Of a stretch of DNA of 64,000 nucleotides, positions 1 to 64,000 are shown one piece after another. The stretch is taken from contig JAOAPE010000013.1 of NCBI GenBank assembly GCA_025462725.1, positions 1 through 64,000 of the forward strand, given 5' to 3'. The notes under the pieces were generated by a model, which was not told where the DNA came from, did no database searches, and worked only from the letters and a program-made list of their open reading frames with translations. The translations under genes and the position numbers were made by a program. Position 1 is the first letter of the stretch. Each line of letters begins with the position of its first letter. Source of the DNA: Terriglobales bacterium (lineage in GTDB: Bacteria; Acidobacteriota; Terriglobia; Terriglobales; Acidobacteriaceae).

Positions 1-153
1 CTCAACATCGGCCGATGGATGGTCGCTTGGTAGCGCTGGTGAGGAAGCCCAGCGATATTGCAGCAACTCGAACAGGTTATAGATGAGTACTCCAGCGGCG
101 CTCCCAAACATCCCCAAGCCGATCGTCATTAGCAGGTATTTCAGTAACAACAT
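1..153 (-). CDS. N-terminal part of a membrane-anchored protein (possibly SPFH/band 7), cut by window edge
   Basis: An open frame of 51 codons starts at an ATG at 151-153 and runs off the left edge. The ATG is preceded by an AAGGAG-type ribosome binding site that overlaps the end of the upstream L,D-transpeptidase gene, so the two are probably co-transcribed (14 bp between stop and start). The visible N-terminus is one hydrophobic membrane segment (about residues 3-30) followed by a polar stretch. From memory, acidobacterial SPFH/band 7 proteins begin in this way, but no SPFH domain lies inside the window. The frame and start are seen; the family is only a guess. Confidence 0.5.
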   Translation of the reverse strand, partial: MLLLKYLLMTIGLGMFGSAAGVLIYNLFELLQYRWASSPALPSDHPSADVE

Positions 154-167
154 GGTGGTGCTCCTTC

Positions 168-803
168 TCAGAATTCTTTTTCTTGTTCGCTTACTGGTTC
201 GGAATCGGCCGCAGATGGGGCGAATGCGGGCGCATTGCCGCTGGCAAGCCGCATTTCATCTGCCTTGTTGCCTGCCGGTGGGGCGAAGATCTGCGCGAGT
301 TCCGCATCGCGCTGTCCACGCAGTTGGACTTTGTCACCAACGCGCAGCATCGTGAAGAGCTCTTCAAGGTCGCGCTGCTTCATGCGGATGCATCCGTGGG
401 AAGCCGCCTTGCCAATCGAGTTAGGAAGGTTCGTGCCGTGGATGCCAAAACCTTTTTTGCTGAGCCCCATCCAGCGAGTGCCAAGGGGATTGTCTTTTCC
501 GGCAGGAATTACGGTTCCGGGCTTGTAGTAAGTGGGATTTTCCAAGCGGTTTACGACGATGAACTCGCCTTCGGGGCTGGGGCTGACTTCTGCTCCGACA
601 GCCACCGAATAAATCTTGAGCACGCGGCCGTTTTCGATTAGCGCCAGTTGACGATCGGGGATGCTGACGACAACCTGCCGCAGATTTTGCGTTGACGCAG
701 CGCTAGTCTGAGCGAGAGCCTGAAGGCTGAGGGAAAGAACCGCTATTAAAAGGACTGAACTTCTGATTGCTGTCGTTTTCTGGTTATCGCTGAGCCGCCG
801 CAT
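168..803 (-). CDS. L,D-transpeptidase (YkuD family), exported
   Basis: The 211-residue protein has an N-terminal signal segment (about residues 14-32, ending ALAQ) and one YkuD domain (about residues 43-160). The catalytic signature is complete: IHGTN with His122 and SHGCIRM with His136 and Cys138. Family members form or modify 3-3 peptidoglycan cross-links or attach proteins to peptidoglycan in the periplasm. The C-terminal 40 residues are low-complexity Ala/Glu/Ser. An AAGGAG ribosome binding site precedes the ATG. It is the first gene of a two-gene minus-strand unit with the truncated membrane protein. The exact substrate cannot be read from the sequence. Confidence 0.9.
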   Translation of the reverse strand: MRRLSDNQKTTAIRSSVLLIAVLSLSLQALAQTSAASTQNLRQVVVSIPDRQLALIENGRVLKIYSVAVGAEVSPSPEGEFIVVNRLENPTYYKPGTVIPAGKDNPLGTRWMGLSKKGFGIHGTNLPNSIGKAASHGCIRMKQRDLEELFTMLRVGDKVQLRGQRDAELAQIFAPPAGNKADEMRLASGNAPAFAPSAADSEPVSEQEKEF

Positions 804-929
804 CGTCGATCTCCTTAAAATTGCTTACGCCAGGAGATATTGCAACGCTGAAACCACAGTTGAAGATGTTGCAAACATTGTAGTTAGCTTCATTTCTAGG
901 TCTCAAAAATGTGTCTGGCAGGGAGCATT

Positions 930-945
930 GTGTCAGGCGTGACAC
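930..945. promoter_or_regulatory. Perfect 6-4-6 palindrome upstream of the BON lipoprotein gene
   Basis: GTGTCA and TGACAC are separated by GGCG, giving a perfect dyad in the divergent intergenic region between the L,D-transpeptidase gene and the BON lipoprotein gene. It ends about 80 bp upstream of the lipoprotein ATG. The 5-4-5 core spacing resembles sites of FNR/CRP-family regulators, but the half-site is not the classical one. No regulator is identified. Confidence 0.35.
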
Positions 946-1025
946 GGTTGTGAAATCCAGCCATCCACAACAAACCAGAGCGGGAAGTGTTAAAACAGGT
1001 GGAAGTAGTAATCAGGGGGCCTCGT

Positions 1026-2138
1026 ATGTTTAGCTCGAATTTTAGAAAAACCATTCCGTATTTATCGCTAGCGGCCGTTTTGGCGCTAGGATGTTCGAAC
1101 GCGCCCCAAACTGCGAAGAACGATGCGAAGTCAAATGACGTGACCACGGACGCGCAGATCGCGGGCGATGTGCAGACGCGCATCAGCTCCGACCCGGATG
1201 TTCGCGGACGCCAGATCAGCATCAACGTGCAAAAAGGCGCAGTCACTTTGACCGGGACTGTAGGCAGCAATAGCGAGATGATGGCTGCGCTAAAAGATGC
1301 GCAAGCTGCGGAAGGAGTGAAGCAAGTTGTAAGTGCACTGCAAATCGAGTCAGGTGCAACAGCTACCACGGCTGCCGTGCCAGTTCCGACGCCCGCTGCT
1401 CCGGTGAGCCGACCAAGAGCGAAGACGTTCCAGCCTCGTCGCGATCCAAGGCATGTAGCGGTTTCGCAATATGAAGCGCCTGCACCGGCGCTTGTGTCGA
1501 ACAATACGCCTGTGGTTGAGACGGCAAAGATGCCGATTGCTCTCCCTACGCCGAGCGTCCCAGAGGTGGTGAAGATAAACGTTCCGGCAGGCACGGAGCT
1601 CAACATCAGAACATCAGAATCGCTGAGTTCAGAGACGAGCCGTCCTGACCAGATTTTTCACGGCATCCTGAACAGCGATGTAGTGGTTGACGACCAAGTA
1701 GTCATACCTGCGGGTGCGGATGCGGAAGGCCGAGTGGTTGATGTCCATTCGTCAACGCACTATGCGGGACAGGCGATGCTGGTATTGCAGTTGAGCAAGG
1801 TCAGTTTTGGCGGGAAGAATTACACCGTCTCGACTGATCAATGGACAAGAAAGGCTGACGCTCGTGGCAGTAATACAGCGAAGAAGGTTGGAGCAGGCAC
1901 GGCTATTGGTGCGGTTCTCGGCGGAATCTTCGGCGGAGGCAAAGGTGCGGCGATTGGCGCAGCTTCCGGTGCTGGTGTCGGTGCGGGTGCGAACACCATC
2001 ACAAAAGGCAAGCCGGTGGATTTGCAATCGGAATCGCTTGTGGTCTTCCGGCTGGCAAGTCCGGTGACGGTTGTTCCGGGCACACCGAATCCGCGGCACG
2101 GCCCAAGGCTCACTGCTGATAACAACAGCAATCGGTAA
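1026..2138 (+). CDS. BON-domain lipoprotein with C-terminal glycine-zipper region
   Basis: I chose the ATG at 1026 because a G-rich Shine-Dalgarno lies 7 nt upstream and the product then starts with a lipoprotein signal (LALGC lipobox, lipidated Cys about residue 23). An in-frame GTG at 987 would add 13 residues and bury the signal. A BON domain spans about residues 38-105 and is the putative phospholipid- or membrane-binding part. A Pro/Ala-rich linker follows, then a domain that may be beta-rich, interrupted by a glycine-zipper stretch (about residues 290-325) of alternating Gly/Ala typical of membrane-inserting segments. Its job is probably envelope maintenance. No enzymatic motif is visible. 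Confidence 0.8.
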   Translation: MFSSNFRKTIPYLSLAAVLALGCSNAPQTAKNDAKSNDVTTDAQIAGDVQTRISSDPDVRGRQISINVQKGAVTLTGTVGSNSEMMAALKDAQAAEGVKQVVSALQIESGATATTAAVPVPTPAAPVSRPRAKTFQPRRDPRHVAVSQYEAPAPALVSNNTPVVETAKMPIALPTPSVPEVVKINVPAGTELNIRTSESLSSETSRPDQIFHGILNSDVVVDDQVVIPAGADAEGRVVDVHSSTHYAGQAMLVLQLSKVSFGGKNYTVSTDQWTRKADARGSNTAKKVGAGTAIGAVLGGIFGGGKGAAIGAASGAGVGAGANTITKGKPVDLQSESLVVFRLASPVTVVPGTPNPRHGPRLTADNNSNR

Positions 2139-2158
2139 GAAGATAATAGATAGAAGAT

Positions 2159-2191
2159 ACGGCTGGCGATTACTCGTCAGCCGTTTTATTT
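2159..2191 (+). terminator. Rho-independent terminator of the BON gene
   Basis: An 11-bp stem with one G-U pair (2159-2169 with 2174-2184) closes a TTAC loop and is followed by TTTTATTT. It lies 20 bp after the BON stop codon and overlaps the 3' end of the convergent gene. Confidence 0.85.
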
Positions 2192-3151
2192 CACAACAAA
2201 GAATGCATCTGTTGAGAACGGATGCTTAAAGTACTCACTCTTCCAGCCAGGGTTCATTCGATCCAATAGCATTCCTTCTGCTGCGCCGAATGAATAGACA
2301 GAAGTTCGTTTCGATTTTGCAAGATCCACGCGCTTGAGTTCGTCGAGCGTTTCACCGCGCGCGTTGAGGGCGATGGTAGTGAAAGATTGATAATCGGAGA
2401 GGGAAGCATACTCAGGCGTAGGTTGATAGTCGGCGGCAGCTTCCGCCGCCTTCACCTGTGTGTAACGCGCGATGCCTTCTTGCCAAACTTGAAAGCTGAA
2501 GTATTTGTGATCGTTGGGGGAAAGCGATGCAAACCACTTCGCACGTTCACTGGCGTATTGTTTGGCCAGCTTCTTGAAATTCTTCTTGTCATTTTCCGCA
2601 AGTGCGTTGAGCAGCAAATCGCGCAAGCGCGCAAAGCCTGCGGCCACCTCCGGCTTGTCATATGGAAACGGATAATTCAGCATCCACATACCGCTGGTGT
2701 CGCCGCCACTTAGGCCCAGATTGTTGATAGCGTCGTAGTATCCGGGCTGACTGTTTTGCAATTGATGAAAATGCTCATGCATGACCACAATCAGCCATGG
2801 AGTGCTTGTCTTGGCGTCAGTGTTTTGAGCCTGACCGATCACAATCACCGACGGAGGTCCGAAGGCTGGAAAGGTCGCCAGTAGGTGGGCCGGAAATTGA
2901 CGCGGACGCGCATAGACATCATCTGCGACCCTGGTGAATTCTTTTGGCGGCGCCGGATGATGCGTAAGGAATTCGGTACCGGGCGTCACCAACAAAAGCG
3001 GCGACGCGGTCTTTTTCCAATCGGGCCAGACCTTGTCCTGAATCTGGGATGCCAGCCGATAGAACTCCGCAACCCGCACAGCGTCTTGGGAAGGCATGGT
3101 CTGCGCGGAAGCACAGGTGCCGAGAAGGAGAAGAACAGAGATGAATCGCAT
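2186..3151 (-). CDS. Secreted zincin-like protein of unknown function (HExxH motif)
   Basis: Starting at the ATG at 3151 the product has 321 residues and a clean signal peptide (hydrophobic 5-13, cleavage near CASA). A GTG at 3193 would add 14 charged residues but has no ribosome binding site; AAGGAG sits 18 nt before the chosen ATG, so the start is not certain. Residues 125-129 read HEHFH, matching the HExxH zinc-binding pattern of metallopeptidases, followed by a GYYDAINNLGL segment. No second zinc ligand was assigned with confidence. A secreted metallohydrolase is a reasonable guess but the family is not recognised. The gene is convergent with the BON gene. Confidence 0.7.
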   Translation of the reverse strand: MRFISVLLLLGTCASAQTMPSQDAVRVAEFYRLASQIQDKVWPDWKKTASPLLLVTPGTEFLTHHPAPPKEFTRVADDVYARPRQFPAHLLATFPAFGPPSVIVIGQAQNTDAKTSTPWLIVVMHEHFHQLQNSQPGYYDAINNLGLSGGDTSGMWMLNYPFPYDKPEVAAGFARLRDLLLNALAENDKKNFKKLAKQYASERAKWFASLSPNDHKYFSFQVWQEGIARYTQVKAAEAAADYQPTPEYASLSDYQSFTTIALNARGETLDELKRVDLAKSKRTSVYSFGAAEGMLLDRMNPGWKSEYFKHPFSTDAFFVVK

Positions 3152-3263
3152 GTAGTTTCGACGAACAAACTCCTTCTTCGGTAGCAGTGACACGGTCCAG
3201 AATACAGTGGGTGCGCACTTGCATCCCCATTGTGCTTCAATATGAAGTTATTGGTGAAGAATC

Positions 3264-4943
3264 ATGTCCTCCTGGCCCATTCCCAGCGCGCTCGATGCTA
3301 GTACGCAACGCTTTCCTACCTTGACTGCGGCTCAGATCGCCCGTGTCCGCCCCATCAGCAGAGTACGCAAAGTTACAGCGGGGGAGATCCTATTTGAACC
3401 TGGTGATACTGATGTCCCGTTTTTCGTCTTGCTCTCGGGACGCATGGAGATCGTGCAGCCGCACCTTTTAGGCGAACGAGAGATAGCGACTCATGAGCCG
3501 GGTAATTTCACCGGAGAGATCACGATGATCTCAGGGCAGCGCTGTCTTGTGCGCGGACGAGTCACTGAAGCAGGAGAGTTTTTGGAAGTGAGCGGTGATG
3601 GACTTCGAACTCTCGTTGCGAGGGACGCCGAACTGAGTGACATCTTCATGCGGGCGTTCATCCTGCGCCGCATTGCGCTGATCTCGAGCGGCGAAGGAAA
3701 CGTGGTTGTCATGGGTTCGATGCACTGCGCCAACACGTTGCGCCTTCGCGAGTTCTTGAACAGAAACTCGCATCCTTTTACCTACATCGATCTCGACACG
3801 GACAAAACGTCGCAAGAATTGCTCGATCGCTTTGACGTCAAAATGTCAGAGGTGCCAGTGGTCATCTGCAATTGGGCGGTGGTATTGCGCAATCCCACCA
3901 CGCAACAGGTAGCAGATTGTCTGGGATTCAACGCCGGCATTGATGGATCGCAGGTGCGCGATCTGATCATAGTGGGGGCTGGGCCATCCGGGCTTGCAGC
4001 CGCTGTTTATGCGGCTTCGGAAGGACTCGATGTATTGCTGATCGAAGTCGATTCTCCAGGCGGACAGGCTGGATCAAGCTCCAAGATTGAAAACTATCTC
4101 GGCTTTCCCACCGGTGTCTCAGGACAAGAGCTGGCGGCGCGCGCTCTGGTGCAAGCGCAGAAGTTCGGCGCGAAAATGATTGTGGGACATAAGGTGGTTG
4201 AATTGAGTTGCAAGACCCGTCCGTATCAGGTGTTGCTCGACAATGGCAACTCGCTCAGTGCGCGGGCGATCGTCATCTCCACCGGTGCGCAATACAACAG
4301 GCCGCCACTACTGAATCTTAGAAACTTTGAAGGCCAAGGTGTCTACTACGGTGCGACGCACATGGAATCCCAGCTTTGCGCCAACGAGGAAATTGTTGTG
4401 GTCGGTGGCGGTAACTCCGCGGGGCAAGCCGCCGTGTTCCTCTCTGACAGTGCCAGGAAAGTGCACATGCTGGTCCGCTCAGGCGGATTGTCAGAGAGCA
4501 TGTCGAGATATTTGATCCGTCGCCTTGAAGAACATCCAAAGATCGACTTGCATTTCAAGACTGAGATCACCGACTTGCATGGGGAAAGGGAATTGCAGGG
4601 CATGGATTGGATAGACCGAACCACGGGCGTAACATCGACACGACAGATACGGCATCTGTTCATGATGGCAGGTGCATCGCCACGGACAGAATGGCTGCAA
4701 GGCTGTGTGGCGATGGACGGCAAGGGGTTCATCCTTACTGGCCGCGACCTGGATTTCTCCGCTGGAGAAACTCCGGCGCTCAACTGGCCGCTGATCCGCT
4801 CTGCGCAGATGCTGGAGACAAGTCTTCCCGGAGTGTTCGCGGTCGGCGACGTCAGGGCAGGCAATGTGAAACGAGTGGCCTCGGCTGTGGGCGAAGGAGC
4901 GATTGCGATTCATCTCGTGCATCGCGCACTGGCAGAGGCGTAG
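3264..4943 (+). CDS. Cyclic-nucleotide-binding domain fused to a thioredoxin-reductase-like flavoprotein
   Basis: The 559-residue protein has three parts. A cNMP-binding (CAP-type effector) domain spans about residues 20-130. A short glutaredoxin-like segment covers about 145-225, with MHC where a CxxC would be expected. A thioredoxin-reductase-like FAD/NAD(P)H module covers 232-559, with GAGPSG at 238-243 for FAD, VVGGGNSAG at 379-387 for the nucleotide and AVGDV near the end. The CATC disulfide of true thioredoxin reductases is replaced by YYGATHM (361-367), so thiol-disulfide exchange by the usual route is unlikely. It is probably a ligand-controlled soluble oxidoreductase. It is convergent with cydAB (10 bp apart). 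The start codon is ATG. Confidence 0.85.
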   Translation: MSSWPIPSALDASTQRFPTLTAAQIARVRPISRVRKVTAGEILFEPGDTDVPFFVLLSGRMEIVQPHLLGEREIATHEPGNFTGEITMISGQRCLVRGRVTEAGEFLEVSGDGLRTLVARDAELSDIFMRAFILRRIALISSGEGNVVVMGSMHCANTLRLREFLNRNSHPFTYIDLDTDKTSQELLDRFDVKMSEVPVVICNWAVVLRNPTTQQVADCLGFNAGIDGSQVRDLIIVGAGPSGLAAAVYAASEGLDVLLIEVDSPGGQAGSSSKIENYLGFPTGVSGQELAARALVQAQKFGAKMIVGHKVVELSCKTRPYQVLLDNGNSLSARAIVISTGAQYNRPPLLNLRNFEGQGVYYGATHMESQLCANEEIVVVGGGNSAGQAAVFLSDSARKVHMLVRSGGLSESMSRYLIRRLEEHPKIDLHFKTEITDLHGERELQGMDWIDRTTGVTSTRQIRHLFMMAGASPRTEWLQGCVAMDGKGFILTGRDLDFSAGETPALNWPLIRSAQMLETSLPGVFAVGDVRAGNVKRVASAVGEGAIAIHLVHRALAEA

Positions 4944-4953
4944 CGGAAGTGAG

Positions 4954-6000
4954 TTAGTATCCGTGCTCCCCAGTTTCAATGCTTACCTTGCCGCGGAATA
5001 GCCAGTAGACCAGAACGAAGTACCCAATCGCGACCGCCATTCCGGCAGTCCACCATGTGATCCCCCCTTGGAGTGCATACTGTCCGGCAGCGCTATTGTG
5101 GATCGTGAGATCCAAAGAAGGGTTGCTGCTCGAAGGCAGCAATGTGGGATAGAGGGCGAACGCCGCACCTACTAGCATTGTCGCAAGGTAGGTGGATGAT
5201 CCAAGAAAGGCTTTGAAGTCGTCGCCTCTCTTAAGTGAAGTGAAGATAAGACCTAAGCTGCCGACCACCAAGATCGGAACCAGGAGGCTGACCGGGTGAT
5301 TGCGATAATTGTCCATCACACCGGGACGCACGTACATCGTCGCGAACAGGCTAAGCAAAGTGAGAGCTGCCAGAATCGGCCAGAGCATTTTCGCCAGGTT
5401 GCGGGTTCGTGCATTCAGATCGCCTTCCGTCTTCAATGCCACATAATGTGCGCCATGCAGGGCAAGAGCGACGAATGCGACCACCCCGGACAGGATTGTG
5501 TACCAATCCAGCACACCCGGTTGCGGGCCAACCCTGAAGTCCGTCCAGAGGGGAGCGAAAGATACACCGTCTTTGCTGAGTGGAACTCCGCGGACGACAT
5601 TTCCCAGCGCGGCGCCAAAAAAGATTGTCAACAGAATGCTGCCAATGGCGAATAGTCCGTCAAAGAAATCACACCAGACCTGATTATCCATGTGCGCGCG
5701 CATCTCAATGCCGATCGCGCGCAACACCAGCAACCAAAGAACAATGTTCAGCGGCAAATAGAATCCGCTGAAGCTCGAGGCGTAGACAGGAGGAAATGCA
5801 AAGAACAATGTCCCCCCGGCTGCAAGAAGCCAAACTTCATTTCCGTCCCACACTGGACCAATAGCGCGGATAACAAGCCTGCGCTCGTCGTTCGTCTTCG
5901 CAACCAGCAGGTGGATGATGCCGGCGCCGAGATCGAAGCCATCCAAGACAACGTAACCGGTGAGCATGAGTGCGACAAGAATGAACCAGACAGTTTCCAT
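4954..6000 (-). CDS. cydB: Cytochrome bd ubiquinol oxidase subunit II
   Basis: This 348-residue, multi-helix membrane protein carries the family landmarks near the N-terminus: VLDGFDLGAG and PVWDGNEVWLL. With CydA it forms the high-oxygen-affinity quinol oxidase of the inner membrane, reducing O2 to water without proton pumping. Its ATG lies 3 bp after the cydA stop, so the two are co-translated. The length is normal for the family. No small cydX-type gene follows, since the convergent flavoprotein gene ends 10 bp away. Confidence 0.96.
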   Translation of the reverse strand: METVWFILVALMLTGYVVLDGFDLGAGIIHLLVAKTNDERRLVIRAIGPVWDGNEVWLLAAGGTLFFAFPPVYASSFSGFYLPLNIVLWLLVLRAIGIEMRAHMDNQVWCDFFDGLFAIGSILLTIFFGAALGNVVRGVPLSKDGVSFAPLWTDFRVGPQPGVLDWYTILSGVVAFVALALHGAHYVALKTEGDLNARTRNLAKMLWPILAALTLLSLFATMYVRPGVMDNYRNHPVSLLVPILVVGSLGLIFTSLKRGDDFKAFLGSSTYLATMLVGAAFALYPTLLPSSSNPSLDLTIHNSAAGQYALQGGITWWTAGMAVAIGYFVLVYWLFRGKVSIETGEHGY

Positions 6001-6003
6001 CGG

Positions 6004-7374
6004 TTACACCTCGCTGCCCGTCAATTTGGACGCCGTCCGCCCCAGCGCTGCGATCGCTGACCCAGGTCCATGATCTATCTCGCGATAAACAAGAAAAAGA
6101 AACAGGATCGCCAGCAGCGTGTACAGCCCCATGAACCCCAGCAGGGTGAATATGCCGTTTCCGGCGGAGACATTGCGCGAGAACCCTTCTGATGTGCGCA
6201 TAAGGTTGTAAACCAGCCATGGTTGTCGTCCGATCTCGGCAGTCATCCATCCGGCGGTGTTGGCGATGTACGGAAAGGGAAGACAGAGCATCACGATCCA
6301 TAGCAGCCATCGTGATTCGTACAGCTTTCTCCGCCAAAGCAGGAATGCCGAAACGGACATGACTGCGATGAACAACGTCCCCAAGCCGACCATGATGTGA
6401 TAACTGAAATAGAGCAGTGGGATATTAGTGGGCCAGTTCTCCCGTGGAAATTCATTCAGCCCTCGGACTTCACCCGCAGTGGTTCCATAGATCAGGAAAC
6501 TGAGGAGATTGTTCACCACCAAAGGATTATCGATGCGCTGGTTTTCGACGTCAGGCTGTCCGATGATGACCATCGGAGCGCCAGCCTGTGTCTTCCACAA
6601 TGCTTCCATCGCTGCCGTTGTCGCTGGCTGATGTTTTGCCATGTAACGCCCGTGCAGATCGCCCGTAGGAAATACCTGAAGGATACTGAAGATCAACCCT
6701 GCAATGACGCCGACGCGAAGGAAAATTCGTCCGTGTTCTTCGTGCCGGCGATTGAGTAGATAGAACGCGCCCACTGCCGCCATCACGAATGAACCTGTGA
6801 TTACCGCGCCACTCATGTTGTGCGCATATTGCAGCAGTGCCCACGGATTGGTAAGCACTCCAATAAAGCTGTTCACCTGAAAACTTCCATCTGCGCCGCG
6901 GGTGAATGCCACAGGATGCTGCATCCACGCATCGGTGACGATGATGAAATAGCCAGACATCCACGATCCCACAAACACCATGAACGCCGCCCACCAATGT
7001 CCCCACTTGCTCAATCGCTTTTCGCCGAACAAGAAGAGCCCGAGAAATGCGGATTCGAGAAAGAACGAGAAGACACCTTCCATCACGAGCGGTTGGCCAA
7101 TGACTCCGCCCGTAAGTTTCGAGAATTGCGCCCAGTTCGTGCCGAACTGGAACTCCATCGGGATACCAGTGACAACGCCCAGAACGAAGTCGATTCCGAA
7201 TATCTTTGTCCAAAAACGCGCCGCTTCGTTGAACCGTTCATCGTTTTTGCGGATAGCAATCGTCTTCAGCACAACAATAAGCGGAGCCAGCCCCATGGTG
7301 AGCTGCGGAAAGAGGTAATGGAAAGTTATAGTGAATGCAAAATGTAGCCGGTGAATAAACAGAGCATCTTCCAT
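6004..7374 (-). CDS. cydA: Cytochrome bd ubiquinol oxidase subunit I
   Basis: I chose the ATG at 7374 because GGAG lies 5 nt upstream; a TTG seven codons earlier is possible. The 456-residue product begins with the classical RLHFAFTITFHYLFPQ segment holding the haem b595 His ligand. It has the QYAHNMSG His, the short-type quinol-binding Q-loop (KHQPATTAAMEAL) and the conserved GRQPW motif. It carries the haems and the quinol site of the bd oxidase. The gene is first in a cydAB pair and has a CRP-type palindrome about 80 bp upstream, suggesting oxygen- or energy-state control. Confidence 0.96.
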   Translation of the reverse strand: MEDALFIHRLHFAFTITFHYLFPQLTMGLAPLIVVLKTIAIRKNDERFNEAARFWTKIFGIDFVLGVVTGIPMEFQFGTNWAQFSKLTGGVIGQPLVMEGVFSFFLESAFLGLFLFGEKRLSKWGHWWAAFMVFVGSWMSGYFIIVTDAWMQHPVAFTRGADGSFQVNSFIGVLTNPWALLQYAHNMSGAVITGSFVMAAVGAFYLLNRRHEEHGRIFLRVGVIAGLIFSILQVFPTGDLHGRYMAKHQPATTAAMEALWKTQAGAPMVIIGQPDVENQRIDNPLVVNNLLSFLIYGTTAGEVRGLNEFPRENWPTNIPLLYFSYHIMVGLGTLFIAVMSVSAFLLWRRKLYESRWLLWIVMLCLPFPYIANTAGWMTAEIGRQPWLVYNLMRTSEGFSRNVSAGNGIFTLLGFMGLYTLLAILFLFLVYREIDHGPGSAIAALGRTASKLTGSEV

Positions 7375-7445
7375 AAAGTCTCCGGACACAGCCAAATGGG
7401 TGGGAATGGCCCAGGTGCAGACTACCGGCTGCTCAGGGTTACATC

Positions 7446-7461
7446 TGTGACCGTCGTCACA
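7446..7461. promoter_or_regulatory. Perfect CRP-type palindrome upstream of cydAB
   Basis: TGTGA and TCACA half-sites are separated by exactly six bases (CCGTCG), matching the classical CRP consensus spacing; the whole 16 bp is an uninterrupted dyad. It lies in the short gap between the MFS gene stop (7471) and cydA, centred about 80 bp before the cydA ATG. That is a sensible position for activation or repression of cydAB by a CRP/FNR-family protein. The regulator gene is not in the window. Confidence 0.6.
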
Positions 7462-7470
7462 GTTTAACGC

Positions 7471-8772
7471 TCACAACTCCCGCACAGTCTTGCTTCTTAG
7501 AAAGAAGTATGTAGCAACAAACGTGAGCAAGATGCCGTTGACGACGAGCACGGTGGGTGCGCCGATCTTGCTAGCCACGTACCCGCTGATCAGACTTCCC
7601 AAAGGCATGCCGCCGCGAAGTGCCACCATGTAGATGCTCATCACGCGTCCGCGTAGTTCGTTGGGCGCGATCAGCTGCACTAACGACGTCACGCTGGAAA
7701 AAACGACCATCAGGCACACACCAAATGCCAGCAGCAGTATTTCGCTCAGCCACAAAGTACGAGAGGACGCGAAGGCGATTATGAGTAAGCCGCCAAGGCC
7801 CTGCATGATGAGGCTTGTCAGTCCCATGCGTTTGTATCTGCCGAGCCAGGCGATGATCAATGCACCAATCACGGAGCCAGTCGCGGAAAAGGCCATCAAT
7901 CGGCTGTAGAGGCCCACATCCTGACGGAAGACTTCGCGTGCGAAAAGCGGCAGGAATGTGAGCATCGAGAACGCGAAAAAAGTCAGCGTTGCTGCCAATA
8001 TCGTGAGTTCCAAAAGGCTCTCATGGTTTTTCACGTAAGAGAGGCCGCCGATCAGCTCATCGCGCAATCGCTTGGGTGCAGCTGGTGCGATGTGCTTTAC
8101 ATGCAGCGCCATCAAGGCCACGATCACCACCAGAAACGAAAGACCGTTAAGCCCGAAGCACATGACCATTCCGAACGCAGCCAATGTTGCGCCTGCCAGC
8201 AGCGGACCGATGACGCGCGCGAGGTTGAATTGAATGGAATTGAGAGCAATGGCATTCGGCAGAACGCTCTTGTCCACCAGGGATGGAACCAGCGCCTGTG
8301 ATGCAGGGCCGCCGAATGCTTGCGCGGAACCGGTTATGAATGAGAGCGAGAGTATCTGCCAAATGTGGACGTGCCCTGAATAGACGAGCATCGCCAATGT
8401 GAATGCGCAGGACATCTGGATGTATTGCGAGACGATAAGAGTGCGTCGGCGATCGAATCGGTCGGCAAGCACTCCGCCGATGAGCATGAACAAAATGATC
8501 GGAAGCTGCTGCAGAAATGCGTCAAGACCGAGAAAGAATGCCGATCCGGTCAAGGAGAGCACCAGCCAGTTCTCGGCGACGTTCTGCATCCATGTGCCGA
8601 TGCTTGAGGTGCAGGAGCCAAACCAGAGAACGCGGAAATCGCGGTAGTGAAAGGCCGCCAGCATGCGGTTAAAGATCCGCGAGCCGGCAGTCGTCGCCTG
8701 TGGAATTGCGAGAGGGCTTTCAATAGGAACTTCCGGCGGCTTGGTCTGTGTCTTATCGGCTTGCGATGTCAT
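7471..8772 (-). CDS. Major facilitator superfamily exporter (MFS_3 type)
   Basis: The 433-residue protein has about twelve hydrophobic segments and the MFS loop signature GGVLADRFDRRR between helices 2 and 3. A short soluble N-terminus (about 45 residues) precedes the first helix. The overall form fits the MFS_3 group of drug or siderophore exporters (EntS-like). An adjacent TTG at 8775 could also serve as start. The substrate cannot be predicted. It lies upstream of cydA on the same strand, but the operator-like palindrome in the gap suggests cydA has its own promoter. Confidence 0.88.
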   Translation of the reverse strand: MTSQADKTQTKPPEVPIESPLAIPQATTAGSRIFNRMLAAFHYRDFRVLWFGSCTSSIGTWMQNVAENWLVLSLTGSAFFLGLDAFLQQLPIILFMLIGGVLADRFDRRRTLIVSQYIQMSCAFTLAMLVYSGHVHIWQILSLSFITGSAQAFGGPASQALVPSLVDKSVLPNAIALNSIQFNLARVIGPLLAGATLAAFGMVMCFGLNGLSFLVVIVALMALHVKHIAPAAPKRLRDELIGGLSYVKNHESLLELTILAATLTFFAFSMLTFLPLFAREVFRQDVGLYSRLMAFSATGSVIGALIIAWLGRYKRMGLTSLIMQGLGGLLIIAFASSRTLWLSEILLLAFGVCLMVVFSSVTSLVQLIAPNELRGRVMSIYMVALRGGMPLGSLISGYVASKIGAPTVLVVNGILLTFVATYFFLRSKTVREL

Positions 8773-8793
8773 CAAGCGCTCGGGAAGGCAATC

Positions 8794-8886
8794 TGGCGGA
8801 GAGGGGGGGATTCGAACCCCCGATAGAGCTTTTGACCCTATAACGGTTTAGCAAACCGCCGCCTTCAGCCACTCGGCCACCTCTCC
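8794..8886 (-). tRNA. tRNA-Ser (anticodon GCU)
   Basis: On the minus strand the gene starts GGAGAGG and ends with the matching CCTCTCC, discriminator G and an encoded CCA (8794-8796). The anticodon stem-loop is GGTTTGCTAAACC, giving anticodon GCU, which reads AGC/AGU serine codons. The T arm contains GGTTCGAATCC. A long variable arm (the class II mark of tRNA-Ser) lies between the anticodon and T arms. All arms can be folded by hand. Confidence 0.97.
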
Positions 8887-8965
8887 GTGAGGTTTTCTGG
8901 CGGGACTCGACGATTATAACGGAAAACTCTGCTTCACACGGAATGATATCCGCCTGTTTATGACG

Positions 8966-9001
8966 CAAAAAAGAGCGCTCCTCGAGTATTGAGGAGCGCT
9001 C
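8966..9001 (-). terminator. Rho-independent terminator of the GlsB-like gene
   Basis: A perfect 11-bp stem (8973-8983 with 8991-9001) with a 7-nt loop is followed on the minus strand by TTTTTT. It lies just after the stop of the GlsB/YeaQ-like gene and before the tRNA gene. Confidence 0.9.
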
Positions 9002-9016
9002 CCACAGCTTTCAATC

Positions 9017-9316
9017 TTATGCTGCGCGACGTCCCCCGCGATCCACGTAGTCTGACGAGCTTTTTCTTCCCACTATCAAGCGATAAAGCAACAGCAGGAT
9101 GAAAGCTCCGAGTACCGCGAGTCCTATGCTGGGCAGGTTTACTCCGGAAACGCCAGTGCTTCCCCAGAGTGCGCGGCCAATGAATCCGCCAGCAAATGCG
9201 CCGGCGATTCCCAGCAGCATAGTGACGATGATGCCGCCCGGATCGCGCCCCGGCATCAGCAACTTGGCAATGAAACCAGCAATGATGCCGAGAATCAACC
9301 ACGAAAGAATACCCAT
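9017..9316 (-). CDS. GlsB/YeaQ/YmgE family small membrane protein
   Basis: Starting at the ATG at 9316, which has AAGGAG upstream, the product has 99 residues and three hydrophobic segments. It holds the family pattern GIIAGFIAKLLMPG near the N-terminus and a GIAGAFAGGFIGR Gly-rich helix. This family (formerly called transglycosylase-associated proteins) is stress-induced in several bacteria, with no proven enzymatic role. A further 30 codons are open upstream but lack family similarity. A strong terminator follows the gene, so it is probably monocistronic. Confidence 0.88.
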   Translation of the reverse strand: MGILSWLILGIIAGFIAKLLMPGRDPGGIIVTMLLGIAGAFAGGFIGRALWGSTGVSGVNLPSIGLAVLGAFILLLLYRLIVGRKSSSDYVDRGGRRAA

Positions 9317-9415
9317 GTCCGTTCCGCTCCTTAGAGAGTTTCCGTTCAAAGGTTTGAGGTAAATCCGTTGCGCAGGGATGTCGTGGTTTGCTGAAGCGCC
9401 CAACCCGGGGTCCGC

Positions 9416-12118
9416 TTAGTTGCTCATCAGCACTGTTTGCAGTGGATCAAGAAGCAGCTTCTTCGTCCCGGGCGGGACGTTAAGCTTTATGGTTGTTTCT
9501 TCTCCGTCGGCGAAAACGCGATCTACGAGCACCATCTTTCCGTTGGCAGTGGAGGCATAAATAGGGACTGACGTGACCAGCGCTTCGGGCGCATCTTTTT
9601 GCCGCAAGATCGCCCGCGCAATTGTTTTGCCGGATGCTGAACTCAGTTTCACATTTTCCAATTCGATCTTAGGCAGAGCAGTCCCGTTCACCCAGCCTTC
9701 GAAGAACCAATCCAGAGATCGCTTTCCCTCGAATCGCAAAGACGCTGGCAAGACCTCTTCAAAAGCCAGCTGCAAGTCCTGGGTGGACATAACTTTCCCT
9801 GAAAATCTTTTGTGCACATTCCGCAATGCGGTGAAGAAGAGCGCGTCTGGATCAGCACCGGTTGCTTGCTGCGGTGCTGGCGCAATTCTGGTTTTCTTGC
9901 CCCTGTTCACCGCCGAAATCTCTGACGAGGATTGCAACAATGCAGCATCGCGCAACATTTCACGCAGCATGTGGAGAAGCCAAGTCCCGCGGCCGTAGGC
10001 CACAGCGTCATAAGCGCCGGGGAACTTCGATGAACTCAATCGCAGGCCCAGTGAGACAGGTCCCGCCTCTTTCCGCGGCCGCGTGCCTGCTCTCGATGGA
10101 GTCAACAACTCTCTGCGGTAGTACTCCATCAGGACTTTCGCAGCTTCGGGATTCTCAGCCTCCAACTCCAGCAATGCGGAATAATTCGCCAGTGCCTCCA
10201 TCACCCATTGGTCGCGATAACTCTGCCAAAAGACCGCATCGCCCCACCACTGATGTGCGGTTTCATGCGCTTCCATCAGTCGGTCATAAATGATCTCGTT
10301 TGGAGTTCCCAAATAATTGCTGCGACCTGCAGCGCGCTCAGATGGCGTGAGAAAAACGTGGCTCGAAAGAAAGACCAATCCCGGCCAGCCTTGACTATCG
10401 CTGCCGGGCATTTGGGTCAGCGCGAGAGATCCATAGGGAAATGGTCCGAGCCTGGCGGACAAGAAATCAATAGTTCGCGCCGAGCGCTCTGCCACGATAC
10501 TCGCATTGCGCGCCGGGTCAAGCGGCCCGCGCATGGCTAAGCCGCCTAGCGCCGGGCTGGCATCGTCCGGCTTGCGGCGAGGAATGATTTCCGGCTGTTG
10601 CGATGCGCCCGGAAAATTGTTTTCGACAGCCCGTGCTGCGTACGACTCCACAATAGTTGCACCGTTGGTCGCTTTGGCGCTGGATGAGATGTATTTTCCG
10701 AGATTGAAACCCGCCAGCGGAATCGGACGTTCAGAGACCCATCGCGACATCTCGTTCCCATCTTTTTCCGAATGCTCAACCTTCTTGCCTGTGGCGATCA
10801 GTTTCCAATCGGCCGGATTCTCAAACTCCAAGTCGAAGTTTGACATCCACGGCCCGCGATTCGGATACCAGATACCGCGAGCGCCAACATAGAGCAGTCC
10901 GCCACCGGCTTCAGACATCACCGATCCGGCATAAGTGAACCTAATTTTTAGTTTCTGCTTGGCAACAAGCGGCTGCGGAAAAACGACTGCAACAATGTCA
11001 TTGCCACGGCTTGAAAGCTGGCTCCCTTCAAGGGATTCGTTCTGGATATATTCCAACGGAACCGCCCCGCTCGGCGTTTCTAACGTGACGGAAGAGACTT
11101 TCAACGCCCGCGATAGCTCAAAAGGCAAAGTCCGTTCGCCGGATGTGCGCACATCCAGCGTGAGTGTTGCCTCCACATTGAGATCAGTCGGGGGGCGCAC
11201 TTGCGTGCGCGTCTTGTAATCAGTGATCAGGACAGAATCTATATAGAGATCGTCAGCGCTGATATGTTTCTGCCGTCTCGCCTCTTCGCGCTGGCGAACG
11301 CTCCGCATCGGGAACATCATCCACTGGTCATAATGCCTTCCGCGATCGGTGTAGCTGGACTGTCCCACTGCGATCTGCTCGCTCAACCCGGTGTCCCACG
11401 AGAGGTCAAACAGTCCGAGATGGACACCGCTAAGCCGGGCGCGAATGAATTCACCAGTCGGAGCATTGACCTCCGATTCTGTCTTTGGTGCGCGAGTCAA
11501 TGCGATCAGCGCTCGCAATGCATCGCTTTCTGCTAACGCCTTTGCCAGCGTGTTTTGCCGTTCGATGAATTCTGCCGGACTGGCTGCTTTTCGCAACGCC
11601 GGTTGCAGGTCAGAGAGGAAATGCTTATCGCTGAAACGGAAGTAGGCCAGTGTGAACTTCTCATTCAGCACGGCGGAATCAGTGAACATGGCCAGCGAAT
11701 GGCGTTCCACTTGGTTCGGAGGAACGAGCAGAACCTCTCCTTCACCCACAAAGACTGCGCCGGTGATCTCACCGTTCACTGATTCGGTGAAAGCAATCGT
11801 TCCATCGTTCAGCGACAAGTGAATGTCTTCGCGATCGAGGGCAGCGTCGCGAACGTCAAAAACGAGTTTCGAGTCCAGGCCCAAGGTGCTCAGGCGCCGG
11901 TAGAGTCCTGCTGCGGAATCAGGAGCGGGTTGCTGTTTGACCGGAACTGGCGCGGTAGTCTGTGCCGTAGCTAAGTTTGCGGCGAACAACAACACGAAAG
12001 GGAGGACAAAGATAGTCAGCAGCGATGGGCTATAGGAGCGCGACAGCAGTTCAATCGGCAGGACTTTGCTGGTAAGATTCGCGATTGTGTCTTCCCGACA
12101 ACTGCTATCGAGCCGCAT
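9416..12118 (-). CDS. M1-family (gluzincin) metallo-aminopeptidase-like protein, exported
   Basis: The product is up to 900 residues long. The zinc site HETAHQWWGD lies at about residues 616-625 and the third ligand Glu about 19 residues later (VMEALANYSALLELE), the M1 pattern HExxH-x18-E. A hydrophobic stretch at about residues 34-52 ending LATAQ is a probable signal peptide, so it should act in the periplasm or at the surface. The N-terminal ~300 residues are a separate region with no recognised family. The only ATG overlaps the 5' end of the divergent TPR gene by 53 bp, so the true start may be a downstream non-ATG codon. Confidence 0.87.
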   Translation of the reverse strand: MRLDSSCREDTIANLTSKVLPIELLSRSYSPSLLTIFVLPFVLLFAANLATAQTTAPVPVKQQPAPDSAAGLYRRLSTLGLDSKLVFDVRDAALDREDIHLSLNDGTIAFTESVNGEITGAVFVGEGEVLLVPPNQVERHSLAMFTDSAVLNEKFTLAYFRFSDKHFLSDLQPALRKAASPAEFIERQNTLAKALAESDALRALIALTRAPKTESEVNAPTGEFIRARLSGVHLGLFDLSWDTGLSEQIAVGQSSYTDRGRHYDQWMMFPMRSVRQREEARRQKHISADDLYIDSVLITDYKTRTQVRPPTDLNVEATLTLDVRTSGERTLPFELSRALKVSSVTLETPSGAVPLEYIQNESLEGSQLSSRGNDIVAVVFPQPLVAKQKLKIRFTYAGSVMSEAGGGLLYVGARGIWYPNRGPWMSNFDLEFENPADWKLIATGKKVEHSEKDGNEMSRWVSERPIPLAGFNLGKYISSSAKATNGATIVESYAARAVENNFPGASQQPEIIPRRKPDDASPALGGLAMRGPLDPARNASIVAERSARTIDFLSARLGPFPYGSLALTQMPGSDSQGWPGLVFLSSHVFLTPSERAAGRSNYLGTPNEIIYDRLMEAHETAHQWWGDAVFWQSYRDQWVMEALANYSALLELEAENPEAAKVLMEYYRRELLTPSRAGTRPRKEAGPVSLGLRLSSSKFPGAYDAVAYGRGTWLLHMLREMLRDAALLQSSSEISAVNRGKKTRIAPAPQQATGADPDALFFTALRNVHKRFSGKVMSTQDLQLAFEEVLPASLRFEGKRSLDWFFEGWVNGTALPKIELENVKLSSASGKTIARAILRQKDAPEALVTSVPIYASTANGKMVLVDRVFADGEETTIKLNVPPGTKKLLLDPLQTVLMSN

Positions 12119-13520
12119 CGCTTCCTATTGTCTCCTATTGGTTGCGACTTTCGCTGCCACCCCGGCAGTGTCTGAAAGCATCCGGCTGAAAAATGGCCGC
12201 GTGATCCTCGCGGACAGCGTGCGAGAGGTGAATGGCCGCATTGAATACACCATCGGCGAAAACACGTACGCCATCCCGAAATCTTCCGTCATCAAGATAG
12301 ACACCGGCGGTAGCCCAGTTGTTACCAGCAAAGATGACTTACCATCCGCCCCTCCAAAAGAGGAATTGGTCATCCGTAATCATGAGGAACTCGATTCGCG
12401 GTTGATCGTGAGCGGAAAGGTCGACACTGAGTTCCTAACTGCGATTGAAAAAGAAGGGAACCCTGACAGAGCTGCTTACGCGCTCATTCTAGCCGCCGTC
12501 CATGAACGATCAAATGGCAGCATGGACCAGGCGCTCAGGTATCTTGAGCGCGCCAAAAACTTGCTCCCGGAAAGCGGAATCGTGCTCACGCACTATGCTT
12601 CCGTGTTGCTGCAAATGGGAAGACCGCGGGAAGCAGCGCCGGCAGCGGAGCGCGCTGTAAGGCTCTCGCCCGGCATGGCTTCTGCGTTCACGGCACTCGG
12701 ATATGCGGATTATCAATTAAACAAGAGCAAGGAAGCGATTCTCGCTTTAAAGAAGTCGTTAGAGTTGCAGCCGGATTCCAGCGTTGAGCAGATGCTGGCA
12801 AAGATCGAGCGCGAGATCGCGGCCGAGGGGCAATTCTCTGAAGAAACCAGCAGTCACTTCAAGATGCACTATGAGGGAGGCCAGGCCGCCCCTCAACTGC
12901 GCAGCCAGATACTGCGCACGCTGGAACAGCACTTTGACGATCTCTCCCGCGACCTCAATTACACGCCGCACGAAAGCATTCAAGTCGTGCTTTACAACGA
13001 CAAGCAATACTTTGACGTTACGCAGGCCCCAACCTGGAGTGGTGCAGTCAATGACGGAAAACTCCGCATGCCGATCAGCGGAATTACGTCAATGACGCAA
13101 GAGCTCTCCCGCATTTTGAAACATGAGTTGACGCATTCGTTCACGAATCTGATCACGAAGGGCAGATGTCCCACGTGGTTTAACGAGGGAGTGGCGCAAA
13201 TAGAAGAACCTAAGAGCGCGGCGCAACAAGGACGTCGCTTGGCATCACTCTACACGACTCAGCACGACATTCCGTTGAACCAGTTGGAGGCATCATTTTC
13301 GCATTTCTCCGTGCCAGAGGCTGCTTTGGCCTATGCGCAGTCGCTGATATCGGTGGAATATATCCGCGACACCTATGGCATGAGTGACATTGCCATCATT
13401 TTGAAACGACTTGGCGAAGGCCAGTCCACAGAATCGGCGCTTCGTAGCACTATCCATTCAGGTTACGGTCAACTGCAACAGGAACTTACGGCGTATCTAA
13501 AGAGAACCTACGGCGATTGA
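12066..13520 (+). CDS. Exported TPR protein with MA-type metallopeptidase domain
   Basis: A signal-like hydrophobic segment (about residues 20-34) leads to a small beta-rich module. TPR-like helices follow (about residues 130-245). The C-terminal half has a gluzincin-type motif HELTHS (about residues 353-358) and a downstream FNEGVAQ supplying the Glu ligand, as in peptidase MA-like domains. The protein is probably a periplasmic metallopeptidase with a protein-protein interaction module. The start is unclear: TTG at 12066 has AGGA only 3-4 nt upstream, and a GTG 24 bp further on is also possible. Its 5' end overlaps the divergent M1 gene. Confidence 0.78.
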   Translation: MLVRFAIVSSRQLLSSRIASYCLLLVATFAATPAVSESIRLKNGRVILADSVREVNGRIEYTIGENTYAIPKSSVIKIDTGGSPVVTSKDDLPSAPPKEELVIRNHEELDSRLIVSGKVDTEFLTAIEKEGNPDRAAYALILAAVHERSNGSMDQALRYLERAKNLLPESGIVLTHYASVLLQMGRPREAAPAAERAVRLSPGMASAFTALGYADYQLNKSKEAILALKKSLELQPDSSVEQMLAKIEREIAAEGQFSEETSSHFKMHYEGGQAAPQLRSQILRTLEQHFDDLSRDLNYTPHESIQVVLYNDKQYFDVTQAPTWSGAVNDGKLRMPISGITSMTQELSRILKHELTHSFTNLITKGRCPTWFNEGVAQIEEPKSAAQQGRRLASLYTTQHDIPLNQLEASFSHFSVPEAALAYAQSLISVEYIRDTYGMSDIAIILKRLGEGQSTESALRSTIHSGYGQLQQELTAYLKRTYGD

Positions 13521-13618
13521 CCAAGACAGGAATTTTTCCTCGCGGTTCCAGCAGCATCCTCTTTCGCTGCCACCTACTCTGTGTTAACTTACGGGTCTCC
13601 CTCTCCCAAGCGGCGAAG

Positions 13619-14431
13619 ATGAAGATTCCTTTTCACTCAAGCACCACGACACAGGCCCTCAGAAAGCCCGCGCCTACTTCGCTGCCTTCATTGCCCTCGG
13701 CAAAGTTGGCGGCCTTGTATCGCGCCGCGCGTGTTGGCGGTGATTTCTACGATTTCCTTCAAGTGGGCGGTTCGAAACTGCTCTTCGTCATGCTTGATAT
13801 CGCCGGAAAGCGGGAGACCGCATTGCACATCGCAGCAGCCGCGCAAGATCTCTTCCGCGAGCAGGGTGCGGCGATGTTCGGTGACGACAAGGAAGATACA
13901 CAAGCAATCACCCGTCTGTTGCTGGACATGAATCGCGCCATCATTGCAGCCGCTGGCGGTGTTGTTTGCGCACCGGCATTTCTCGGTTGTTATGACGAGA
14001 CCATCAACACACTGACCTACATAAACGCAGGTCATACTCCAGCGGTCTTGAAGGACGAAGAAGGAACTCTTCTACTCGAAGCCAACGGATTGCCCTTGGG
14101 CCTCTTCTCCCACTCGACCCATGACAGTCAGTATTGTGCGTTGGGCGACGGTGCCGCTTTAGTCCTGGTGTCGAAAGGATTGATCGAGACCAGGGGCGCT
14201 CACGATGAGTTCGGGCTTGAGCGTGTCCAAGCGATACTGGGCAATGGCGGATTCGAATCTGCTGACCAGATATGCAAGTCGATTCTGGAAGCGCTGGAAT
14301 CGTACGAGAAGCGTCCGTCTCGATTCGGCCCCAGCCTGAACTTCGCAGGATTTGGCGACCACAAGCCGAATGACATTACTACCTTGGCACTCATGCGCTC
14401 CTCCTCCGCGCAACAAGCAGTCGCGTCCTAA
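13619..14431 (+). CDS. PP2C/SpoIIE-type serine phosphatase
   Basis: With the ATG at 13619 the protein has 270 residues. It contains the SpoIIE/RsbU signature ARVGGDFYDF near residue 35, the AGHTPAVL motif in the middle and a DGAALVLVSKGLIE segment, all typical of PP2C-like phosphatases that act on STAS-domain antagonists in partner-switching. No sensor domain or membrane segment is present, so it would be a cytosolic stand-alone phosphatase. The frame is open up to a TTG at 13517 that overlaps the upstream stop; those 34 residues look unlike coding sequence of this family. No partner kinase is adjacent. Confidence 0.85.
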   Translation: MKIPFHSSTTTQALRKPAPTSLPSLPSAKLAALYRAARVGGDFYDFLQVGGSKLLFVMLDIAGKRETALHIAAAAQDLFREQGAAMFGDDKEDTQAITRLLLDMNRAIIAAAGGVVCAPAFLGCYDETINTLTYINAGHTPAVLKDEEGTLLLEANGLPLGLFSHSTHDSQYCALGDGAALVLVSKGLIETRGAHDEFGLERVQAILGNGGFESADQICKSILEALESYEKRPSRFGPSLNFAGFGDHKPNDITTLALMRSSSAQQAVAS

Positions 14432-14528
14432 GTAATATTGCTACGTTTGTGAGCGGATGGTAGCATCCGTGAGTCAACGTCGCTTCCTCGACAAGTGCAA
14501 CGGATTTGCCCTGAATCTTGGTGTCCAA

Positions 14529-16133
14529 ATGAAACGAAAAACTCTTCTGATCTTAGGCTCGATCGTCGGCTTTATCGTCGTCGCTGTGATTGCTTTGCCC
14601 ATGCTCATCGATGCCGAGAAGTTTCGGCCGATGGTTGAAACACAAGCCAAAGCCGCACTTGGACGCAACGTCACGTTGGGCAAGTTGGATTTTTCGTTGC
14701 TGAGCGGAGGTGTGGTGATCAGCGATGTGACCATCGCTGACGATCCGGCATTCAGCCGTGATGCATTTCTTATCGCGAAATCATTAAAAGTCGGCGTGGA
14801 GATGTGGCCAATGATCACTTCGCGCGAAGTGCACGTCACCTCGGTCGTACTCGATCAGCCGCAAATACAGATGATTAAGTCCGCAGCGGGCAAATGGAAT
14901 TTTGATAGTTTGGGCGCCGCAAACAAGAATTCATCACAGCCAAAAGGGAAGCAGAGTCTTTCTGTGCAAGATTTGAGGATTGAGCACGGAAAGCTGACCA
15001 TCGCACAAGCCGGGAAGAAGCACACCTATGACGACGTGAATGTGAAATTGCAGAACTTCTCTGACACATCAGCTTTTCCGTTCTCGGTAGATGCAACTAC
15101 TCCAGGCGGCGGTTCGCTAAGGCTCGATGGCGAAGCTGGCCCGCTCGCGGCAGGCGACGTTACGCAGACTCCCATGCACGCCAATATCAAAGCCGAAAAT
15201 GTTGACTTGGCGGCAACCGGATTTGCTCCTGCGGATTCCGGGATTGCCGGCGTCTTGGACTTTGACGGAAACGTGAAATCCAACGGCAAGGAACTACATT
15301 CTGAGGGCAAGGCCACCGCAAAAAATCTTCGCGTGGTGAAGGGCGGAGCCCCCGCGCACCAGGCAATTACCTTGGACTACGCTTCAGATTTGAATTTGTT
15401 GGACAAAAAAGGCGTGCTTACACGCGGTGACATAGCTCTCGGCGGCGCCGCCTCTACTGCAAAGCTTACGGGGAACTTTGATACGCGTTCAGACATTCCC
15501 AGCATCAACGCCCGCTTGAAGGGCACGAACATGCCATTGGACAAGATTGAGGGCCTGCTACCTGCCTTTGGCGTGATTTTGCCGCAAGGTTCGCAATTGC
15601 AAGGCGGGGCAGTGACTACCGACCTGAGCATTATCGGCCCTGTGGACAGGCTCGTAACCTCCGGTCCGATCAATGTGGTGAATACAAAGGTGGGCGGCTT
15701 CAACTTGAAGTCCCGTGCTTCCGGGCTGACTGCCCTCGCAGGGCTGCCCTCTGGTTCTGATCTGTTGATTCAGGCTTTGAATTCAAAAATGCGGGTCGCG
15801 CCTGACGGTATTCGCGCAGACGGGATTCAACTTGTCCTGCCCAATATTGGAACGGTCACAGGGGATGGATTGATCGGCGCTAACAATTCACTCAATTTCA
15901 AAATGAAAGCCAAGCTGGCGAATGGCGGCGGTCTAGCGGGAGGACTTTCCGCCCTCTCCACCTTCGGCCAGTCCAAGGGCGAGTTGCCATTCCTTATTCA
16001 AGGCACTACGCAAAATCCTGTGTTTCTTCCTGATGTTGCCGGAGCGATGACGGGCACGATGAAAGCTCCAGTGCAAGGTGTACAAGGGGTGGGTGGATTG
16101 CTCGGCGGACTCTTCGGCAAGAAAAAGAAGTAA
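14529..16133 (+). CDS. AsmA-family inner-membrane-anchored protein
   Basis: The 534-residue protein starts with a Lys/Arg-rich N-terminus and one hydrophobic anchor (about residues 6-25). The AsmA N-terminal pattern follows (VETQAKAALGRNVTLGKLDF), then a long region of repeated short beta-strands as expected of an AsmA/bridge-like lipid-transfer fold. The C-terminus has a Gly-rich stretch and a terminal KKKK. AsmA-like proteins act in the envelope and influence outer-membrane lipid balance. I chose the ATG at 14529 because the signal anchor starts there; the open frame extends 24 codons further upstream. It follows the phosphatase by 97 bp. Confidence 0.85.
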   Translation: MKRKTLLILGSIVGFIVVAVIALPMLIDAEKFRPMVETQAKAALGRNVTLGKLDFSLLSGGVVISDVTIADDPAFSRDAFLIAKSLKVGVEMWPMITSREVHVTSVVLDQPQIQMIKSAAGKWNFDSLGAANKNSSQPKGKQSLSVQDLRIEHGKLTIAQAGKKHTYDDVNVKLQNFSDTSAFPFSVDATTPGGGSLRLDGEAGPLAAGDVTQTPMHANIKAENVDLAATGFAPADSGIAGVLDFDGNVKSNGKELHSEGKATAKNLRVVKGGAPAHQAITLDYASDLNLLDKKGVLTRGDIALGGAASTAKLTGNFDTRSDIPSINARLKGTNMPLDKIEGLLPAFGVILPQGSQLQGGAVTTDLSIIGPVDRLVTSGPINVVNTKVGGFNLKSRASGLTALAGLPSGSDLLIQALNSKMRVAPDGIRADGIQLVLPNIGTVTGDGLIGANNSLNFKMKAKLANGGGLAGGLSALSTFGQSKGELPFLIQGTTQNPVFLPDVAGAMTGTMKAPVQGVQGVGGLLGGLFGKKKK

Positions 16134-16137
16134 GTAG

Positions 16138-16695
16138 TTAGTGCTTTAGACTGGTGTCGTTCTTTTCTGCGACACGATAGCACCTCTCCTTGGTGTCCCA
16201 GTAAATGCGATCCTTATTCGCATTCCATGCAGCCAGCCATTGATCCTGAACGAATTTCCGGCCATGTTTCCCCAGAAAGTCTCGCCAGCATTGCTCAGAG
16301 CTGTCATTGCATTCCGGATGCAGTGACTCCAATCCCGGAAGAGTGAATTTCGTCCACGTTGCATCCAGGAACAGGTCATCCAAGATAAAGTGGGCGTTAT
16401 CTCCGATCGTTGTGTAACTCCAATAATCGTAGATAGGATGTGCTGTCTGCCGTTCGTCAGTGAGTTGCGCGATGAGTAGGGGAATTGCGGATTTTCCCAT
16501 TTTGATGATTCGCTCTATCAACTTCGAATTGCAATACATCTCGTCTTGTAGTCGCCCTTTGAAGCGACACATCCCATGACTCTCTTCAAAACTGAAGAGT
16601 GATAGCTGCTGAATTGGTTTCTTCGGCTTGTCTCCAGCGTGTGCTAGCGGCAAAAGCAAGAGGCCCGGAATGAGTGCAAGAACCATTCTCTTCAT
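16138..16695 (-). CDS. Exported protein of unknown function
   Basis: From the ATG at 16695 the product has 185 residues with a typical signal peptide (hydrophobic 3-16, cleavage near AHAG). The mature part contains several Cys residues (in FKGRLQ- and HPECNDSSEQCW-type contexts) and a segment, KMGKSAIPLLIAQL, that resembles one HEAT-like helix pair. No family was recognised. No clear ribosome binding site is visible, and the leader carries a 14-bp tandem duplication (16697-16724). It is convergent with the AsmA gene (4 bp apart). Confidence 0.7.
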   Translation of the reverse strand: MKRMVLALIPGLLLLPLAHAGDKPKKPIQQLSLFSFEESHGMCRFKGRLQDEMYCNSKLIERIIKMGKSAIPLLIAQLTDERQTAHPIYDYWSYTTIGDNAHFILDDLFLDATWTKFTLPGLESLHPECNDSSEQCWRDFLGKHGRKFVQDQWLAAWNANKDRIYWDTKERCYRVAEKNDTSLKH

Positions 16696-16696
16696 A

Positions 16697-16724
16697 GTTT
16701 CTAATACCAAGTTTCTAATACCAA
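16697..16724. repeat. Perfect 14-bp tandem duplication
   Basis: GTTTCTAATACCAA occurs twice in direct succession immediately upstream of the ATG of the exported hypothetical gene. It looks like a slippage duplication in its 5' leader. Confidence 0.9.
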
Positions 16725-16881
16725 AACACAGGCTCATTCTCCCATAAGTACCGCAGGCTGCCTATTTTCCCCTCTAAGGCTGGTTTTAACCGCTGAGAAC
16801 GCGGTAAAATCAGGGTTGCGCCCCCTACGTTCGGGCTTTAGAACAAAGGACATTTTGACGAATCTACGTACCCTCGGAACC

Positions 16882-18036
16882 ATGAAATTATCTCGAATCG
16901 CCCCGTTTATTTTTTTGGCCGCAACTATTCTGCCCGCTGCCGCGCAGACGGTTGTAGAAGACATTGTCGCTCGTGTGAATGACAAGATCATCACGCGCTC
17001 TGACCTAAAACGCAGCCGTGAGGCGCTCGACGCTGAAGCCAAGCAGCCGCCCCCGGAAGGTGGCGAAAAGAAGCCTCCTCCGAAGGAAAAGGACCTTCTT
17101 CGCGATCTCATCGATCAACAGCTTCTCGTTCAGCGCGGTCTGGACATGGGCATCACCGCAGACAGTGACGTGATCAAGCGCCTAGACGAGATTCGTAAGA
17201 GCATGAACCTTGAGAACATGGAAGACCTCGAAAAGGCGGCACAGGCGCAAGGCATCTCCTTCGAAGATTTCAAGAACAACATGAAGAACAGCATCATCAC
17301 TCAGCGCGTGATCGGCGAAGAAGTGGGACGCAGGATTCAGGTTCCTCCCACTGAGATCGCCGAGTACTACGAAAAACATAAGAGTGAATTCCAGCGTCCT
17401 GAGCAGGTAGCGCTCGCCGAGATCCTTGTATCAACAGAAACCAAAGCGCCAGCGCAAGATCCGTCGAAACCCGCCGCAGCCGATGCTCCGAAGAGCGAAA
17501 CGCCCGCACCCGCGGCGGAAGACCCGGCGAAGATTGCGGCAGCGGAAACGAAAGCCGCAGCACTACTCGATTCCATTCGCAAAGGTGCGAAGTTCGAAGA
17601 TGTTGCAAAAAAGTCCTCTGATGGCCCAACTTCCGCGGAGGGCGGAAACCTCGGCGCATTCAAGCGCGGAGCACTCGCAAAAGAATTGGAAGACAAAGTA
17701 TTCGCCATGAAGACCGGCGACGTTTCTGACGTGATCCGCACCAAGCAGGGATTCATTATCCTCAAGGTGGTTGATCACCAGTCGGCAGGCGTGCCACCGA
17801 TGAAAGAAGTAGAGACCCAGATCAATGAAGCACTCTACTTCGAAAAGCTGCAACCCGCATTGCGCGCATATCTGACGAAGCTGCGCGAGGATGCATACAT
17901 TGACATCAAGCCCGGGTTCATTGATACAGGGGCAAGTCCGAACCAGACCAAGCCTATCGTTGTGGCATCTGCGGGTTCACTCGAAGAGCAACAGCAAAAG
18001 AAAGCCAAGAAGAAAAAGAAGATGTTGATCTTCTAG
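16882..18036 (+). CDS. SurA-like periplasmic peptidyl-prolyl isomerase/chaperone (parvulin)
   Basis: The 384-residue product starts with a signal peptide (cleavage near AAAQ) and a SurA-type N-terminal chaperone region (VVEDIVARVNDKIITRSDL). One parvulin domain covers about residues 178-300, with GGNLGAFKRGAL and GFIILKV motifs. About 35 Ala/Pro/Lys-rich residues (roughly 185-220) are inserted inside the parvulin domain after its first strand, which is unusual. The C-terminus ends in a Lys-rich tail. It should assist outer-membrane protein folding. I chose the ATG at 16882 because it opens directly into the signal peptide. Confidence 0.88.
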   Translation: MKLSRIAPFIFLAATILPAAAQTVVEDIVARVNDKIITRSDLKRSREALDAEAKQPPPEGGEKKPPPKEKDLLRDLIDQQLLVQRGLDMGITADSDVIKRLDEIRKSMNLENMEDLEKAAQAQGISFEDFKNNMKNSIITQRVIGEEVGRRIQVPPTEIAEYYEKHKSEFQRPEQVALAEILVSTETKAPAQDPSKPAAADAPKSETPAPAAEDPAKIAAAETKAAALLDSIRKGAKFEDVAKKSSDGPTSAEGGNLGAFKRGALAKELEDKVFAMKTGDVSDVIRTKQGFIILKVVDHQSAGVPPMKEVETQINEALYFEKLQPALRAYLTKLREDAYIDIKPGFIDTGASPNQTKPIVVASAGSLEEQQQKKAKKKKKMLIF

Positions 18037-18111
18037 TTCGGACCACGTTCGCTCATTTCAAAATCGCCTGCGGTCGTTTCCGGGGGAACAGGACTCCGGA
18101 AGGAGAATCAC

Positions 18112-19173
18112 ATGAAAGAATTCTTTGTCGACCAGTCGGCCCAGTGTGAGAACCAGAACGTAACTACCTCGTTCGTCGTCGCAGCCAAGCAGGTCAAGCC
18201 GAAGAAGAATGGCGACCCTTACCTCGCGCTAACACTGGCTGACCGTACCGGCCAGATCGAAGCGAAGATGTGGGACGGCGTCGCCGAAACCATCGATCAA
18301 TTCGAGCAAGACGACTTCATCAAGATCCGCGGGCTGATCAATAAGTACAACGGACGCTTCCAACTCACGATCCATAAACTCCGCCGCATGGAAGAGTCAG
18401 AGATCGAATACGCTGACTACCTTCCCAAGACAAGTAAAGACGTTGATGAGCTGTGGAAGACGCTGGCCGGCTTCGTCGAGTCCTTCACTGACCAAAACCT
18501 GAAGACGCTGGTGCAGGCCTTCATGGCGGACCCTGAGATCGAGCGCGCCTACAAGAACGCTCCCGCTGCAAAGACCTTGCATCATGCTTTCATCGGTGGA
18601 CTCCTCGATCACGTTGTCTCGCTCTTCACGTCGTGCGACCTTGTCTGCCGAAATTACGCACACGTGAATCGCGACCTCGTTTTGACCGGCGCATTTCTGC
18701 ACGACATCGGCAAGATCCACGAACTCTCCTACGCACGCTCGTTCAGCTACACCACCAAAGGACAGCTTCTGGGACACATGATCATTGAGCTTGAAATGCT
18801 GCACAAGAAGCTCGCCAGCCTGCCGGATTTCCCGTCGCAGTTGAAGATCCTTCTGGAGCACCTCATCATCAGCCATCACGGACAATACGAGTTTGGCTCG
18901 CCCAAACTCCCCATGTTTCCTGAAGCGCTGTTGCTGCACTACATGGATGACCTCGATTCAAAGATGGAGTCCATGCGCGCGCATTTCGAGCGCGAGCGCG
19001 GACTCGAATCCGATTGGACTGGCTACAATGCATCGCTCGGACGTCCGCTGTTGAACACGCAGAAATTCTTATCCAAAGTAGGGCAGCCGAGCGACTCCGC
19101 TCCCAAGGCCGACGCCGCAAAGGCTGGAGCAGAAACTTCCGCAGCTCCCACCATCGATCCCGAACTGAAATAG
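18112..19173 (+). CDS. YhaM-like 3'-5' exoribonuclease (OB fold + HD domain)
   Basis: The 353-residue protein has an N-terminal nucleic-acid-binding OB fold (about residues 12-95, with LADRTGQIEAKMW) and a C-terminal HD phosphohydrolase domain. The HD landmarks HHAFIGGLLDH, FLHDIGKIHEL and ISHHGQYEFGSP supply the metal-binding His/Asp residues. This matches the YhaM family of exonucleases acting on RNA or DNA. A GGAAGGAG ribosome binding site precedes the ATG. The C-terminal 30 residues are low-complexity Ala/Lys/Pro. A HAD hydrolase gene follows after 2 bp, so they form an operon. Confidence 0.88.
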   Translation: MKEFFVDQSAQCENQNVTTSFVVAAKQVKPKKNGDPYLALTLADRTGQIEAKMWDGVAETIDQFEQDDFIKIRGLINKYNGRFQLTIHKLRRMEESEIEYADYLPKTSKDVDELWKTLAGFVESFTDQNLKTLVQAFMADPEIERAYKNAPAAKTLHHAFIGGLLDHVVSLFTSCDLVCRNYAHVNRDLVLTGAFLHDIGKIHELSYARSFSYTTKGQLLGHMIIELEMLHKKLASLPDFPSQLKILLEHLIISHHGQYEFGSPKLPMFPEALLLHYMDDLDSKMESMRAHFERERGLESDWTGYNASLGRPLLNTQKFLSKVGQPSDSAPKADAAKAGAETSAAPTIDPELK

Positions 19174-19175
19174 AA

Positions 19176-19874
19176 ATGAGCAAGCTCGATTTCAACCAGT
19201 TCGAAGTCCTTACTTTTGATTGCTACGGGACTCTGATCGATTGGGAATCAGGGATTCTCGGCGCCTTTCGTCGCGCATTCGCCGCCCGCGGCCGCAGTTT
19301 CGAAGACAAAGAAATCCTCACCGCGTACTCCGAGATTGAGCCATCGGTGCAGGCAGAAGGATATCGTCTCTACCGCGATGTCCTCGCCGAGGTGATGGCG
19401 CGAATCGGCAAGCGATATGAAATAGATTGGACCGAGAAGGAACTCTCTTCGCTCGCCGAATCCATTCGCGATTGGCAGCCGTTTCCGGATACCGTCCCCG
19501 CATTGCGCAAGCTGAAGTCGAAATACAAACTGGCGATCATTTCCAACATCGATGACGATCTCTTCGCGCACTCCGCTCGACATCTCGAGGTCCCATTCGA
19601 CCACGTGATAACCGCCGAACAGGTGGGCAGCTACAAACCTTCGCACAGAAATTTTCAGACGGCATTGAACAGGATCGGATTACCTAAAGAGAAAATCCTG
19701 CATGTGGCAGAAAGTATCTTCCATGACGTGATCCCTGCCCGTGAACTTGGATTGCGTAGTGTATGGGTGAATCGACGCGCAGCGCGGGGCGGCGTGGGAG
19801 CCTCCATGAATGCAGTCGGCACTCCCGATTTGGAAGTGCCTGACCTGGAGACTCTCGCTGGGCTGGCTGTTTAG
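19176..19874 (+). CDS. HAD-superfamily hydrolase (haloacid dehalogenase type II-like)
   Basis: The 232-residue protein has HAD motif I FDCYGTLIDW with the nucleophilic Asp, motif II IISNID, the Lys of motif III in GSYKPSHRNF and a motif IV region HVAESIFHDV. The arrangement matches haloacid-dehalogenase type II or related small-molecule phosphatases; the actual substrate is unknown. I chose the ATG at 19176, 2 bp after the exoribonuclease stop, because it starts exactly at the fold. The stop overlaps the convergent response-regulator stop by 4 bp. Confidence 0.85.
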   Translation: MSKLDFNQFEVLTFDCYGTLIDWESGILGAFRRAFAARGRSFEDKEILTAYSEIEPSVQAEGYRLYRDVLAEVMARIGKRYEIDWTEKELSSLAESIRDWQPFPDTVPALRKLKSKYKLAIISNIDDDLFAHSARHLEVPFDHVITAEQVGSYKPSHRNFQTALNRIGLPKEKILHVAESIFHDVIPARELGLRSVWVNRRAARGGVGASMNAVGTPDLEVPDLETLAGLAV

Positions 19875-20701
19875 GCTGTCTTCTTCAACATTGCGGGTTT
19901 GCAATCACGGATAAACGTGGTCATCGCTTCCCGCAGTCGCGCGTCCAGGCTGTTGCTGATGCGCACCATGTCCGGAATCAAAGAGCTTACTTCCACCATC
20001 AACAGATTTTCCTGGATTGTTGTGTAAATGATGTTTCTTAGGATTCGCATCTCATCGACAAGGTCCAGTATCTTGAATTTCTGCTGCGCACGCAGTTTGC
20101 CATGTTCCTCTGCTGCCTCCGTCACGGAAGGCATCTTCTTCTCTTGGCGCTGTTGCAAATCTCTAACAAGTTCTTTCAGCACCTTTGGAAGACTGTTCCT
20201 GACTTCGTCGTCACTCAATGATTGCGTTGGAATCTCCGGGCGCTTTCTCAATTCTTCGATATAGCGGCCCATGATCTCTTCGGCATTCTTGTCGATCAGC
20301 TCAGAAACGTTAAGCCGTTGGCTGGGAATAAAGCGGCTGCGATTCTGCAGTTTGTGGCGGATCGTGTCGATCAGTTCTTCGGTGTTGGCCGGTTTGACGA
20401 TGTAATCATCCACTTGTCCGCGGATTGCTTCGAGCGCCGTCTCGAACGCCGGATATCCCGTAATGATGATAGTGAGCGCATCCGGCTGCACTCGGCGCAT
20501 AGCGCTGACCACAGTGAATCCATCGCTCGGCTCTCCGATGTTCAAGTCGGAGAGCAAAACGTCGAACTTTTCTGACTGGATCAGCTTCAGCGCATCCGTG
20601 ACGTTTGCCGCAGACTTGACCTCGAACTCGTGCATCTCGAGGATCAGCGGCAGCGTCAGCCGAATCGTGGGCTCATCGTCCACAAACAGCAGCTTGGTCA
20701 T
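19871..20701 (-). CDS. Response regulator with RsbRD-like helical output domain
   Basis: A receiver domain (about residues 1-118) has the acidic pair DDE at 8-10, the phosphorylatable Asp52 (LLSDLNIGE) and the KPAN Lys near residue 103. The C-terminal 150 residues are helical, start with EIMGRYIEELRKRPEI and lack any DNA-binding motif; the pattern resembles RsbR/RsbRD N-terminal or globin-like sensor domains. It probably passes the signal to a protein partner rather than to DNA. It is the last gene of an operon with the histidine kinase and the NarL-type regulator (8 bp gap). Confidence 0.82.
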   Translation of the reverse strand: MTKLLFVDDEPTIRLTLPLILEMHEFEVKSAANVTDALKLIQSEKFDVLLSDLNIGEPSDGFTVVSAMRRVQPDALTIIITGYPAFETALEAIRGQVDDYIVKPANTEELIDTIRHKLQNRSRFIPSQRLNVSELIDKNAEEIMGRYIEELRKRPEIPTQSLSDDEVRNSLPKVLKELVRDLQQRQEKKMPSVTEAAEEHGKLRAQQKFKILDLVDEMRILRNIIYTTIQENLLMVEVSSLIPDMVRISNSLDARLREAMTTFIRDCKPAMLKKTA

Positions 20702-20709
20702 GCAGGGCC

Positions 20710-21378
20710 TTATCCAGTGATCGGGATTTTGATGATTTTCTTTTGGATCGCGTACGTGACCAACTGTGCTTTGTTGTGGATGTCTAGCTTGCGCATGAGG
20801 TTGAACTTGTGCGCTTCGATGGTTTTCACGCTAAGACCCAGGATCACGGCAATCTCTTTCACCGAGTTTCCTTCGGCGAGCAGCTTCAGGATCTCTCGTT
20901 CGCGCGGAGTCAGCGTGGAAATGCGCGGACGCAACTTGGTGTCGCGGACGCGCGAGCGGAAGTCTTCCACCAGCTTACCCAGCACTTGGGAGCTGAGATA
21001 TTTGCCGCCTTTGTATACATCGCGAACTGCCGTGAGCAACTGCGGCGCCGGCGTATCTTTCAGGACGTAACCAGCAGCGCCTGCTTCGAGGCATTGAACG
21101 AGGTAGTCTTCATCTTCGTACATCGTGAGGAACAGGACTTTCGTCTCAGGACGGTTCTTCCTGATCTGCCGCGCGGCTTCGAACGACGAGAGGCCGGGCA
21201 TGCCAATGTCCATCAGCACGATGTCGGGTCGCAATTCACGCGCTTTCTCTACGGCTTGTCCGGCGTCAGACGCTTCCGCGATCACTTCAAAGTCAGACGA
21301 CTCGGTTTCCAACAACCTGCGGACTCCCTGGCGGAAGAGCGTGTGATCATCGGTCAAAAGACACTTTATCTTAGGCAT
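20710..21378 (-). CDS. NarL/FixJ-family response regulator (LuxR-type HTH)
   Basis: The 222-residue protein has a receiver domain with TDDHTLFRQG at the start, the phospho-acceptor Asp57 (DIVLMDIGMPG) and the conserved Lys in VLKDTPA. A LuxR-type helix-turn-helix covers about residues 155-215 (LTPREREILKLLAEG, VKTIEAHKFNLMRKL). The ATG lies 8 bp inside the kinase gene with GGAG upstream, so translation is coupled. It is the DNA-binding output of the adjacent kinase. Its target genes are not known. Confidence 0.93.
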   Translation of the reverse strand: MPKIKCLLTDDHTLFRQGVRRLLETESSDFEVIAEASDAGQAVEKARELRPDIVLMDIGMPGLSSFEAARQIRKNRPETKVLFLTMYEDEDYLVQCLEAGAAGYVLKDTPAPQLLTAVRDVYKGGKYLSSQVLGKLVEDFRSRVRDTKLRPRISTLTPREREILKLLAEGNSVKEIAVILGLSVKTIEAHKFNLMRKLDIHNKAQLVTYAIQKKIIKIPITG

Positions 21379-23050
21379 TGGTATCGCTTTCTCCGCCTTC
21401 AGCACTGGCGGCGTACATAACTTGGGGGGGTGGGATTTCTAATACTTGTTCTTTTCCGGCCACTCGCTCCGTGGCCGGGACTTCAATCTCGATGCGCGTG
21501 CCTTTGCCCTTGAGAGACACAACACGCACTACTCCGCCGAGCATTGCTACACGTTCTTTGATTCCAGCTAGTCCGAATGAGTTCCCCCGGAAGTTGCTCT
21601 TTGGGAAGATTCCTATACCGTCATCCTCAACCAGCAGCTTTACCGTTCCGTTGTTTCGCGTCATGGAAACGCTTGCCTTGTTCGCCTGTGCGTGTTTGGC
21701 GACGTTGTGCAGCGCTTCCTGGACAATGCGATAGACCGTGGTTTCCGTTTCCTGGCTAAGGCGGCCAACTTCGTCTGAGATGGCGACGCGCGTTTTCACG
21801 CCGGCATTCTTTTCCAGGTCCTTTGCTTCTTTGCGCAATGCGGCAGAAAGTCCCAATTCCTGCAATACCAAGGGAGAGAGTCGCGCTATGATCCGGCGTA
21901 TTCCATCGATTGTGCGGTCAACCACGTCGAGGGCTTCCTGCACTTTGTCCTTCGGAGCGCGACCGCTCAAGCTGGCTTGCAGCATGTCCAGATACAAACG
22001 GATCACCATCAGGCCCTGCCCGGTCTCATCATGGAGTTCACGGCTGATGCGGGTACGCTCTTCTTCTTGTGCGCGAAGCAGATGACTGGAAAGTTCGGCG
22101 ATCTTTGTTTCGCGCTCGCGCAGCATCTGCGTCATCTGCGCTCGGTCAATGGCCATGGCGGAGCGGTCCGCAATGGCACGCATGAGGCCGCGCTCGGTCG
22201 GCATCCACTCGTACGGCTTTGCAAAACCGATGAGCATCACGCCAATGGTCTTACCGTTATATTTCAGCGGCACGCCCCAAAGCGTGGTGGCAAGTACCTT
22301 TAGTTCCTGATGGACAATGCGGTCATCCTGGCTCGCGTTCAATACGAGCTCCGGCTCGCCGCTTCGCGCAATGGCGCCGCAAATCCCCTGGCCGAGTGTC
22401 ACGCTGAATTCCCCGCGCATCTTCGGATCCACACCAACCGAAGCGTGAACGCGCAACAGATCGCTTTCTTCATCACGAAGCAAGACCAGACCGATCACTG
22501 CTTCGAATGTCTCGCAGGTGATCTCAAGAACCCGCTGGAGCATCGTCTCCAAGCTCCTGTCTGCGAGTTCCACATCGAGGATCGCGAGCAGCGATTGCGA
22601 TTCTTTCGCCCGCGCATCAAAGTAAGCCGCTGAGATAGCACCGAAGGTTGAGGAGGAAAGCATTCCCATTGCCACTTGAAACTGTGTGCGACGTTCCCCG
22701 AAAATGCTTCCTACATAAGGTTCGCAAACATCTTCTGAGATCTCTAAAGCGCGTTTGACGACGCGGGTGTCGACTTCGAGCTTTGCTAGCCTGATCCCAA
22801 AATATTCCACGTTCTCGAAAAATCCGTTGAAGTCACTGTGCAGAAAATAAGATGACCCGGTCGCGACGGTCACTCGCTCTAACGTGGCAAGTGTGCGTTC
22901 ACACAACGTGAACTCTTGCAGGATGCGCATGCGCCAATTGGCGATGATGTCAGGGAAATAGGGCTGAAGTGCTTGGGCGAGTTCCAGGATCAGGTCTCGC
23001 GAGCGGTCATTCAACGGCAAAACAGCAGTCACATCTACTCCGGGGCCCAT
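21371..23050 (-). CDS. Cytoplasmic sensor histidine kinase (GAF + HisKA_3)
   Basis: The 559-residue protein has no membrane segment. An N-terminal helical domain (about residues 20-165, IIANWRMRIL at the start) looks globin- or RsbRD-like. A GAF domain follows (about 170-315), then a HisKA_3 H-box RELHDETGQGL with the phospho-acceptor His near residue 338 and an HATPase domain with EDDGIG and FGLAGIKERV. It phosphorylates the coupled NarL-type regulator. The start could be ATG 23050 or GTG 23032; the latter has GGAG 6 nt upstream. The stimulus may be a small molecule or gas bound by the N-terminal or GAF domain. Confidence 0.9.
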   Translation of the reverse strand: MGPGVDVTAVLPLNDRSRDLILELAQALQPYFPDIIANWRMRILQEFTLCERTLATLERVTVATGSSYFLHSDFNGFFENVEYFGIRLAKLEVDTRVVKRALEISEDVCEPYVGSIFGERRTQFQVAMGMLSSSTFGAISAAYFDARAKESQSLLAILDVELADRSLETMLQRVLEITCETFEAVIGLVLLRDEESDLLRVHASVGVDPKMRGEFSVTLGQGICGAIARSGEPELVLNASQDDRIVHQELKVLATTLWGVPLKYNGKTIGVMLIGFAKPYEWMPTERGLMRAIADRSAMAIDRAQMTQMLRERETKIAELSSHLLRAQEEERTRISRELHDETGQGLMVIRLYLDMLQASLSGRAPKDKVQEALDVVDRTIDGIRRIIARLSPLVLQELGLSAALRKEAKDLEKNAGVKTRVAISDEVGRLSQETETTVYRIVQEALHNVAKHAQANKASVSMTRNNGTVKLLVEDDGIGIFPKSNFRGNSFGLAGIKERVAMLGGVVRVVSLKGKGTRIEIEVPATERVAGKEQVLEIPPPQVMYAASAEGGESDTNA

Positions 23051-23392
23051 GCAAAATTCTTGTGCAGCTACTTGGATGCAGCTACTCTGATTGCGAGAAG
23101 CTAACTAGTTCGACAACATTAATTGTGCAGCGATGGCGCAATTGTACCCCGATTTCGCCTTAGTATTACATGAATTATTAACTTTTTAAGCATCAGTGTT
23201 AAGGCTTAGGCCGGAGGCGGGTTTCGCAGGAGAACGCTTGGTTTCAGTTCCGCAACTCGCCGCCTATTGCTCATAAGTTCATAGAAGGCGTGACGAGGCC
23301 TTCTAAGCCCAGCAAACCTCGCATCGGATAGAATCGTTCATCCTGTTTTTTCCAGACCTTTTAGGACTAAGACAGGACTTACTCAGACCTTA
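23051..23392. other. Divergent intergenic region, kinase operon / aroC
   Basis: These 342 bp hold the divergent promoters of the two-component operon and aroC. I see no gene here. The only clear structure is a perfect 8-bp inverted repeat with an 8-nt loop at 23282-23305 in the aroC leader. An A/T-rich patch lies at about 23165-23190. Confidence 0.6.
23282..23305 (+). promoter_or_regulatory. Hairpin in the aroC leader
   Basis: TAGAAGGC and GCCTTCTA form a perfect 8-bp stem with loop 23290-23297, about 90 bp before the aroC ATG. No T-run follows, so it is not a standard terminator. An operator or mRNA structure is possible. Confidence 0.3.
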
Positions 23393-24574
23393 ATGCTGCG
23401 CTACTACACCGCCGGAGAATCCCACGGAGAGTCCCTCATTGCCGTCATCTCCGGCATTCCGGCAGGTCTGGAGATCGATCAAGCATTTGTTGACCGCGAA
23501 CTCTGGCGCAGACAACAAGGCTTTGGCCGTGGCGGACGCATGCGCATAGAGAGTGACCATGCTCATTTCCTCTCTGGAATACGCAACGGGAAGACGATCG
23601 GCTCGCCTATTTCCATTCAGCTCGAGAACAAAGATTGGAAGAATTGGGAAGAAGCGCTGCCCGTACGAGCGGGAGATCCGGCCAAGCACAAAGCAGTAGC
23701 TTCTCCACGGCCAGGTCATGCCGATCTCGCCGGAGCGCTGAAATACGATCTGCCGGAAGCGCGATACGTTTTGGAACGCGCATCAGCGCGCGAATCCGCA
23801 GCGCGAGTCGCAGTCGGCGCCATTGCAAAACTGCTGCTGCGAGAATTGGGAATCGACGTACTGAGTCATGTGATCGCAGTAGGCTCGGCAGCAAACGAGG
23901 GCGAAGCTTCTTGGGATCAACTCGTTGCTCTCCATGCGAAGAACGAAGTCCTGCTCAATTGCGCGGATGAATCTGCCGAACAAGCAATGAAAGCTGAAGT
24001 GGACAAAGCATTGCGCACCGGAGATTCCGTCGGCGGAGTCTTCGAAGTCATCGCGCACAAAGTTCCGCCCGGCTTGGGAACGTACGCAAATTGGGACGAG
24101 CGCCTCGACGGCCTGCTCGCTTCCGCCGTGATGTCATTGCAAGCGGTTAAAGCGGTTGAGATCGGTCGCGGCATCCACGCTGCCACATCGTTTGGATCAA
24201 CGGTTCATGACGAGATCGGATATTCATCCCAGGAAGACAACAATGCTCACACCCGGTTCACGCGTCCCAGCAACAACGCTGGAGGCATCGAAGGCGGGAT
24301 ATCGAACGGTGAAGATGTGGTTGTGCGCGGCTATTTGAAGCCGATTTCCACTTTGCGGCGTCCCTTACAATCAGTGGACTTCAAGACCCGAGAAACAGTG
24401 AAGGCGGCTTACGAACGGTCCGATGTTTGCGTGGTGCCAGCCGCTGGCGTTGCGGCGGAATCCATGGTGGCTCTAACGCTGGCGAAATGCGCTTTGGAGA
24501 AATTCGGCGGAGACTCAATGACCGAACTGCTCCGCAACTTCAAAGGCTATTGCGAGCAGATTGAGAAATTCTGA
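23393..24574 (+). CDS. aroC: Chorismate synthase
   Basis: The 393-residue protein carries the family signatures: GESHGESL near the N-terminus, RPGHADLAG with the conserved Asp, and RASARESAARVAVGA. It converts 5-enolpyruvylshikimate 3-phosphate to chorismate with reduced FMN in the cytosol, the last step of the shikimate pathway. The length is full. No other aromatic-pathway gene is adjacent, and the next gene is an antiporter 67 bp downstream. Confidence 0.97.
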   Translation: MLRYYTAGESHGESLIAVISGIPAGLEIDQAFVDRELWRRQQGFGRGGRMRIESDHAHFLSGIRNGKTIGSPISIQLENKDWKNWEEALPVRAGDPAKHKAVASPRPGHADLAGALKYDLPEARYVLERASARESAARVAVGAIAKLLLRELGIDVLSHVIAVGSAANEGEASWDQLVALHAKNEVLLNCADESAEQAMKAEVDKALRTGDSVGGVFEVIAHKVPPGLGTYANWDERLDGLLASAVMSLQAVKAVEIGRGIHAATSFGSTVHDEIGYSSQEDNNAHTRFTRPSNNAGGIEGGISNGEDVVVRGYLKPISTLRRPLQSVDFKTRETVKAAYERSDVCVVPAAGVAAESMVALTLAKCALEKFGGDSMTELLRNFKGYCEQIEKF

Positions 24575-24641
24575 CCAGGCAATTCCTTGTCATATATCTG
24601 AACACATTTTCGTATTCCCGCATCTTTCTTAGCGTGGTGCG

Positions 24642-26255
24642 ATGCAAGTCAGCAACATCCATGCCGTTCAGTTCGTCTTCTTACTGCTGCTGTTCTTCGT
24701 CGCGGCATTCGCGGTCGTCGCGCAAAAACTCAAAACTCCCTTTCCTATCATCTTAGTGCTCGCAGGGCTGCTGTTGAGTTTCGTCCCCGGCGTTCCGCGC
24801 GTTCACCTCAATCCGGACATCATCTTTTTTGTCCTCTTACCGCCTCTCCTGTACTCCGCCGCATGGCTTACCTCTTGGAGAGATTTCCGCTACCACCTGG
24901 TCAGCATTCTGCTGCTCGCGTTCGGTCTGGTTACCTTCACAGTCTTCGCGGTTGCTTCCGCGGCTACGCGGGTCTTCGCCGGATTCGACTGGCGCACCGG
25001 GTTCGTGCTCGGGGCAGTAGTCTCAACCACGGACGCGCTCGCCGCAACGTCCATTGCCAAGCGCGTGGGATTGCCGCAACGCATCGTCGACATCCTCGAA
25101 GGAGAGAGCCTGGTCAACGATGCCACCGGCCTGCTCGCGTTGGAATTCGGTATCGCCATGGTCGTTCAGCAATACACCCCAACTTTCACAGTGGCTTTCG
25201 CGCGCCTGACCTACCTCACACTTGCTGGACTCGTGATCGGCCTCGTCGTCGGTGTCATTGTGGAGTGGCTTGAGCGCCGAATTGATGATGGCCCTATTGA
25301 GATCACCCTGAGCGTGCTGGTTCCTTATGCGGCCTATCTCGCCGCAGAAGGAGCGCGGGCCTCCGGTGTGCTGGCCGTTGTTGTTTCTGGACTTTACCTC
25401 AGTCGCAAGAGCCCGGAGTTTTTCTCTCCGAATGTCCGCATCCAGGTCTACTCCGTTTGGCGGACGTTGACCTTTGTCCTGAACGGAGTCGTCTTTGTCT
25501 TGATCGGCCTGCAGCTTCCGTATGTGCGTGCCGGGATTGAAAACTATATTCTCCGCGAATTGCTGATTTACGGGGTTCTCTTTAGTGCCCTTGTCATAGC
25601 GCTACGGCTTGTCTGGATATATCCCTCAGCGCACGTGGCCATCTTCATCCGCCGCCGACTTCTGGGCCAAGCTGAAGAAGTCCCGCCCGCGCGTCAGATC
25701 TTTGTCGTCGGCTGGACGGGAATGCGCGGCGTCATCGCGCTCGCTGCGGCCATGGCCTTACCTGAATCGCTCGCGAACGGCAATCCATTTCCGCAACGTA
25801 ACCTGATCGTGTTTCTGACCTTCTGTGTGATTCTGGTAACGCTTGTCCTGCAGGGCCTCACACTTCCAATGTTGATACGGCGTTTAGGCTTAGTGGGAAC
25901 TGAAGGCTTTCATTGCGGGGAGAGGGAAGCCCGGAGAATCGTTCTGGAAGCGGCCCTTGCCCACATTGAGGAAAAGCGGGAGGACGACCGGCCGGAGTTC
26001 GCTGGCATCTACGATGATCTTGCCCAGCACTACAGGGACCGTCTTGAGAGCGCGACCGACGACCAGGATGAAAGAAGCGCAGCTTCCTATGCACGCCTTC
26101 TTGATTTCTCGCTTGAATTGAATCAGGTTGAGCGTCAGGCTGCTGTCCGGTTGCGCAACGAAGGCAGGATCAACGATGAGGTGTTTCGCGAACTCGAACG
26201 CGAGCTTGACCTGACCGAAGTGCGGCTACAGGAGCGATCGCAGCACATGGCCTGA
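24642..26255 (+). CDS. Na+/H+ antiporter (CPA1 family)
   Basis: The 537-residue protein has about twelve transmembrane segments in the first 410 residues and a charged cytosolic tail of about 125 residues. The CPA1 landmarks are PPLLYSAAW in the fourth helix and GAVVSTTDALAATSI followed by EGESLVNDATGL, which includes the ion-binding Asp. It exchanges H+ for Na+ (or K+) at the inner membrane for pH and salt homeostasis. The start ATG directly precedes the first helix. It may share a transcript with aroC but has no functional link to it. Confidence 0.92.
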   Translation: MQVSNIHAVQFVFLLLLFFVAAFAVVAQKLKTPFPIILVLAGLLLSFVPGVPRVHLNPDIIFFVLLPPLLYSAAWLTSWRDFRYHLVSILLLAFGLVTFTVFAVASAATRVFAGFDWRTGFVLGAVVSTTDALAATSIAKRVGLPQRIVDILEGESLVNDATGLLALEFGIAMVVQQYTPTFTVAFARLTYLTLAGLVIGLVVGVIVEWLERRIDDGPIEITLSVLVPYAAYLAAEGARASGVLAVVVSGLYLSRKSPEFFSPNVRIQVYSVWRTLTFVLNGVVFVLIGLQLPYVRAGIENYILRELLIYGVLFSALVIALRLVWIYPSAHVAIFIRRRLLGQAEEVPPARQIFVVGWTGMRGVIALAAAMALPESLANGNPFPQRNLIVFLTFCVILVTLVLQGLTLPMLIRRLGLVGTEGFHCGEREARRIVLEAALAHIEEKREDDRPEFAGIYDDLAQHYRDRLESATDDQDERSAASYARLLDFSLELNQVERQAAVRLRNEGRINDEVFRELERELDLTEVRLQERSQHMA

Positions 26256-26323
26256 CAAGGCTTCGGACTCATCAATCGAAGTACTTGGGGGGAGAATCCT
26301 GAGCGCGAAGATATAATTCACCT

Positions 26324-26872
26324 GTGGAAACAAAGTCCAAAGCGAAGATATACCCGATTGTTCTCTACGGCGACCAAGTGCTGGAGAAGACGGCCGAACC
26401 AGTCACAGTGTTCGACGCTGAACTTCGAACTCTGCTCGATGACATGTTCGAGTCGATGTACGCCGCTCACGGTGTCGGCCTTGCTGCTCCGCAGATCGGA
26501 ATTCCCAAACGCATCGCCGTCGTCGATTGCAGTTTCAAAGAGCGTCCTGCAGAGCGGATTGTTCTCGTCAACCCTGAGATCATCGGGCAGGAGGGTAAAC
26601 AAAGCAGCGGAGAAGGCTGCCTCAGCCTCCCCGACTTCCGCGAGAATGTCACCCGCGCAAACCGCGTCACTGTCCGCGCGCAAGACGGCCATGGCAAGGA
26701 ATTCGAGATGACCGGCGAAGGCCTGCTCGCTCGCGCGTTCCTCCACGAGACAGACCATTTGAATGGAAAGCTCTTCATCTCCCACGTCAGCGCTCTCAAG
26801 CGCGACCTCATTAAGCGGAAGATCAAAAAGCTAGTAAAAGCCGGCGAGTGGAGATACGAAAGGCCGTTGTAA
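26324..26872 (+). CDS. def: Peptide deformylase
   Basis: The 182-residue protein has all three deformylase motifs: GVGLAAPQIG (motif I), EGCLSLP with the metal-binding Cys (motif II) and HETDHLNG with the two His ligands and catalytic Glu (motif III). It removes the formyl group from nascent N-termini. The start is a GTG; no ATG is available before the conserved IYPIVLYGDQVL segment. In most bacteria fmt follows directly; here about 1.8 kb of unrelated DNA separates def from fmt. A G7 run occurs about 35 bp upstream. Confidence 0.96.
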   Translation: METKSKAKIYPIVLYGDQVLEKTAEPVTVFDAELRTLLDDMFESMYAAHGVGLAAPQIGIPKRIAVVDCSFKERPAERIVLVNPEIIGQEGKQSSGEGCLSLPDFRENVTRANRVTVRAQDGHGKEFEMTGEGLLARAFLHETDHLNGKLFISHVSALKRDLIKRKIKKLVKAGEWRYERPL

Positions 26873-26983
26873 GTTGTCTTGTGCTTCTCGCGTTCCCCTT
26901 CTGAGCCTCACGTTTGCTGTCCCGCTGCTTTCTGTCGGTTCCCCTATACTTGACCAAAGTAGCCAAGGGGGATGCCTAAGAAC

Positions 26984-27784
26984 ATGACTCTAGTAGCTGG
27001 GTTCAACTGCCGAGACGGCCTGCTTCTTTGCGCCGACATGGAACAGGTAACGGGCGCATCATCTCGCCGAGTCAGCAAGCTGGCAATGAGATGTACGACC
27101 GGCTCCTGGTGCTATTCAATCACTGGTGCGGGTAGTGGGGCCGTCATTGACAATTGTGTGGACAAGATCTGGGACGCAATGAAAAGTGAGCCAGACTACA
27201 ACGAAGAAAAAATGGAGGATGTTCTCACGGAAGTTCTCACAAAGGCTCACACAAAGTATGTCTGGCCGGACAAGCGGAATGACCACTCCATAAGCCTCAT
27301 TGTTGCTTACACGGACATGCAAAGCTTCAGACAAAAACTTTGGATTACGTACGACTTGGTGCCGATGCCGGAAGTTAAGCACGTCTGCGCTGGGATCGGT
27401 GAGGACCTGGCTAATTATTTGGCCGATCAGCTTTGGCACCCCTTCTATTCAGAGCAGCAAGCTGTACGAATGGCAGCATTCATTTTCAAAGAGGTGAAAG
27501 AACACGTCGGGAATGTTGGCCAAGGGACGGAAATGTGGATGTTACAAAAAGGCGGCAAGACCAAGTTCTATAACCGACATGAAACGGCATTGTTAGAGTC
27601 AGGGTTACCAAGCTTTGAGCGGAACATCTACGACTTTGGTAAAGAAATCATTGGTCCGCTTTTCCCGATCTTGCCCTTCACCCTCAGCGTCCCAAATAAA
27701 GAAATTTGCACCGAAGACAAGAATGTTTTCCAGGGTCCGAAGGGGATTGGAGCCAAAGACTTAGGAAAGCTGACCTTCAAATAG
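26984..27784 (+). CDS. Stand-alone proteasome beta-like Ntn hydrolase
   Basis: Two starts are possible. ATG 26972 abuts the AAGGGGG ribosome binding site (no spacing), whereas ATG 26984 lies 12 nt after it and gives a protein starting Met-Thr. Removing Met exposes Thr1, as in Ntn hydrolases. Counted from Thr1 there are Asp10-Gly11 (DGLLLCAD), Asp17, Lys31 (near the canonical Lys33) and a TGAG segment around position 47, all matching the 20S proteasome beta fold. The 266-residue length is a little above a beta subunit. No alpha subunit, ATPase or Pup gene is near. The cleaved substrate is unknown. The last 24 bp overlap a convergent small gene. Confidence 0.7.
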   Translation: MTLVAGFNCRDGLLLCADMEQVTGASSRRVSKLAMRCTTGSWCYSITGAGSGAVIDNCVDKIWDAMKSEPDYNEEKMEDVLTEVLTKAHTKYVWPDKRNDHSISLIVAYTDMQSFRQKLWITYDLVPMPEVKHVCAGIGEDLANYLADQLWHPFYSEQQAVRMAAFIFKEVKEHVGNVGQGTEMWMLQKGGKTKFYNRHETALLESGLPSFERNIYDFGKEIIGPLFPILPFTLSVPNKEICTEDKNVFQGPKGIGAKDLGKLTFK

Positions 27785-27958
27785 ATGAACGTCGTCTCTC
27801 GTGTACTCGTGATACGCGTAACAGCGTGTGCAGTAGATCGTAAACTTTTTAACGTCAGGTCTGTCCCACTTGCCTATGGGCTGTGACCACACTTCGTGTA
27901 GTGCAATTATGTTGTCGCAATTACTGTTCTTGCAGCGAACGCCAGTAAAAATTGTCAT
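27761..27958 (-). CDS. Small zinc-ribbon-like protein
   Basis: This 65-residue protein has two Cys pairs, CKNSNC and CTRC, spaced 28 residues apart in the manner of a zinc ribbon, with conserved-looking aromatic residues between them (IYCTRCYAYHEY). It overlaps the 3' end of the proteasome-like gene by 24 bp on the opposite strand. No strong ribosome binding site is seen. I recognise no named family. The Cys pattern, rather than size, is the reason for calling it. Confidence 0.5.
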   Translation of the reverse strand: MTIFTGVRCKNSNCDNIIALHEVWSQPIGKWDRPDVKKFTIYCTRCYAYHEYTRDDVHLFEGQLS

Positions 27959-28488
27959 CGAGTAAGTCTTTCAACAGATCAGTGGGTGGGCGGTAACCAT
28001 ATGCTTTAAGGCGTCCAAAAACAAGTGTGGACTTACGGCGATTGAAGCGGAAGGTCAGTTCGTTGAAGTATGCCGACGATTTGCAGGAACTTTTGCAAGT
28101 CCATCGACGCTCAAGTTAGTGTCTAAAAGCATTCGACTAAGTGTTTCAACCTTCGACTTAGCCTTACTTCGCTGGTCAGCAAAAACGCATGGATGTTCAT
28201 TTCGACGTACCTTACCCTGCCTTCGACTCGATGACAACTTTCAGGCCCACTATATCTTATTGATAATTTAGTTTTCAATATGTTGACATTTAGATTTTAT
28301 TCGCATACTCTGTTTCCTGCTCTAAACGGGGGGGAGTCAGGATTCATATCTTGGGATATGAACTAGTTACGAATCAAAGACTTACGCCATATACCCACCC
28401 GTAAGTCGCTGATTCAACTATGATTCATATCGAGGGGGAGGGGGAGGGAGTTATGAAGCAGTAACTCCACGCTTCAAAAACCAGCAGC

Positions 28489-28582
28489 TAACTCCTTTGT
28501 TTTGTAATTTTTACCTATAACTGCTTTGTTTCGTCATATTTGAGCGATACTCGCCAGCTAAACCCTTATTTTTGTCATATTT
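28489..28582. repeat. Three degenerate 24-nt repeats
   Basis: Related units start at about 28489, 28518 and 28559, with shared form TAACTSCTTTGTTTTGTMATWTTT in the first two and a more diverged third copy (TAAACCCTTATTTTTGTCAT...). Spacing is irregular (29 and 41 bp), so this is not a CRISPR array. Confidence 0.45.
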
Positions 28583-28591
28583 GCGATTTGA

Positions 28592-28614
28592 GGGGGAGGG
28601 GGGGTGGGTAGGGG
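28592..28614 (+). promoter_or_regulatory. G-quadruplex motif in the fmt leader
   Basis: Four runs of G (5, 7, 3 and 4 bases) are separated by A, T and TA, which meets the classical G3+N1-7 quadruplex rule on the coding strand. It ends 35 nt upstream of the fmt ATG. Two further polypurine G-tracts occur at 28328-28334 and 28434-28448. A role in fmt transcription or translation is possible but unproven. Confidence 0.5.
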
Positions 28615-28649
28615 CCCAAGGCGAAATATGTTCGCATTGAAAGACGCCA

Positions 28650-29615
28650 ATGGATTTAATCTTCTGCGGAACTCCGCAATTCGCCGTCCCCACTCTCAAC
28701 CGATTGGTTGAAGAAGGATTCCACGTACGATTAGTGGTCACGCAACCGGATCGTCCAAGAGGGCGCGGCATGGAAGTGACACTCTCGCCTGTGAAGCAGG
28801 CATCCCTCGCGCTCGGCTTGCCGATCGTGCAACCGGAGAAGATCAAGAGCAACACAGAATTCCGCGCACAACTGGAAGCGATTGCGCCCCAGGCGGTCAT
28901 AGTTGTCGGCTACGGACGCATCATCCCCGAATGGATGCGCGACCTTCCCAAATTCGGGAACATCAATCTGCATGCGTCGCTGCTTCCGAAGTACCGCGGC
29001 GCCGCCCCGATTCAATGGGCGATTGCAAATGGCGAGACTGTCAGCGGCAATACGACCATTCGTTTGAATGCTGGCCTCGACACGGGAGACATTCTTCTCC
29101 AGGAACAAACGGACATTGCGCCGGACGACACTGCGCTGACACTCGCCCCCCGGCTCGCCGAATCTGGAGCGCAGCTTGTAGTAAGGACGCTTCGAGGATT
29201 AGAGGACGGCAGCATTCAACCTGTTCCGCAAGACGACAGCAACGCCAGCCTCGCGCCCATTCTGCAAAAAGAAGATGGACGGATTGATTTTTCCCGGACT
29301 GCTTCAGAAATAAATAATCGGCTGCGCGGATTTCAGCCGTGGCCTGGCGCGTTCACCACATTTCGCGGGAAGAGCCTGAATGTGATCGCCGCTAAGCCAG
29401 CGAGCCAATCGAAGGCGCTTGCAGCCGGCGAAATCATGTATGAAGAGGAGAAACTCCTTGTCGGTTGCGGCAACAGCACTCTGCTTGAGTTGATTGAAGT
29501 CCAACTCGAAGGCAAAAGACGTATGAGCGCCAGCGATTTCACTAATGGATACAAGCCGCAACCGCAAGAGATGCTGGGCCGGCCGGCGGTCGCTTCATCG
29601 AGTGACTTGAAATAA
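28650..29615 (+). CDS. fmt: Methionyl-tRNA formyltransferase
   Basis: The 321-residue protein has the formyltransferase N-terminal domain with GYGRIIPEWM and the catalytic HASLLPKYRGAAPI motif, then LDTGDILLQ, and a C-terminal OB-like domain (about residues 210-310). It formylates initiator Met-tRNA using 10-formyl-THF. The stop overlaps the rsmB start (TAATG). There is no good ribosome binding site, and a G-quadruplex motif lies just upstream. Confidence 0.97.
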   Translation: MDLIFCGTPQFAVPTLNRLVEEGFHVRLVVTQPDRPRGRGMEVTLSPVKQASLALGLPIVQPEKIKSNTEFRAQLEAIAPQAVIVVGYGRIIPEWMRDLPKFGNINLHASLLPKYRGAAPIQWAIANGETVSGNTTIRLNAGLDTGDILLQEQTDIAPDDTALTLAPRLAESGAQLVVRTLRGLEDGSIQPVPQDDSNASLAPILQKEDGRIDFSRTASEINNRLRGFQPWPGAFTTFRGKSLNVIAAKPASQSKALAAGEIMYEEEKLLVGCGNSTLLELIEVQLEGKRRMSASDFTNGYKPQPQEMLGRPAVASSSDLK

Positions 29616-30964
29616 TGTCAGCCTCTCCCGCACGAACCGCAGCATTCGACATCTTGCTTCGGGTCGAAACTCAAGGCTCTTACGCGGTCGAACTACTGCA
29701 TTCGGAAAAGACCTCACGCCTATCACCGCCGGACCGCAATCTCGCTATGCAGTTAGTGATGGGCGTGCTGCGATGGCAGATGCGATTGGATTCCGCGATC
29801 GCAGAATTTACATCTGGCAAGAAATTGGATACAGAAGTCCGCATCGCACTACGCCTCGGAGTTTTCCAATTGCGCTTTCTTGAACGGATTCCCGAGAGCG
29901 CCGCCGTCAACGAAAGTGTGGAACTCGTAAAGCGCGCTAAGAAACGCTCAGCCGTGCCCTTCGTCAATGCAGTGTTGCGGAAAATCGCAAAGAGCGCGGA
30001 ACCCGCGCATCCCGCGCATCCCGCGAAGCTGGAATCAGCAGAAGATCTTGCCAACTGGTTTTCTCATCCGCTCTGGCTGGTCGAAGGCTGGATGAAACAA
30101 TTCGGACCGGAAATCACCAGGCGCATTTGCGAACAAGATCAAGCGCCGCCGCAAACTTCCTTGCGCTTAAATGTTGAAGGCGACGCAGCAAGTGCTGTGC
30201 TGGCGGAACTTGCCGAAGCAGGAATCGAGATCGCTTCTGGCGCGCTACTTTCTTCAGCTAAACGCGTAATTGCAGGAGATGTGACTCGCACAGCCGCATT
30301 CCGCGAGGGACGCATTGCCATCCAAGACGAGGCATCGCAATTAGTAGCGGCCCTCGTTGGAAGGGGAACTCGCATTCTGGATTGCTGCGCTGCTCCCGGA
30401 GGCAAGACCGCAGCCATTGCGCTGCGAAATCCTTCAGCCGAAATCATCGCGGCTGAGTTGCATGAGCAGCGAGCGCAGATGATGAAGAAATTCGTCACCG
30501 CCCCAAACGTAAAAGTAATCACCGCCGATGCGCTGAATCTGCCGGTGTCGGGAACATTCGATCGCGTCCTCGTCGATGTCCCCTGTTCCGGCACAGGAAC
30601 GTTGGCGCGCAATCCGGAAATAAAGTGGAAGCTCACTCCCGCGGATATCGACGATCTTCACGCTAGGCAAGTGGCGATACTCCGCGCTGCATTGGATCGC
30701 GTCAGCGTCAATGGCCGCTTGATTTATTCCACGTGCTCGCTGGAAGAACAAGAAAATGCTGCTGTCGTCGAAGCGGCGTTGCGCGACCGGCCGCAGTTTA
30801 AGCTCAGCGAAGCTAGAGCGCTGCTTACGCAGATGGAAGCAGCGCGCGAACTTGCCTGGCCGGATATTGAGTCACTTACACAAGGGCCGTTCTTGCGAAC
30901 CTTGCCGGGAGTGCATCCGTGTGACGGCTTTTTCGCAGCGGTGATTGAAAGGATTAGTGACTGA
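29615..30964 (+). CDS. rsmB: 16S rRNA (cytosine-967-C5) methyltransferase
   Basis: The 449-residue protein has an N-terminal NusB-like RNA-binding domain (about residues 5-130) and a SAM methyltransferase domain. The latter has motif I LDCCAAPGGKTAAIA and the two catalytic Cys motifs VPCSGTGT and STCSLEEQE of m5C enzymes. It modifies C967 of 16S rRNA. Start and fmt stop share one base, so translation is coupled. A short AHPAHPAK repeat lies in the linker. The 3' end overlaps the convergent PASTA gene by 11 bp. Confidence 0.95.
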   Translation: MSASPARTAAFDILLRVETQGSYAVELLHSEKTSRLSPPDRNLAMQLVMGVLRWQMRLDSAIAEFTSGKKLDTEVRIALRLGVFQLRFLERIPESAAVNESVELVKRAKKRSAVPFVNAVLRKIAKSAEPAHPAHPAKLESAEDLANWFSHPLWLVEGWMKQFGPEITRRICEQDQAPPQTSLRLNVEGDAASAVLAELAEAGIEIASGALLSSAKRVIAGDVTRTAAFREGRIAIQDEASQLVAALVGRGTRILDCCAAPGGKTAAIALRNPSAEIIAAELHEQRAQMMKKFVTAPNVKVITADALNLPVSGTFDRVLVDVPCSGTGTLARNPEIKWKLTPADIDDLHARQVAILRAALDRVSVNGRLIYSTCSLEEQENAAVVEAALRDRPQFKLSEARALLTQMEAARELAWPDIESLTQGPFLRTLPGVHPCDGFFAAVIERISD

Positions 30965-31691
30965 TCTCAAATGAAACAGATGCTCCCGCAGCAATTTTCT
31001 GTCCCGCAGCAGGAGTTTGTTTCACGATAATGCTGGAACCAGCGGACATGGGCGACGCCGCAGGTGAGCCCGGGCTTACGGCAACATCGGAAACTTTGCC
31101 CAGCGAGAATCCCGCGTCATCCAGTTGCGCCGATGCAACCGCGAGATGTTTGCCAACGAAGTTCGGCATCACAAATTGCTTTTCAGGTTCTTCCGCTGCA
31201 ACCAGCACGCTTAACTTCGGCGACTCCACCGCTCCGGCCTCTGGCGGCGGATTCTGCACGATGATCTGGTCAGCGGTCGCGCCCGGAATGATCGCTGTCG
31301 CAACAGAGCCGACCTCGAGTCCGCGCCGCCGAACGTTGATCTCGGCGGCGCGAACGCTCTGGCCGATAACGTTTGGGATCTCCGTTCGTTGCGGCCCCAG
31401 GCTCTGCGCCACGCGGACGCGCCATCCGCGGCGGACCTTGTTTCCCGCCACCGGCAACTGCGACAGAATTTTTCCTTCTGGAATATCTTTTGAGAAAAAG
31501 CGATTCTCCACGTCGAGGATCAATCCGGCTTCGTTTGCAGCTGCTTCTGCGCTCGCGCGAGTCAATCCGGTCAGCTTTGGAACGGCGACTTCGCGCCCGT
31601 GGATCGCGAACCGCATCGCTGTCAATGCTGACACCATGGCGACGGTGAGCAGCACCAGTCCAAGCAGCAGGAATCGAAGCAGTCTTCTCAT
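30954..31691 (-). CDS. Membrane-anchored protein with three PASTA domains
   Basis: The 245-residue protein has a short Arg-rich N-terminus, one membrane segment (about residues 5-28) and three PASTA repeats (about 36-100, 103-170 and 172-244) recognisable by (V/I)PNxxG-type starts such as PNVIGQSVRAAE and PNFVGKHLAVA. PASTA domains bind peptidoglycan or lipid II-like ligands. The gene follows the PBP1A gene by 2 bp, so it appears to be a separately encoded cell-wall-binding partner of that synthase. No kinase domain is present. Confidence 0.9.
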   Translation of the reverse strand: MRRLLRFLLLGLVLLTVAMVSALTAMRFAIHGREVAVPKLTGLTRASAEAAANEAGLILDVENRFFSKDIPEGKILSQLPVAGNKVRRGWRVRVAQSLGPQRTEIPNVIGQSVRAAEINVRRRGLEVGSVATAIIPGATADQIIVQNPPPEAGAVESPKLSVLVAAEEPEKQFVMPNFVGKHLAVASAQLDDAGFSLGKVSDVAVSPGSPAASPMSAGSSIIVKQTPAAGQKIAAGASVSFEISH

Positions 31692-31693
31692 GG

Positions 31694-34006
31694 TCAGTTC
31701 TTGCGTGGCGCAGATTTTGGCGGCGCTGCCGCAACGGCGCCGCTTTCCGGATCGCTCAATGGCGGAACGCTCGTGAGAACAGTTTTCGGTTTGAGCGGGT
31801 CAAGTTCCTCGGCAGGTTTCACAAAGGTCTCGTTGTCACGGCCCTGCAATGCGGTCTTCATAAATTCGATCCACACAGGAAGAGCGGCTTGTCCGCCCGT
31901 TTCTTTGGGTCCGAGTGTTTTCTTTTCGTCAAAGCCGATCCACACTCCGCAAGTGATGGAAGGTGAGAATCCGACGAACCACGCATCGGTGAAATCGTTC
32001 GTAGTCCCCGTCTTACCGCCGAGTGGATGCTTCAGCTTCAATGCGGCGGTTGAAGTCCCCTGCTGGATCACACTTTGAAGAAGCGATGTCATGGTACGCG
32101 CAGTCTTAGAACTGATGACGTCGCGTACTTCCGTGAAATTCTCTTCGCGTATGTGTCCATCGTAGTCAGTGACTTTGCGAATGTACCGCGGCATTACTCG
32201 GACGCCGTCGTTCGGAAACGTTGTGTACGCGGCTGTCTGCTCGAAAAGCGTTACCTCAGCCGAGCCGAGCGCGACGGGCAAATACGGAGGAATGTTTGAG
32301 GTGATCCCGAACTTATGCGCGTATTCAATCACTGTCTTGATGGTCACTCGCTCGGCGATTTTCAATGCAGGGATGTTTCTGGAGTTTGCGAAAGCCGTGC
32401 GCAACGGCAGATTTCCCCAGAATTTGCCATCGTAATTGGAAGGCGAATACGGCCCTGACGCGGTCATGAAAGTTGTGGGCGTGTCCAGAATGTAGTCGTC
32501 GGTCGAGATGAAGTCATTGTCTATCGCTGCGGTGTAAACATACGGCTTGAATGACGACCCCACTTGCCGAAGAGCTTGCGTTGCGCGGTTGAATTGGGAT
32601 TCCTTGAAGTCTCTTCCGCCAATCATGGCTTTGATGTCGCCGCTGGCGTTATCAACTGCCATAAGTGCCACTTGCGTTCCCGAGTCCTGCTCCAGCGTTA
32701 CGCGAGCGCGATCCGCTTGGCCCGGGGGCGCAGGAATCAAGGAAATGATCTTCACGTAAACGACATCGCCAACGTTCAAGAGATCCTTCGGCAATTTCTT
32801 CCCAGTCCACGCAATCTCAGGTGCGCCGATAATAGCCATGTATCGGCTGAATTTCACAGTTGCGAAGTTCCCGGAAACTTCCGTGACCAATGCATGGACG
32901 TAGCCACCTTCCATCATCAACTCTGACCAATCCGGGTGTTCGTAACTCTGAAGCGGCTGCGATTCAAGAACATTCTTGAGCTTGCCTTTCCACCCATGAC
33001 GACGTTCGTAAGCGGCGAGCCCGTCAAGAGCCGCTGTGTTCGCGGCCTTCTGCCACTCCAGGTTCAATGTTGTGTAAACGCGCAGACCATTCTGGTGGAC
33101 TTCTTCGCTTCCGTATTTCTTTTCCAGGTAGCGGCGAATCTCTTCGACAAAATACGGAGCCACGGTGCTGGAAGCTGACTGAACATTAAGACGGATAGGC
33201 AGTTCTTTTGCAGCGCTTGCTTGCTGGGCGGTGATTTTGCCATCTTCAAGCATGGCATTGATCACGAGATTTTTTCGACGCAACGTGTTCTGCGGATTTG
33301 TAACTGGCGAATACTGTGTCGGAGACTTGGGCAAGCTGGCGAGAACTGCGGCCTCTTCCAGCGTGAGCTCTTTTGCTGGTTTGCCGAAATAATATTGCGA
33401 GCCGGCCGCAAACCCATAAACGCCGTGACCGAGATAGATCTGATTTGCGTAGAGAGTGAAGATCTGAGGTTTGGTGAAACGGCGCTCGATCTGAATCGCC
33501 AAGATGATCTCTTGGATCTTTCGGCTGAAATGGCGTTCGCTCGACAGGAACAGGTTTCGCGAAAGCTGCATGGTCAGCGTCGATGCACCCTGAGCGCGGC
33601 TATGCGTCACGATGTCTCGGTAGGCCGCACCCAGCACTCGTTGCAAATCGATGCCCCAGTGTTTCTCGAAATCCTTGTCTTCAATCGAGATAACAGCATC
33701 GCGCAAGACCTTCGGGAAATCTTCATACGAAGCGATCACGCGGCGTTGTAATGCGAAGCTGCCAATCACGTGTCCCTGATCATCGTAGAGTTCGGTGATG
33801 GCGTTAGGACGGTATCGCTCCAACTCACCAATCTGCGGCAAGTCAGTGGAATACACAATGAACATGCCACTGAGCGCACCGATCGCCGCTGACGCAATCA
33901 CCAGCAGCCCGAAGACAACTCGGCCCACCAGTTTTGTGCCGGCAAACGTGACGGAAGGAATATCTGAGAACAAACGCTTCATGCGAGGAGTGTTGAAGGG
34001 CAGCAT
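31694..34006 (-). CDS. Class A penicillin-binding protein (PBP1A type)
   Basis: The 770-residue bifunctional synthase has a cytosolic N-terminus and one membrane anchor (about residues 25-50). The GT51 glycosyltransferase domain has EDKDFEKHWGID and GASTLTMQLSRNLFL. The transpeptidase domain has the active-site SSFK (VGSSFKPYVY), SRN and GGKTGTTNDF. It polymerises and cross-links peptidoglycan in the periplasm. The start may be 34006 or the ATG at 33982; neither has a clear ribosome binding site. The PASTA protein gene follows after 2 bp. The C-terminal ~40 residues are a disordered Pro/Ala tail. Confidence 0.95.
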   Translation of the reverse strand: MLPFNTPRMKRLFSDIPSVTFAGTKLVGRVVFGLLVIASAAIGALSGMFIVYSTDLPQIGELERYRPNAITELYDDQGHVIGSFALQRRVIASYEDFPKVLRDAVISIEDKDFEKHWGIDLQRVLGAAYRDIVTHSRAQGASTLTMQLSRNLFLSSERHFSRKIQEIILAIQIERRFTKPQIFTLYANQIYLGHGVYGFAAGSQYYFGKPAKELTLEEAAVLASLPKSPTQYSPVTNPQNTLRRKNLVINAMLEDGKITAQQASAAKELPIRLNVQSASSTVAPYFVEEIRRYLEKKYGSEEVHQNGLRVYTTLNLEWQKAANTAALDGLAAYERRHGWKGKLKNVLESQPLQSYEHPDWSELMMEGGYVHALVTEVSGNFATVKFSRYMAIIGAPEIAWTGKKLPKDLLNVGDVVYVKIISLIPAPPGQADRARVTLEQDSGTQVALMAVDNASGDIKAMIGGRDFKESQFNRATQALRQVGSSFKPYVYTAAIDNDFISTDDYILDTPTTFMTASGPYSPSNYDGKFWGNLPLRTAFANSRNIPALKIAERVTIKTVIEYAHKFGITSNIPPYLPVALGSAEVTLFEQTAAYTTFPNDGVRVMPRYIRKVTDYDGHIREENFTEVRDVISSKTARTMTSLLQSVIQQGTSTAALKLKHPLGGKTGTTNDFTDAWFVGFSPSITCGVWIGFDEKKTLGPKETGGQAALPVWIEFMKTALQGRDNETFVKPAEELDPLKPKTVLTSVPPLSDPESGAVAAAPPKSAPRKN

Positions 34007-34045
34007 AGCATGATGTGAATTGTTCGAAGCGAGCTAAATTGAGCA

Positions 34046-34070
34046 CAAAAAACGCGGACCGAAGTCCGCG
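34046..34070 (-). terminator. Rho-independent terminator of the S41-like gene
   Basis: On the minus strand CGCGGAC-TTCG-GTCCGCG, with a stable UUCG tetraloop, is followed by TTTTTT. It lies 22 bp after the stop of the S41-like gene and separates it from the PBP1A operon. Confidence 0.92.
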
Positions 34071-34091
34071 ATCTTATAGCCTCTAAGTCTG

Positions 34092-35312
34092 TTACGAAGC
34101 CTTGGTCTTCAAGACAGCAATGGCTCGCTGCAACTGTTCATCGGTATGCGGCGTGGCTTTCTTCGTGTCCGGCTGATTAGTCGTGTCCTGTTCTTCATCG
34201 CCTGTGTCGGCAACAATGGTGTCGTCCACATCGGCAACCAAGATGTTCGGTGTGACTGAGGTGTCCTGAATGGCTTTGCCGGATGGCGAATAGTACTTCG
34301 CGATCGACAGGATCACGGCGGAGCCATCTGGAACTTCGATCAGCTTCTGCACCGAACCGATGCCGAAGGTCTTGTCCCCCAGGATATCGCCGCGCGCGTT
34401 GTCGAGTACCGATGCAGCAACGATCTCTGCCGGACCTGCGGTTCCGCGATTCACCAGAATTACCAGAGGTAGTTTGGTGATCGCTTTCTGCGGATCAGCG
34501 TTGAAATCCTGACGCGTGAATTTCTGTCCTTTTAGAGAAGCGATGGCACCGTGATCGAGGAACAAGTTCGCTACCGCGATTCCCTCTGCCGGGTCGCCTT
34601 CGGAAACATTGCGAAGATCGAGAATGATTCGTTTTGCTCCGGAACTCTGTTCAGACTTGATCTTGTTCGCCAATTCTTGCGCTTTGCCTTTGGTCAGAGT
34701 CACTGGCTTAAGGTAAGCGATATTGCTCTCCAGCATCTTGTCAGAGACGGACGGGATGGAAACATCGTCACGAGCAATAACAATCTTCTGTGGTTCAGCT
34801 TTTCGGGGACGCACAACAGAGAACGTGATGTTTGATCCGCGTTGGCCTACCAGCATGTTCTGCACTTCGGCCAGCGACATCTCACGTGAGCTGCGCCCAT
34901 CTATTGCTTCGATAATGTCACCGCTATCCAGTCCAGCTTTGTCCGCCGGGCCTCCTGGTATGACTGATACCACTGCTGCAAATCCAAAGCGCTTTGAGAT
35001 GGTTGCGCCGATGGTCGCCTTGTAGTCGCCCTTCCCCTGTTGGAAGCGCTTGTACTCTGCGGGGCTCAAATAACTGGAGTTCGCGTCGAGGGATTCGAGG
35101 AGTCCGTGCAGCGCGCCATTGCGTACAGCTTCGAAATTCGGCTCTTCCACATACTCGCTGCGAATGCGCTGAAGCACTTCGCTGTAGACGCCAAGTTGCC
35201 GATAAGCCCCATCATTGCTGCTGGAAGCGCGGACGCCGAGTCCGCCGACCAGTACAAAAACTATGACGGCGATGGAAAGTGTGACGACTAAAGCTTTGAA
35301 TTTGCTGGTCAT
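34092..35312 (-). CDS. S41 (CtpA/Prc-like) protein with PDZ domain, lacking catalytic Ser and Lys
   Basis: The 406-residue protein has an N-terminal signal anchor (about 6-28), the S41 N-terminal helical part, a PDZ domain (about 98-180) and the S41 core. In active carboxyl-terminal processing proteases the core has an S-A-S-A-S-E stretch and FGKGxVQ. Here the equivalent positions read RGTAGPAEI (289-297) and FGIGSVQ (316-322), so the nucleophilic Ser and the general-base Lys are both missing. It should bind but not cut C-termini, perhaps as a periplasmic adaptor. The C-terminal 40 residues are Asp/Thr-rich. Confidence 0.85.
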   Translation of the reverse strand: MTSKFKALVVTLSIAVIVFVLVGGLGVRASSSNDGAYRQLGVYSEVLQRIRSEYVEEPNFEAVRNGALHGLLESLDANSSYLSPAEYKRFQQGKGDYKATIGATISKRFGFAAVVSVIPGGPADKAGLDSGDIIEAIDGRSSREMSLAEVQNMLVGQRGSNITFSVVRPRKAEPQKIVIARDDVSIPSVSDKMLESNIAYLKPVTLTKGKAQELANKIKSEQSSGAKRIILDLRNVSEGDPAEGIAVANLFLDHGAIASLKGQKFTRQDFNADPQKAITKLPLVILVNRGTAGPAEIVAASVLDNARGDILGDKTFGIGSVQKLIEVPDGSAVILSIAKYYSPSGKAIQDTSVTPNILVADVDDTIVADTGDEEQDTTNQPDTKKATPHTDEQLQRAIAVLKTKAS

Positions 35313-35536
35313 TTATCTGAATACCACTTCATTTCAGGGGAGTTTCCCATGGCGGGAGTGCCCCGATTATAACCCGTTCGATGCCGGATAAGGATTAGAC
35401 GACGCGGAAAAGGAATGGTTTCAGGGTTTTGGCTTCCTCACACAAGAAGTACAAGCCCTTTCGTCTGGAATATTTACACCTTCCGTTGTGCAATTTGCAG
35501 TAAACTCGGCCAATTCTCAGCAATAAAGGTGAACCG

Positions 35537-36229
35537 ATGAGCGCAGAAGCCGCACCAGCAAAAGTAGCTGCTCCTTCAACTCTAGCCGCCATTGGCGTTG
35601 ATCTGGCCCAGTTAGAGGTGTTCACAACTTCCTTGAAGAAGTTTGGCGTGCCTGTAACCGTCAAGGCGTTCGATTCCAAGCATCTTCCGAAGAACGTAAC
35701 TGCTTTTGTTGTGCGGTTGGAACCGGGAGTCGAAGCAACACTCAGCGCAATTCGTGCCACTGAGGGTTGCGAAGACACGCTCATCTATGCGATTGGGACT
35801 CCAGCGGACGTACTGAGTATGCATCTGGTGGAATTTGATATCAGCGTCTTGCTGTCTGATCTCTCCGTGGCCTCAGTCACTGAGGCCGTCCAAAGCACGT
35901 ACCAACTGCTCCTGCACCAACTTAGGCGCTACGCGCGCATTCCCATTGTCACTGCTGTGCAGATGGGTACAGGTGAAAACTGCGTTCACGCTATCAGCAA
36001 GAATGTGAGCGCGGGTGGAATCAGCGTGGTGTTTCTGAACGCCGCCGCTGCGGCGCAGATCCAAGCGGATACCGTTCTGCAGGTGAGTTTCAGCCTACCC
36101 GGTTCCGGACGTTTCCATCTTTCTTCTGTGCCGGTGATGCGCTCAGAGAAGGCCGCCAGCTTCCAATTTATCGGGTCACCCGATCAGGAAGAGTTGAAGG
36201 ACTGGATCGACAGGTATTTGCAGAAGTAA
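35537..36229 (+). CDS. PilZ-domain protein with receiver-like N-terminus
   Basis: The 230-residue protein has an N-terminal alpha/beta region (about residues 15-110) resembling a degenerate receiver with no obvious phospho-acceptor. A C-terminal PilZ domain has the RRYAR form of RxxxR and NVSAGGISV as the (D/N)xSxxG motif, both needed for cyclic-di-GMP binding. It probably transmits c-di-GMP signals to motility, adhesion or secretion, but no target gene is adjacent. A GGTGA-type ribosome binding site precedes the ATG. Confidence 0.82.
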   Translation: MSAEAAPAKVAAPSTLAAIGVDLAQLEVFTTSLKKFGVPVTVKAFDSKHLPKNVTAFVVRLEPGVEATLSAIRATEGCEDTLIYAIGTPADVLSMHLVEFDISVLLSDLSVASVTEAVQSTYQLLLHQLRRYARIPIVTAVQMGTGENCVHAISKNVSAGGISVVFLNAAAAAQIQADTVLQVSFSLPGSGRFHLSSVPVMRSEKAASFQFIGSPDQEELKDWIDRYLQK

Positions 36230-36278
36230 GAAGCCCGAAATCGCATCGCAATCATTAACCGAACGAGGCCCGATCTAC

Positions 36279-37196
36279 ATGACCGACTCCCCCGCTTCCA
36301 TCTCCAAAGCTGATCTCTGGCCTGAATTGCCGTACTCAAAATGGCAGCCGACTTGTGACACCCTGCACATGTGGACGCAGATGGTCGGCAAGATGCGTCT
36401 CGCACTTTCACCTATGCAAAACCACTGGTGGCAGGTGCCGCTGTATGTCAGTCCGCACGGTTTGACAACATCATCTATTCCTTACAATGAAACTTTCTTC
36501 GATGAGGAATTCGATTTCTTCGATGACAAGCTGGTGATTCGCACGAGCACCGGCTTAGAGCGCGCAATCGGTCTGTATCCGCGTTCGGTGGCAGATTTTT
36601 ACGCCGAGTACACGGCTGCTCACCGAGAGTTGGGGATAGACGTGAAGATCAAGACGATGCCGGTGGAGTTTGCCGACCCCATCCCTTTCGAGCAAGACAC
36701 GGTTCATGCCTCCTATGACGGGGAATACGTTCGGCGATTCTGGAGAATCCTCATGAATTGCGAGGAGGTTTTTCAGGAGTTCAGGTCGGGCTTCACGGGA
36801 AAATGTAGTCCGGTGAATTTCTTCTGGGGCAGCTTCGACTTATCTGTTTCGCGGTACTCCGGACGCCGCGCCCCTGAGAAAAAGAATTCCAATCGCATTG
36901 AGCGAGAGGCCTATTCGCACGAAGTAAGCAGTTGCGGTTTCTGGCCGGGAGACGGTCGTTTCAAAGAAGCTGCCTTCTTTGCGTACACGGCGCCTGCGCC
37001 GTCGGGCTTAGACCAGCAACGGATCAAGCCAGAGCGAGCGTTTTTCAGTCAGGAGTTGGGAGAATTCCTGCTGAAGTATGACGATGTGAGGAGCGCAGAA
37101 AACCCGCATCGCGACTTGCTGGATTTTTGCCAGAGTACATACGAAGCGGGCGCGAACCTTGCGAAGTGGGATAGAGATTCTTTGGAACGAAAATAG
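36279..37196 (+). CDS. DUF5996 family protein
   Basis: The 305-residue protein has the pattern I associate with DUF5996: WPELPYSKWQPTCDTLHMWTQ at the N-terminus, NHWWQVPLYVSPHGLTT, and a FFWGSFDLSVSRYSGR segment in the middle. It is soluble with no signal peptide. The biochemical role is unknown. It ends directly against the stop of the convergent yggX gene. Confidence 0.8.
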   Translation: MTDSPASISKADLWPELPYSKWQPTCDTLHMWTQMVGKMRLALSPMQNHWWQVPLYVSPHGLTTSSIPYNETFFDEEFDFFDDKLVIRTSTGLERAIGLYPRSVADFYAEYTAAHRELGIDVKIKTMPVEFADPIPFEQDTVHASYDGEYVRRFWRILMNCEEVFQEFRSGFTGKCSPVNFFWGSFDLSVSRYSGRRAPEKKNSNRIEREAYSHEVSSCGFWPGDGRFKEAAFFAYTAPAPSGLDQQRIKPERAFFSQELGEFLLKYDDVRSAENPHRDLLDFCQSTYEAGANLAKWDRDSLERK

Positions 37197-37469
37197 CTAC
37201 TTGTTTTCAGGGACGAATTCTTTTGGCAGGTCAGAGCCGCCACCAAAGAAGAATCCATTCATCTGTTCCGCGATGAATTCCTGCGCTTCCGGTTTCCATG
37301 GCTGCAGCCGATATTCATTGAGCAGCATCTTCATGTGCTCCTGCCATTGCGCCCAAGCCTGCTTGGAGACGTTTTCGTAGATCTTTTGTCCGAGCGGAGT
37401 GTCAAAGGGAGGCTCATCGAGCCCTTCCGCTTGCTTTCCTAACTTCACGCACTGCACCATTCGAGCCAT
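37197..37469 (-). CDS. yggX: YggX-type Fe(2+)-trafficking / oxidative damage protection protein
   Basis: The 90-residue protein matches YggX in length and landmarks: MVQCVKLGKQAEGLD with the conserved Cys, PLGQKIYENVSKQAW and MLLNEYRL. The family protects iron-sulfur clusters from oxidative damage and may chaperone ferrous iron in the cytosol. It lies 44 bp downstream of the convergent-oriented DUF5996 stop context and is on the same strand as rnr, which is upstream. Confidence 0.92.
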   Translation of the reverse strand: MARMVQCVKLGKQAEGLDEPPFDTPLGQKIYENVSKQAWAQWQEHMKMLLNEYRLQPWKPEAQEFIAEQMNGFFFGGGSDLPKEFVPENK

Positions 37470-37513
37470 TGCTTAGCAAATCCTTTCAAGCTGATTCTAC
37501 AAGACTGAGCTTC

Positions 37514-40123
37514 TTAAAGACTGCGACGTTTGCGCTTGTGATCTTTGTTTTTCTTCTTGATCTTGGTTTTGCGTTCTTGTTTCGCTTGTTTCTGAATCTC
37601 TTTTTTCTTCGACTGCTTCGGCAAAGGGCTGGAAGGCTTGGCTTTCCGCGAATCCGAAAGCGGAGCCTCCACGGAGAACTGCAGCTTTCGTTGTTCCCGG
37701 TCAATGCGGTCGAGAATCACGCGGACACGATCCCCGATGGCGTAAATCTTCTTGGTGCGTTCGCCCATGATCTGCCGGGTGTTCTCGCGGAAAGTGTAGT
37801 GATCGTCAGCTAATGTGTTGATGGGCACCAGCCCTTCAACGAACATGTCAGTGAGCTCAACGAAAAATCCGTATTTGGCCACGCTGATGATGAGCGCATC
37901 GAATTCTTCGCCTACGCGATCACGCATGAACTTGATCTTCTTCCATTCCGTGAGCTCGCGCTCGGCTTCGTCGGCGCGCCGTTCTGATTGGCTGCTCTCT
38001 TCGGCAATGTCATGCAAAATGTGCTCGGGAATCGGCCCACTGAGTTCGCCCTCGTGTTGGTCGGCGATCTGCCGCTGATGTTTGCTGCGACGACGCCCCG
38101 CGTGGCGGTCCGCCACAGGCTGGTGCTTGCTCCACGGTGAAAGCGATTCGCCGTCACTCCCGTTGCCCATCAGATTGACCGGAGGCGCGCCTGCTGGTTC
38201 GTCAGCCTCCTTCTCGCGAATGACTTCCTTGAGGATGCGGTGCACGATCAGGTCCGGATATCGACGAATCGGCGAAGTGAAATGCGTGTATGTGGAAGCA
38301 GCGAGAGCGAAATGTCCTTCGTTGTTTTCAGAGTATTTCGCCTGCTTGAGCGAGCGGAGCATGAGAAACGAGAGGATGCGTTCTTCCGGAGTGCCAGCGA
38401 TTTTCTTCGTCAGCTTCTGGTACATACGCGGAGTGATGTGAATGTCCTCAGGAAGTTCCACGGGGGGAGCATTGCGCCCGCTGCCCTGATGATGACGGCG
38501 GTCTCCGTGCACCTGCACCTTCTTTATTGGTAACGAGCCCATTCCGAGCGTGTATCCGAAGCTGGCTGCCAAGAGTTCAAAATCGTAAATTTTCTTAGGG
38601 CTGGGCTTTTCGTGGATGCGATAGAGCGCGGCGATCTGGTGCGACTCGAAATAAGACGCCACCGACTCGTTCGCAGCCAGCATGAACTCTTCAATAAGAC
38701 GGTGCGAGAACTTGCGCTCTGAACGAGTGATGCCTTTCATCAGCCCGTTCTCGTCAAACTCAATGAGGGGCTCAGGAAGATCGAAGTCGATGGAACCGCG
38801 ACGCTCACGCTTTCGGTTCAGCAACTCCGCAAGCTTTCGCGCCAACTCTATGTGCTCCACCAGATTTGAGTACTCTCGGCGCGCAGCCTCGTCGCTATCG
38901 AGAATGAGCTGCACGTTGTTGTAGGTCATGCGCGCGGCGGAACGGATGATGCCCTCGTGAATCTCGTATCCAACGACCTCGCCGGCATGATCAATCTCCA
39001 TGATGCAGGAGAGGACTAGGCGATCGAGGTTGGGACGAAGACTGCAAATATCGGTCGAGAGCTCCAGCGGCAGCATGGGCACGGCGCGATCAGGAAAATA
39101 GACCGATGTGCCGCGCAGGCGGGCGTCATTGTCCACCGGGGTGTCTTCGCCGACGTATTGCGCCACGTCCGCAATATGCACCTGCAACTCGTAATTGCCA
39201 TTCGGCAGAATGCGGGCGAGGACGGCGTCGTCGAAATCCCGAGCGGTTTCGCCGTCGATGGTGATGATGGGCAGGTCGCGATAATCGCGGCGGTCCCGGA
39301 CTTCGGTTGAGGGAATGGTTGAATCAATTCCCTGGGCCTGTTCAAGCACTTCCGTTGGAAAAATGTGCGGAAGATGGTGCTTACGAATGATGATCTCGAC
39401 GTCCACGCCGAAGTCGTCCTCATAGCCTAGAATTTCGACGATGCGGCCATGCGCGTTTTGCGTCGCAGTTGGCCATTGGGTGATGAGAACGTCAACCACA
39501 ACGTCCTCGAGGTCATCCCATTGTTTCAGATGGGCTTCGCTGCCAATCACGCGATGTGGAGTGGATTTGCCCGGCACGTTCGGCCGCGACTTGGGAATCT
39601 CCATCCCCGGCGGAATGATAACTTCGCCCGTGATCTTCTCGTCAATCGGGGTGACGTAGTTGTATTTCGTTCCGTAGTGAAAAGTGCCGACTATCGTCGT
39701 ATGTGCGCGGTCGGCGACTTTGACGATCCTGCCTTCAGCCCGTCCATCGCGCGGGACTCCCGATATCTCGACCAAAACATGGTCGCCATGCATGGCTTGT
39801 CCAATAGCCGGCGGCGGAATGAAGATGTCGCCATCAATCTTCTCCCGTACTGACGCCGATTCAGGGATAACAAATCCGTAGCCGTCGCGGTGCATGGTCA
39901 GCCGCCCGGAAATGAGATTCTTCCCATCATCTGAGGACGGCACCGCCCATCGGTCGCGTCCGATGGCTTTCAAGTCTCCGCGATTGGTCATGTGCTTGAG
40001 CCGGATTTCGAGCTCGCGCCGCTCATTGCCGCGAATACCCATTTCGCGGACAAGCTGCTTGTATCCAGCCGATCCCTTGGGTTGGCGTTCGATGAAGCTA
40101 AGAATTTGTTTATCAGAAAGCAT
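37514..40123 (-). CDS. rnr: Ribonuclease R
   Basis: The 869-residue protein has an N-terminal winged-helix region, cold-shock OB folds (about residues 70-230) and the RNB catalytic domain (about 265-620) with TIDGETARDFDDAV supplying the metal-binding Asp residues. An S1 domain follows (about 735-820) and a Lys-rich tail (KKKEIQKQAK etc.). Between RNB and S1, residues about 640-700 form a Gly/Ser/Arg/His-rich insertion not found in the usual enzyme. It degrades structured RNA 3' to 5'. The ATG has no strong ribosome binding site. Confidence 0.95.
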   Translation of the reverse strand: MLSDKQILSFIERQPKGSAGYKQLVREMGIRGNERRELEIRLKHMTNRGDLKAIGRDRWAVPSSDDGKNLISGRLTMHRDGYGFVIPESASVREKIDGDIFIPPPAIGQAMHGDHVLVEISGVPRDGRAEGRIVKVADRAHTTIVGTFHYGTKYNYVTPIDEKITGEVIIPPGMEIPKSRPNVPGKSTPHRVIGSEAHLKQWDDLEDVVVDVLITQWPTATQNAHGRIVEILGYEDDFGVDVEIIIRKHHLPHIFPTEVLEQAQGIDSTIPSTEVRDRRDYRDLPIITIDGETARDFDDAVLARILPNGNYELQVHIADVAQYVGEDTPVDNDARLRGTSVYFPDRAVPMLPLELSTDICSLRPNLDRLVLSCIMEIDHAGEVVGYEIHEGIIRSAARMTYNNVQLILDSDEAARREYSNLVEHIELARKLAELLNRKRERRGSIDFDLPEPLIEFDENGLMKGITRSERKFSHRLIEEFMLAANESVASYFESHQIAALYRIHEKPSPKKIYDFELLAASFGYTLGMGSLPIKKVQVHGDRRHHQGSGRNAPPVELPEDIHITPRMYQKLTKKIAGTPEERILSFLMLRSLKQAKYSENNEGHFALAASTYTHFTSPIRRYPDLIVHRILKEVIREKEADEPAGAPPVNLMGNGSDGESLSPWSKHQPVADRHAGRRRSKHQRQIADQHEGELSGPIPEHILHDIAEESSQSERRADEAERELTEWKKIKFMRDRVGEEFDALIISVAKYGFFVELTDMFVEGLVPINTLADDHYTFRENTRQIMGERTKKIYAIGDRVRVILDRIDREQRKLQFSVEAPLSDSRKAKPSSPLPKQSKKKEIQKQAKQERKTKIKKKNKDHKRKRRSL

Positions 40124-40532
40124 CAGACCTATTCATTTCTCGTTCAGACGGGTTACGGAGCCCGTAGTCCATAGTAAGCGCGAATGACTTTTTCTGCTAA
40201 GGCCTTCCCCCAATATAAGAAATGCTAATAGCGAAGCAGTATTTACATGGCGGCAGCGTGCGCTGGATGACACGGAACCGGGTCAACCCGGACACGGAAT
40301 TCCGTCGAGTGCGCGTCAATCCACCGGTTCTGCAAAGACTGGAGCGGCAAGCAACTTTGGTTAGCAACGTGCGGATGCAAAGTTGTCCCCAGTAACAGGC
40401 AATCGGAAAGAGACAAACGCGCTGCACACGCTTCGTGCCAAGACCACAGATTCGAGCCAAACCAGGCCAATGTGTGATGGCGAGGCCAGTTCAACATTTG
40501 CACCAAAACATGTACCCCAGGAGAGAACCGAA
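40124..40532. other. Divergent intergenic region, rnr / bactofilin
   Basis: These 409 bp contain no gene I can support; the frames open through it give no recognisable protein. The one structural feature is a near-continuous dyad CCGGGT-CA-ACCCGG at 40278-40291. A good AGGAG ribosome binding site for the bactofilin start lies at its right end. Confidence 0.55.
40278..40291. promoter_or_regulatory. 14-bp palindrome between rnr and bactofilin genes
   Basis: CCGGGT and ACCCGG flank CA to give a perfect dyad about 155 bp from the rnr ATG and 240 bp from the bactofilin ATG. It could be an operator; nothing else supports this. Confidence 0.25.
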
Positions 40533-41108
40533 ATGTGGAAACCTGCAACACCTCCGAGCACGCAGAAACCGAACGCTTCACCTTCACCGGCCAGCACGCA
40601 ACGCCCAACTCCTACAGAAACGGAAAAACCAGCCATGGCAAGCACACCTCTGAATAACGGAACCACCAACGACATGTCCCCGGCAGCAGCTCCACGCAAT
40701 GCCATCCCGCAGGAACAGGCCAGCATTGGCAAGTCCCTGGTCATCAAGGGCGAAGTCAGCGGCTCTGAATCGCTCTACATTGACGGACGCGTTGAGGGAT
40801 CCATCAACCTTCCCGGCAACCGCCTCACCGTAGGACGCAACGGCGTGGTCTCAGCTAACGTGATGGCGCGCGAGATCGTGGTCATCGGCAAGCTGAAAGG
40901 CAATGTGACGGCCAGCGATCGTGTGGACATCCGCAATGAAGGTTCGCTTACCGGAGACGTGGTTGCGCAGCGTATCAGCATTGAGGATGGCGCGTACTTT
41001 AAGGGTGGCATCGACATCCGCAAGCCCGGTCAAAAGCAGGAAGTGAACGGCAAGATGGAATCGGGCCACGTGGACCACAGCAAGGAAGTTGTAGCCGCTC
41101 GGGCATAA
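40533..41108 (+). CDS. Bactofilin
   Basis: From the ATG at 40533, which has AGGAG 9 nt upstream, the product has 191 residues. A disordered Pro/Thr/Ser-rich N-terminus (about 1-60) precedes the beta-helical bactofilin domain (about 65-165) with repeats such as GEVSGSESLYIDGRVEGSI and LTVGRNGVVSANV. Bactofilins form non-polar cytoskeletal filaments that place cell-wall enzymes. Its position near rnr and murJ gives no operon link, and a strong terminator follows. The open frame extends 50 codons upstream without similarity. Confidence 0.93.
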   Translation: MWKPATPPSTQKPNASPSPASTQRPTPTETEKPAMASTPLNNGTTNDMSPAAAPRNAIPQEQASIGKSLVIKGEVSGSESLYIDGRVEGSINLPGNRLTVGRNGVVSANVMAREIVVIGKLKGNVTASDRVDIRNEGSLTGDVVAQRISIEDGAYFKGGIDIRKPGQKQEVNGKMESGHVDHSKEVVAARA

Positions 41109-41155
41109 CCGAGATCGCTCTCTGGTTGTCCTGGATGTTTTTCTCCCCGAAACAG

Positions 41156-41197
41156 CGCGGGTGCTGCACACAACAAGGCAGCGCCCGCGGTGTTTTT
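41156..41197 (+). terminator. Rho-independent terminator of the bactofilin gene
   Basis: A 12-bp GC-rich stem with one G-U pair (41156-41167 with 41178-41189) is followed within 2 nt by TTTTTT. Confidence 0.9.
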
Positions 41198-41240
41198 TCA
41201 CTCCGGCTCACAACGCCGATGAAAGCGGTCTTCGATCCTC

Positions 41241-41444
41241 ATGCTTGAAAAAGTCCTGCAATTGCTTTCCATCGTCTGCAAGCACAAGAAAACGTCGCAG
41301 CCGTTCGCCACAGCTTCGACGAGAAGATCATCGTCCAACTCGCCATGGGATCCCATCGCGCCAGCGGGGAAGCACTACGTTGTATGTTTGGATTGCGGGA
41401 AGCAGTTTGATTATGACTGGAAGCGGATGAAGATTGTAAGCTAA
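41241..41444 (+). CDS. Small protein with Cys-His motif and zinc-ribbon-like CxxC
   Basis: This 67-residue protein has VCKHKK near the N-terminus and VVCLDCGKQFDYDW near the C-terminus, together a plausible four-ligand zinc site. The central 25 residues are Ser/Arg-rich and probably disordered. I have a sense of similar short proteins in acidobacteria, without a known function. It overlaps the 3' end of murJ by 4 bp on the opposite strand. No clear ribosome binding site. Confidence 0.65.
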   Translation: MLEKVLQLLSIVCKHKKTSQPFATASTRRSSSNSPWDPIAPAGKHYVVCLDCGKQFDYDWKRMKIVS

Positions 41445-43027
41445 ACCTTTTGCTGATCCTGCGCCAGAAGTTCCGAGCGGGTCAGCCAAAGCCCGGCAGC
41501 GACCGCTGCCGCCCACGTGATTGAGACAAATCCGATATTCATTATGGCTGTCATGTGCGTACCTGCATAAGGCATCGCTTTGCCGGCCCATATGGCAGTT
41601 GCCCCGGCGAGGAACGCCGTTGCGAGTGCCTTCGTCAGTTCCAGCCAGTTCAATCCTGACAATCGAACCAGTCCACGGCGGTCGAGCATCCCGGCGAGGA
41701 CAAACGTGTGCAGAAGGATCGCAATGTTAGACGCTAGCGCCAGCCCGATGATTCCCATTCGCTGGAACAAGAACCAATAGATCGGCAACGAGAAGATCGT
41801 TACCAGGGTTCCAGCGACCATGGGACGCACAGTGTCGCCGGCAGCGTAGAATCCGCGCGCGTAGAGTCCTTGAACTGCCCAGAAGATGAGCGACATTGAA
41901 AAGACAAGAAAGTAGAGTGCGGTCTCTTGTGTATCAACCAGGTTGAACCTGCCACGGCGCAGGGCAATGTCAACCAATGGAAGTGCGACAGCCAGCATCC
42001 ATGAGGTCGCGATGAGCGAAATCGCTCCCAAGCGGTAGACGGAGTTGTTAACGGTAGACTCGAAATCTTCAAATCGTTTCTCGCTGTATAGGCGGGCGAA
42101 GAACGGCAGCGATGCCAGTCCCACCGCTTGTCCCAACACGCCGACGGGAACCTGCATCAATCGCTTTGCATAGTTGAGGCGCGTGACGTCGCCGGGACTG
42201 AAGCTGGCGAAGTATCGCAGGATCCATTCGTCTGCTGCGACCACAGACACGCCAAGCATCAATGGAATCGACATCCACAGCCATTCCCGGAATGCGGGAA
42301 GGCGCGGATTAAACGCGAACTTGAATCCTATTCCTGTTCGTTTCGCGCCAACTGCGTTCATCAGAAAAGGTCCGATCAGGCTTCCCAGCGTTGCACCCAC
42401 AGCCAGCGAGGCGATTCCGATCTGCTTGGACAGCAAAACTCCTCCGGCGATGATGAATGCTGTGTAAACAATGGGTGCAAAGGCAGGAATCAGAAACTGG
42501 CGTTTGGTTTGCAACACTGCTGAGACGATTGCGCCCATGAGGAAGAAAAGTGGTTGTGGCAGCAGGATCCGCGTCAGAGTAATGCAGAGTTGGACCTGCG
42601 AACCCTTGAAATACCATCCAACGAATTGCGGAGCGAATATCTCGCCCAGAATAATCACTAGCGTGAATACAACCACCATCACGCTGAGTATCACGGAGAA
42701 GACTTGTTGCGCTTCCTCTTCACGTTTTTCTGCAATGTAGCGCGTAAAAAGCGAGATGAACGTGACAGAGATCGAACCGCCAGCAGCGAGATACAAGAGA
42801 AAATCAGGAAGAGTGAACGCCGCGACGTAAGCGTCCGTCACCGGGCCGGCGCCGAATGCATAGGCAACATACGTATCGCGAAGGTATCCCACAACCCGCG
42901 CCAGCATGGTCGCGATCATGAGCAGAGCTGCAGCGGAGTAGACGGAGTGCTCGCGTCCAGGGCTGAATAGCCGTCCGATTCTGACCAATGGGCTTGAGCG
43001 GGATACTGTGTGGGTCTCCGGCGACAT
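41441..43027 (-). CDS. murJ: Lipid II flippase MurJ
   Basis: The 528-residue protein has about fourteen hydrophobic segments and the MviN/MurJ pattern: SAAALLMIATMLARVVGYLRD near the N-terminus, and LPDFLLYLAAGGSISVTFI with the conserved charged and Gly positions. It flips lipid II across the inner membrane for peptidoglycan synthesis, which complements the PBP1A gene 10 kb away. A short disordered N-terminus (about 30 residues) precedes the first helix. The start ATG at 43027 is divergent from a 49-residue zinc-binding gene. Confidence 0.94.
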   Translation of the reverse strand: MSPETHTVSRSSPLVRIGRLFSPGREHSVYSAAALLMIATMLARVVGYLRDTYVAYAFGAGPVTDAYVAAFTLPDFLLYLAAGGSISVTFISLFTRYIAEKREEEAQQVFSVILSVMVVVFTLVIILGEIFAPQFVGWYFKGSQVQLCITLTRILLPQPLFFLMGAIVSAVLQTKRQFLIPAFAPIVYTAFIIAGGVLLSKQIGIASLAVGATLGSLIGPFLMNAVGAKRTGIGFKFAFNPRLPAFREWLWMSIPLMLGVSVVAADEWILRYFASFSPGDVTRLNYAKRLMQVPVGVLGQAVGLASLPFFARLYSEKRFEDFESTVNNSVYRLGAISLIATSWMLAVALPLVDIALRRGRFNLVDTQETALYFLVFSMSLIFWAVQGLYARGFYAAGDTVRPMVAGTLVTIFSLPIYWFLFQRMGIIGLALASNIAILLHTFVLAGMLDRRGLVRLSGLNWLELTKALATAFLAGATAIWAGKAMPYAGTHMTAIMNIGFVSITWAAAVAAGLWLTRSELLAQDQQKV

Positions 43028-43079
43028 TGTGAGTGATTCTACGACATCGCCTTAGCAGGCGAACTCATCGAAGAGAAGT

Positions 43080-43229
43080 ATGGAACGAGTAAACCAAGAC
43101 TATCCCGACTTTGAACCTGCCGGCCCGAAATGCGACCATTGCGGCCTTCCCATTCCGGACACAGATGAAATGATCAAAGATGGTATTTACGTCTACTGCT
43201 CGAGAGCTTGCGCTAATGCGCAGCAGTGA
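43080..43229 (+). CDS. 49-residue TRASH-like zinc-binding protein
   Basis: This short frame is easily overlooked. It starts ATG GAA CGA and ends TGA, and encodes KCDHCGLPIP and YCSRACANAQQ, a CxxC...CxxxC arrangement typical of TRASH/MYM-type zinc domains used for metal sensing or binding. The N-terminus is acidic and the C-terminus ends right after the last Cys cluster. It lies between the divergent murJ start (53 bp) and the left inverted repeat of the GxxExxY cassette (12 bp). The ribosome binding site is weak (GAGAAG). The function is unknown. Confidence 0.65.
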   Translation: MERVNQDYPDFEPAGPKCDHCGLPIPDTDEMIKDGIYVYCSRACANAQQ

Positions 43230-43241
43230 TTCAAGAGCTTA

Positions 43242-43739
43242 GCCACGGATTTCACGGACGACACGGATTTACACGGAGGGGCTGGGCTTAAGTTGCCGCT
43301 GCCACTTTGGGTGGTTGTCCTGCCTTTCGCTCATTGTCGAAGACCAGACGCTTCAGTTGTGCGCTAGGGCCAAAATTAAACAAGAGTGCCACTTCGAGCT
43401 GAGTTGCTCTCAAATAATTCAAGGTCTGTGCTTCGTGCGCCTGTTCGAGTCTCTTGATTGCTTTTAGCTCCAACAGCACCAAACGATTCACAACCAAATC
43501 AGCCTTGAAGTCCGCAATCTTCTTGCCGTGATACCAGACCGGAACAGCTACCTGGCGCTCGACAGAAAGACCGCTTTCAATCAGGGAGATCGTCATTGCC
43601 TCTTCGTATACCGATTCTAAAAATCCATGACCAAGCTCTCTGAAAACAGAGTAAAAGACGCCAATGATTCGCTCCGTTAGTTCCTCATGCTTCATCCGTG
43701 TCATTCTGTGAAATCTGTGAAATCCGTGAAATCCGTGGC
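43242..43739. mobile_element. Inverted-repeat-bounded cassette carrying a GxxExxY gene
   Basis: A perfect 17-bp inverted repeat GCCACGGATTTCACGGA bounds this 498-bp segment (43242-43258 and, inverted, 43723-43739). Inside each end further ACACGG/CACAGATT-type degenerate repeats continue inward (43260-43277 and about 43690-43722). The single gene within encodes a GxxExxY protein. There is no transposase and I see no obvious target-site duplication. The whole resembles a non-autonomous mobile cassette or a repeat-associated gene. Confidence 0.5.
43288..43704 (-). CDS. GxxExxY protein (PD-(D/E)XK-like)
   Basis: The 138-residue protein carries the naming motif as GHGFLESVYEEA (about residues 25-36). 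It also has DFKADLVV and LLELKAIKRL, where the Asp and the E-x-K fit a PD-(D/E)XK nuclease core. Family members are widespread but of unknown function. The 5' end of the gene lies inside the degenerate repeat array of the right cassette end, so translation signals are unusual: no ribosome binding site is visible before either ATG (43704 or 43695). Confidence 0.85.
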   Translation of the reverse strand: MTRMKHEELTERIIGVFYSVFRELGHGFLESVYEEAMTISLIESGLSVERQVAVPVWYHGKKIADFKADLVVNRLVLLELKAIKRLEQAHEAQTLNYLRATQLEVALLFNFGPSAQLKRLVFDNERKAGQPPKVAAAT

Positions 43740-43746
43740 AAAGTTT

Positions 43747-45072
43747 CTACTTCGCAACTCCGTTCTGCTTGTAAACCTGACCACCCTTCATTACGAAGTC
43801 CATCTTTTCCAAAGAGGTCACGTCTTTTAGCGGATCGCCCTGAACGGCGATGACGTCAGCGAATTTGCCAGCTTCGATGCTGCCTACATCTTTGCTGCGT
43901 CCGATCAAGTCAGCTGCGCTGGACGTCGCCGCGCGAATCGCCTGGGCGGGAGTCATTCCGAATTTCACCATGTAGAAGAATTGTTTGGCGTTGTCTCCGT
44001 GCGGATAGACTCCCGCGTCAGTCCCGAACGCCATCTTCACGCCGGCTTTGAAAGCCTTCGCGAAATTCTCGCGTTGGGTCCGGCCCACCATTTTTTCTTT
44101 TTCTACATTCTCGGGTTCCAGTCCAAACTTGATGGCATTGCCGAGAAGATAATCGTCGTTATAGATGTCCATCACGAAGTAAGTTCCGTGCTGCTTGGCT
44201 AACGCGATGCCTTCATCATCCACCAGGCTGGCGTGCTCGATGGAGTCAATGCCCGCGCGGATGGCATCTTTGATGCCCTGTGCGCCATGAGCGTGCGCGG
44301 CGATCTTGCGCCCTGCTTCATGCGCGGTGTCAGCTGCCATTTTTAGTTCTGTGTAAGTGAATTGAGGAGCCCCGGGACTGTCGCCTTTTGAGAGCACTCC
44401 GCCGGTCGCGAGGATCTTGATCACATCCACTCCGTACTTCACCTGTGCGCGGACAACGTGCTGCACCTGATCTGCGCCGTCGGCGATCCCATAGTCGCGT
44501 TCTTCAGGAAACATGGTCACGCGGGTCTGCGGTGAGTAGCTGTTGAGATCGCCATGTCCGCCAGTGATGGAAATCCCCGGGCCAGAAGCGACGATGCGAG
44601 GTCCCGGGATGAATCCGTCATTGATCGAATTACGCAGATCAACAGCAAGGAACGGCGCAGAGCCAACGTCGCGGACTGAAGTGAAACCAGCGTCGAGAGT
44701 TTTGCGAGCGTTTACCACACCAGCGAAGGCGCTAAAAAAGGGACTCTCGCGGAAATCATAGATCGGATTGTAGCGATCGGCGCGGCTGCCAAGATGCGTG
44801 TGGCAATCGATGAGACCCGGCAGTACGGTTGCGTTGGAGAGGTCTATGACTTCGGCGCCTGCAGGAACGGCAAGCTCAGCAGCGCCGCCAACCTTCTGGA
44901 TGCGGTCTCCTGAAATCACAATGACCATATTCGATTTCAGCGAGTCAGACGTGGCATCGAACAGCCGTCCAGCTTTGATGTAAGTGATTTTTGGAGCGGA
45001 AGGTGTTTGCGCGAATACGGCGAGTGATGCGATCAGGAACGCAAAAAGAAAAGTGATGCGAAACTTGCTCAT
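43747..45072 (-). CDS. Exported metal-dependent amidohydrolase (imidazolonepropionase/prolidase-like)
   Basis: From the ATG at 45072, with AGGAG 9 nt upstream, the 441-residue product has a signal peptide (cleavage near VFAQ). The amidohydrolase fold has VLPGLIDCHTHLG for the first metal pair, the metal-bridging Lys in VDVIKILATGG, HAHG and IEHAS for further His ligands, and FGTDAGVYPHG for the catalytic Asp. Homologues hydrolyse cyclic amides or dipeptides, often Xaa-Pro. The export signal points to periplasmic peptide or drug turnover. The exact substrate is unknown. Confidence 0.9.
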   Translation of the reverse strand: MSKFRITFLFAFLIASLAVFAQTPSAPKITYIKAGRLFDATSDSLKSNMVIVISGDRIQKVGGAAELAVPAGAEVIDLSNATVLPGLIDCHTHLGSRADRYNPIYDFRESPFFSAFAGVVNARKTLDAGFTSVRDVGSAPFLAVDLRNSINDGFIPGPRIVASGPGISITGGHGDLNSYSPQTRVTMFPEERDYGIADGADQVQHVVRAQVKYGVDVIKILATGGVLSKGDSPGAPQFTYTELKMAADTAHEAGRKIAAHAHGAQGIKDAIRAGIDSIEHASLVDDEGIALAKQHGTYFVMDIYNDDYLLGNAIKFGLEPENVEKEKMVGRTQRENFAKAFKAGVKMAFGTDAGVYPHGDNAKQFFYMVKFGMTPAQAIRAATSSAADLIGRSKDVGSIEAGKFADVIAVQGDPLKDVTSLEKMDFVMKGGQVYKQNGVAK

Positions 45073-45139
45073 GTTTGAGACTCCTGCTTGGAATGAACGC
45101 AATGAGTCTCATGTCTCAGAACGCAAGTGTCAAGCCATG

Positions 45140-45946
45140 CTAATCATGGTGCTGCTGCTGCGGCATCGTGGACATGTCGGCGGTATTCTTCTGCCGCTCC
45201 ACTGACCATATCGCGTCCAGCGATTGTTCGTAGGGATACAGATGGACCATCCATCCGAAGATGCGGGGAATGAATTTCCCTCCCGCAGACTCGCACTCTT
45301 CTTGGGTGCTGATGGTACCGGCCAATCCGAAGCGCGGTGATTTTCCGAACATCTCATTACGCTTACTATCCGGCGGTTTGCAAAGGTTCACGTGCTGGTG
45401 CCATTGCGCAACGCTTAGGGGAACCCGTTTGTCCAATTCATCTTCGCCGTATCGCGCAGGCGCTGTGTACATGGCGCCGATCAGTTTGAAATCGTTATTG
45501 CCCGTTTTTTCGTAAAGCAGCGATGTGGGATGCTCGGCGTTGAATCGGAAACCGGCTTCCATCGCATACCCGTAATTCGTGAAGTGATACATCTTCTGCT
45601 TGAGCTCGGGCAGGAAAATCTTGTAGCCATCCGCCTCGGCAGTCTTCACGTCTTTGTATTTCTCCAATGATTTACGGGCGGTATTCACGATCTGCTGTGC
45701 CCGTGCAGTGTCAGCTGGTGTGGCATCCCGCAACGCACTCATCTTCATATGCGGACCCATAGCGTGCTCATGGTCATGACCGTGCGAACTCATCGCAGAA
45801 GTCACCGCGCCTAGATCTTGCTGGGTCTGCGTCTCAGCGGGAGTGGATTTCGCGGGCACATCGTGCTCGTGTACAGCATGCTGCGCCCTCACAACTAAGG
45901 CGAGGAGAATAAAAATGCCGAGTCCAACCATATTTCGGTTTCGCAT
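45140..45946 (-). CDS. Exported His/Met-rich protein of unknown function
   Basis: From the ATG at 45946, with GGAAGGA upstream, the 268-residue product has a signal peptide (about 1-21). A disordered His-rich stretch holding HAVHEHD and HGHDHEHAMGPHMKM follows, then a compact domain (about 75-245) with NYGYAMEAGFRFN and WHQHVNLCKPP. His ends the protein (QQQHHD). A metal-binding role (copper, zinc) is suggested by composition only. It is divergent from the LTxxQ protein gene and may share a promoter region with it. Confidence 0.7.
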   Translation of the reverse strand: MRNRNMVGLGIFILLALVVRAQHAVHEHDVPAKSTPAETQTQQDLGAVTSAMSSHGHDHEHAMGPHMKMSALRDATPADTARAQQIVNTARKSLEKYKDVKTAEADGYKIFLPELKQKMYHFTNYGYAMEAGFRFNAEHPTSLLYEKTGNNDFKLIGAMYTAPARYGEDELDKRVPLSVAQWHQHVNLCKPPDSKRNEMFGKSPRFGLAGTISTQEECESAGGKFIPRIFGWMVHLYPYEQSLDAIWSVERQKNTADMSTMPQQQHHD

Positions 45947-46096
45947 GGTAGATTCCTTCCGTTCACATTCTCGCAACCCGCTTGCGCGGCAGATGTTCCG
46001 GCCAACGAACACGCCTGAAACCGCTATTGTCGCGCAACTTTCCTGAGCTGTGCGGTTTTACTTTTACAGAGCCTAATGAGGCAAGGAGCAATAAAG

Positions 46097-46786
46097 ATGA
46101 GATTGAAAACAAGACATTCAGCGATAGCGATGGTAATAGCCCTCGCACTCGCGATTGCCGCTGGCGGGGCCGCCGCAGCCCAGGGGCATCCCGGGCACGG
46201 AGCTGGCCACGGCATGATGGGCGACAAATTGGCCAAGGAACTCAACTTGACCGCCGATCAGCAAGCAAAATTAAAGCAACTCATGGAAGCCGACCGTGCC
46301 AAGATGCAAGCACTGCACCAGGACCAGTCGCTCACAAAAGAGCAAAAGATGCAGCAATCGCAAGCGCTTCGCGAGACCATGAAGAATGACATGAACTCGG
46401 TGCTCACGCCGGAACAGCAGCAGAAATTCGCGAGCTTGCGGGAGAGTCACGGTGCTGGTGGCCCCATGGGCAAAGATCACGACCGGCTGGCCAACCAGCT
46501 GAATCTCACAGCAGACCAGAAGACCAAGATGCAGAGCATCATGGAAAGCAATCATCAACAGATGAAGGCCATCCATGACGATCAGTCGCTTTCACAGCAG
46601 GACAAGCAGGCGAAGGTCAAGCAACTGCACGAATCGATGAAATCGCAAGTGAACGCGATCCTCACCCCAGACCAGCAGCAGAAGTTCGCGCAGATGCACC
46701 AGCGTATGGGCAAGGGCCATAGTGGACGCGGCGGTTTCGGTGGACATCAGGGCGAGGGCGCGCAAACGCCTCCTCCGGGAATGTAA
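46097..46786 (+). CDS. Exported LTxxQ (Spy/CpxP-like) protein with an internal duplication
   Basis: From the ATG at 46097 (AAGGAG upstream) the 229-residue product has a signal peptide ending AAAQ, then two tandem copies of a ~75-residue helical unit (about 42-118 and 122-198). Each starts D(K/R)LA-x2-LNLTADQ and ends with LTP(E/D)QQQKF, the LTxxQ signature. Spy/CpxP proteins act as periplasmic chaperones and metal or envelope-stress sensors, usually with one such unit. A Gly/His-rich tail follows. A strong terminator lies after the gene. Confidence 0.85.
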   Translation: MRLKTRHSAIAMVIALALAIAAGGAAAAQGHPGHGAGHGMMGDKLAKELNLTADQQAKLKQLMEADRAKMQALHQDQSLTKEQKMQQSQALRETMKNDMNSVLTPEQQQKFASLRESHGAGGPMGKDHDRLANQLNLTADQKTKMQSIMESNHQQMKAIHDDQSLSQQDKQAKVKQLHESMKSQVNAILTPDQQQKFAQMHQRMGKGHSGRGGFGGHQGEGAQTPPPGM

Positions 46787-46809
46787 TCAAGCTAGGAAGC
46801 GATGCAAAT

Positions 46810-46845
46810 CGGGAAGGCGCTGTCTGGGCCTTCCCGTTTCTATTT
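46810..46845 (+). terminator. Rho-independent terminator of the LTxxQ gene
   Basis: CGGGAAGGC and GCCTTCCCG (46810-46818, 46828-46836) form a 9-bp stem followed by TTTCTATTTT. It overlaps the stop region of the convergent hypothetical gene. Confidence 0.88.
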
Positions 46846-47217
46846 TCTACGGTGGCGATTCCTGAACTCGCGGCGGTTCTCGTACTTGCTCGGCGCCTCT
46901 CCTGACATCACCTGCATCTCGCGCTCGCGGATAGCTTCGATCCCGTGTTTCACTACGTCTTCCTTCAACAAATCGAGAACATCGAGCAGGTAACGGATCT
47001 GAGGTCTTTCATGGACTGATTCCGCGTCATTGCGAACAGCAGGCAGAAACATCAGGTGAAGATCTTCCATCGGGCGCTGGAACTCTGGAAGGTAAATGTC
47101 GTCAATGTGCGCCATCGCAAAGTTGTGAACCACATCCCAGTCAACGATGTTGTCAAGATATGAGCGCACCAGAAGTTCGAACTGTTCGTGCGGGAAGCTT
47201 TTGGGAAGAGTTTCCAT
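46840..47217 (-). CDS. Conserved-looking cytosolic protein of unknown function
   Basis: The 125-residue protein is soluble, acidic in the middle and basic at the C-terminus (RREFRNRHRRK). It has no signal, membrane segment or recognised motif; helical prediction by eye is high. It lies 39 bp downstream of kdsB on the same strand and may be co-transcribed with it. No clear ribosome binding site precedes the ATG. Confidence 0.6.
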   Translation of the reverse strand: METLPKSFPHEQFELLVRSYLDNIVDWDVVHNFAMAHIDDIYLPEFQRPMEDLHLMFLPAVRNDAESVHERPQIRYLLDVLDLLKEDVVKHGIEAIREREMQVMSGEAPSKYENRREFRNRHRRK

Positions 47218-47256
47218 TCGTCGCTAAAGCAAATCTATCCGGCGAAAAAACGTTTT

Positions 47257-47994
47257 TCAAGTCCTCTGTCTTAGGATGCTGTCCACCCGCTGAAGGTCTT
47301 CCTCAGTGTCTACCCCGATGGTGTCATGTTGCGTCTCGGAAACGTAGATGTCGATGCCATTTTCCAAGAACCGAAGTTGTTCCAGCCGTTCGCTGCGTTC
47401 CAATGCTGATTCAGGGAGCGTGCAGAAGCGGTCGAGAGCGGCCTTCCGATAGGCATAGAGACCGAGATGCTTCATGTATCGAAATTCGGCGGTCTTATCG
47501 CGATCGAAGGGAATGGTAGAGCGCGAAAAATAGAGCGCCCGTCCTTGTTTATTGACGACCACTTTCACAGCGTTGGAATTCGCAATGTCCGCGGCGGGCG
47601 CCGGCGTCATCACGGTGGAAACCAGGACATCTGGATTCTGCATGGGGCCGAGCAGCGCATCAATGTGCTCAACGCGGGCAAGAGGCTCATCGCCCTGAAC
47701 GTTGATGAACACGTCAATCATCGTTTCCGCAGAAATCGAGCGAGCGACCTCGTTGACTCTGTCAGTCCCGCTCTTGTGCTGATCAGAAGTCATCCGCGCA
47801 TTCCAACCATTCTTCTTGCAGACAGCCATGATTTCATCTGAATCGGTCGCGACGATCACATCCGACACAAGCTTCGAATTAGCAGCCGCTTCATAGACGT
47901 GCGCGAGCATGGGACGTCCAGCGATCTCACGCAGGATCTTGCGCGGGAGCCGTGTGGAAGCTAGGCGAGCGGGGATGATGGCAATAGCATTCAT
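47257..47994 (-). CDS. kdsB: 3-deoxy-manno-octulosonate cytidylyltransferase (CMP-Kdo synthetase)
   Basis: The 245-residue protein starts with the nucleotidyltransferase signature IIPARLASTRLPRK and continues with GRPMLAHVYE, NVQGDEP for the metal/nucleotide site, and RLEQLRFLENG. It activates Kdo as CMP-Kdo for lipopolysaccharide inner core synthesis, consistent with a Gram-negative envelope. The length is normal. It sits upstream of the small hypothetical gene. Confidence 0.96.
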   Translation of the reverse strand: MNAIAIIPARLASTRLPRKILREIAGRPMLAHVYEAAANSKLVSDVIVATDSDEIMAVCKKNGWNARMTSDQHKSGTDRVNEVARSISAETMIDVFINVQGDEPLARVEHIDALLGPMQNPDVLVSTVMTPAPAADIANSNAVKVVVNKQGRALYFSRSTIPFDRDKTAEFRYMKHLGLYAYRKAALDRFCTLPESALERSERLEQLRFLENGIDIYVSETQHDTIGVDTEEDLQRVDSILRQRT

Positions 47995-48010
47995 GTGTAC
48001 GGATACTAAA

Positions 48011-48874
48011 TCAAACTTTCAATTGGATCGCCGTCTGTTTCACTTGACCGCCTTCCGCATCGGCCAAGGGGTGGATAACAATAAAAGCGTTGGGATCAAG
48101 GTTTTTACTGAGATCTTTGATCCGTCCAATCTGTAGCCGAGTCACTACGCAATAAAGGATGTCCTGCTTTGCGTCACTCAGCCCACCACGTCCTTCGTAA
48201 ATCGTTAGGCCGCAGTTCAGGTTCTCGACGATCGCTTGACGAATAAGTTCGCTCTTCTCCGAGACGATGATCACAGCCGTATACTCTTCAACTCCGTGGA
48301 TGAGAAAGTCGACAGTTTTTGATGCTGCGAAGTAAGTAAGCATGGAATAAAGGGCCGCTTCAATTCCAAGGAAAAATGCACCAGCGCCGAAGATGAACAC
48401 GTTCAAAATGAGAATTACATCTCCTACCCGCAGGAAATGACTTTTCTTGCTGATCAGAAGTGCGGCAATCTCAGTTCCGTCCAGCACAGCGCCGCCGCGC
48501 ATTGCCAACCCGATACCAGCGCCAATGAAGAAGCCGCCGAAAACTGCGGTCAGTAGCCGGTCTGGCGTGACGTCTGGAAAACGAATTATCGCGAGACACA
48601 AAGACAGGCCTGCGATGGCCAGAGCGCTACGCAGTGCAAACTTCATTCCCATTTGCTTGTAGCCCAACACTACAAACGGGAGATTGATAAGAAGGATCCA
48701 GACAGCAAGCGGTATGGATGAGAGATCAGCAAGGAGCATGGAAATGCCCGTGACACCGCCGTCAATGAACCTGCTGGAAAGTAGAAATCCTTTCAATCCC
48801 ATTCCGGCAGAAAAGATGCCGAGCGCGATGAGAAAAACGTTTAGGAGTTCCTTGCTGAGAGCATTCATTTTCAT
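48011..48874 (-). CDS. YitT-family membrane protein (DUF161 + DUF2179)
   Basis: I chose the ATG at 48874 because GAGGGA lies 9 nt upstream; a TTG two codons earlier is possible. The 287-residue protein has five or six membrane segments (about 5-175, with FIDGGVTGISMLL) and a C-terminal soluble DUF2179 domain (DILYCVVTRLQIGRIKDL). The family is widespread and of unknown transport role. It is transcribed in the same direction as kdsB, 16 bp upstream of it. Confidence 0.9.
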   Translation of the reverse strand: MKMNALSKELLNVFLIALGIFSAGMGLKGFLLSSRFIDGGVTGISMLLADLSSIPLAVWILLINLPFVVLGYKQMGMKFALRSALAIAGLSLCLAIIRFPDVTPDRLLTAVFGGFFIGAGIGLAMRGGAVLDGTEIAALLISKKSHFLRVGDVILILNVFIFGAGAFFLGIEAALYSMLTYFAASKTVDFLIHGVEEYTAVIIVSEKSELIRQAIVENLNCGLTIYEGRGGLSDAKQDILYCVVTRLQIGRIKDLSKNLDPNAFIVIHPLADAEGGQVKQTAIQLKV

Positions 48875-48886
48875 GAGCAAATTCCC

Positions 48887-50167
48887 TCAGTTCATCTGAT
48901 GTTCACTACCGCGTTTCGGCGTGAAATGCACAAACAGCACCACGCCAGCGGGGTGCGAACCGTAAATGGCTTTCAAACTATCTGGAGCGGAATATAGATT
49001 GACCTGTCCACCGATGGCTGTGGTCAAGTGTGGAATAAAACCAAATTCGCGATCGTAACCAACGGTGAAGGCCTTAACGCGCCCGATGAATTGTTCCGGT
49101 GAATTGGGCAGCGCGTTCTTCCCCGAGAGCAACTCCGCAGTGCGATCTGCCAATTCAATACGCGTCCAAGCGTTGTTAGATTTCTTGAATCGAAGCGTAC
49201 CCTCAGCGAGATATCCGTTGAGCACTTCGCCGGCAGAATCCTTGTTTCTACCCCAAAGCACTGTTGCCGCGAAATTACCATCTTGAAGAGGACGGTTGTA
49301 CATGACTGACGATGTCATGCGATCCACGTCCTCAGTGGCATGCAAGACCTCAGGGCTTGAGAGTCGGGCGAATGAATATTGCGCACTCCAATTCGCCGCG
49401 GGATTGACCGTGAGGCGCGTTGACCAGGAATCCAGTTTGCCCTGGTCAATGTTCCAGCGGTTCTCATCTGGCTCGCGGCCGTGAAACCCCGAAGCCTCAA
49501 TGCGGATGGCACGGTGCGTTAATCCCACAGTCACGACGTCGGACGCGATATGCGTTGAATCCTGGAAGTGGTGTCCGAGCGGAGCGAGCGGATTCTCCGA
49601 AGCCGACGCGCGGTGCGGATATGCTGCCGGCCCCATCGCCGGGTCGCCCACAGGAGCCGCGTAGAAAGACAGCAAAGTGTTGTCAGTGAGTTTGTGGTCA
49701 TAGAGTGCCGCGATCTCCATGAAGAGATCATGCGGATGCTGTCCGTCAACAATGCCCTTGCCGAATGCTGTTTCGCCCACCTGGAACAGCTCCGGATAGT
49801 AACGGCCAGTGACAGTGGCTGGCTCCAGGCTGAGCATGGTGCGAAGCGTAAGTGTGGCGCTGTCGCCGAGTTTCCGTTGTGCCATCGGCATAAACCAATT
49901 TGTCGAGAACACCTTGTCATATCCGCGTGGCCCACTCTGCTGGATCATATTTATGAACGCTGACCCGTGAAACATCAGCGTCCACTTTCCTTTTGCAGAC
50001 ATAAGCATTGGCGCAGATGTGGAATTCGGTTCTGCGCTGGTTCCGGAGGTGGCGTGTTGCTGGATGGTTGCTGTGAAGGTTGGTGAATCCATCTGCATGG
50101 ATGAATGATCCATAGTCTGCGCTGCCGCAGCAGCGGTTAGTAATAGAAATGCGTAGATGAATCTCAA
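48887..50167 (-). CDS. Exported Met/His-rich protein, probable outer-membrane beta-barrel
   Basis: A TTG start at 50167 with AGGAG upstream leads into a signal peptide (about 1-16). The mature N-terminus has MDHSSMQMDS, a Met/His motif typical of copper-handling proteins. The rest is rich in alternating hydrophobic residues and ends in a C-terminal strand VVLFVHFTP before a short tail, as in outer-membrane barrels. A DGQHPHDLFMEIA motif stands in the middle. The family is not recognised by name. A copper link is inferred from composition and from the neighbouring Cys/His protein and TolC remnant. Confidence 0.65.
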   Translation of the reverse strand: MRFIYAFLLLTAAAAAQTMDHSSMQMDSPTFTATIQQHATSGTSAEPNSTSAPMLMSAKGKWTLMFHGSAFINMIQQSGPRGYDKVFSTNWFMPMAQRKLGDSATLTLRTMLSLEPATVTGRYYPELFQVGETAFGKGIVDGQHPHDLFMEIAALYDHKLTDNTLLSFYAAPVGDPAMGPAAYPHRASASENPLAPLGHHFQDSTHIASDVVTVGLTHRAIRIEASGFHGREPDENRWNIDQGKLDSWSTRLTVNPAANWSAQYSFARLSSPEVLHATEDVDRMTSSVMYNRPLQDGNFAATVLWGRNKDSAGEVLNGYLAEGTLRFKKSNNAWTRIELADRTAELLSGKNALPNSPEQFIGRVKAFTVGYDREFGFIPHLTTAIGGQVNLYSAPDSLKAIYGSHPAGVVLFVHFTPKRGSEHQMN

Positions 50168-50240
50168 GTCTCTTCTCCTGTAGAAAACATGGAGGACAGC
50201 CGCAGAAATAAACGCGCGAAAATTTGGGAGAAGGGAATGT

Positions 50241-50615
50241 CTAGATTCTGAGTGTTAGAAACCGACTAGGAGGGCTGCTGGCTATCTTCGCAAGGGCGTA
50301 AATGCGCAGCGCTGACTTTGCGGGCGATCGATCAAGCGTAGCAATCGAAACCAGCGTAGGGACATGGCCCAAACGAGCAGAACTGATTCCGGACTGCTGT
50401 GGCCTGCTTGCGTCGCAGCAGGCGGGACACTGCGCCGATTGCACCGTTGAAGTCGGCTTGTGATGGTGGCAACTGGCTTGTGACTCAGAGGGGATGGACT
50501 CTCTCGGTAGCCAGTTAGCGGCGCAGGGCAGCGGGAGAATAAAGCACAGTCCGAGGATTAGCAGTAAAACACTCTGCCCAAACTTCATTAGTCGACCTAG
50601 GTATCTGCTGTGCAT
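50241..50615 (-). CDS. Small exported Cys/His-rich protein
   Basis: From the ATG at 50615, which has GGAG just upstream, the 124-residue product has a signal peptide (hydrophobic about 13-27). The mature part has SCHHHKPT and CPACC, a dense Cys/His cluster that could bind copper or a similar soft metal. ATGs at 50627 and 50588 are alternative starts. It is upstream of and on the same strand as the Met/His-rich barrel gene. The pattern is reminiscent of small periplasmic proteins in metal-resistance loci; the family is not recognised. Confidence 0.5.
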   Translation of the reverse strand: MHSRYLGRLMKFGQSVLLLILGLCFILPLPCAANWLPRESIPSESQASCHHHKPTSTVQSAQCPACCDASRPQQSGISSARLGHVPTLVSIATLDRSPAKSALRIYALAKIASSPPSRFLTLRI

Positions 50616-50734
50616 TGCTCTCCACATTGTAGCCGAATCCGGGTTCCCCGTATCCTTGTCCTAGCCGGATCACTTTTGATGGTGCAGTCCACTTTTCCAG
50701 AAAGTACTCCAGAAACCACCAAAGAAACAGAACA

Positions 50735-50980
50735 GTGCTGCTGAGGATTGGAACAGCTATACCCGAGGGCTCATGTTGTGAGAGAGAGGTAGCTCTGGTT
50801 CGCACAGCGATTGTGTTCGTTGTTCTACTGTATGCGCGCCGTGCTTTCGCTCAGAATGCGCCTGTGTCGCCTGATTTCCCGTGGCATGGACCTGAGGAAC
50901 GGAAAGTTGCAGTAGAAGCAAGAATTTTGCGCGATTCCAGAGTCGACGTCGACCCGTTTTATGCATTAGCACTAGTTTAG
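50735..50980 (+). pseudogene. Remnant of the N-terminus of a TolC/CusC-like outer-membrane efflux protein
   Basis: A signal-like stretch (IVFVVLLYARRAFAQ) is followed by NAPVSPDFPWHGPEER and a RILRDSRVDVDP segment, then the frame stops after ALALV. In TolC-family proteins of this type the same order of segments (PDRPWH, SR-x-DVD, YALAELI) opens a mature protein of over 400 residues. Here only about 60 residues remain before a stop and no continuation is seen downstream. A decayed efflux gene next to Met/His- and Cys/His-rich exported proteins suggests a lost metal-efflux operon. The similarity is from memory. Confidence 0.45.
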
Positions 50981-51012
50981 GGAGCACAGCGTTTGCCTGG
51001 GTCCCGACCGTT

Positions 51013-52389
51013 TTATTTCTGGGGCCTTAAGAAAACTAGGCAGATCCCATCCCATTCGGAATACCCGAGCCCGTTCGGAGGGGAGTTTTTCATGGCAACG
51101 ATGCCTAAATTGGTTGGGTAAAGCGGGAACCTGTTCTGCAGGTATAGTCGAATTAAAATAGCCCGCCGCCAGGACGACGACAATGCATCCGCCGGGTCAT
51201 TCGCCGGATCAGCCCCATTCGAATATCCTTCGATGACGATTGGACGGTCGAAAACCGACTCGCCAAACTTGTAGATCGCGGCATCCAACTGTTTCTTCCC
51301 TTCGCTCGACAGTACCTCGGAATTGCCTTCTCTTATGAAAAGCTCTTTTGCGGACAACCATGCTCGCTTATTTTCTGGATTAGTGAACAGGCGATCTTTT
51401 CTATAATTTTCGGGCGAGAGGTTGGTCAGGCTGTAATAGCCGCGATGGTTGAAGTAACCGCGAAAGAGGAAATTGTGCTTCAGCGCTTCCGTATCCTCAG
51501 TCATGTTGGCGCTGGCCACATTCACGTTTGATAATGTCTCTCTTACGTTTGTGCCCGCGTCAACCCCGTGCTTGTCCGGTTTCGTTGCCGCCGCAACCGT
51601 CTGGTGGACTTGCTTTGAACTATCCTTGATGTTCGCCGCTGCATCTCTTGCGGAGGTGATGGTTTCGTCAACTTTTTTGGTCACGCCGCGGGACTGAATA
51701 TCTGCTGCCATGTCATCGACTCGGCCTGATGCTTTATGGAGAGCAGCCGTCGCTTCTTTCGCATTTGTGACTGACTGGCGTATGTTCGACGCCACGGTCT
51801 CGTCCTTAAGCAGCATGCCGGCCGGGCCACGGCCCTGCTTCAGTCCAACCACCAAGTCATTGGCGTTCCCAACTGTGGTCTCGACTCCGTCCAACGTTTC
51901 ATCAACTTTCGCGCCAACCTTATTCACGTTTATATCTGCATCTTTGAGCAGCACTAAACCGTGTTCGAGCAGCTTCGACATGTCGACTGGTTCCCGGCTC
52001 GGAAGCGTCGAAAGTGGAGCCGCAGCCTTTGCCTGCGGGCTTCCGGCGCCAACGAGCAGATAGCTCCCACCAACCACTCCTTCGGTTGCGATCGTTGCGA
52101 CGGAATCGGTGCGCACTAGGCCACGCAGGCGTTCGGTGATTTGAAGCTTGATGCGAAAACGCGATAAAGGAGAATCAGGGACCCCTACTTCGGCGACTTG
52201 TCCCGCGTCCATTCCGGCAACTTTCACCTTGGTACCCTTCGTGAGCCCACTCAAATCCTTAAACTCCGTATAGAACTCGACGTGTCGTGCGAAGGCTCCG
52301 TGCCGCTTTCCGATGAGGAATATTCCGATCGTAAAAAGCGTTAGCCCTATCAGGACAAACATTCCGATGAGGAAATTACGATTAGCCAC
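51013..52389 (-). CDS. MCE (MlaD-like) substrate-binding protein with OmpA-like C-terminus
   Basis: I chose the GTG at 52389, with GGAGG 9 nt upstream, because the open frame further up overlaps the ATPase and has no similarity. The 458-residue protein has an N-terminal membrane anchor (about 6-26) and one MCE domain (about 32-118, LTKGTKVKVAGMDAGQV). Long helical repeats follow (about 150-320), then a C-terminal region (about 350-458) with EVLSSEGKKQLDAAI and VIEGYSNG resembling an OmpA peptidoglycan-binding domain. MCE proteins shuttle lipids between membranes. Confidence 0.85.
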   Translation of the reverse strand: MANRNFLIGMFVLIGLTLFTIGIFLIGKRHGAFARHVEFYTEFKDLSGLTKGTKVKVAGMDAGQVAEVGVPDSPLSRFRIKLQITERLRGLVRTDSVATIATEGVVGGSYLLVGAGSPQAKAAAPLSTLPSREPVDMSKLLEHGLVLLKDADINVNKVGAKVDETLDGVETTVGNANDLVVGLKQGRGPAGMLLKDETVASNIRQSVTNAKEATAALHKASGRVDDMAADIQSRGVTKKVDETITSARDAAANIKDSSKQVHQTVAAATKPDKHGVDAGTNVRETLSNVNVASANMTEDTEALKHNFLFRGYFNHRGYYSLTNLSPENYRKDRLFTNPENKRAWLSAKELFIREGNSEVLSSEGKKQLDAAIYKFGESVFDRPIVIEGYSNGADPANDPADALSSSWRRAILIRLYLQNRFPLYPTNLGIVAMKNSPPNGLGYSEWDGICLVFLRPQK

Positions 52390-52435
52390 TTTCCAATCCT
52401 CCGCTCGCGAACACTTGGTTTCGCGCGGCTCAATC

Positions 52436-53182
52436 TCAGGATGAGAGAGATATGAGCTGGCGAGCGGTCTCGTTGTCGCTGCTCTCAACCTCAGCAGCAG
52501 TCCCATAGGCGACCAGATGTCCGTGATCGAATACCACAAATCGGTCTCCGACGCGCCTGGCGCCATGCACATCATGAGTAACCATGATGAGGGTCGTCTG
52601 ACGCTCTGTCTTTTGTTGCAGCAGCAACTCGTCAATCTCCGATGCGGTGATCCGGTCCAGGCCGCTGACGGGTTCGTCCGCGAGCAGAATCTTTGGCTCG
52701 AGCACCAACGCCCGCGCAAGCCCGGCACGTTTGCGCATCCCTCCCGAGAGTTGCGATGGCATTGTTTTCTTGTCGGCGGCCAAACCGACTTCCCTGAGTA
52801 CCTTGACCACCATGGAGTCAATTTCCTCCTGGGATTTGCTGGTCAAGCGAGCCAGCGGAAGCGACAGATTTTCGTAGAGAGTAAAAGAGTCGAACAAAGC
52901 CGCATCCTGAAAGAGAAATCCGATCTTTCGACGCACGCGGGAGAGTTCCTCAGTTTTCAAGGTTGTAATCTCGTCTTGCTCGATCCAGATCTTGCCCGCA
53001 TCAGGCCTTAAGAGCGCAATGATGAGCTTCAGCGTCACACTCTTGCCCGTTCCGCTTCTGCCGAGGATGCAGAGCGCCTCGCCGGCAGCTACATTGAACG
53101 ACACTTCGTGCAGAACTTCCTTAGCGCCGAACGATTTCGAAACGCTCTGAAAAAACACAGCCGTACTGTCGTCAGGATTCAT
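52436..53182 (-). CDS. ABC transporter ATPase (MlaF-like)
   Basis: The 248-residue ATPase has Walker A GRSGTGKSV, signature QLSGGMRKRAG, Walker B ILLADEPVSGLD and the switch His in MVTHD. The LSGGMRKRAGLARAL form is typical of Mla/Ttg2-type lipid transporters. It energises the MlaE-like permease, whose 3' end it overlaps by 4 bp (ATGA). A gap of 46 bp separates it from the MCE gene. Confidence 0.93.
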   Translation of the reverse strand: MNPDDSTAVFFQSVSKSFGAKEVLHEVSFNVAAGEALCILGRSGTGKSVTLKLIIALLRPDAGKIWIEQDEITTLKTEELSRVRRKIGFLFQDAALFDSFTLYENLSLPLARLTSKSQEEIDSMVVKVLREVGLAADKKTMPSQLSGGMRKRAGLARALVLEPKILLADEPVSGLDRITASEIDELLLQQKTERQTTLIMVTHDVHGARRVGDRFVVFDHGHLVAYGTAAEVESSDNETARQLISLSS

Positions 53183-53940
53183 AATGCAGTTCTAGGAAAC
53201 GCAACGGCAATGCATTGGACTAAGACCACGTCGGACACAATGATCAACAGCGAACATAGAACCACAGAATTCGTCGCAGCCTTTCCAACCCCTTGCGCCC
53301 CTTCGCTCGTGGTATAGCCAAAGTACGACGAGACTGCTCCGATAATGAACCCGAAAACAGCCGTCTTAAGAGTCGGCGGAACAAAGTTCGCCCAATCCAA
53401 TGAGGCGAAGGCACGCTCGATGTAAAGGTGCCAGGAGATCCCTGACGCAGCGTATTCGGCGACAAAGCCCGCCACGAGTCCGGAGAAGTCCATAATCAAC
53501 GTCAGCAGCGGCAGGGCAATTACACAGGCGAGAACCCGCGGCACGACCAGGAACTTGAAAGAGTCGATAGAGAGGGACTCGATCGCGTCAATCTGTTCGG
53601 TAACCCTCAAGTTGGCTAAAACCGCTCCTATACCAGAGCCGACGCGGCCCGCCATGAGCAACCCAGCCACTAGAGGCCCAATTTCAATAAAGAACCCGAG
53701 GGATTGCACAGTCGGGATCTCCGCCGTCGCACCGAATGTAACCAGGGTGCTTCGAGTGTGAAGCGTCATCACAGCTCCTAGCGCAAACCCCGAGGCAACG
53801 ATAAGAGGAACGGACCTGGAACCGATCTCGGCCAGCTGGATCCAGAACTGTTCCGCCTCAAACGGAGGACGGAACAAGTCTGCGATGGCCCGCAAGCTAA
53901 AAACACTAACGTCCCCAACGAATTCAATTGCGTTCGTCAA
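53179..53940 (-). CDS. MlaE-like permease of a lipid ABC transporter
   Basis: The 253-residue membrane protein has the MlaE pattern: FWIQLAEIGSRSVPLIVASGFALGAVMTLH and GRVGSGIGAVLANLRVTEQIDAIE, with about six membrane segments. The start is a TTG at 53940 that overlaps, as TTGA, the stop of the decayed ligase end just upstream, suggesting it was once translationally coupled to that gene. With the ATPase and MCE protein it forms an inner-membrane lipid transporter complex. Confidence 0.92.
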   Translation of the reverse strand: MTNAIEFVGDVSVFSLRAIADLFRPPFEAEQFWIQLAEIGSRSVPLIVASGFALGAVMTLHTRSTLVTFGATAEIPTVQSLGFFIEIGPLVAGLLMAGRVGSGIGAVLANLRVTEQIDAIESLSIDSFKFLVVPRVLACVIALPLLTLIMDFSGLVAGFVAEYAASGISWHLYIERAFASLDWANFVPPTLKTAVFGFIIGAVSSYFGYTTSEGAQGVGKAATNSVVLCSLLIIVSDVVLVQCIAVAFPRTAL

Positions 53941-54025
53941 CTTACGGCCCGTTCCTGATGAGCCCAGAAGCGCTCACGCAAAATCCTCTTGAATACTTTG
54001 CGGAGCCGTTCTTCGGTAGCTCGTC
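53937..54025 (-). pseudogene. Decayed 3' end of a second AMP-dependent acyl-CoA ligase gene
   Basis: This segment reads, after restoring one lost base, DELPKNGSGK, then KRILRERFWAHQERAVS and a stop. It aligns with the intact ligase end (FPKSGSGKILKRVLRDRFW...RAVS, 54397-54480) at both DNA and protein level, including the identical last four residues. A 1-bp deletion (TTTGCGGAGCC against TTGCCGGAGCC) shifts the frame, and nothing upstream of about 54025 matches. Only some 27 codons of a tandem ligase copy survive. Its stop overlaps the mlaE-like start. Confidence 0.65.
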
Positions 54026-54396
54026 ATCCGAATGTTGCGATGCATTGAGCAGCTCCTGATCCTTGCGACCGCTACTCCATGTGGAGTTGTGATTGCGGAG
54101 AAAGGGTTGCTTTGGTGTGCCTACCAACAGTCGTGAGCAGAAATTGCGAGAACACCAGCGCTCTTCGGTGCGTTTAGACGGGCAGAACCTGTTCGATGCT
54201 TTTACGGCATTTAACTGCAAGATGAAGAGTTCTCAACTACCGACGATGTAAGTCTTTGAAATGGGAGGCGTAGTAAAGCGCAAGAGTTTGGCCAGAAGTT
54301 GTGCCAATGAAATGCCAACACCTGACCAGTTAGTCAGCAGTTCGAATCCGATCCACAAAGGGGAGATCCTCAACTTACCGCTCTCTGCTGATTTCC
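54026..54396. other. Spacer between decayed ligase end and intact ligase
   Basis: These 371 bp show no gene or clear repeat. Given its place between a truncated copy and an intact copy of the same gene type, it is probably debris of the lost ligase or of the event that duplicated it. I could not align it to the intact ligase by eye. Confidence 0.45.
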
Positions 54397-55896
54397 TCAA
54401 CTCACGGCACGTGTTTGACGAACCCAGAAGCGGTCGCGCAGAACTCTCTTCAATATCTTGCCGGAGCCGCTCTTGGGGAACTCGGTGTCCAGGAACTCGA
54501 TGCGGCGCGGGACTTTGTAAGTCGCGAGACTCTGCCGGCAATGCGCGACTACTTCGTCGGCGGTGAGATTCATTCCAGGCTTCAGCACAACACAGGCCAT
54601 CACCAGCTCGCCCCACTTAGGATCAGGTATTCCGAACACTGCGGCCTCGCGAACTGCCGGATGGGCATAAATAACTGCTTCGACTTCACCGGAGTAAACA
54701 TTCTCACCTCCGGTGACAATCATGTCTTTCAAGCGGTCCAGGATGTAGAAATACCCCTGGGAATCCTGATAGCCGATGTCGCCGGTGCGAAACGAGCCAT
54801 CTCGAAATGCAAGCGCAGTGTCCCCCGGATTATTCCAATACCGCCGCATGATGTTGGCGCCGCGAGCCACCAATTCACCTGGCTTTCCAGCTCCGACTTG
54901 CTTCCCTGATTCGTCTGTGACCTGCACATCGATGCCAGGGCAAGGGCGGCCGCAGGACAAAAGCCGGTCCTGCGTATGCTCCTGGTCCTGAAGACCGGTG
55001 AGGAATCCGGTCTCGCTGAGTCCGTAAACCTGGACCAGTTTTACAAGCGGCAGAAGCCCCCTTGTGCGCTGGATGAGTTCGGGTGCCATTGGAGATCCGC
55101 CGTACGCGAGAACCTCCAGGCTGCTCAAGTCGTAGTTCCTAGCGTCCGGGAACTGAGTCAGCAAATTGATCATCGTCGGAACTAACACGGTGTGGCTAAC
55201 GCGCTCGCGTTCGACGGTCTCACAGAAGCTCTGCGGGCTGAACTTTGGAATCGTCAACTGGCGCGCGCCGAACGCAGGCGCCGCGAACATCGCGGGGAAG
55301 TCGGCGATGTGAAAAATGGGCGCGGCATGGAGATACACGCCGCCTTCCGTGTATCGCATCCAGTAATTGAAGTTATGGATATTAGCAAGGATGTTAGCGT
55401 GAGTCACCATCACGCCCTTGGGCCGACCCGTCGTGCCACTCGTGTAAATGAGAGCCAGAATCGCTTCCGGGTCATAAACAACGTTGGGAGGAGGATCGTT
55501 TCTGGTTTCCAAAGGATCTTGATCGATAACCCGTTGCCAGGATGTCCGCACGGTTGGGGTCGGCAACGAGGAATGACGGACCAGCCCACGTGGAGTCGCA
55601 TCGGCGAGCACCCGATCAATTTCCGCCAAGGAGAGGCGAGTGTTTAGCGGAACCGCTATGACTCCGAGCCAGCTGCACGCGTAAACCAACTCGATGTACT
55701 CGGGCCAGTTAGGCAAAAGAATCGCGAGCCGATCTCCAAGGTTGAAACCATGCGCGCTGAGCGCGGCCGCTACACCCTTAACACGATTCTCAAGCTCGGA
55801 GAAAGATAAGCGAACGCCCTCGGGAGCGAGCGCTGTCCGCGCCGAGTAGTATCGGGAAGCCCTTCCAAGTGAATGGACGTAGATCATCGCTTGCAC
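54397..55896 (-). CDS. AMP-dependent acyl-CoA ligase
   Basis: The 499-residue enzyme has the AMP-binding loop YTSGTTGRPKGVM (about residues 150-162), YGLSETGF, TGDIGYQDSQGYFYILDR and the C-terminal catalytic Lys in SGSGKILKR. It activates a carboxylic acid to the acyl-adenylate and then the CoA thioester. It is the last intact gene of the eight-gene catabolic unit, 44 bp after the dehydrogenase gene. The substrate cannot be told from the motifs; medium-chain or aromatic acids are typical of this family. An ATG at 55887 is an alternative start. Confidence 0.93.
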   Translation of the reverse strand: MQAMIYVHSLGRASRYYSARTALAPEGVRLSFSELENRVKGVAAALSAHGFNLGDRLAILLPNWPEYIELVYACSWLGVIAVPLNTRLSLAEIDRVLADATPRGLVRHSSLPTPTVRTSWQRVIDQDPLETRNDPPPNVVYDPEAILALIYTSGTTGRPKGVMVTHANILANIHNFNYWMRYTEGGVYLHAAPIFHIADFPAMFAAPAFGARQLTIPKFSPQSFCETVERERVSHTVLVPTMINLLTQFPDARNYDLSSLEVLAYGGSPMAPELIQRTRGLLPLVKLVQVYGLSETGFLTGLQDQEHTQDRLLSCGRPCPGIDVQVTDESGKQVGAGKPGELVARGANIMRRYWNNPGDTALAFRDGSFRTGDIGYQDSQGYFYILDRLKDMIVTGGENVYSGEVEAVIYAHPAVREAAVFGIPDPKWGELVMACVVLKPGMNLTADEVVAHCRQSLATYKVPRRIEFLDTEFPKSGSGKILKRVLRDRFWVRQTRAVS

Positions 55897-55940
55897 TCAA
55901 GAATTCAGATCTCGCTCGTGCGGGGAGCGCTCGCTCTGAT

Positions 55941-56933
55941 TCACGCAACCCGGGGCTGTTTCTCGCTGCTCGCCGTTGCCGCTTCAGATGCCTTCTCGCC
56001 CTTCGCGCGCGTGGCGAGCAACTCCAGAAGCATCGAGTCGCGTTCGCGCTCGAGTTCGTCAATCGAGCGGTTGCCGGCCTCCTTCTGTACGCCTTCGATA
56101 ATCGTTTTCTTGACCTCGGGGCTGAATTCAGTGATATTCCCGAGGTCTTTCCACCAGGTGGAGAGTGGACCCGTGAATTGCTCCATGAAATGTTGAATGC
56201 CTCCTTGGCCGCCACCAAGATGGAACAAGAGATTGGGTCCCATGACACCCCAACGCAGCCCAGGCCCCCAGCTCACGGCAGTATCTGAATCCTCGACATC
56301 CAACACGCCCTGCTCGATGAGGTACACGATTTCGCGATAGAGGGCGGCTTGCAAGCGATTCGCTACGTGGCCGACGACCTCTTTTCGAACATGGATCGGC
56401 TTTTTGCCGATTGAAGTGTAAAACGCGATTGCCCGCTGGACTGTTTCCGGCGATGTCTTTTCGCCAGCGACTACTTCAACCAAAGGAATTACGTGCGGGG
56501 GATTGAAAGGATGGCCAATCACGCAGCGTTCGGGATGTTTAGTGGCAGACTGCATGACGCTCATGGTCAGCCCCGACGAGCTCGAAGCGATGATCGAATC
56601 GGGAGGTGTCGCCGCATCCATGTCGGCGAAGAGCTTGATCTTGAAGTCCTTGCGTTCCGGTCCATTCTCCTGCACAAGGTCGGCCTCCGAGAGCGCCTTC
56701 TTCATATCGGGCGTGAACTGCAGATGCTCGCGGGATGTGTTGGGCGAAAGGCCGATTACCTGCAGATCTTTCCATGCATCATCAACGAACCGGCGCAGGT
56801 TTGCTTCCGCGTTCGGCGCTGGATCGGTTGCGGTGACATTGAGACCACGTGCCAGGTACAAGGCCGCCCAACTCGCTCCAATCACGCCCGTACCGACGAT
56901 CGCTACATTCTGAATCTGCTTGTTCTTTGCCAT
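55941..56933 (-). CDS. 3-hydroxyacyl-CoA dehydrogenase (NAD-dependent)
   Basis: The 330-residue protein has the dinucleotide motif GTGVIGASWA near the N-terminus, the HPFNPPHVIPLVEVV active-site segment with the catalytic His, and a C-terminal helical domain. It oxidises an L-3-hydroxyacyl-CoA to the 3-keto form with NAD+. It resembles carnitine or 3-hydroxybutyryl-CoA dehydrogenases more than the large fused FadB. It lies 21 bp after NDH-2, which could recycle the NADH it makes. Confidence 0.9.
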   Translation of the reverse strand: MAKNKQIQNVAIVGTGVIGASWAALYLARGLNVTATDPAPNAEANLRRFVDDAWKDLQVIGLSPNTSREHLQFTPDMKKALSEADLVQENGPERKDFKIKLFADMDAATPPDSIIASSSSGLTMSVMQSATKHPERCVIGHPFNPPHVIPLVEVVAGEKTSPETVQRAIAFYTSIGKKPIHVRKEVVGHVANRLQAALYREIVYLIEQGVLDVEDSDTAVSWGPGLRWGVMGPNLLFHLGGGQGGIQHFMEQFTGPLSTWWKDLGNITEFSPEVKKTIIEGVQKEAGNRSIDELERERDSMLLELLATRAKGEKASEAATASSEKQPRVA

Positions 56934-56954
56934 GTGATCCTCTCCATTTTTGTT

Positions 56955-58265
56955 TTATGCAGCTGCCGGCTTGCGAGGGGCGACCTCCGCAGCCTTCACC
57001 GGTTGTGATTCATGGTGATTCACAATCAGTCGGGAACCCCTCTGTCCCGTTACATAGGTCCAGGCCCACTGCAGGAAGACTGCTATTCGCAGACTTGATG
57101 TCGCTAGAAACTGCAGGTGCACTGCAGCCCAAGTCAGCCATGCCCCGAACCCACTGGCTTGCACCTTCCAGCTTTGCAGCACGGCAAATCCCTTGCCTAC
57201 TACCGCCATGGTCCCTTTGTCGAAATAGCTGAACAGACCGGGCGTGCTCGTGCCTTCGACTCGGCTCCGTATCACCTTCGCTGCGTATCGCCCTTCCTGC
57301 ATTGCCACTTGCGCGACACCCGGCAGCGGCTTGCCGTTTTCCTCGAGGGATGCCGTATCGCCGATGACGAAAATCTCGGGATGGCCGGGTACAGTGAGGT
57401 CTTTCTGAACTCGTACTCGGCCGGCACGATCCGTGTCGACTTTAAGCCACTTCCCCGCTGGCGAAGGCGCAACCCCCGCCGTCCAGATCACGGTCTTGCT
57501 CGCGATACGCTCTCCAGCTGTCATAACGCCGTCCGCGTCAATAAGGTCAACGCTGTTTCCGAGCCGGACCTCCACACCCAATTTCTCAAGTCTCTGTTTC
57601 GCAGCTTTGGAAAGCTTCTCCGCAAACGTAGTCAGGACCCGCTGCGATTGATCGACGAGCACAATTCTCGCGGAGGCTGGATTGATCCGCCGGAAATCTG
57701 ATTTCAACGTCGTGCGGACGAGCACGGCCAAAGCGCCAGCCATCTCCACACCAGTGGGGCCACCACCGACCAGAACGAAAGTCAGCAAGTCACGGTGGCG
57801 GCTTGGGTCTTCTTCAGCTTCCGCTTGTTCAAACGCCTGCAGGATCTTGTTCCGAGTTGCCACAGCATCAGCGAGGCTCTTCATCCCTGGTGCATACTCA
57901 GCAAATTCGTTGTGACCGAAATAGCTGTGAGTAGAGCCCGTTGCAAGGATTAGATAGTCATAAGCAATTGGCACACCCTCGCGATCTGCATTGCTGACGA
58001 AGATGCACTTGCGCTCTTTATCAACTGCTGTGACTTCTCCCAAGATCACCGTGGTGTTTTTCTGTTTGCGAAGGATCGTGCGGATCGGAGTCGCAATCTG
58101 GCTGGGCGTCAACACTGCTGTGGCTACTTGGTAGAGCAGTGGCTGGAAAAGGTTATGGTTAGCGCGGTCGACCAAGATCACCTGCGCGGGCGTCTTTCCT
58201 AGAGCCTTTGCGGCGGCCAATCCTCCAAAACCGCCGCCGACGATAACGATTCTTGGTTGAGCCAT
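56955..58265 (-). CDS. Type II NADH dehydrogenase (NDH-2)
   Basis: I chose the ATG at 58265, with GGAGG upstream. The 436-residue flavoprotein has FAD motif IVGGGFGGLAAAKAL, the NADH motif VLVGGGPTGVEMAGAL and the second FAD motif FVIGDTAS. The C-terminus carries amphipathic or membrane-associating helices (WLTWAAVHLQFL, AVFLQWAWTYV). It passes electrons from NADH to quinone without pumping protons. Its place inside a beta-oxidation operon is unusual and suggests dedicated NADH re-oxidation. Confidence 0.93.
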   Translation of the reverse strand: MAQPRIVIVGGGFGGLAAAKALGKTPAQVILVDRANHNLFQPLLYQVATAVLTPSQIATPIRTILRKQKNTTVILGEVTAVDKERKCIFVSNADREGVPIAYDYLILATGSTHSYFGHNEFAEYAPGMKSLADAVATRNKILQAFEQAEAEEDPSRHRDLLTFVLVGGGPTGVEMAGALAVLVRTTLKSDFRRINPASARIVLVDQSQRVLTTFAEKLSKAAKQRLEKLGVEVRLGNSVDLIDADGVMTAGERIASKTVIWTAGVAPSPAGKWLKVDTDRAGRVRVQKDLTVPGHPEIFVIGDTASLEENGKPLPGVAQVAMQEGRYAAKVIRSRVEGTSTPGLFSYFDKGTMAVVGKGFAVLQSWKVQASGFGAWLTWAAVHLQFLATSSLRIAVFLQWAWTYVTGQRGSRLIVNHHESQPVKAAEVAPRKPAAA

Positions 58266-58293
58266 CACTTCCTCCGACTTGATCGACTGCTGC

Positions 58294-59079
58294 CTACGCG
58301 ACCTTCGATGCCTGCCCGGATTTTGTGAAATCCGGCTTGCGCTTCTCCAGGAAAGCCGTGAACGCCTCTTTCGCATCGGCGGAGCGCACGCACGCGGAGA
58401 ACGCTTCATTTTCCAATTTCGCTGCTTGCGCAAGCTCCTCGCGTACAGGGCGTCTCATAAGCCTCTTGCAAGCCTGTAGAGCGCCAGCGGGCTTCTCTGC
58501 CAACTTCTGTGCCGTCTCGCTGGCAGCGGCCAGCAGTATCTGGTCAGGAACAACACGGGTCACAAGTCCAAACTCCGCAGCCCGTGCGGCGTCGAAAGGC
58601 AGTCCCAATTCAATCAGCTCCGCCGCGCGGAGGTATCCAATCCGGGCCGGTATCGAATAGCTGCTTCCGAATTCCGGCACGAGCGCCAAATTGACGAACG
58701 GCATCTGAAACTTCGCACTCTTTCCTGCATACACGAAGTCGCAGTGGGTCAGCATGGTGGTTCCGCCCCCAATGGCCGCGCCTTGCACCGCAGCAACCAG
58801 CGGCTTTTCGAAATCGATCAGCGCATGGATCAACCGAGCCTGCGGACTTTCGCCAGGTCCTGGAGGGTTCTTTAGGAAGTCCTCCAGATCATTGCCTGCG
58901 CAGAACGAATCGCCCGCGCCGTGCCAGAGCACGACACGGATCTGATCGTCGTTTGCTGTGGTGTTCAGGAGATCCGCCATAGTGATATACATGGCGGAGG
59001 TCATTGCATTCTTCTTTCCCGGCCGGTTGAGCTGGATGCGAAGAATTCTTCCGGAACGTTCTGTAACAATGTCACTCAT
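58294..59079 (-). CDS. Crotonase-family protein, probably an enoyl-CoA isomerase
   Basis: The 261-residue protein has the crotonase oxyanion-hole region (GAAIGGGTTM), but the first hydratase Glu position is Thr (GGGTTML) and the second reads MPFVNL, not PE. A Glu is present instead in LVPEFGSSY, the position used by delta3,delta2-enoyl-CoA isomerases. It therefore probably shifts a double bond rather than hydrating it. It complements the canonical hydratase two genes upstream. Gaps to its neighbours are 27-28 bp. Confidence 0.82.
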   Translation of the reverse strand: MSDIVTERSGRILRIQLNRPGKKNAMTSAMYITMADLLNTTANDDQIRVVLWHGAGDSFCAGNDLEDFLKNPPGPGESPQARLIHALIDFEKPLVAAVQGAAIGGGTTMLTHCDFVYAGKSAKFQMPFVNLALVPEFGSSYSIPARIGYLRAAELIELGLPFDAARAAEFGLVTRVVPDQILLAAASETAQKLAEKPAGALQACKRLMRRPVREELAQAAKLENEAFSACVRSADAKEAFTAFLEKRKPDFTKSGQASKVA

Positions 59080-59106
59080 CGTTCATCTCCCTTGGGTTCC
59101 TTCCGA

Positions 59107-60339
59107 TCAAGCTGCCGATGGCTGTTTGTGTTCCGGAGGGATCGCACCGCTGGCGCGCAAGCCATCAATGTCGCTACTCGTGAAGCCAAGCTCCTCGAGT
59201 ACTTCCCGGTTATGCTCACCAACCCCCGGAGCTCTTCGAGCGGGTGTTTTCGTCACGCCATGCACCTGAATGGGGCTGCTGATCGTTGAAGTCAGCTTCT
59301 CGCCCGCTCCTTCGAGTGGAACGACGATGTCATTCGCTCGTAATTGCGGATCGTTAACGACTTCCTGCGGCTCACGCACAGCGCCGAAGGGGACATGAAC
59401 TTCGTTGAAGACTTCATACCAATGCGACATTGGCTGCGAACCAAAGATCTCATCGAGCATTGCCGTCAGTTGCGGCCGGTTCTGCGCTATCTTGGCAGGA
59501 TCGGAGAATCGCGGATCCGTCAGGATATCCTCACGACCCATTGCTTTCAGGACCGCTGGTACTTTGTCTGGAGTAGCTACGAGAACGAACCAGGTGCCAT
59601 CGGAAGAGCGATACGTGTTCAAGGCTGCATTTGCGGGATGCGCTCGATCGTGCAGCCCGTAGAAATTCGCACCGGATAGAGCCGCTTGGATGAAGACGCT
59701 GGCCGACCAAACACCTGCTGCGAGGAGCGAAGTGCTGACATAGGATCCTTTGCCGGTGCGTTCGCGACGATAAAGCGCGGTCACAATCGCGGCATAAATG
59801 CAGACCGCAGTCGCGTTGTCACCGCTACCTGCTACCGGCCAGGTCGGCGGCGATCCAGCATCGCGCGTCATGAATAACAAACCGCTTCGCGCCCAGTAGG
59901 CCGTGAGATCGAATCCGGGAAGAGCGGCGTCCGGGCCTTTCTCGCCGAAGCCGGTGAGATCGGCGTAGATCAGACGCGGATTCCAATTCGCGACATCGTC
60001 ATATTCGAGCTTCAATTTCTTACGCGCCGGATGCGGTGTGTTGACGATGAACACGTCGGCCCACTTGGCTAACCGCTCGAGAACCTGCTGCACGCTCGCA
60101 GCTTTCAGATTGAGCGCGACGCCGCGCTTATTTCGATTAGCCAATTGGAAGGGATAAGGCTCTTCTGAACGCGGCTGCGGCGGGATCTTCTGCCCGCTTC
60201 TCCACAGCTCTCCTTCGGGCGGCTCTACTTTGATGACGTTCGCGCCGAAGTCGGAGAGGATCGTAGCTGCACCCGGACCCGCGATGAAGCTTGAGAAATC
60301 GACAACTTTTAAACCAGAAAAAATGTTTTCCGTCGCCAT
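59107..60339 (-). CDS. Type III CoA-transferase (CaiB/BaiF family)
   Basis: I chose the ATG at 60339, with GAGGA about 7 nt upstream. The 410-residue protein has the N-terminal VVDFSSFIAGPGAATILSD segment, NRNKRGVALNLK, and DLTGFGEKGPDA-x-LPGFDLTA containing the catalytic Asp of the family. It moves CoA between carboxylic acids, offering a second way, besides the ligase, to activate the substrate. It lies between the hydratase and the isomerase genes (gaps 32 and 27 bp). Confidence 0.92.
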   Translation of the reverse strand: MATENIFSGLKVVDFSSFIAGPGAATILSDFGANVIKVEPPEGELWRSGQKIPPQPRSEEPYPFQLANRNKRGVALNLKAASVQQVLERLAKWADVFIVNTPHPARKKLKLEYDDVANWNPRLIYADLTGFGEKGPDAALPGFDLTAYWARSGLLFMTRDAGSPPTWPVAGSGDNATAVCIYAAIVTALYRRERTGKGSYVSTSLLAAGVWSASVFIQAALSGANFYGLHDRAHPANAALNTYRSSDGTWFVLVATPDKVPAVLKAMGREDILTDPRFSDPAKIAQNRPQLTAMLDEIFGSQPMSHWYEVFNEVHVPFGAVREPQEVVNDPQLRANDIVVPLEGAGEKLTSTISSPIQVHGVTKTPARRAPGVGEHNREVLEELGFTSSDIDGLRASGAIPPEHKQPSAA

Positions 60340-60371
60340 AGCGTTTCCTCGCAATCAGAAATTTGGATTCT

Positions 60372-61175
60372 CTACCGGCCCCGGAACTCCGGTGCTCGTT
60401 TCGCCAGGAAGGCGGATGCGCCTTCCTTCTTGTCTTCGGTTCCAGCACAAAGCGCAAACAGCGACGCCTCGAGGAGCAAACCATCGTCAAGGTTCATTTC
60501 CATGCCTCTGTTCACTGCCTCGATCGAGAACTTCACGGCCACCGGGGCGCTGGTAAGTATCTGGTTCAGGATCTCCTCGGCCGTCGCGACCACAAAGCCA
60601 TCCGGCACGAGCTCGTTGACAAGACCGATTCGATAGGCCTCGTCTGCGCTGATCATCTGGCCGGACAGAATCACTTGGAGCGCCCGACCTTTCCCAACCA
60701 ATCGCGGAAGCCGCTGGGACCCGCCATATCCCGGCATGATTCCCAATTTCACTTCCGGTTGGCCGAACTTTGCCGAGTCGGTAGCGATCCGAAGCGTGCA
60801 GGCCATAGCCAGCTCGCATCCGCCGCCGAGAGCAAAACCATTGACCGCAGCCACCACGGGTTTGCCGAGATTTTCAATCAATTGTGTAAGGGCTTGACCA
60901 AGACGTGTTCTTTCTTCCGCTTCGAGCGGCGATTGATCAACCATCTCGCTGATATCGGCGCCCGCGGCAAAGGCTTTACTTCCGGAGCCCGTGAGGATCA
61001 CTCCGCGGATGGCGGGATCGTCACGAGCGTCTTCGAATGCTTCCTTCAACTCTGTGACTGTTGCTTTGTTGAGAGCGTTCATCACCTTGGGCCGGTTGAT
61101 CGTCACATATGCGATTGGCCCCTTTTTCTCGTACAGAACGTTCTGAAGTTGTAATGCGGAGGTTAGCGTACCCAT
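60372..61175 (-). CDS. Enoyl-CoA hydratase
   Basis: The 267-residue protein has both catalytic Glu positions of true hydratases: ALGGGCELAMAC (first Glu) and FGQPEVKLGIMPGYGGSQRL (second Glu). It adds water to trans-2-enoyl-CoA in beta-oxidation. Its length and motif order are canonical. It follows the YWTD propeller gene by 35 bp. Confidence 0.94.
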   Translation of the reverse strand: MGTLTSALQLQNVLYEKKGPIAYVTINRPKVMNALNKATVTELKEAFEDARDDPAIRGVILTGSGSKAFAAGADISEMVDQSPLEAEERTRLGQALTQLIENLGKPVVAAVNGFALGGGCELAMACTLRIATDSAKFGQPEVKLGIMPGYGGSQRLPRLVGKGRALQVILSGQMISADEAYRIGLVNELVPDGFVVATAEEILNQILTSAPVAVKFSIEAVNRGMEMNLDDGLLLEASLFALCAGTEDKKEGASAFLAKRAPEFRGR

Positions 61176-61210
61176 TGCTCTCTCCTTCGTAAGTCGATTA
61201 CGTGCAGCTG

Positions 61211-62158
61211 CTATGCGGCGGTAGGAAGTTCCGCATAAGCGATGCCCGTGAGATTGCCCAACGCGAAGAGCAGCATCTTCTCGTTCGATCCATCGAGATT
61301 CGCGCTGTAAACGGAACCACCGAAATCTGTCATGAACATACGTCCACCCTTCAGATCCAGCGACAATCCAATTCCTTCCATCAGGTGAGTGACAACAATT
61401 TCCGGATCTTTGCGATTCCCAGGTACCACATCCATGGGCGCCCGGTTCACGGTGTTGCCGCGCGGCGGGTCACCGCGATCCGTCCAGTACATCATCCGCT
61501 TGGACAGATCGAGATCCAGATCGATAGGCTCCGGCAGATTGTCGTAGAGCAATTCGATGTCTGCGCGGTTCGCTGGCGCCTGCCCCTTGGGGATTTCCAG
61601 ATTGGCGCGAAAAATTTGACCCTGTCCGGCGTTGTCAGGTCCTTTCTGCGTCCAGTAGAACTTGCCGCCTTCGGCATCGACTGCGATACCGACGCACCAT
61701 TTCCTCGCGTCCTCACCGGGGCGTGAGTCGCCCTCACTCGTGTCAACCAGGGTTTCGACATCGGAGCCATTGAGATTGCTGCGCATGACCCGCATGCCTT
61801 CGCGATCACACCAGTAGAGCTTGCCGTTCTTCTTGTCGAGCTGGAGTTGCTTGGGGGTAAACGTGCTACCCGCAGGAACAATGTGTTTGACGTTTCTTCC
61901 GTCAACATCGGAGCGTTCGATGGAACCATCATTCGCTTTGAGGTTGCCCATATTCGTCCAATAGAGATGACCTGCCGCGACGTCCACAACGATGCCGTCA
62001 GGAAGCCTTCGACCCTCGCTGACAATCGTCTTCACATCAGAGCCGTCGGGTTTGGCAGAGAGCACGCGGCCGTCGCTCACATCCAGAATGAACAGACGGC
62101 CTGAGTCAGATGTTGCAGCGAGTTTTGTGTTCCTTGGTTTGGAAGGATTTGGGGACAT
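61211..62158 (-). CDS. YWTD-repeat beta-propeller protein (LDL-receptor class B-like)
   Basis: The 315-residue protein is built of about six propeller blades marked by YWTN, YWCD, YWTQ and YWTD motifs, each followed by an xIxRxxLDGS-like strand. There is no signal peptide, so it should be cytosolic. Such propellers occur as SMP-30/gluconolactonase relatives or as binding modules; the metal ligands of SMP-30 are not evident. It lies between the dehydrogenase and hydratase genes of the catabolic operon (44 and 35 bp), implying a role in the same pathway, either as lactonase or scaffold. Confidence 0.8.
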   Translation of the reverse strand: MSPNPSKPRNTKLAATSDSGRLFILDVSDGRVLSAKPDGSDVKTIVSEGRRLPDGIVVDVAAGHLYWTNMGNLKANDGSIERSDVDGRNVKHIVPAGSTFTPKQLQLDKKNGKLYWCDREGMRVMRSNLNGSDVETLVDTSEGDSRPGEDARKWCVGIAVDAEGGKFYWTQKGPDNAGQGQIFRANLEIPKGQAPANRADIELLYDNLPEPIDLDLDLSKRMMYWTDRGDPPRGNTVNRAPMDVVPGNRKDPEIVVTHLMEGIGLSLDLKGGRMFMTDFGGSVYSANLDGSNEKMLLFALGNLTGIAYAELPTAA

Positions 62159-62202
62159 TCTTAATTCTCCTTTTCAGCCCTGTGATCAGACCTCTTCGTC
62201 AC

Positions 62203-63429
62203 TTACACAAAGGCGCTGAAACCGGTGATGGCTTTGCCCAAGATGAGATTCTGCATCTGGTATGTGCCTTCGTAGGAGTACAGGGCTTCGGCGTCTGCGA
62301 AGAATCGTGCAACCTTGTAGTCGGCGGCGATGCCGTTTCCGCCCAACAGCTCCCGCGCCCAGGCGACCGTCTCGCGACACTTGGCCGTAGTGAATGCCTT
62401 GGCGAGCGCGGCGTGGGCGTCCGTCATCTTGCCTTCAGCATCGAGTTGGGCCGTGCGAACGACCAGGCACTGCGAAGCCGTGATATTGGCAATCATCTTG
62501 GCGAGGAGGTCTTGCACGAGCTGGAAGGAGGCGATCGGTTTTCCAAACTGCAACCGCTCCTGACAATACTTGAGCGCATTCTCGTAGGCGCCCATCGCGC
62601 ATCCCGTCGCCTCCCACCCCACCATGTATCGCGTCATTTTCAATACCGCAGCGGTGTCGCGGAAGGATTTATCTGCCTGAAGACGGTTCTCTTCCGGAAT
62701 GCGGCAGTTCTCCATCGTGATCAAGCCGTTTTGAACCACCTTGAGTGCGATCTTGTTCTGAATCTTTTCGACCTTAAAGCCAGGTGTATTCTTGTTCTCA
62801 ACGATGAAGCCGTTGACTTGATTGTCAGCGAGGTTACGTGCCCAGATGATTGAAATGTCGCACCATGGTGCATTACCGATCCATTTTTTCTGGCCGTTGA
62901 TGATCCAAGTGTCGCCGTCACGCTTTGCTGTCGTTGTCAATCCGCCGGAAGCTCCCGAACCCACGAGCGGTTCGGTGAGGCCGAAACATCCGATCTTTTC
63001 CCAACGAGCCATTGGCGGGAGCCACTTCTGTTTTTGTTCTTCTGATCCGCCGAGGTAGATGGAACCCATCGCCAGGCCGTTGTGAACACCGTAAAATGTC
63101 GCGATTGAAGAATCGACTCGTGCCATCTCCATTGCAAGCAAACCGAATAGCAATGTGCTTCCGCCTCTGCAGTCGTAGCCCTTCATGGCAACGCCACCGA
63201 TGTTGAGCTTCTTGATCTCAGGCAACACTTCAAACGGAAATTCATCTTCGACCCAATATTTCGTGATGATCGGCGCAACCTTGGTTTCCAGAAAAGTGCG
63301 CACCTGCTTCACAACCGCCAGTTCCTCCGCCGGAAGCGTCTCGGCGAGTTCGTAGAAATCACTGTTCGGCGCGGGAACTGGCTTTGCGGCTTTCGGCATC
63401 GTGATGGGCTGCTTTGGCAGAGTTGCCAT
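62203..63429 (-). CDS. Acyl-CoA dehydrogenase (glutaryl-CoA dehydrogenase-like)
   Basis: The 408-residue flavoenzyme has the FAD-binding FGLTEPLVGSGASG, the TWIINGQKKWIGN strand, and the C-terminal ALYSYEGTYQMQNLILGKAITG with the catalytic-base Glu in the place used by glutaryl- and short-chain acyl-CoA dehydrogenases. It makes the 2,3-double bond and hands electrons to ETF. An AGGAGG ribosome binding site precedes the ATG. It is the first gene of the eight-gene operon, with 164 bp of promoter space upstream. Confidence 0.95.
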   Translation of the reverse strand: MATLPKQPITMPKAAKPVPAPNSDFYELAETLPAEELAVVKQVRTFLETKVAPIITKYWVEDEFPFEVLPEIKKLNIGGVAMKGYDCRGGSTLLFGLLAMEMARVDSSIATFYGVHNGLAMGSIYLGGSEEQKQKWLPPMARWEKIGCFGLTEPLVGSGASGGLTTTAKRDGDTWIINGQKKWIGNAPWCDISIIWARNLADNQVNGFIVENKNTPGFKVEKIQNKIALKVVQNGLITMENCRIPEENRLQADKSFRDTAAVLKMTRYMVGWEATGCAMGAYENALKYCQERLQFGKPIASFQLVQDLLAKMIANITASQCLVVRTAQLDAEGKMTDAHAALAKAFTTAKCRETVAWARELLGGNGIAADYKVARFFADAEALYSYEGTYQMQNLILGKAITGFSAFV

Positions 63430-63593
63430 GAAGGAACCTCCTGGTTATCAGCGCCTCATTTATTTCTGAGGCAATCGTAAGAGCACCCGTTGGCCGAATG
63501 CTCGGTTTGCGTATCTTGCTAAAAAGTCTGCTCAGACGCAAGTCACGCGCCCGGCAAACCGCGCTATCAGTAAGTACAATTTAGGGAATCCTC

Positions 63594-63881
63594 CTACCCG
63601 TGGAGAGGCCACTCTTTCGCAATTGCCTGTAGAAGGTCCTTCATCTCAGGTCCTGAAGCCATAAGCCGGGTTCCGCTGCAGGCGATCAGCGCCAATAGGT
63701 ATTTGCCGGCTCCGTCCACGTGGTCAACTGCGTTCAGGTCGAGATAAAGCGAGCGGCCAAAAAGAATCGCTCTTGCGGTTCGCCAGGCATTCTCGACCTC
63801 GACGACCCACGCGCCGATGAGCTGCCCTTCGAGCTTTAAGGTGACTTGCTCTGGCCGGTCCTGTACCGTGATTCTGAGCAT
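63594..63881 (-). CDS. STAS-domain protein lacking the phosphorylatable Ser
   Basis: The 95-residue protein is a single STAS fold: VTLKLEGQLIG at the first strand, LYLDLNAVDHVDGAGKYLL at the central strand-loop and LMASGPEMKDLL near the end. In anti-sigma-factor antagonists the loop is DSSG with a phosphorylated Ser; here it is DGAG, so control by phosphorylation is unlikely. It may be a MlaB-like partner of the MCE transporter encoded downstream, or a subunit of the TolC-type system whose end lies just upstream. Confidence 0.75.
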   Translation of the reverse strand: MLRITVQDRPEQVTLKLEGQLIGAWVVEVENAWRTARAILFGRSLYLDLNAVDHVDGAGKYLLALIACSGTRLMASGPEMKDLLQAIAKEWPLHG

Positions 63882-63934
63882 GAATCGCTCTCGAGCGTCG
63901 GCCCAAAAGCAAAGTAATCGAATATCACGTGCGG

Positions 63935-64000
63935 TTATTGAGGCGTCTCTCCGATTGCTTGAATGAGCTCATCGCGTGCCTGAATGTAATCCAACTGCGA
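63935..64000 (-). CDS. C-terminal end of a TolC-like outer-membrane efflux protein, cut by window edge
   Basis: Only the last 21 codons and the stop are in the window. They read QLDYIQARDELIQAIGETPQ, which fits the final helix of TolC-family proteins (DYIxAxxxLxxAxG). The gene starts beyond the right edge. It is upstream of the STAS gene on the same strand (54 bp). The family call rests on a short stretch and is tentative. Confidence 0.4.
   Translation of the reverse strand, partial: SQLDYIQARDELIQAIGETPQ

Follow-up and report, generated by a model that had tools for sequence, protein, structure and literature searches.

Among the proteasome-like Ntn hydrolases, Anbu is described as having no propeptide, its threonine being exposed through removal of the methionine (PMC5666114). 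New proteasome homologues, including WPH, PMI, PHD and others, were reported by Fuchs, Alva and Lupas (2021; PMC8665760); these are diverse prokaryotic proteins with Thr1, Asp17 and Lys33 and without AAA+ partners, which resemble both Anbu and 20S beta subunits. Phage links are given there for PPH and AAH, no suggestive gene context is reported otherwise, and the string "transpos" is absent from the main text (PMC8665760). Insertion sequences (IS) with cargo, known as transporter IS (tIS), are an established kind of element (PMC3129680; PMC7986276; PMC9330008), and the features of IS1595 include 8-bp duplications and an N-terminal zinc finger (PMC8101967).

We analysed a proteasome-like Ntn hydrolase gene that lies between def and fmt in a 64-kb window, i.e., the whole stretch of DNA under analysis (Table 1). 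The original prediction was right as to the enzyme class, the start and the catalytic residues; its picture of a stand-alone gene has given way to another, in which, with a probability of roughly 0.8, an IS1595 transporter IS has decayed and left the gene behind as its cargo, and the gene product, starting at Met-Thr, would act as an N-terminal-threonine peptidase without a dedicated ATPase.

Table 1. Features of the Ntn hydrolase locus, with positions in the window.
Feature	Position	Strand	Remarks
Left terminal inverted repeat, inner half (TATACTTGACCAAAG)	26945..26959	+	outer 8 bp do not fit
Window Ntn hydrolase gene	26984..27784	+	proteasome-beta/Anbu-like, 266 aa, Met-Thr1; alternative start 26972 (270 aa)
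65-aa ORF with Cys pairs	27761..27958	-	tail to tail with the Ntn gene
IS1595 transposase 3'-end remnant	27969..28073	-	frameshifted, split over two frames
Imperfect inverted repeat	28355..28431		32-nt arms, 72%; between the Ntn gene and fmt
Direct repeat	28485..28582		three copies of 28 nt; between the Ntn gene and fmt

Protein family and fold

The window protein is a proteasome-beta-like Ntn hydrolase, as had been predicted, on the combined evidence of Pfam, the predicted fold and the conserved residues. The Pfam Proteasome model PF00227 matched its residues 4-184 with 23.4 bits (cut-off 22.4) and also matched 40 of 49 relatives (E up to 1). A search of NCBIfam with the window protein returned 0 families; among the 49 members, low-scoring 20S matches were obtained in 27 (E up to 0.1), the best of them at 1.5e-8 to an archaeal beta model, and no Anbu family model of NCBIfam matched the window protein or any of the 49. 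The PHROGs "peptidase HslV family" was matched by 12 of these 49 members.

The original prediction had named two observations that would speak against this assignment, namely a predicted structure lacking the alpha-beta-beta-alpha Ntn sandwich and homologues in which Thr1 and Lys31 are not kept. In fact, the sandwich is present in the AlphaFold2 model, and Thr1 and the lysine are kept in the homologues. The model, for which the window protein was aligned with six relatives (7 sequences in all), reached a mean pLDDT of 72.3 and a pTM of 0.72, the five models spanning 45.3 to 72.3; segments 94-101 and 226-266 have a pLDDT below 50 and are unreliable. The structure search that had been proposed as a check leads to Anbu and 20S beta subunits: Anbu chains were the first PDB matches in Foldseek (best E 3.8e-12), and alignment of the Foldseek matches with VIA-align gave Z 23.5 to the archaeal 20S beta chain 1j2q_H over 194 residues and 22.5 to Anbu 5nyw. 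Moreover, searching with a profile of the 49 relatives gave 3.6e-15 for Anbu 5nyj and 6.7e-15 for a 20S beta chain.

Searching the genome of origin with PF00227 returned hslV and the window gene only; no 20S partner gene was thus found with this model, in line with the earlier statement that the window holds none. With the window protein as query, one paralogue was found in the same genome, at 26% identity.

Start codon and catalytic residues

Read from the second ATG and without its Met, the window protein carries Thr1, Asp10-Gly11, Asp17, Lys31 and Thr46-Gly47-Ala48-Gly49, so that the N-terminal Thr/Ser1, the Asp17 and the Lys33-equivalent are all in place. The conservation of Thr1, Asp17 and Lys31 among homologues, which had been suggested for examination, proved high. 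Residue 1 is Thr in all 68 related loci (of 77) whose match reaches the N-terminus, and among the 63 aligned sequences that reach 190 aa, the window protein being one of them, Asp17 is retained in 63/63, Lys at window position 31 in 57/63 and Gly11 in 60/63; Asp10 falls below the 75% level used for listing residues.

As for the start, the codon preceding Thr1 is a start codon in 68/68 loci with an alignable N-terminus (ATG 48, GTG 18, TTG 2), which upholds the choice of the second ATG. The Shine-Dalgarno spacing on which that choice had been based is only a moderate argument in the window: the GGGGG at 26967-26971 ends 12 nt upstream of the ATG at 26984 and abuts the ATG at 26972. A motif resembling Shine-Dalgarno was seen upstream in 58 of 67 loci, a figure obtained by counting seven loose tetramers with no control.

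A conserved propeptide was considered and rejected. The frame upstream of Thr1 is free of stops across 25 codons in 46/67 loci and interrupted by a stop in 21/67, and Thr1 is always preceded by a start codon; because that start codon is found in every locus, we prefer initiation there over a propeptide. In loci L056-L132, the last 22 residues of the in-frame leader before Thr1 are rich in Pro, Arg and Lys. A second, longer protein form might possibly be made by way of such a leader. Translation would thus begin at Met-Thr, methionine aminopeptidase would remove the Met, as in Anbu, and the exposed Thr1 would act together with Asp17, Lys31 and Gly47 as an N-terminal-threonine peptidase, with no dedicated ATPase involved. 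We infer catalytic activity, oligomeric state and role.

Window locus

Downstream of the Ntn gene, a transposase is present only as a broken 3'-end remnant. This remnant shows 83% identity (107 bp) to the end of the transposase gene in an intact element of the same genome (L128) and 78% (105 bp) to the corresponding end in congener G001 (L079); tblastn matched it in two frames, with 63% identity over 19 aa in one and 72% over 18 aa in the other (E 2.8e-8). The intact element, L128, is 2562 bp long and has repeats, an 8-bp target duplication (TGTCAAGA), a transposase and a related Ntn gene. Upstream, half of an IS1595-type terminal repeat lies 39 bp from the ATG of the Ntn gene; no other site in the 64-kb window reaches its score on either strand, and ~0.002 such matches are expected in 260 nt. 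The full 23-bp repeat scores only 1.2 at this site versus 25.8-38.1 for the 19 training repeats, no right terminal repeat was found at 27785-28660, and the locus consequently shows no pair of terminal repeats. The ends of the element are not recoverable, and no target duplication can be recognised. Since only the inner half of the left repeat remains, the window locus is best regarded as a decayed remnant and not, as it stands, as a member of IS1595; with the outer left half and the right repeat missing and no target duplication recognisable, we infer the former element from its remnants.

Comparison with congeners agrees with an insertion. The distance from def to fmt is 1.78 kb in the window versus ~0.54 kb in congener G003, where no Ntn gene lies between them; in G004 another ORF occupies the interval, so that the Ntn gene is absent from def-fmt in both congeners where this interval is fully visible. 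In G002 a different ORF follows def and the contig stops before fmt, and no def gene could be located in G001. The profile search gave no match in G002, G003 or G004, genomes that are only 71-84% complete. Furthermore, the G+C content of the window Ntn gene is 49% versus 56% for def and fmt, a difference in base composition by which the insertion may be recent. An IS1595-family element with Ntn cargo would accordingly once have inserted between def and fmt and then decayed, its right end and nearly all of its transposase being lost and the peptidase frame still open.

The same facts admit a less favourable reading for the gene itself, namely that a dead element has left this copy behind as a neutral relic, which has merely not yet acquired a stop codon. 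The loss of the transposase and right end, and the base composition of a possibly recent arrival, would suit such a relic; on the other hand, no stop interrupts the frame anywhere and Thr1, Asp17, Lys31 and Gly47 are retained, and we hold a neutral relic to be a serious minority possibility.

Between the Ntn gene and the transposase remnant, the window also contains a small ORF with Cys pairs (Table 1). Several intact elements have 0.15-0.85 kb between the Ntn and transposase genes, and a small ORF is found there in a few of them; the 65-aa ORF may therefore be a second cargo gene. The inverted and direct repeats on the side of fmt are possibly more mobile-DNA debris.

Distribution and surroundings of the relatives

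Of 398 genomes in the taxonomic family, 68 were matched in a profile search. The 80 profile rows consist of the window, 77 other loci and two duplicate rows, and all 77 loci were examined. In a phylum-wide draw of 297 genomes, a five-row profile (A1) matched 6, all in the same taxonomic family, and hslV was present in 56/60 family genomes. One scan of a genome-contig collection yielded 7 loci, all in acidobacterial MAGs (Acidobacteria, Acidobacteriaceae or Terriglobia), and one scan of viral contigs yielded 1 locus (L025). The latter is an Ntn relative at 4001-4654 of a 107.6-kb viral contig, with no adjoining transposase noticed in the 8.6 kb read. In tblastn, the window protein had no match at E 0.01 in phage and plasmid collections, and no match was obtained at E 0.001 with L216 (plasmids, phages) or L058 (plasmids).

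The neighbourhood survey of homologues that had been recommended found an IS1595 or IS1 transposase on the 3' side (-60 to +900 nt of the Ntn stop) in 41/77 loci and none in 36/77. The two genes are tail to tail in 23 IS1595 and 12 IS1 cases and point in the same direction in 3 IS1595 and 3 IS1 cases. Pfam identified PF12762 and PF12760 in the transposases of L005 and L108, and PF03400 in that of L015. Within 1.5 kb, an IS1595/IS1 transposase occurs in 44/77 Ntn loci; the control, 30 hslV loci of 58 rows with up to 1.5 kb read on each side, gave 0/30.

Element ends were found as well. In 27 of the 77 relatives (17 + 9 + 1), the Ntn gene lies as cargo within a pair of IS repeats with an exact 8-bp duplication, and the target duplication is present in 17 of the 23 relatives with a tail-to-tail IS1595 transposase. 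Repeat pairs from the same locus matched in these 8 bp in 28/36 cases versus 5/1182 for pairs from different loci; of these five, four have the palindrome around ACTTCAGT in common and one TCAGGCGA. Intact IS1595 relatives measure ~2.0-2.6 kb and run from a repeat through the Ntn gene and the tail-to-tail transposase gene to the second repeat, enclosed by the 8-bp target duplication. A second repeat type (CGGAAGTATG...) brackets L108, which has an IS1595-type transposase (PF12762), and L107 has repeats of this second type with the duplication and no transposase in place.

Among the 36 loci without an IS1595/IS1 transposase in place, 9 have less than 900 nt of 3' sequence; L067 and L110 are flanked left and right by IS1-type repeats, without transposase or exact duplication, and others (judged by eye in 20 loci) are solitary or in ordinary or phage-like surroundings.

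Some loci deserve separate mention. In L105, one IS1-type element is apparently nested in another, with two repeat pairs and their own 8-bp duplications (4442 and 3230 bp). IS630 was considered as a further carrier at L061 and set aside: the Ntn gene there has an IS1595-type repeat (score 12.6) on its 5' side and, 1.2 kb beyond its stop on the 3' side, a piece of an IS1595 transposase, and therefore the IS630 copy looks inserted into an IS1595 element. The IS1595 elements of L064, L102 and L071, from different genomes, are embedded in a palindromic repeat, namely GCACGACTTCAGTCGTGCC or a closely similar sequence. A common chromosomal site was rejected, as their 1.2-kb flanks differ and only the short palindromic repeat is in common, which looks like a preferred target.

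These observations weigh heavily against the view that the gene is an ordinary, vertically inherited proteasome homologue, an Anbu- or WPH-like housekeeping protease with incidental transposase neighbours. Some relatives are indeed solitary in ordinary surroundings, and the 2021 survey found no suggestive context for its new families (PMC8665760). Nevertheless, the distribution is patchy in the family and, by the smaller profile, in the phylum, when compared with that of hslV; its relatives are enclosed by element ends and target duplications; and the gene is missing at the same site in congeners. Vertical inheritance is therefore very improbable.

Cargo slot and its exchange

Seen from the transposase, the slot is nearly constant in one clade. 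With the L009 transposase as query, 300 family genomes yielded 34 rows of at least 59% identity, and a proteasome-like gene was found in 30 of the 32 loci examined (all but G375:C148 and G412:C70). Of the remaining two, L221 has no readable cargo, and L220 carries, at 3755-4915 (-), a ClpP-like SDH-type serine proteinase (PF01972, 1.9e-14) in the IS1595 slot and no proteasome-like gene. The first profile clearly matches 18 of the 30 proteasome-like slot genes; the other twelve rest on a second profile, A6, and comprise 11 A6 members and the contig-cut fragment L219 (A6 match 5e-29). A6 in turn finds a 20S beta chain (1.1e-13) and aligns with the first profile at an hhalign probability of 98.6, and one A6 member, L218, has a Pfam Proteasome match above cut-off.

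Transposases at ~51-58% identity (L174, L175, L227-L229, L231-L233) are accompanied by a different, diverse slot protein with apparent membrane segments, judged by eye, and none of the six of these eight proteins compared with Pfam reached a cut-off. Among the 53-58% rows, G401, G404 and G002 lie outside the census, and the cargo of L230 is not clearly readable.

Within elements, transposase and cargo diverge to very different degrees. The median identity in 16 IS1595 elements is 65% for the transposases versus 19% for the Ntn proteins, and in 12 IS1 elements 75% versus 20%. Close pairs make this plainer: the transposases of L064 and L102 (IS1595) are 94% identical and their Ntn proteins 22%, and those of L074 and L092 (IS1) are 92% identical with Ntn proteins at 23%. 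In pairs with both left ends available, DNA homology covers the left end (31-84 bp) and resumes from the transposase 3' end onward, and none was detected between these points. The opposite case is that of L056 (IS1) and L064 (IS1595), whose Ntn proteins are 57% identical and group as sisters (100/97) in a tree built from 63 sequences.

On this tree, IS1 requires at least 9 changes, 6 of them forced by well-supported branches, and IS1595 requires 17 (10 forced). Label shuffling gave means of 13.7 and 18.9 changes, respectively, so that IS1 is clustered and IS1595 hardly so. However, 22/60 inner branches are open, several long branches meet and the deep branches are weak; the nearest sequence of the tree set is 29% identical to the window protein. 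Because the case rests on the close pairs (94%/22%, 92%/23%, 57%) and not on deep branches, the sequence comparisons argue firmly that Ntn cargo has been exchanged both between transposases and between IS families.

Discussion

In this context, the role of the peptidase has to be weighed. It could be a transposition factor, controlling the jumping of the element through the processing or breakdown of the transposase or of some host protein. This would fit its tail-to-tail pairing with a transposase in 35/77 loci, as well as the clade around the L009 transposase, where all but one of the examined slots hold a protease. Nearly identical transposases with very different Ntn proteins speak against it, as do the similar Ntn proteins in an IS1 and an IS1595 element and the unrelated protein that more distant IS1595 elements hold in the slot. 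Given that nearly identical transposases, and also different IS families, have swapped cargo with one another, it becomes less likely that the peptidase is adapted to a particular transposase, and we regard a transposition factor as unlikely.

The same exchange makes us lean to host- or rival-directed proteolysis. Our tentative preference, at clearly less than even odds, is that the enzyme may cleave host, phage or rival-element proteins instead of serving transposition; what speaks most strongly against this role is the almost constant occurrence of a protease in the slot of one transposase clade. A defence function, one option of the original prediction, is left without direct support, as the PADLOC anti-phage defence models matched 0/49 members (E up to 0.01). 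With similar reserve, it is conceivable that the IS1595 and IS1 elements of this acidobacterial family hold an exchangeable slot for fast-diversifying proteasome-like peptidases, a mobile weapon or counter-weapon where elements, phages and hosts are in conflict, in which catalysis would be kept and specificity swapped between elements.

The main survey of new proteasome homologues had no gene context hinting at a role (PMC8665760), and a large and diverse set now has a clear one. Cargo status on transposons offers a route for the spread of proteasome-like enzymes and adds a protease to the cargo of IS, and the natural units of ~2 kb make the role testable. If these enzymes were indeed attack or counter-defence machinery, the known uses of the proteasome fold would be extended by a new one. 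Cargo-bearing IS were already known; no report of a proteasome-like peptidase as their cargo was found in the literature searched, subscription papers, preprints and ISfinder being outside its scope.

Among known systems, HslV belongs to the same fold family and has one copy in the genome of origin (L003), but differs in its near-universal presence in family genomes and in its freedom from adjoining IS1595/IS1 transposases. Anbu (PDB 5nyj, 5nyg, 5nyw) is the top match in Foldseek and by profile, whereas 20S beta subunits, as close as Anbu by Z, rank first by that measure. The predicted start at Met-Thr without propeptide is likewise a trait that Anbu shares with the window protein and its relatives, although identity in structural alignments with the window model is only 11-14%. 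Anbu is not known to be carried as insertion-sequence cargo. With the homologues of Fuchs, Alva and Lupas (2021), to one of whose clusters it may belong, the IS-borne set has Thr1, Asp17 and Lys in common; its transposon context has no counterpart in the main text of that survey. Finally, the relatives resemble IS1595 tIS in their transposase of DDE_Tnp_IS1595 and zinc ribbon type (PF12762, PF12760), terminal repeats, 8-bp duplications and cargo gene; what sets them apart is the proteasome-like nature of that cargo, the window element itself being dead.
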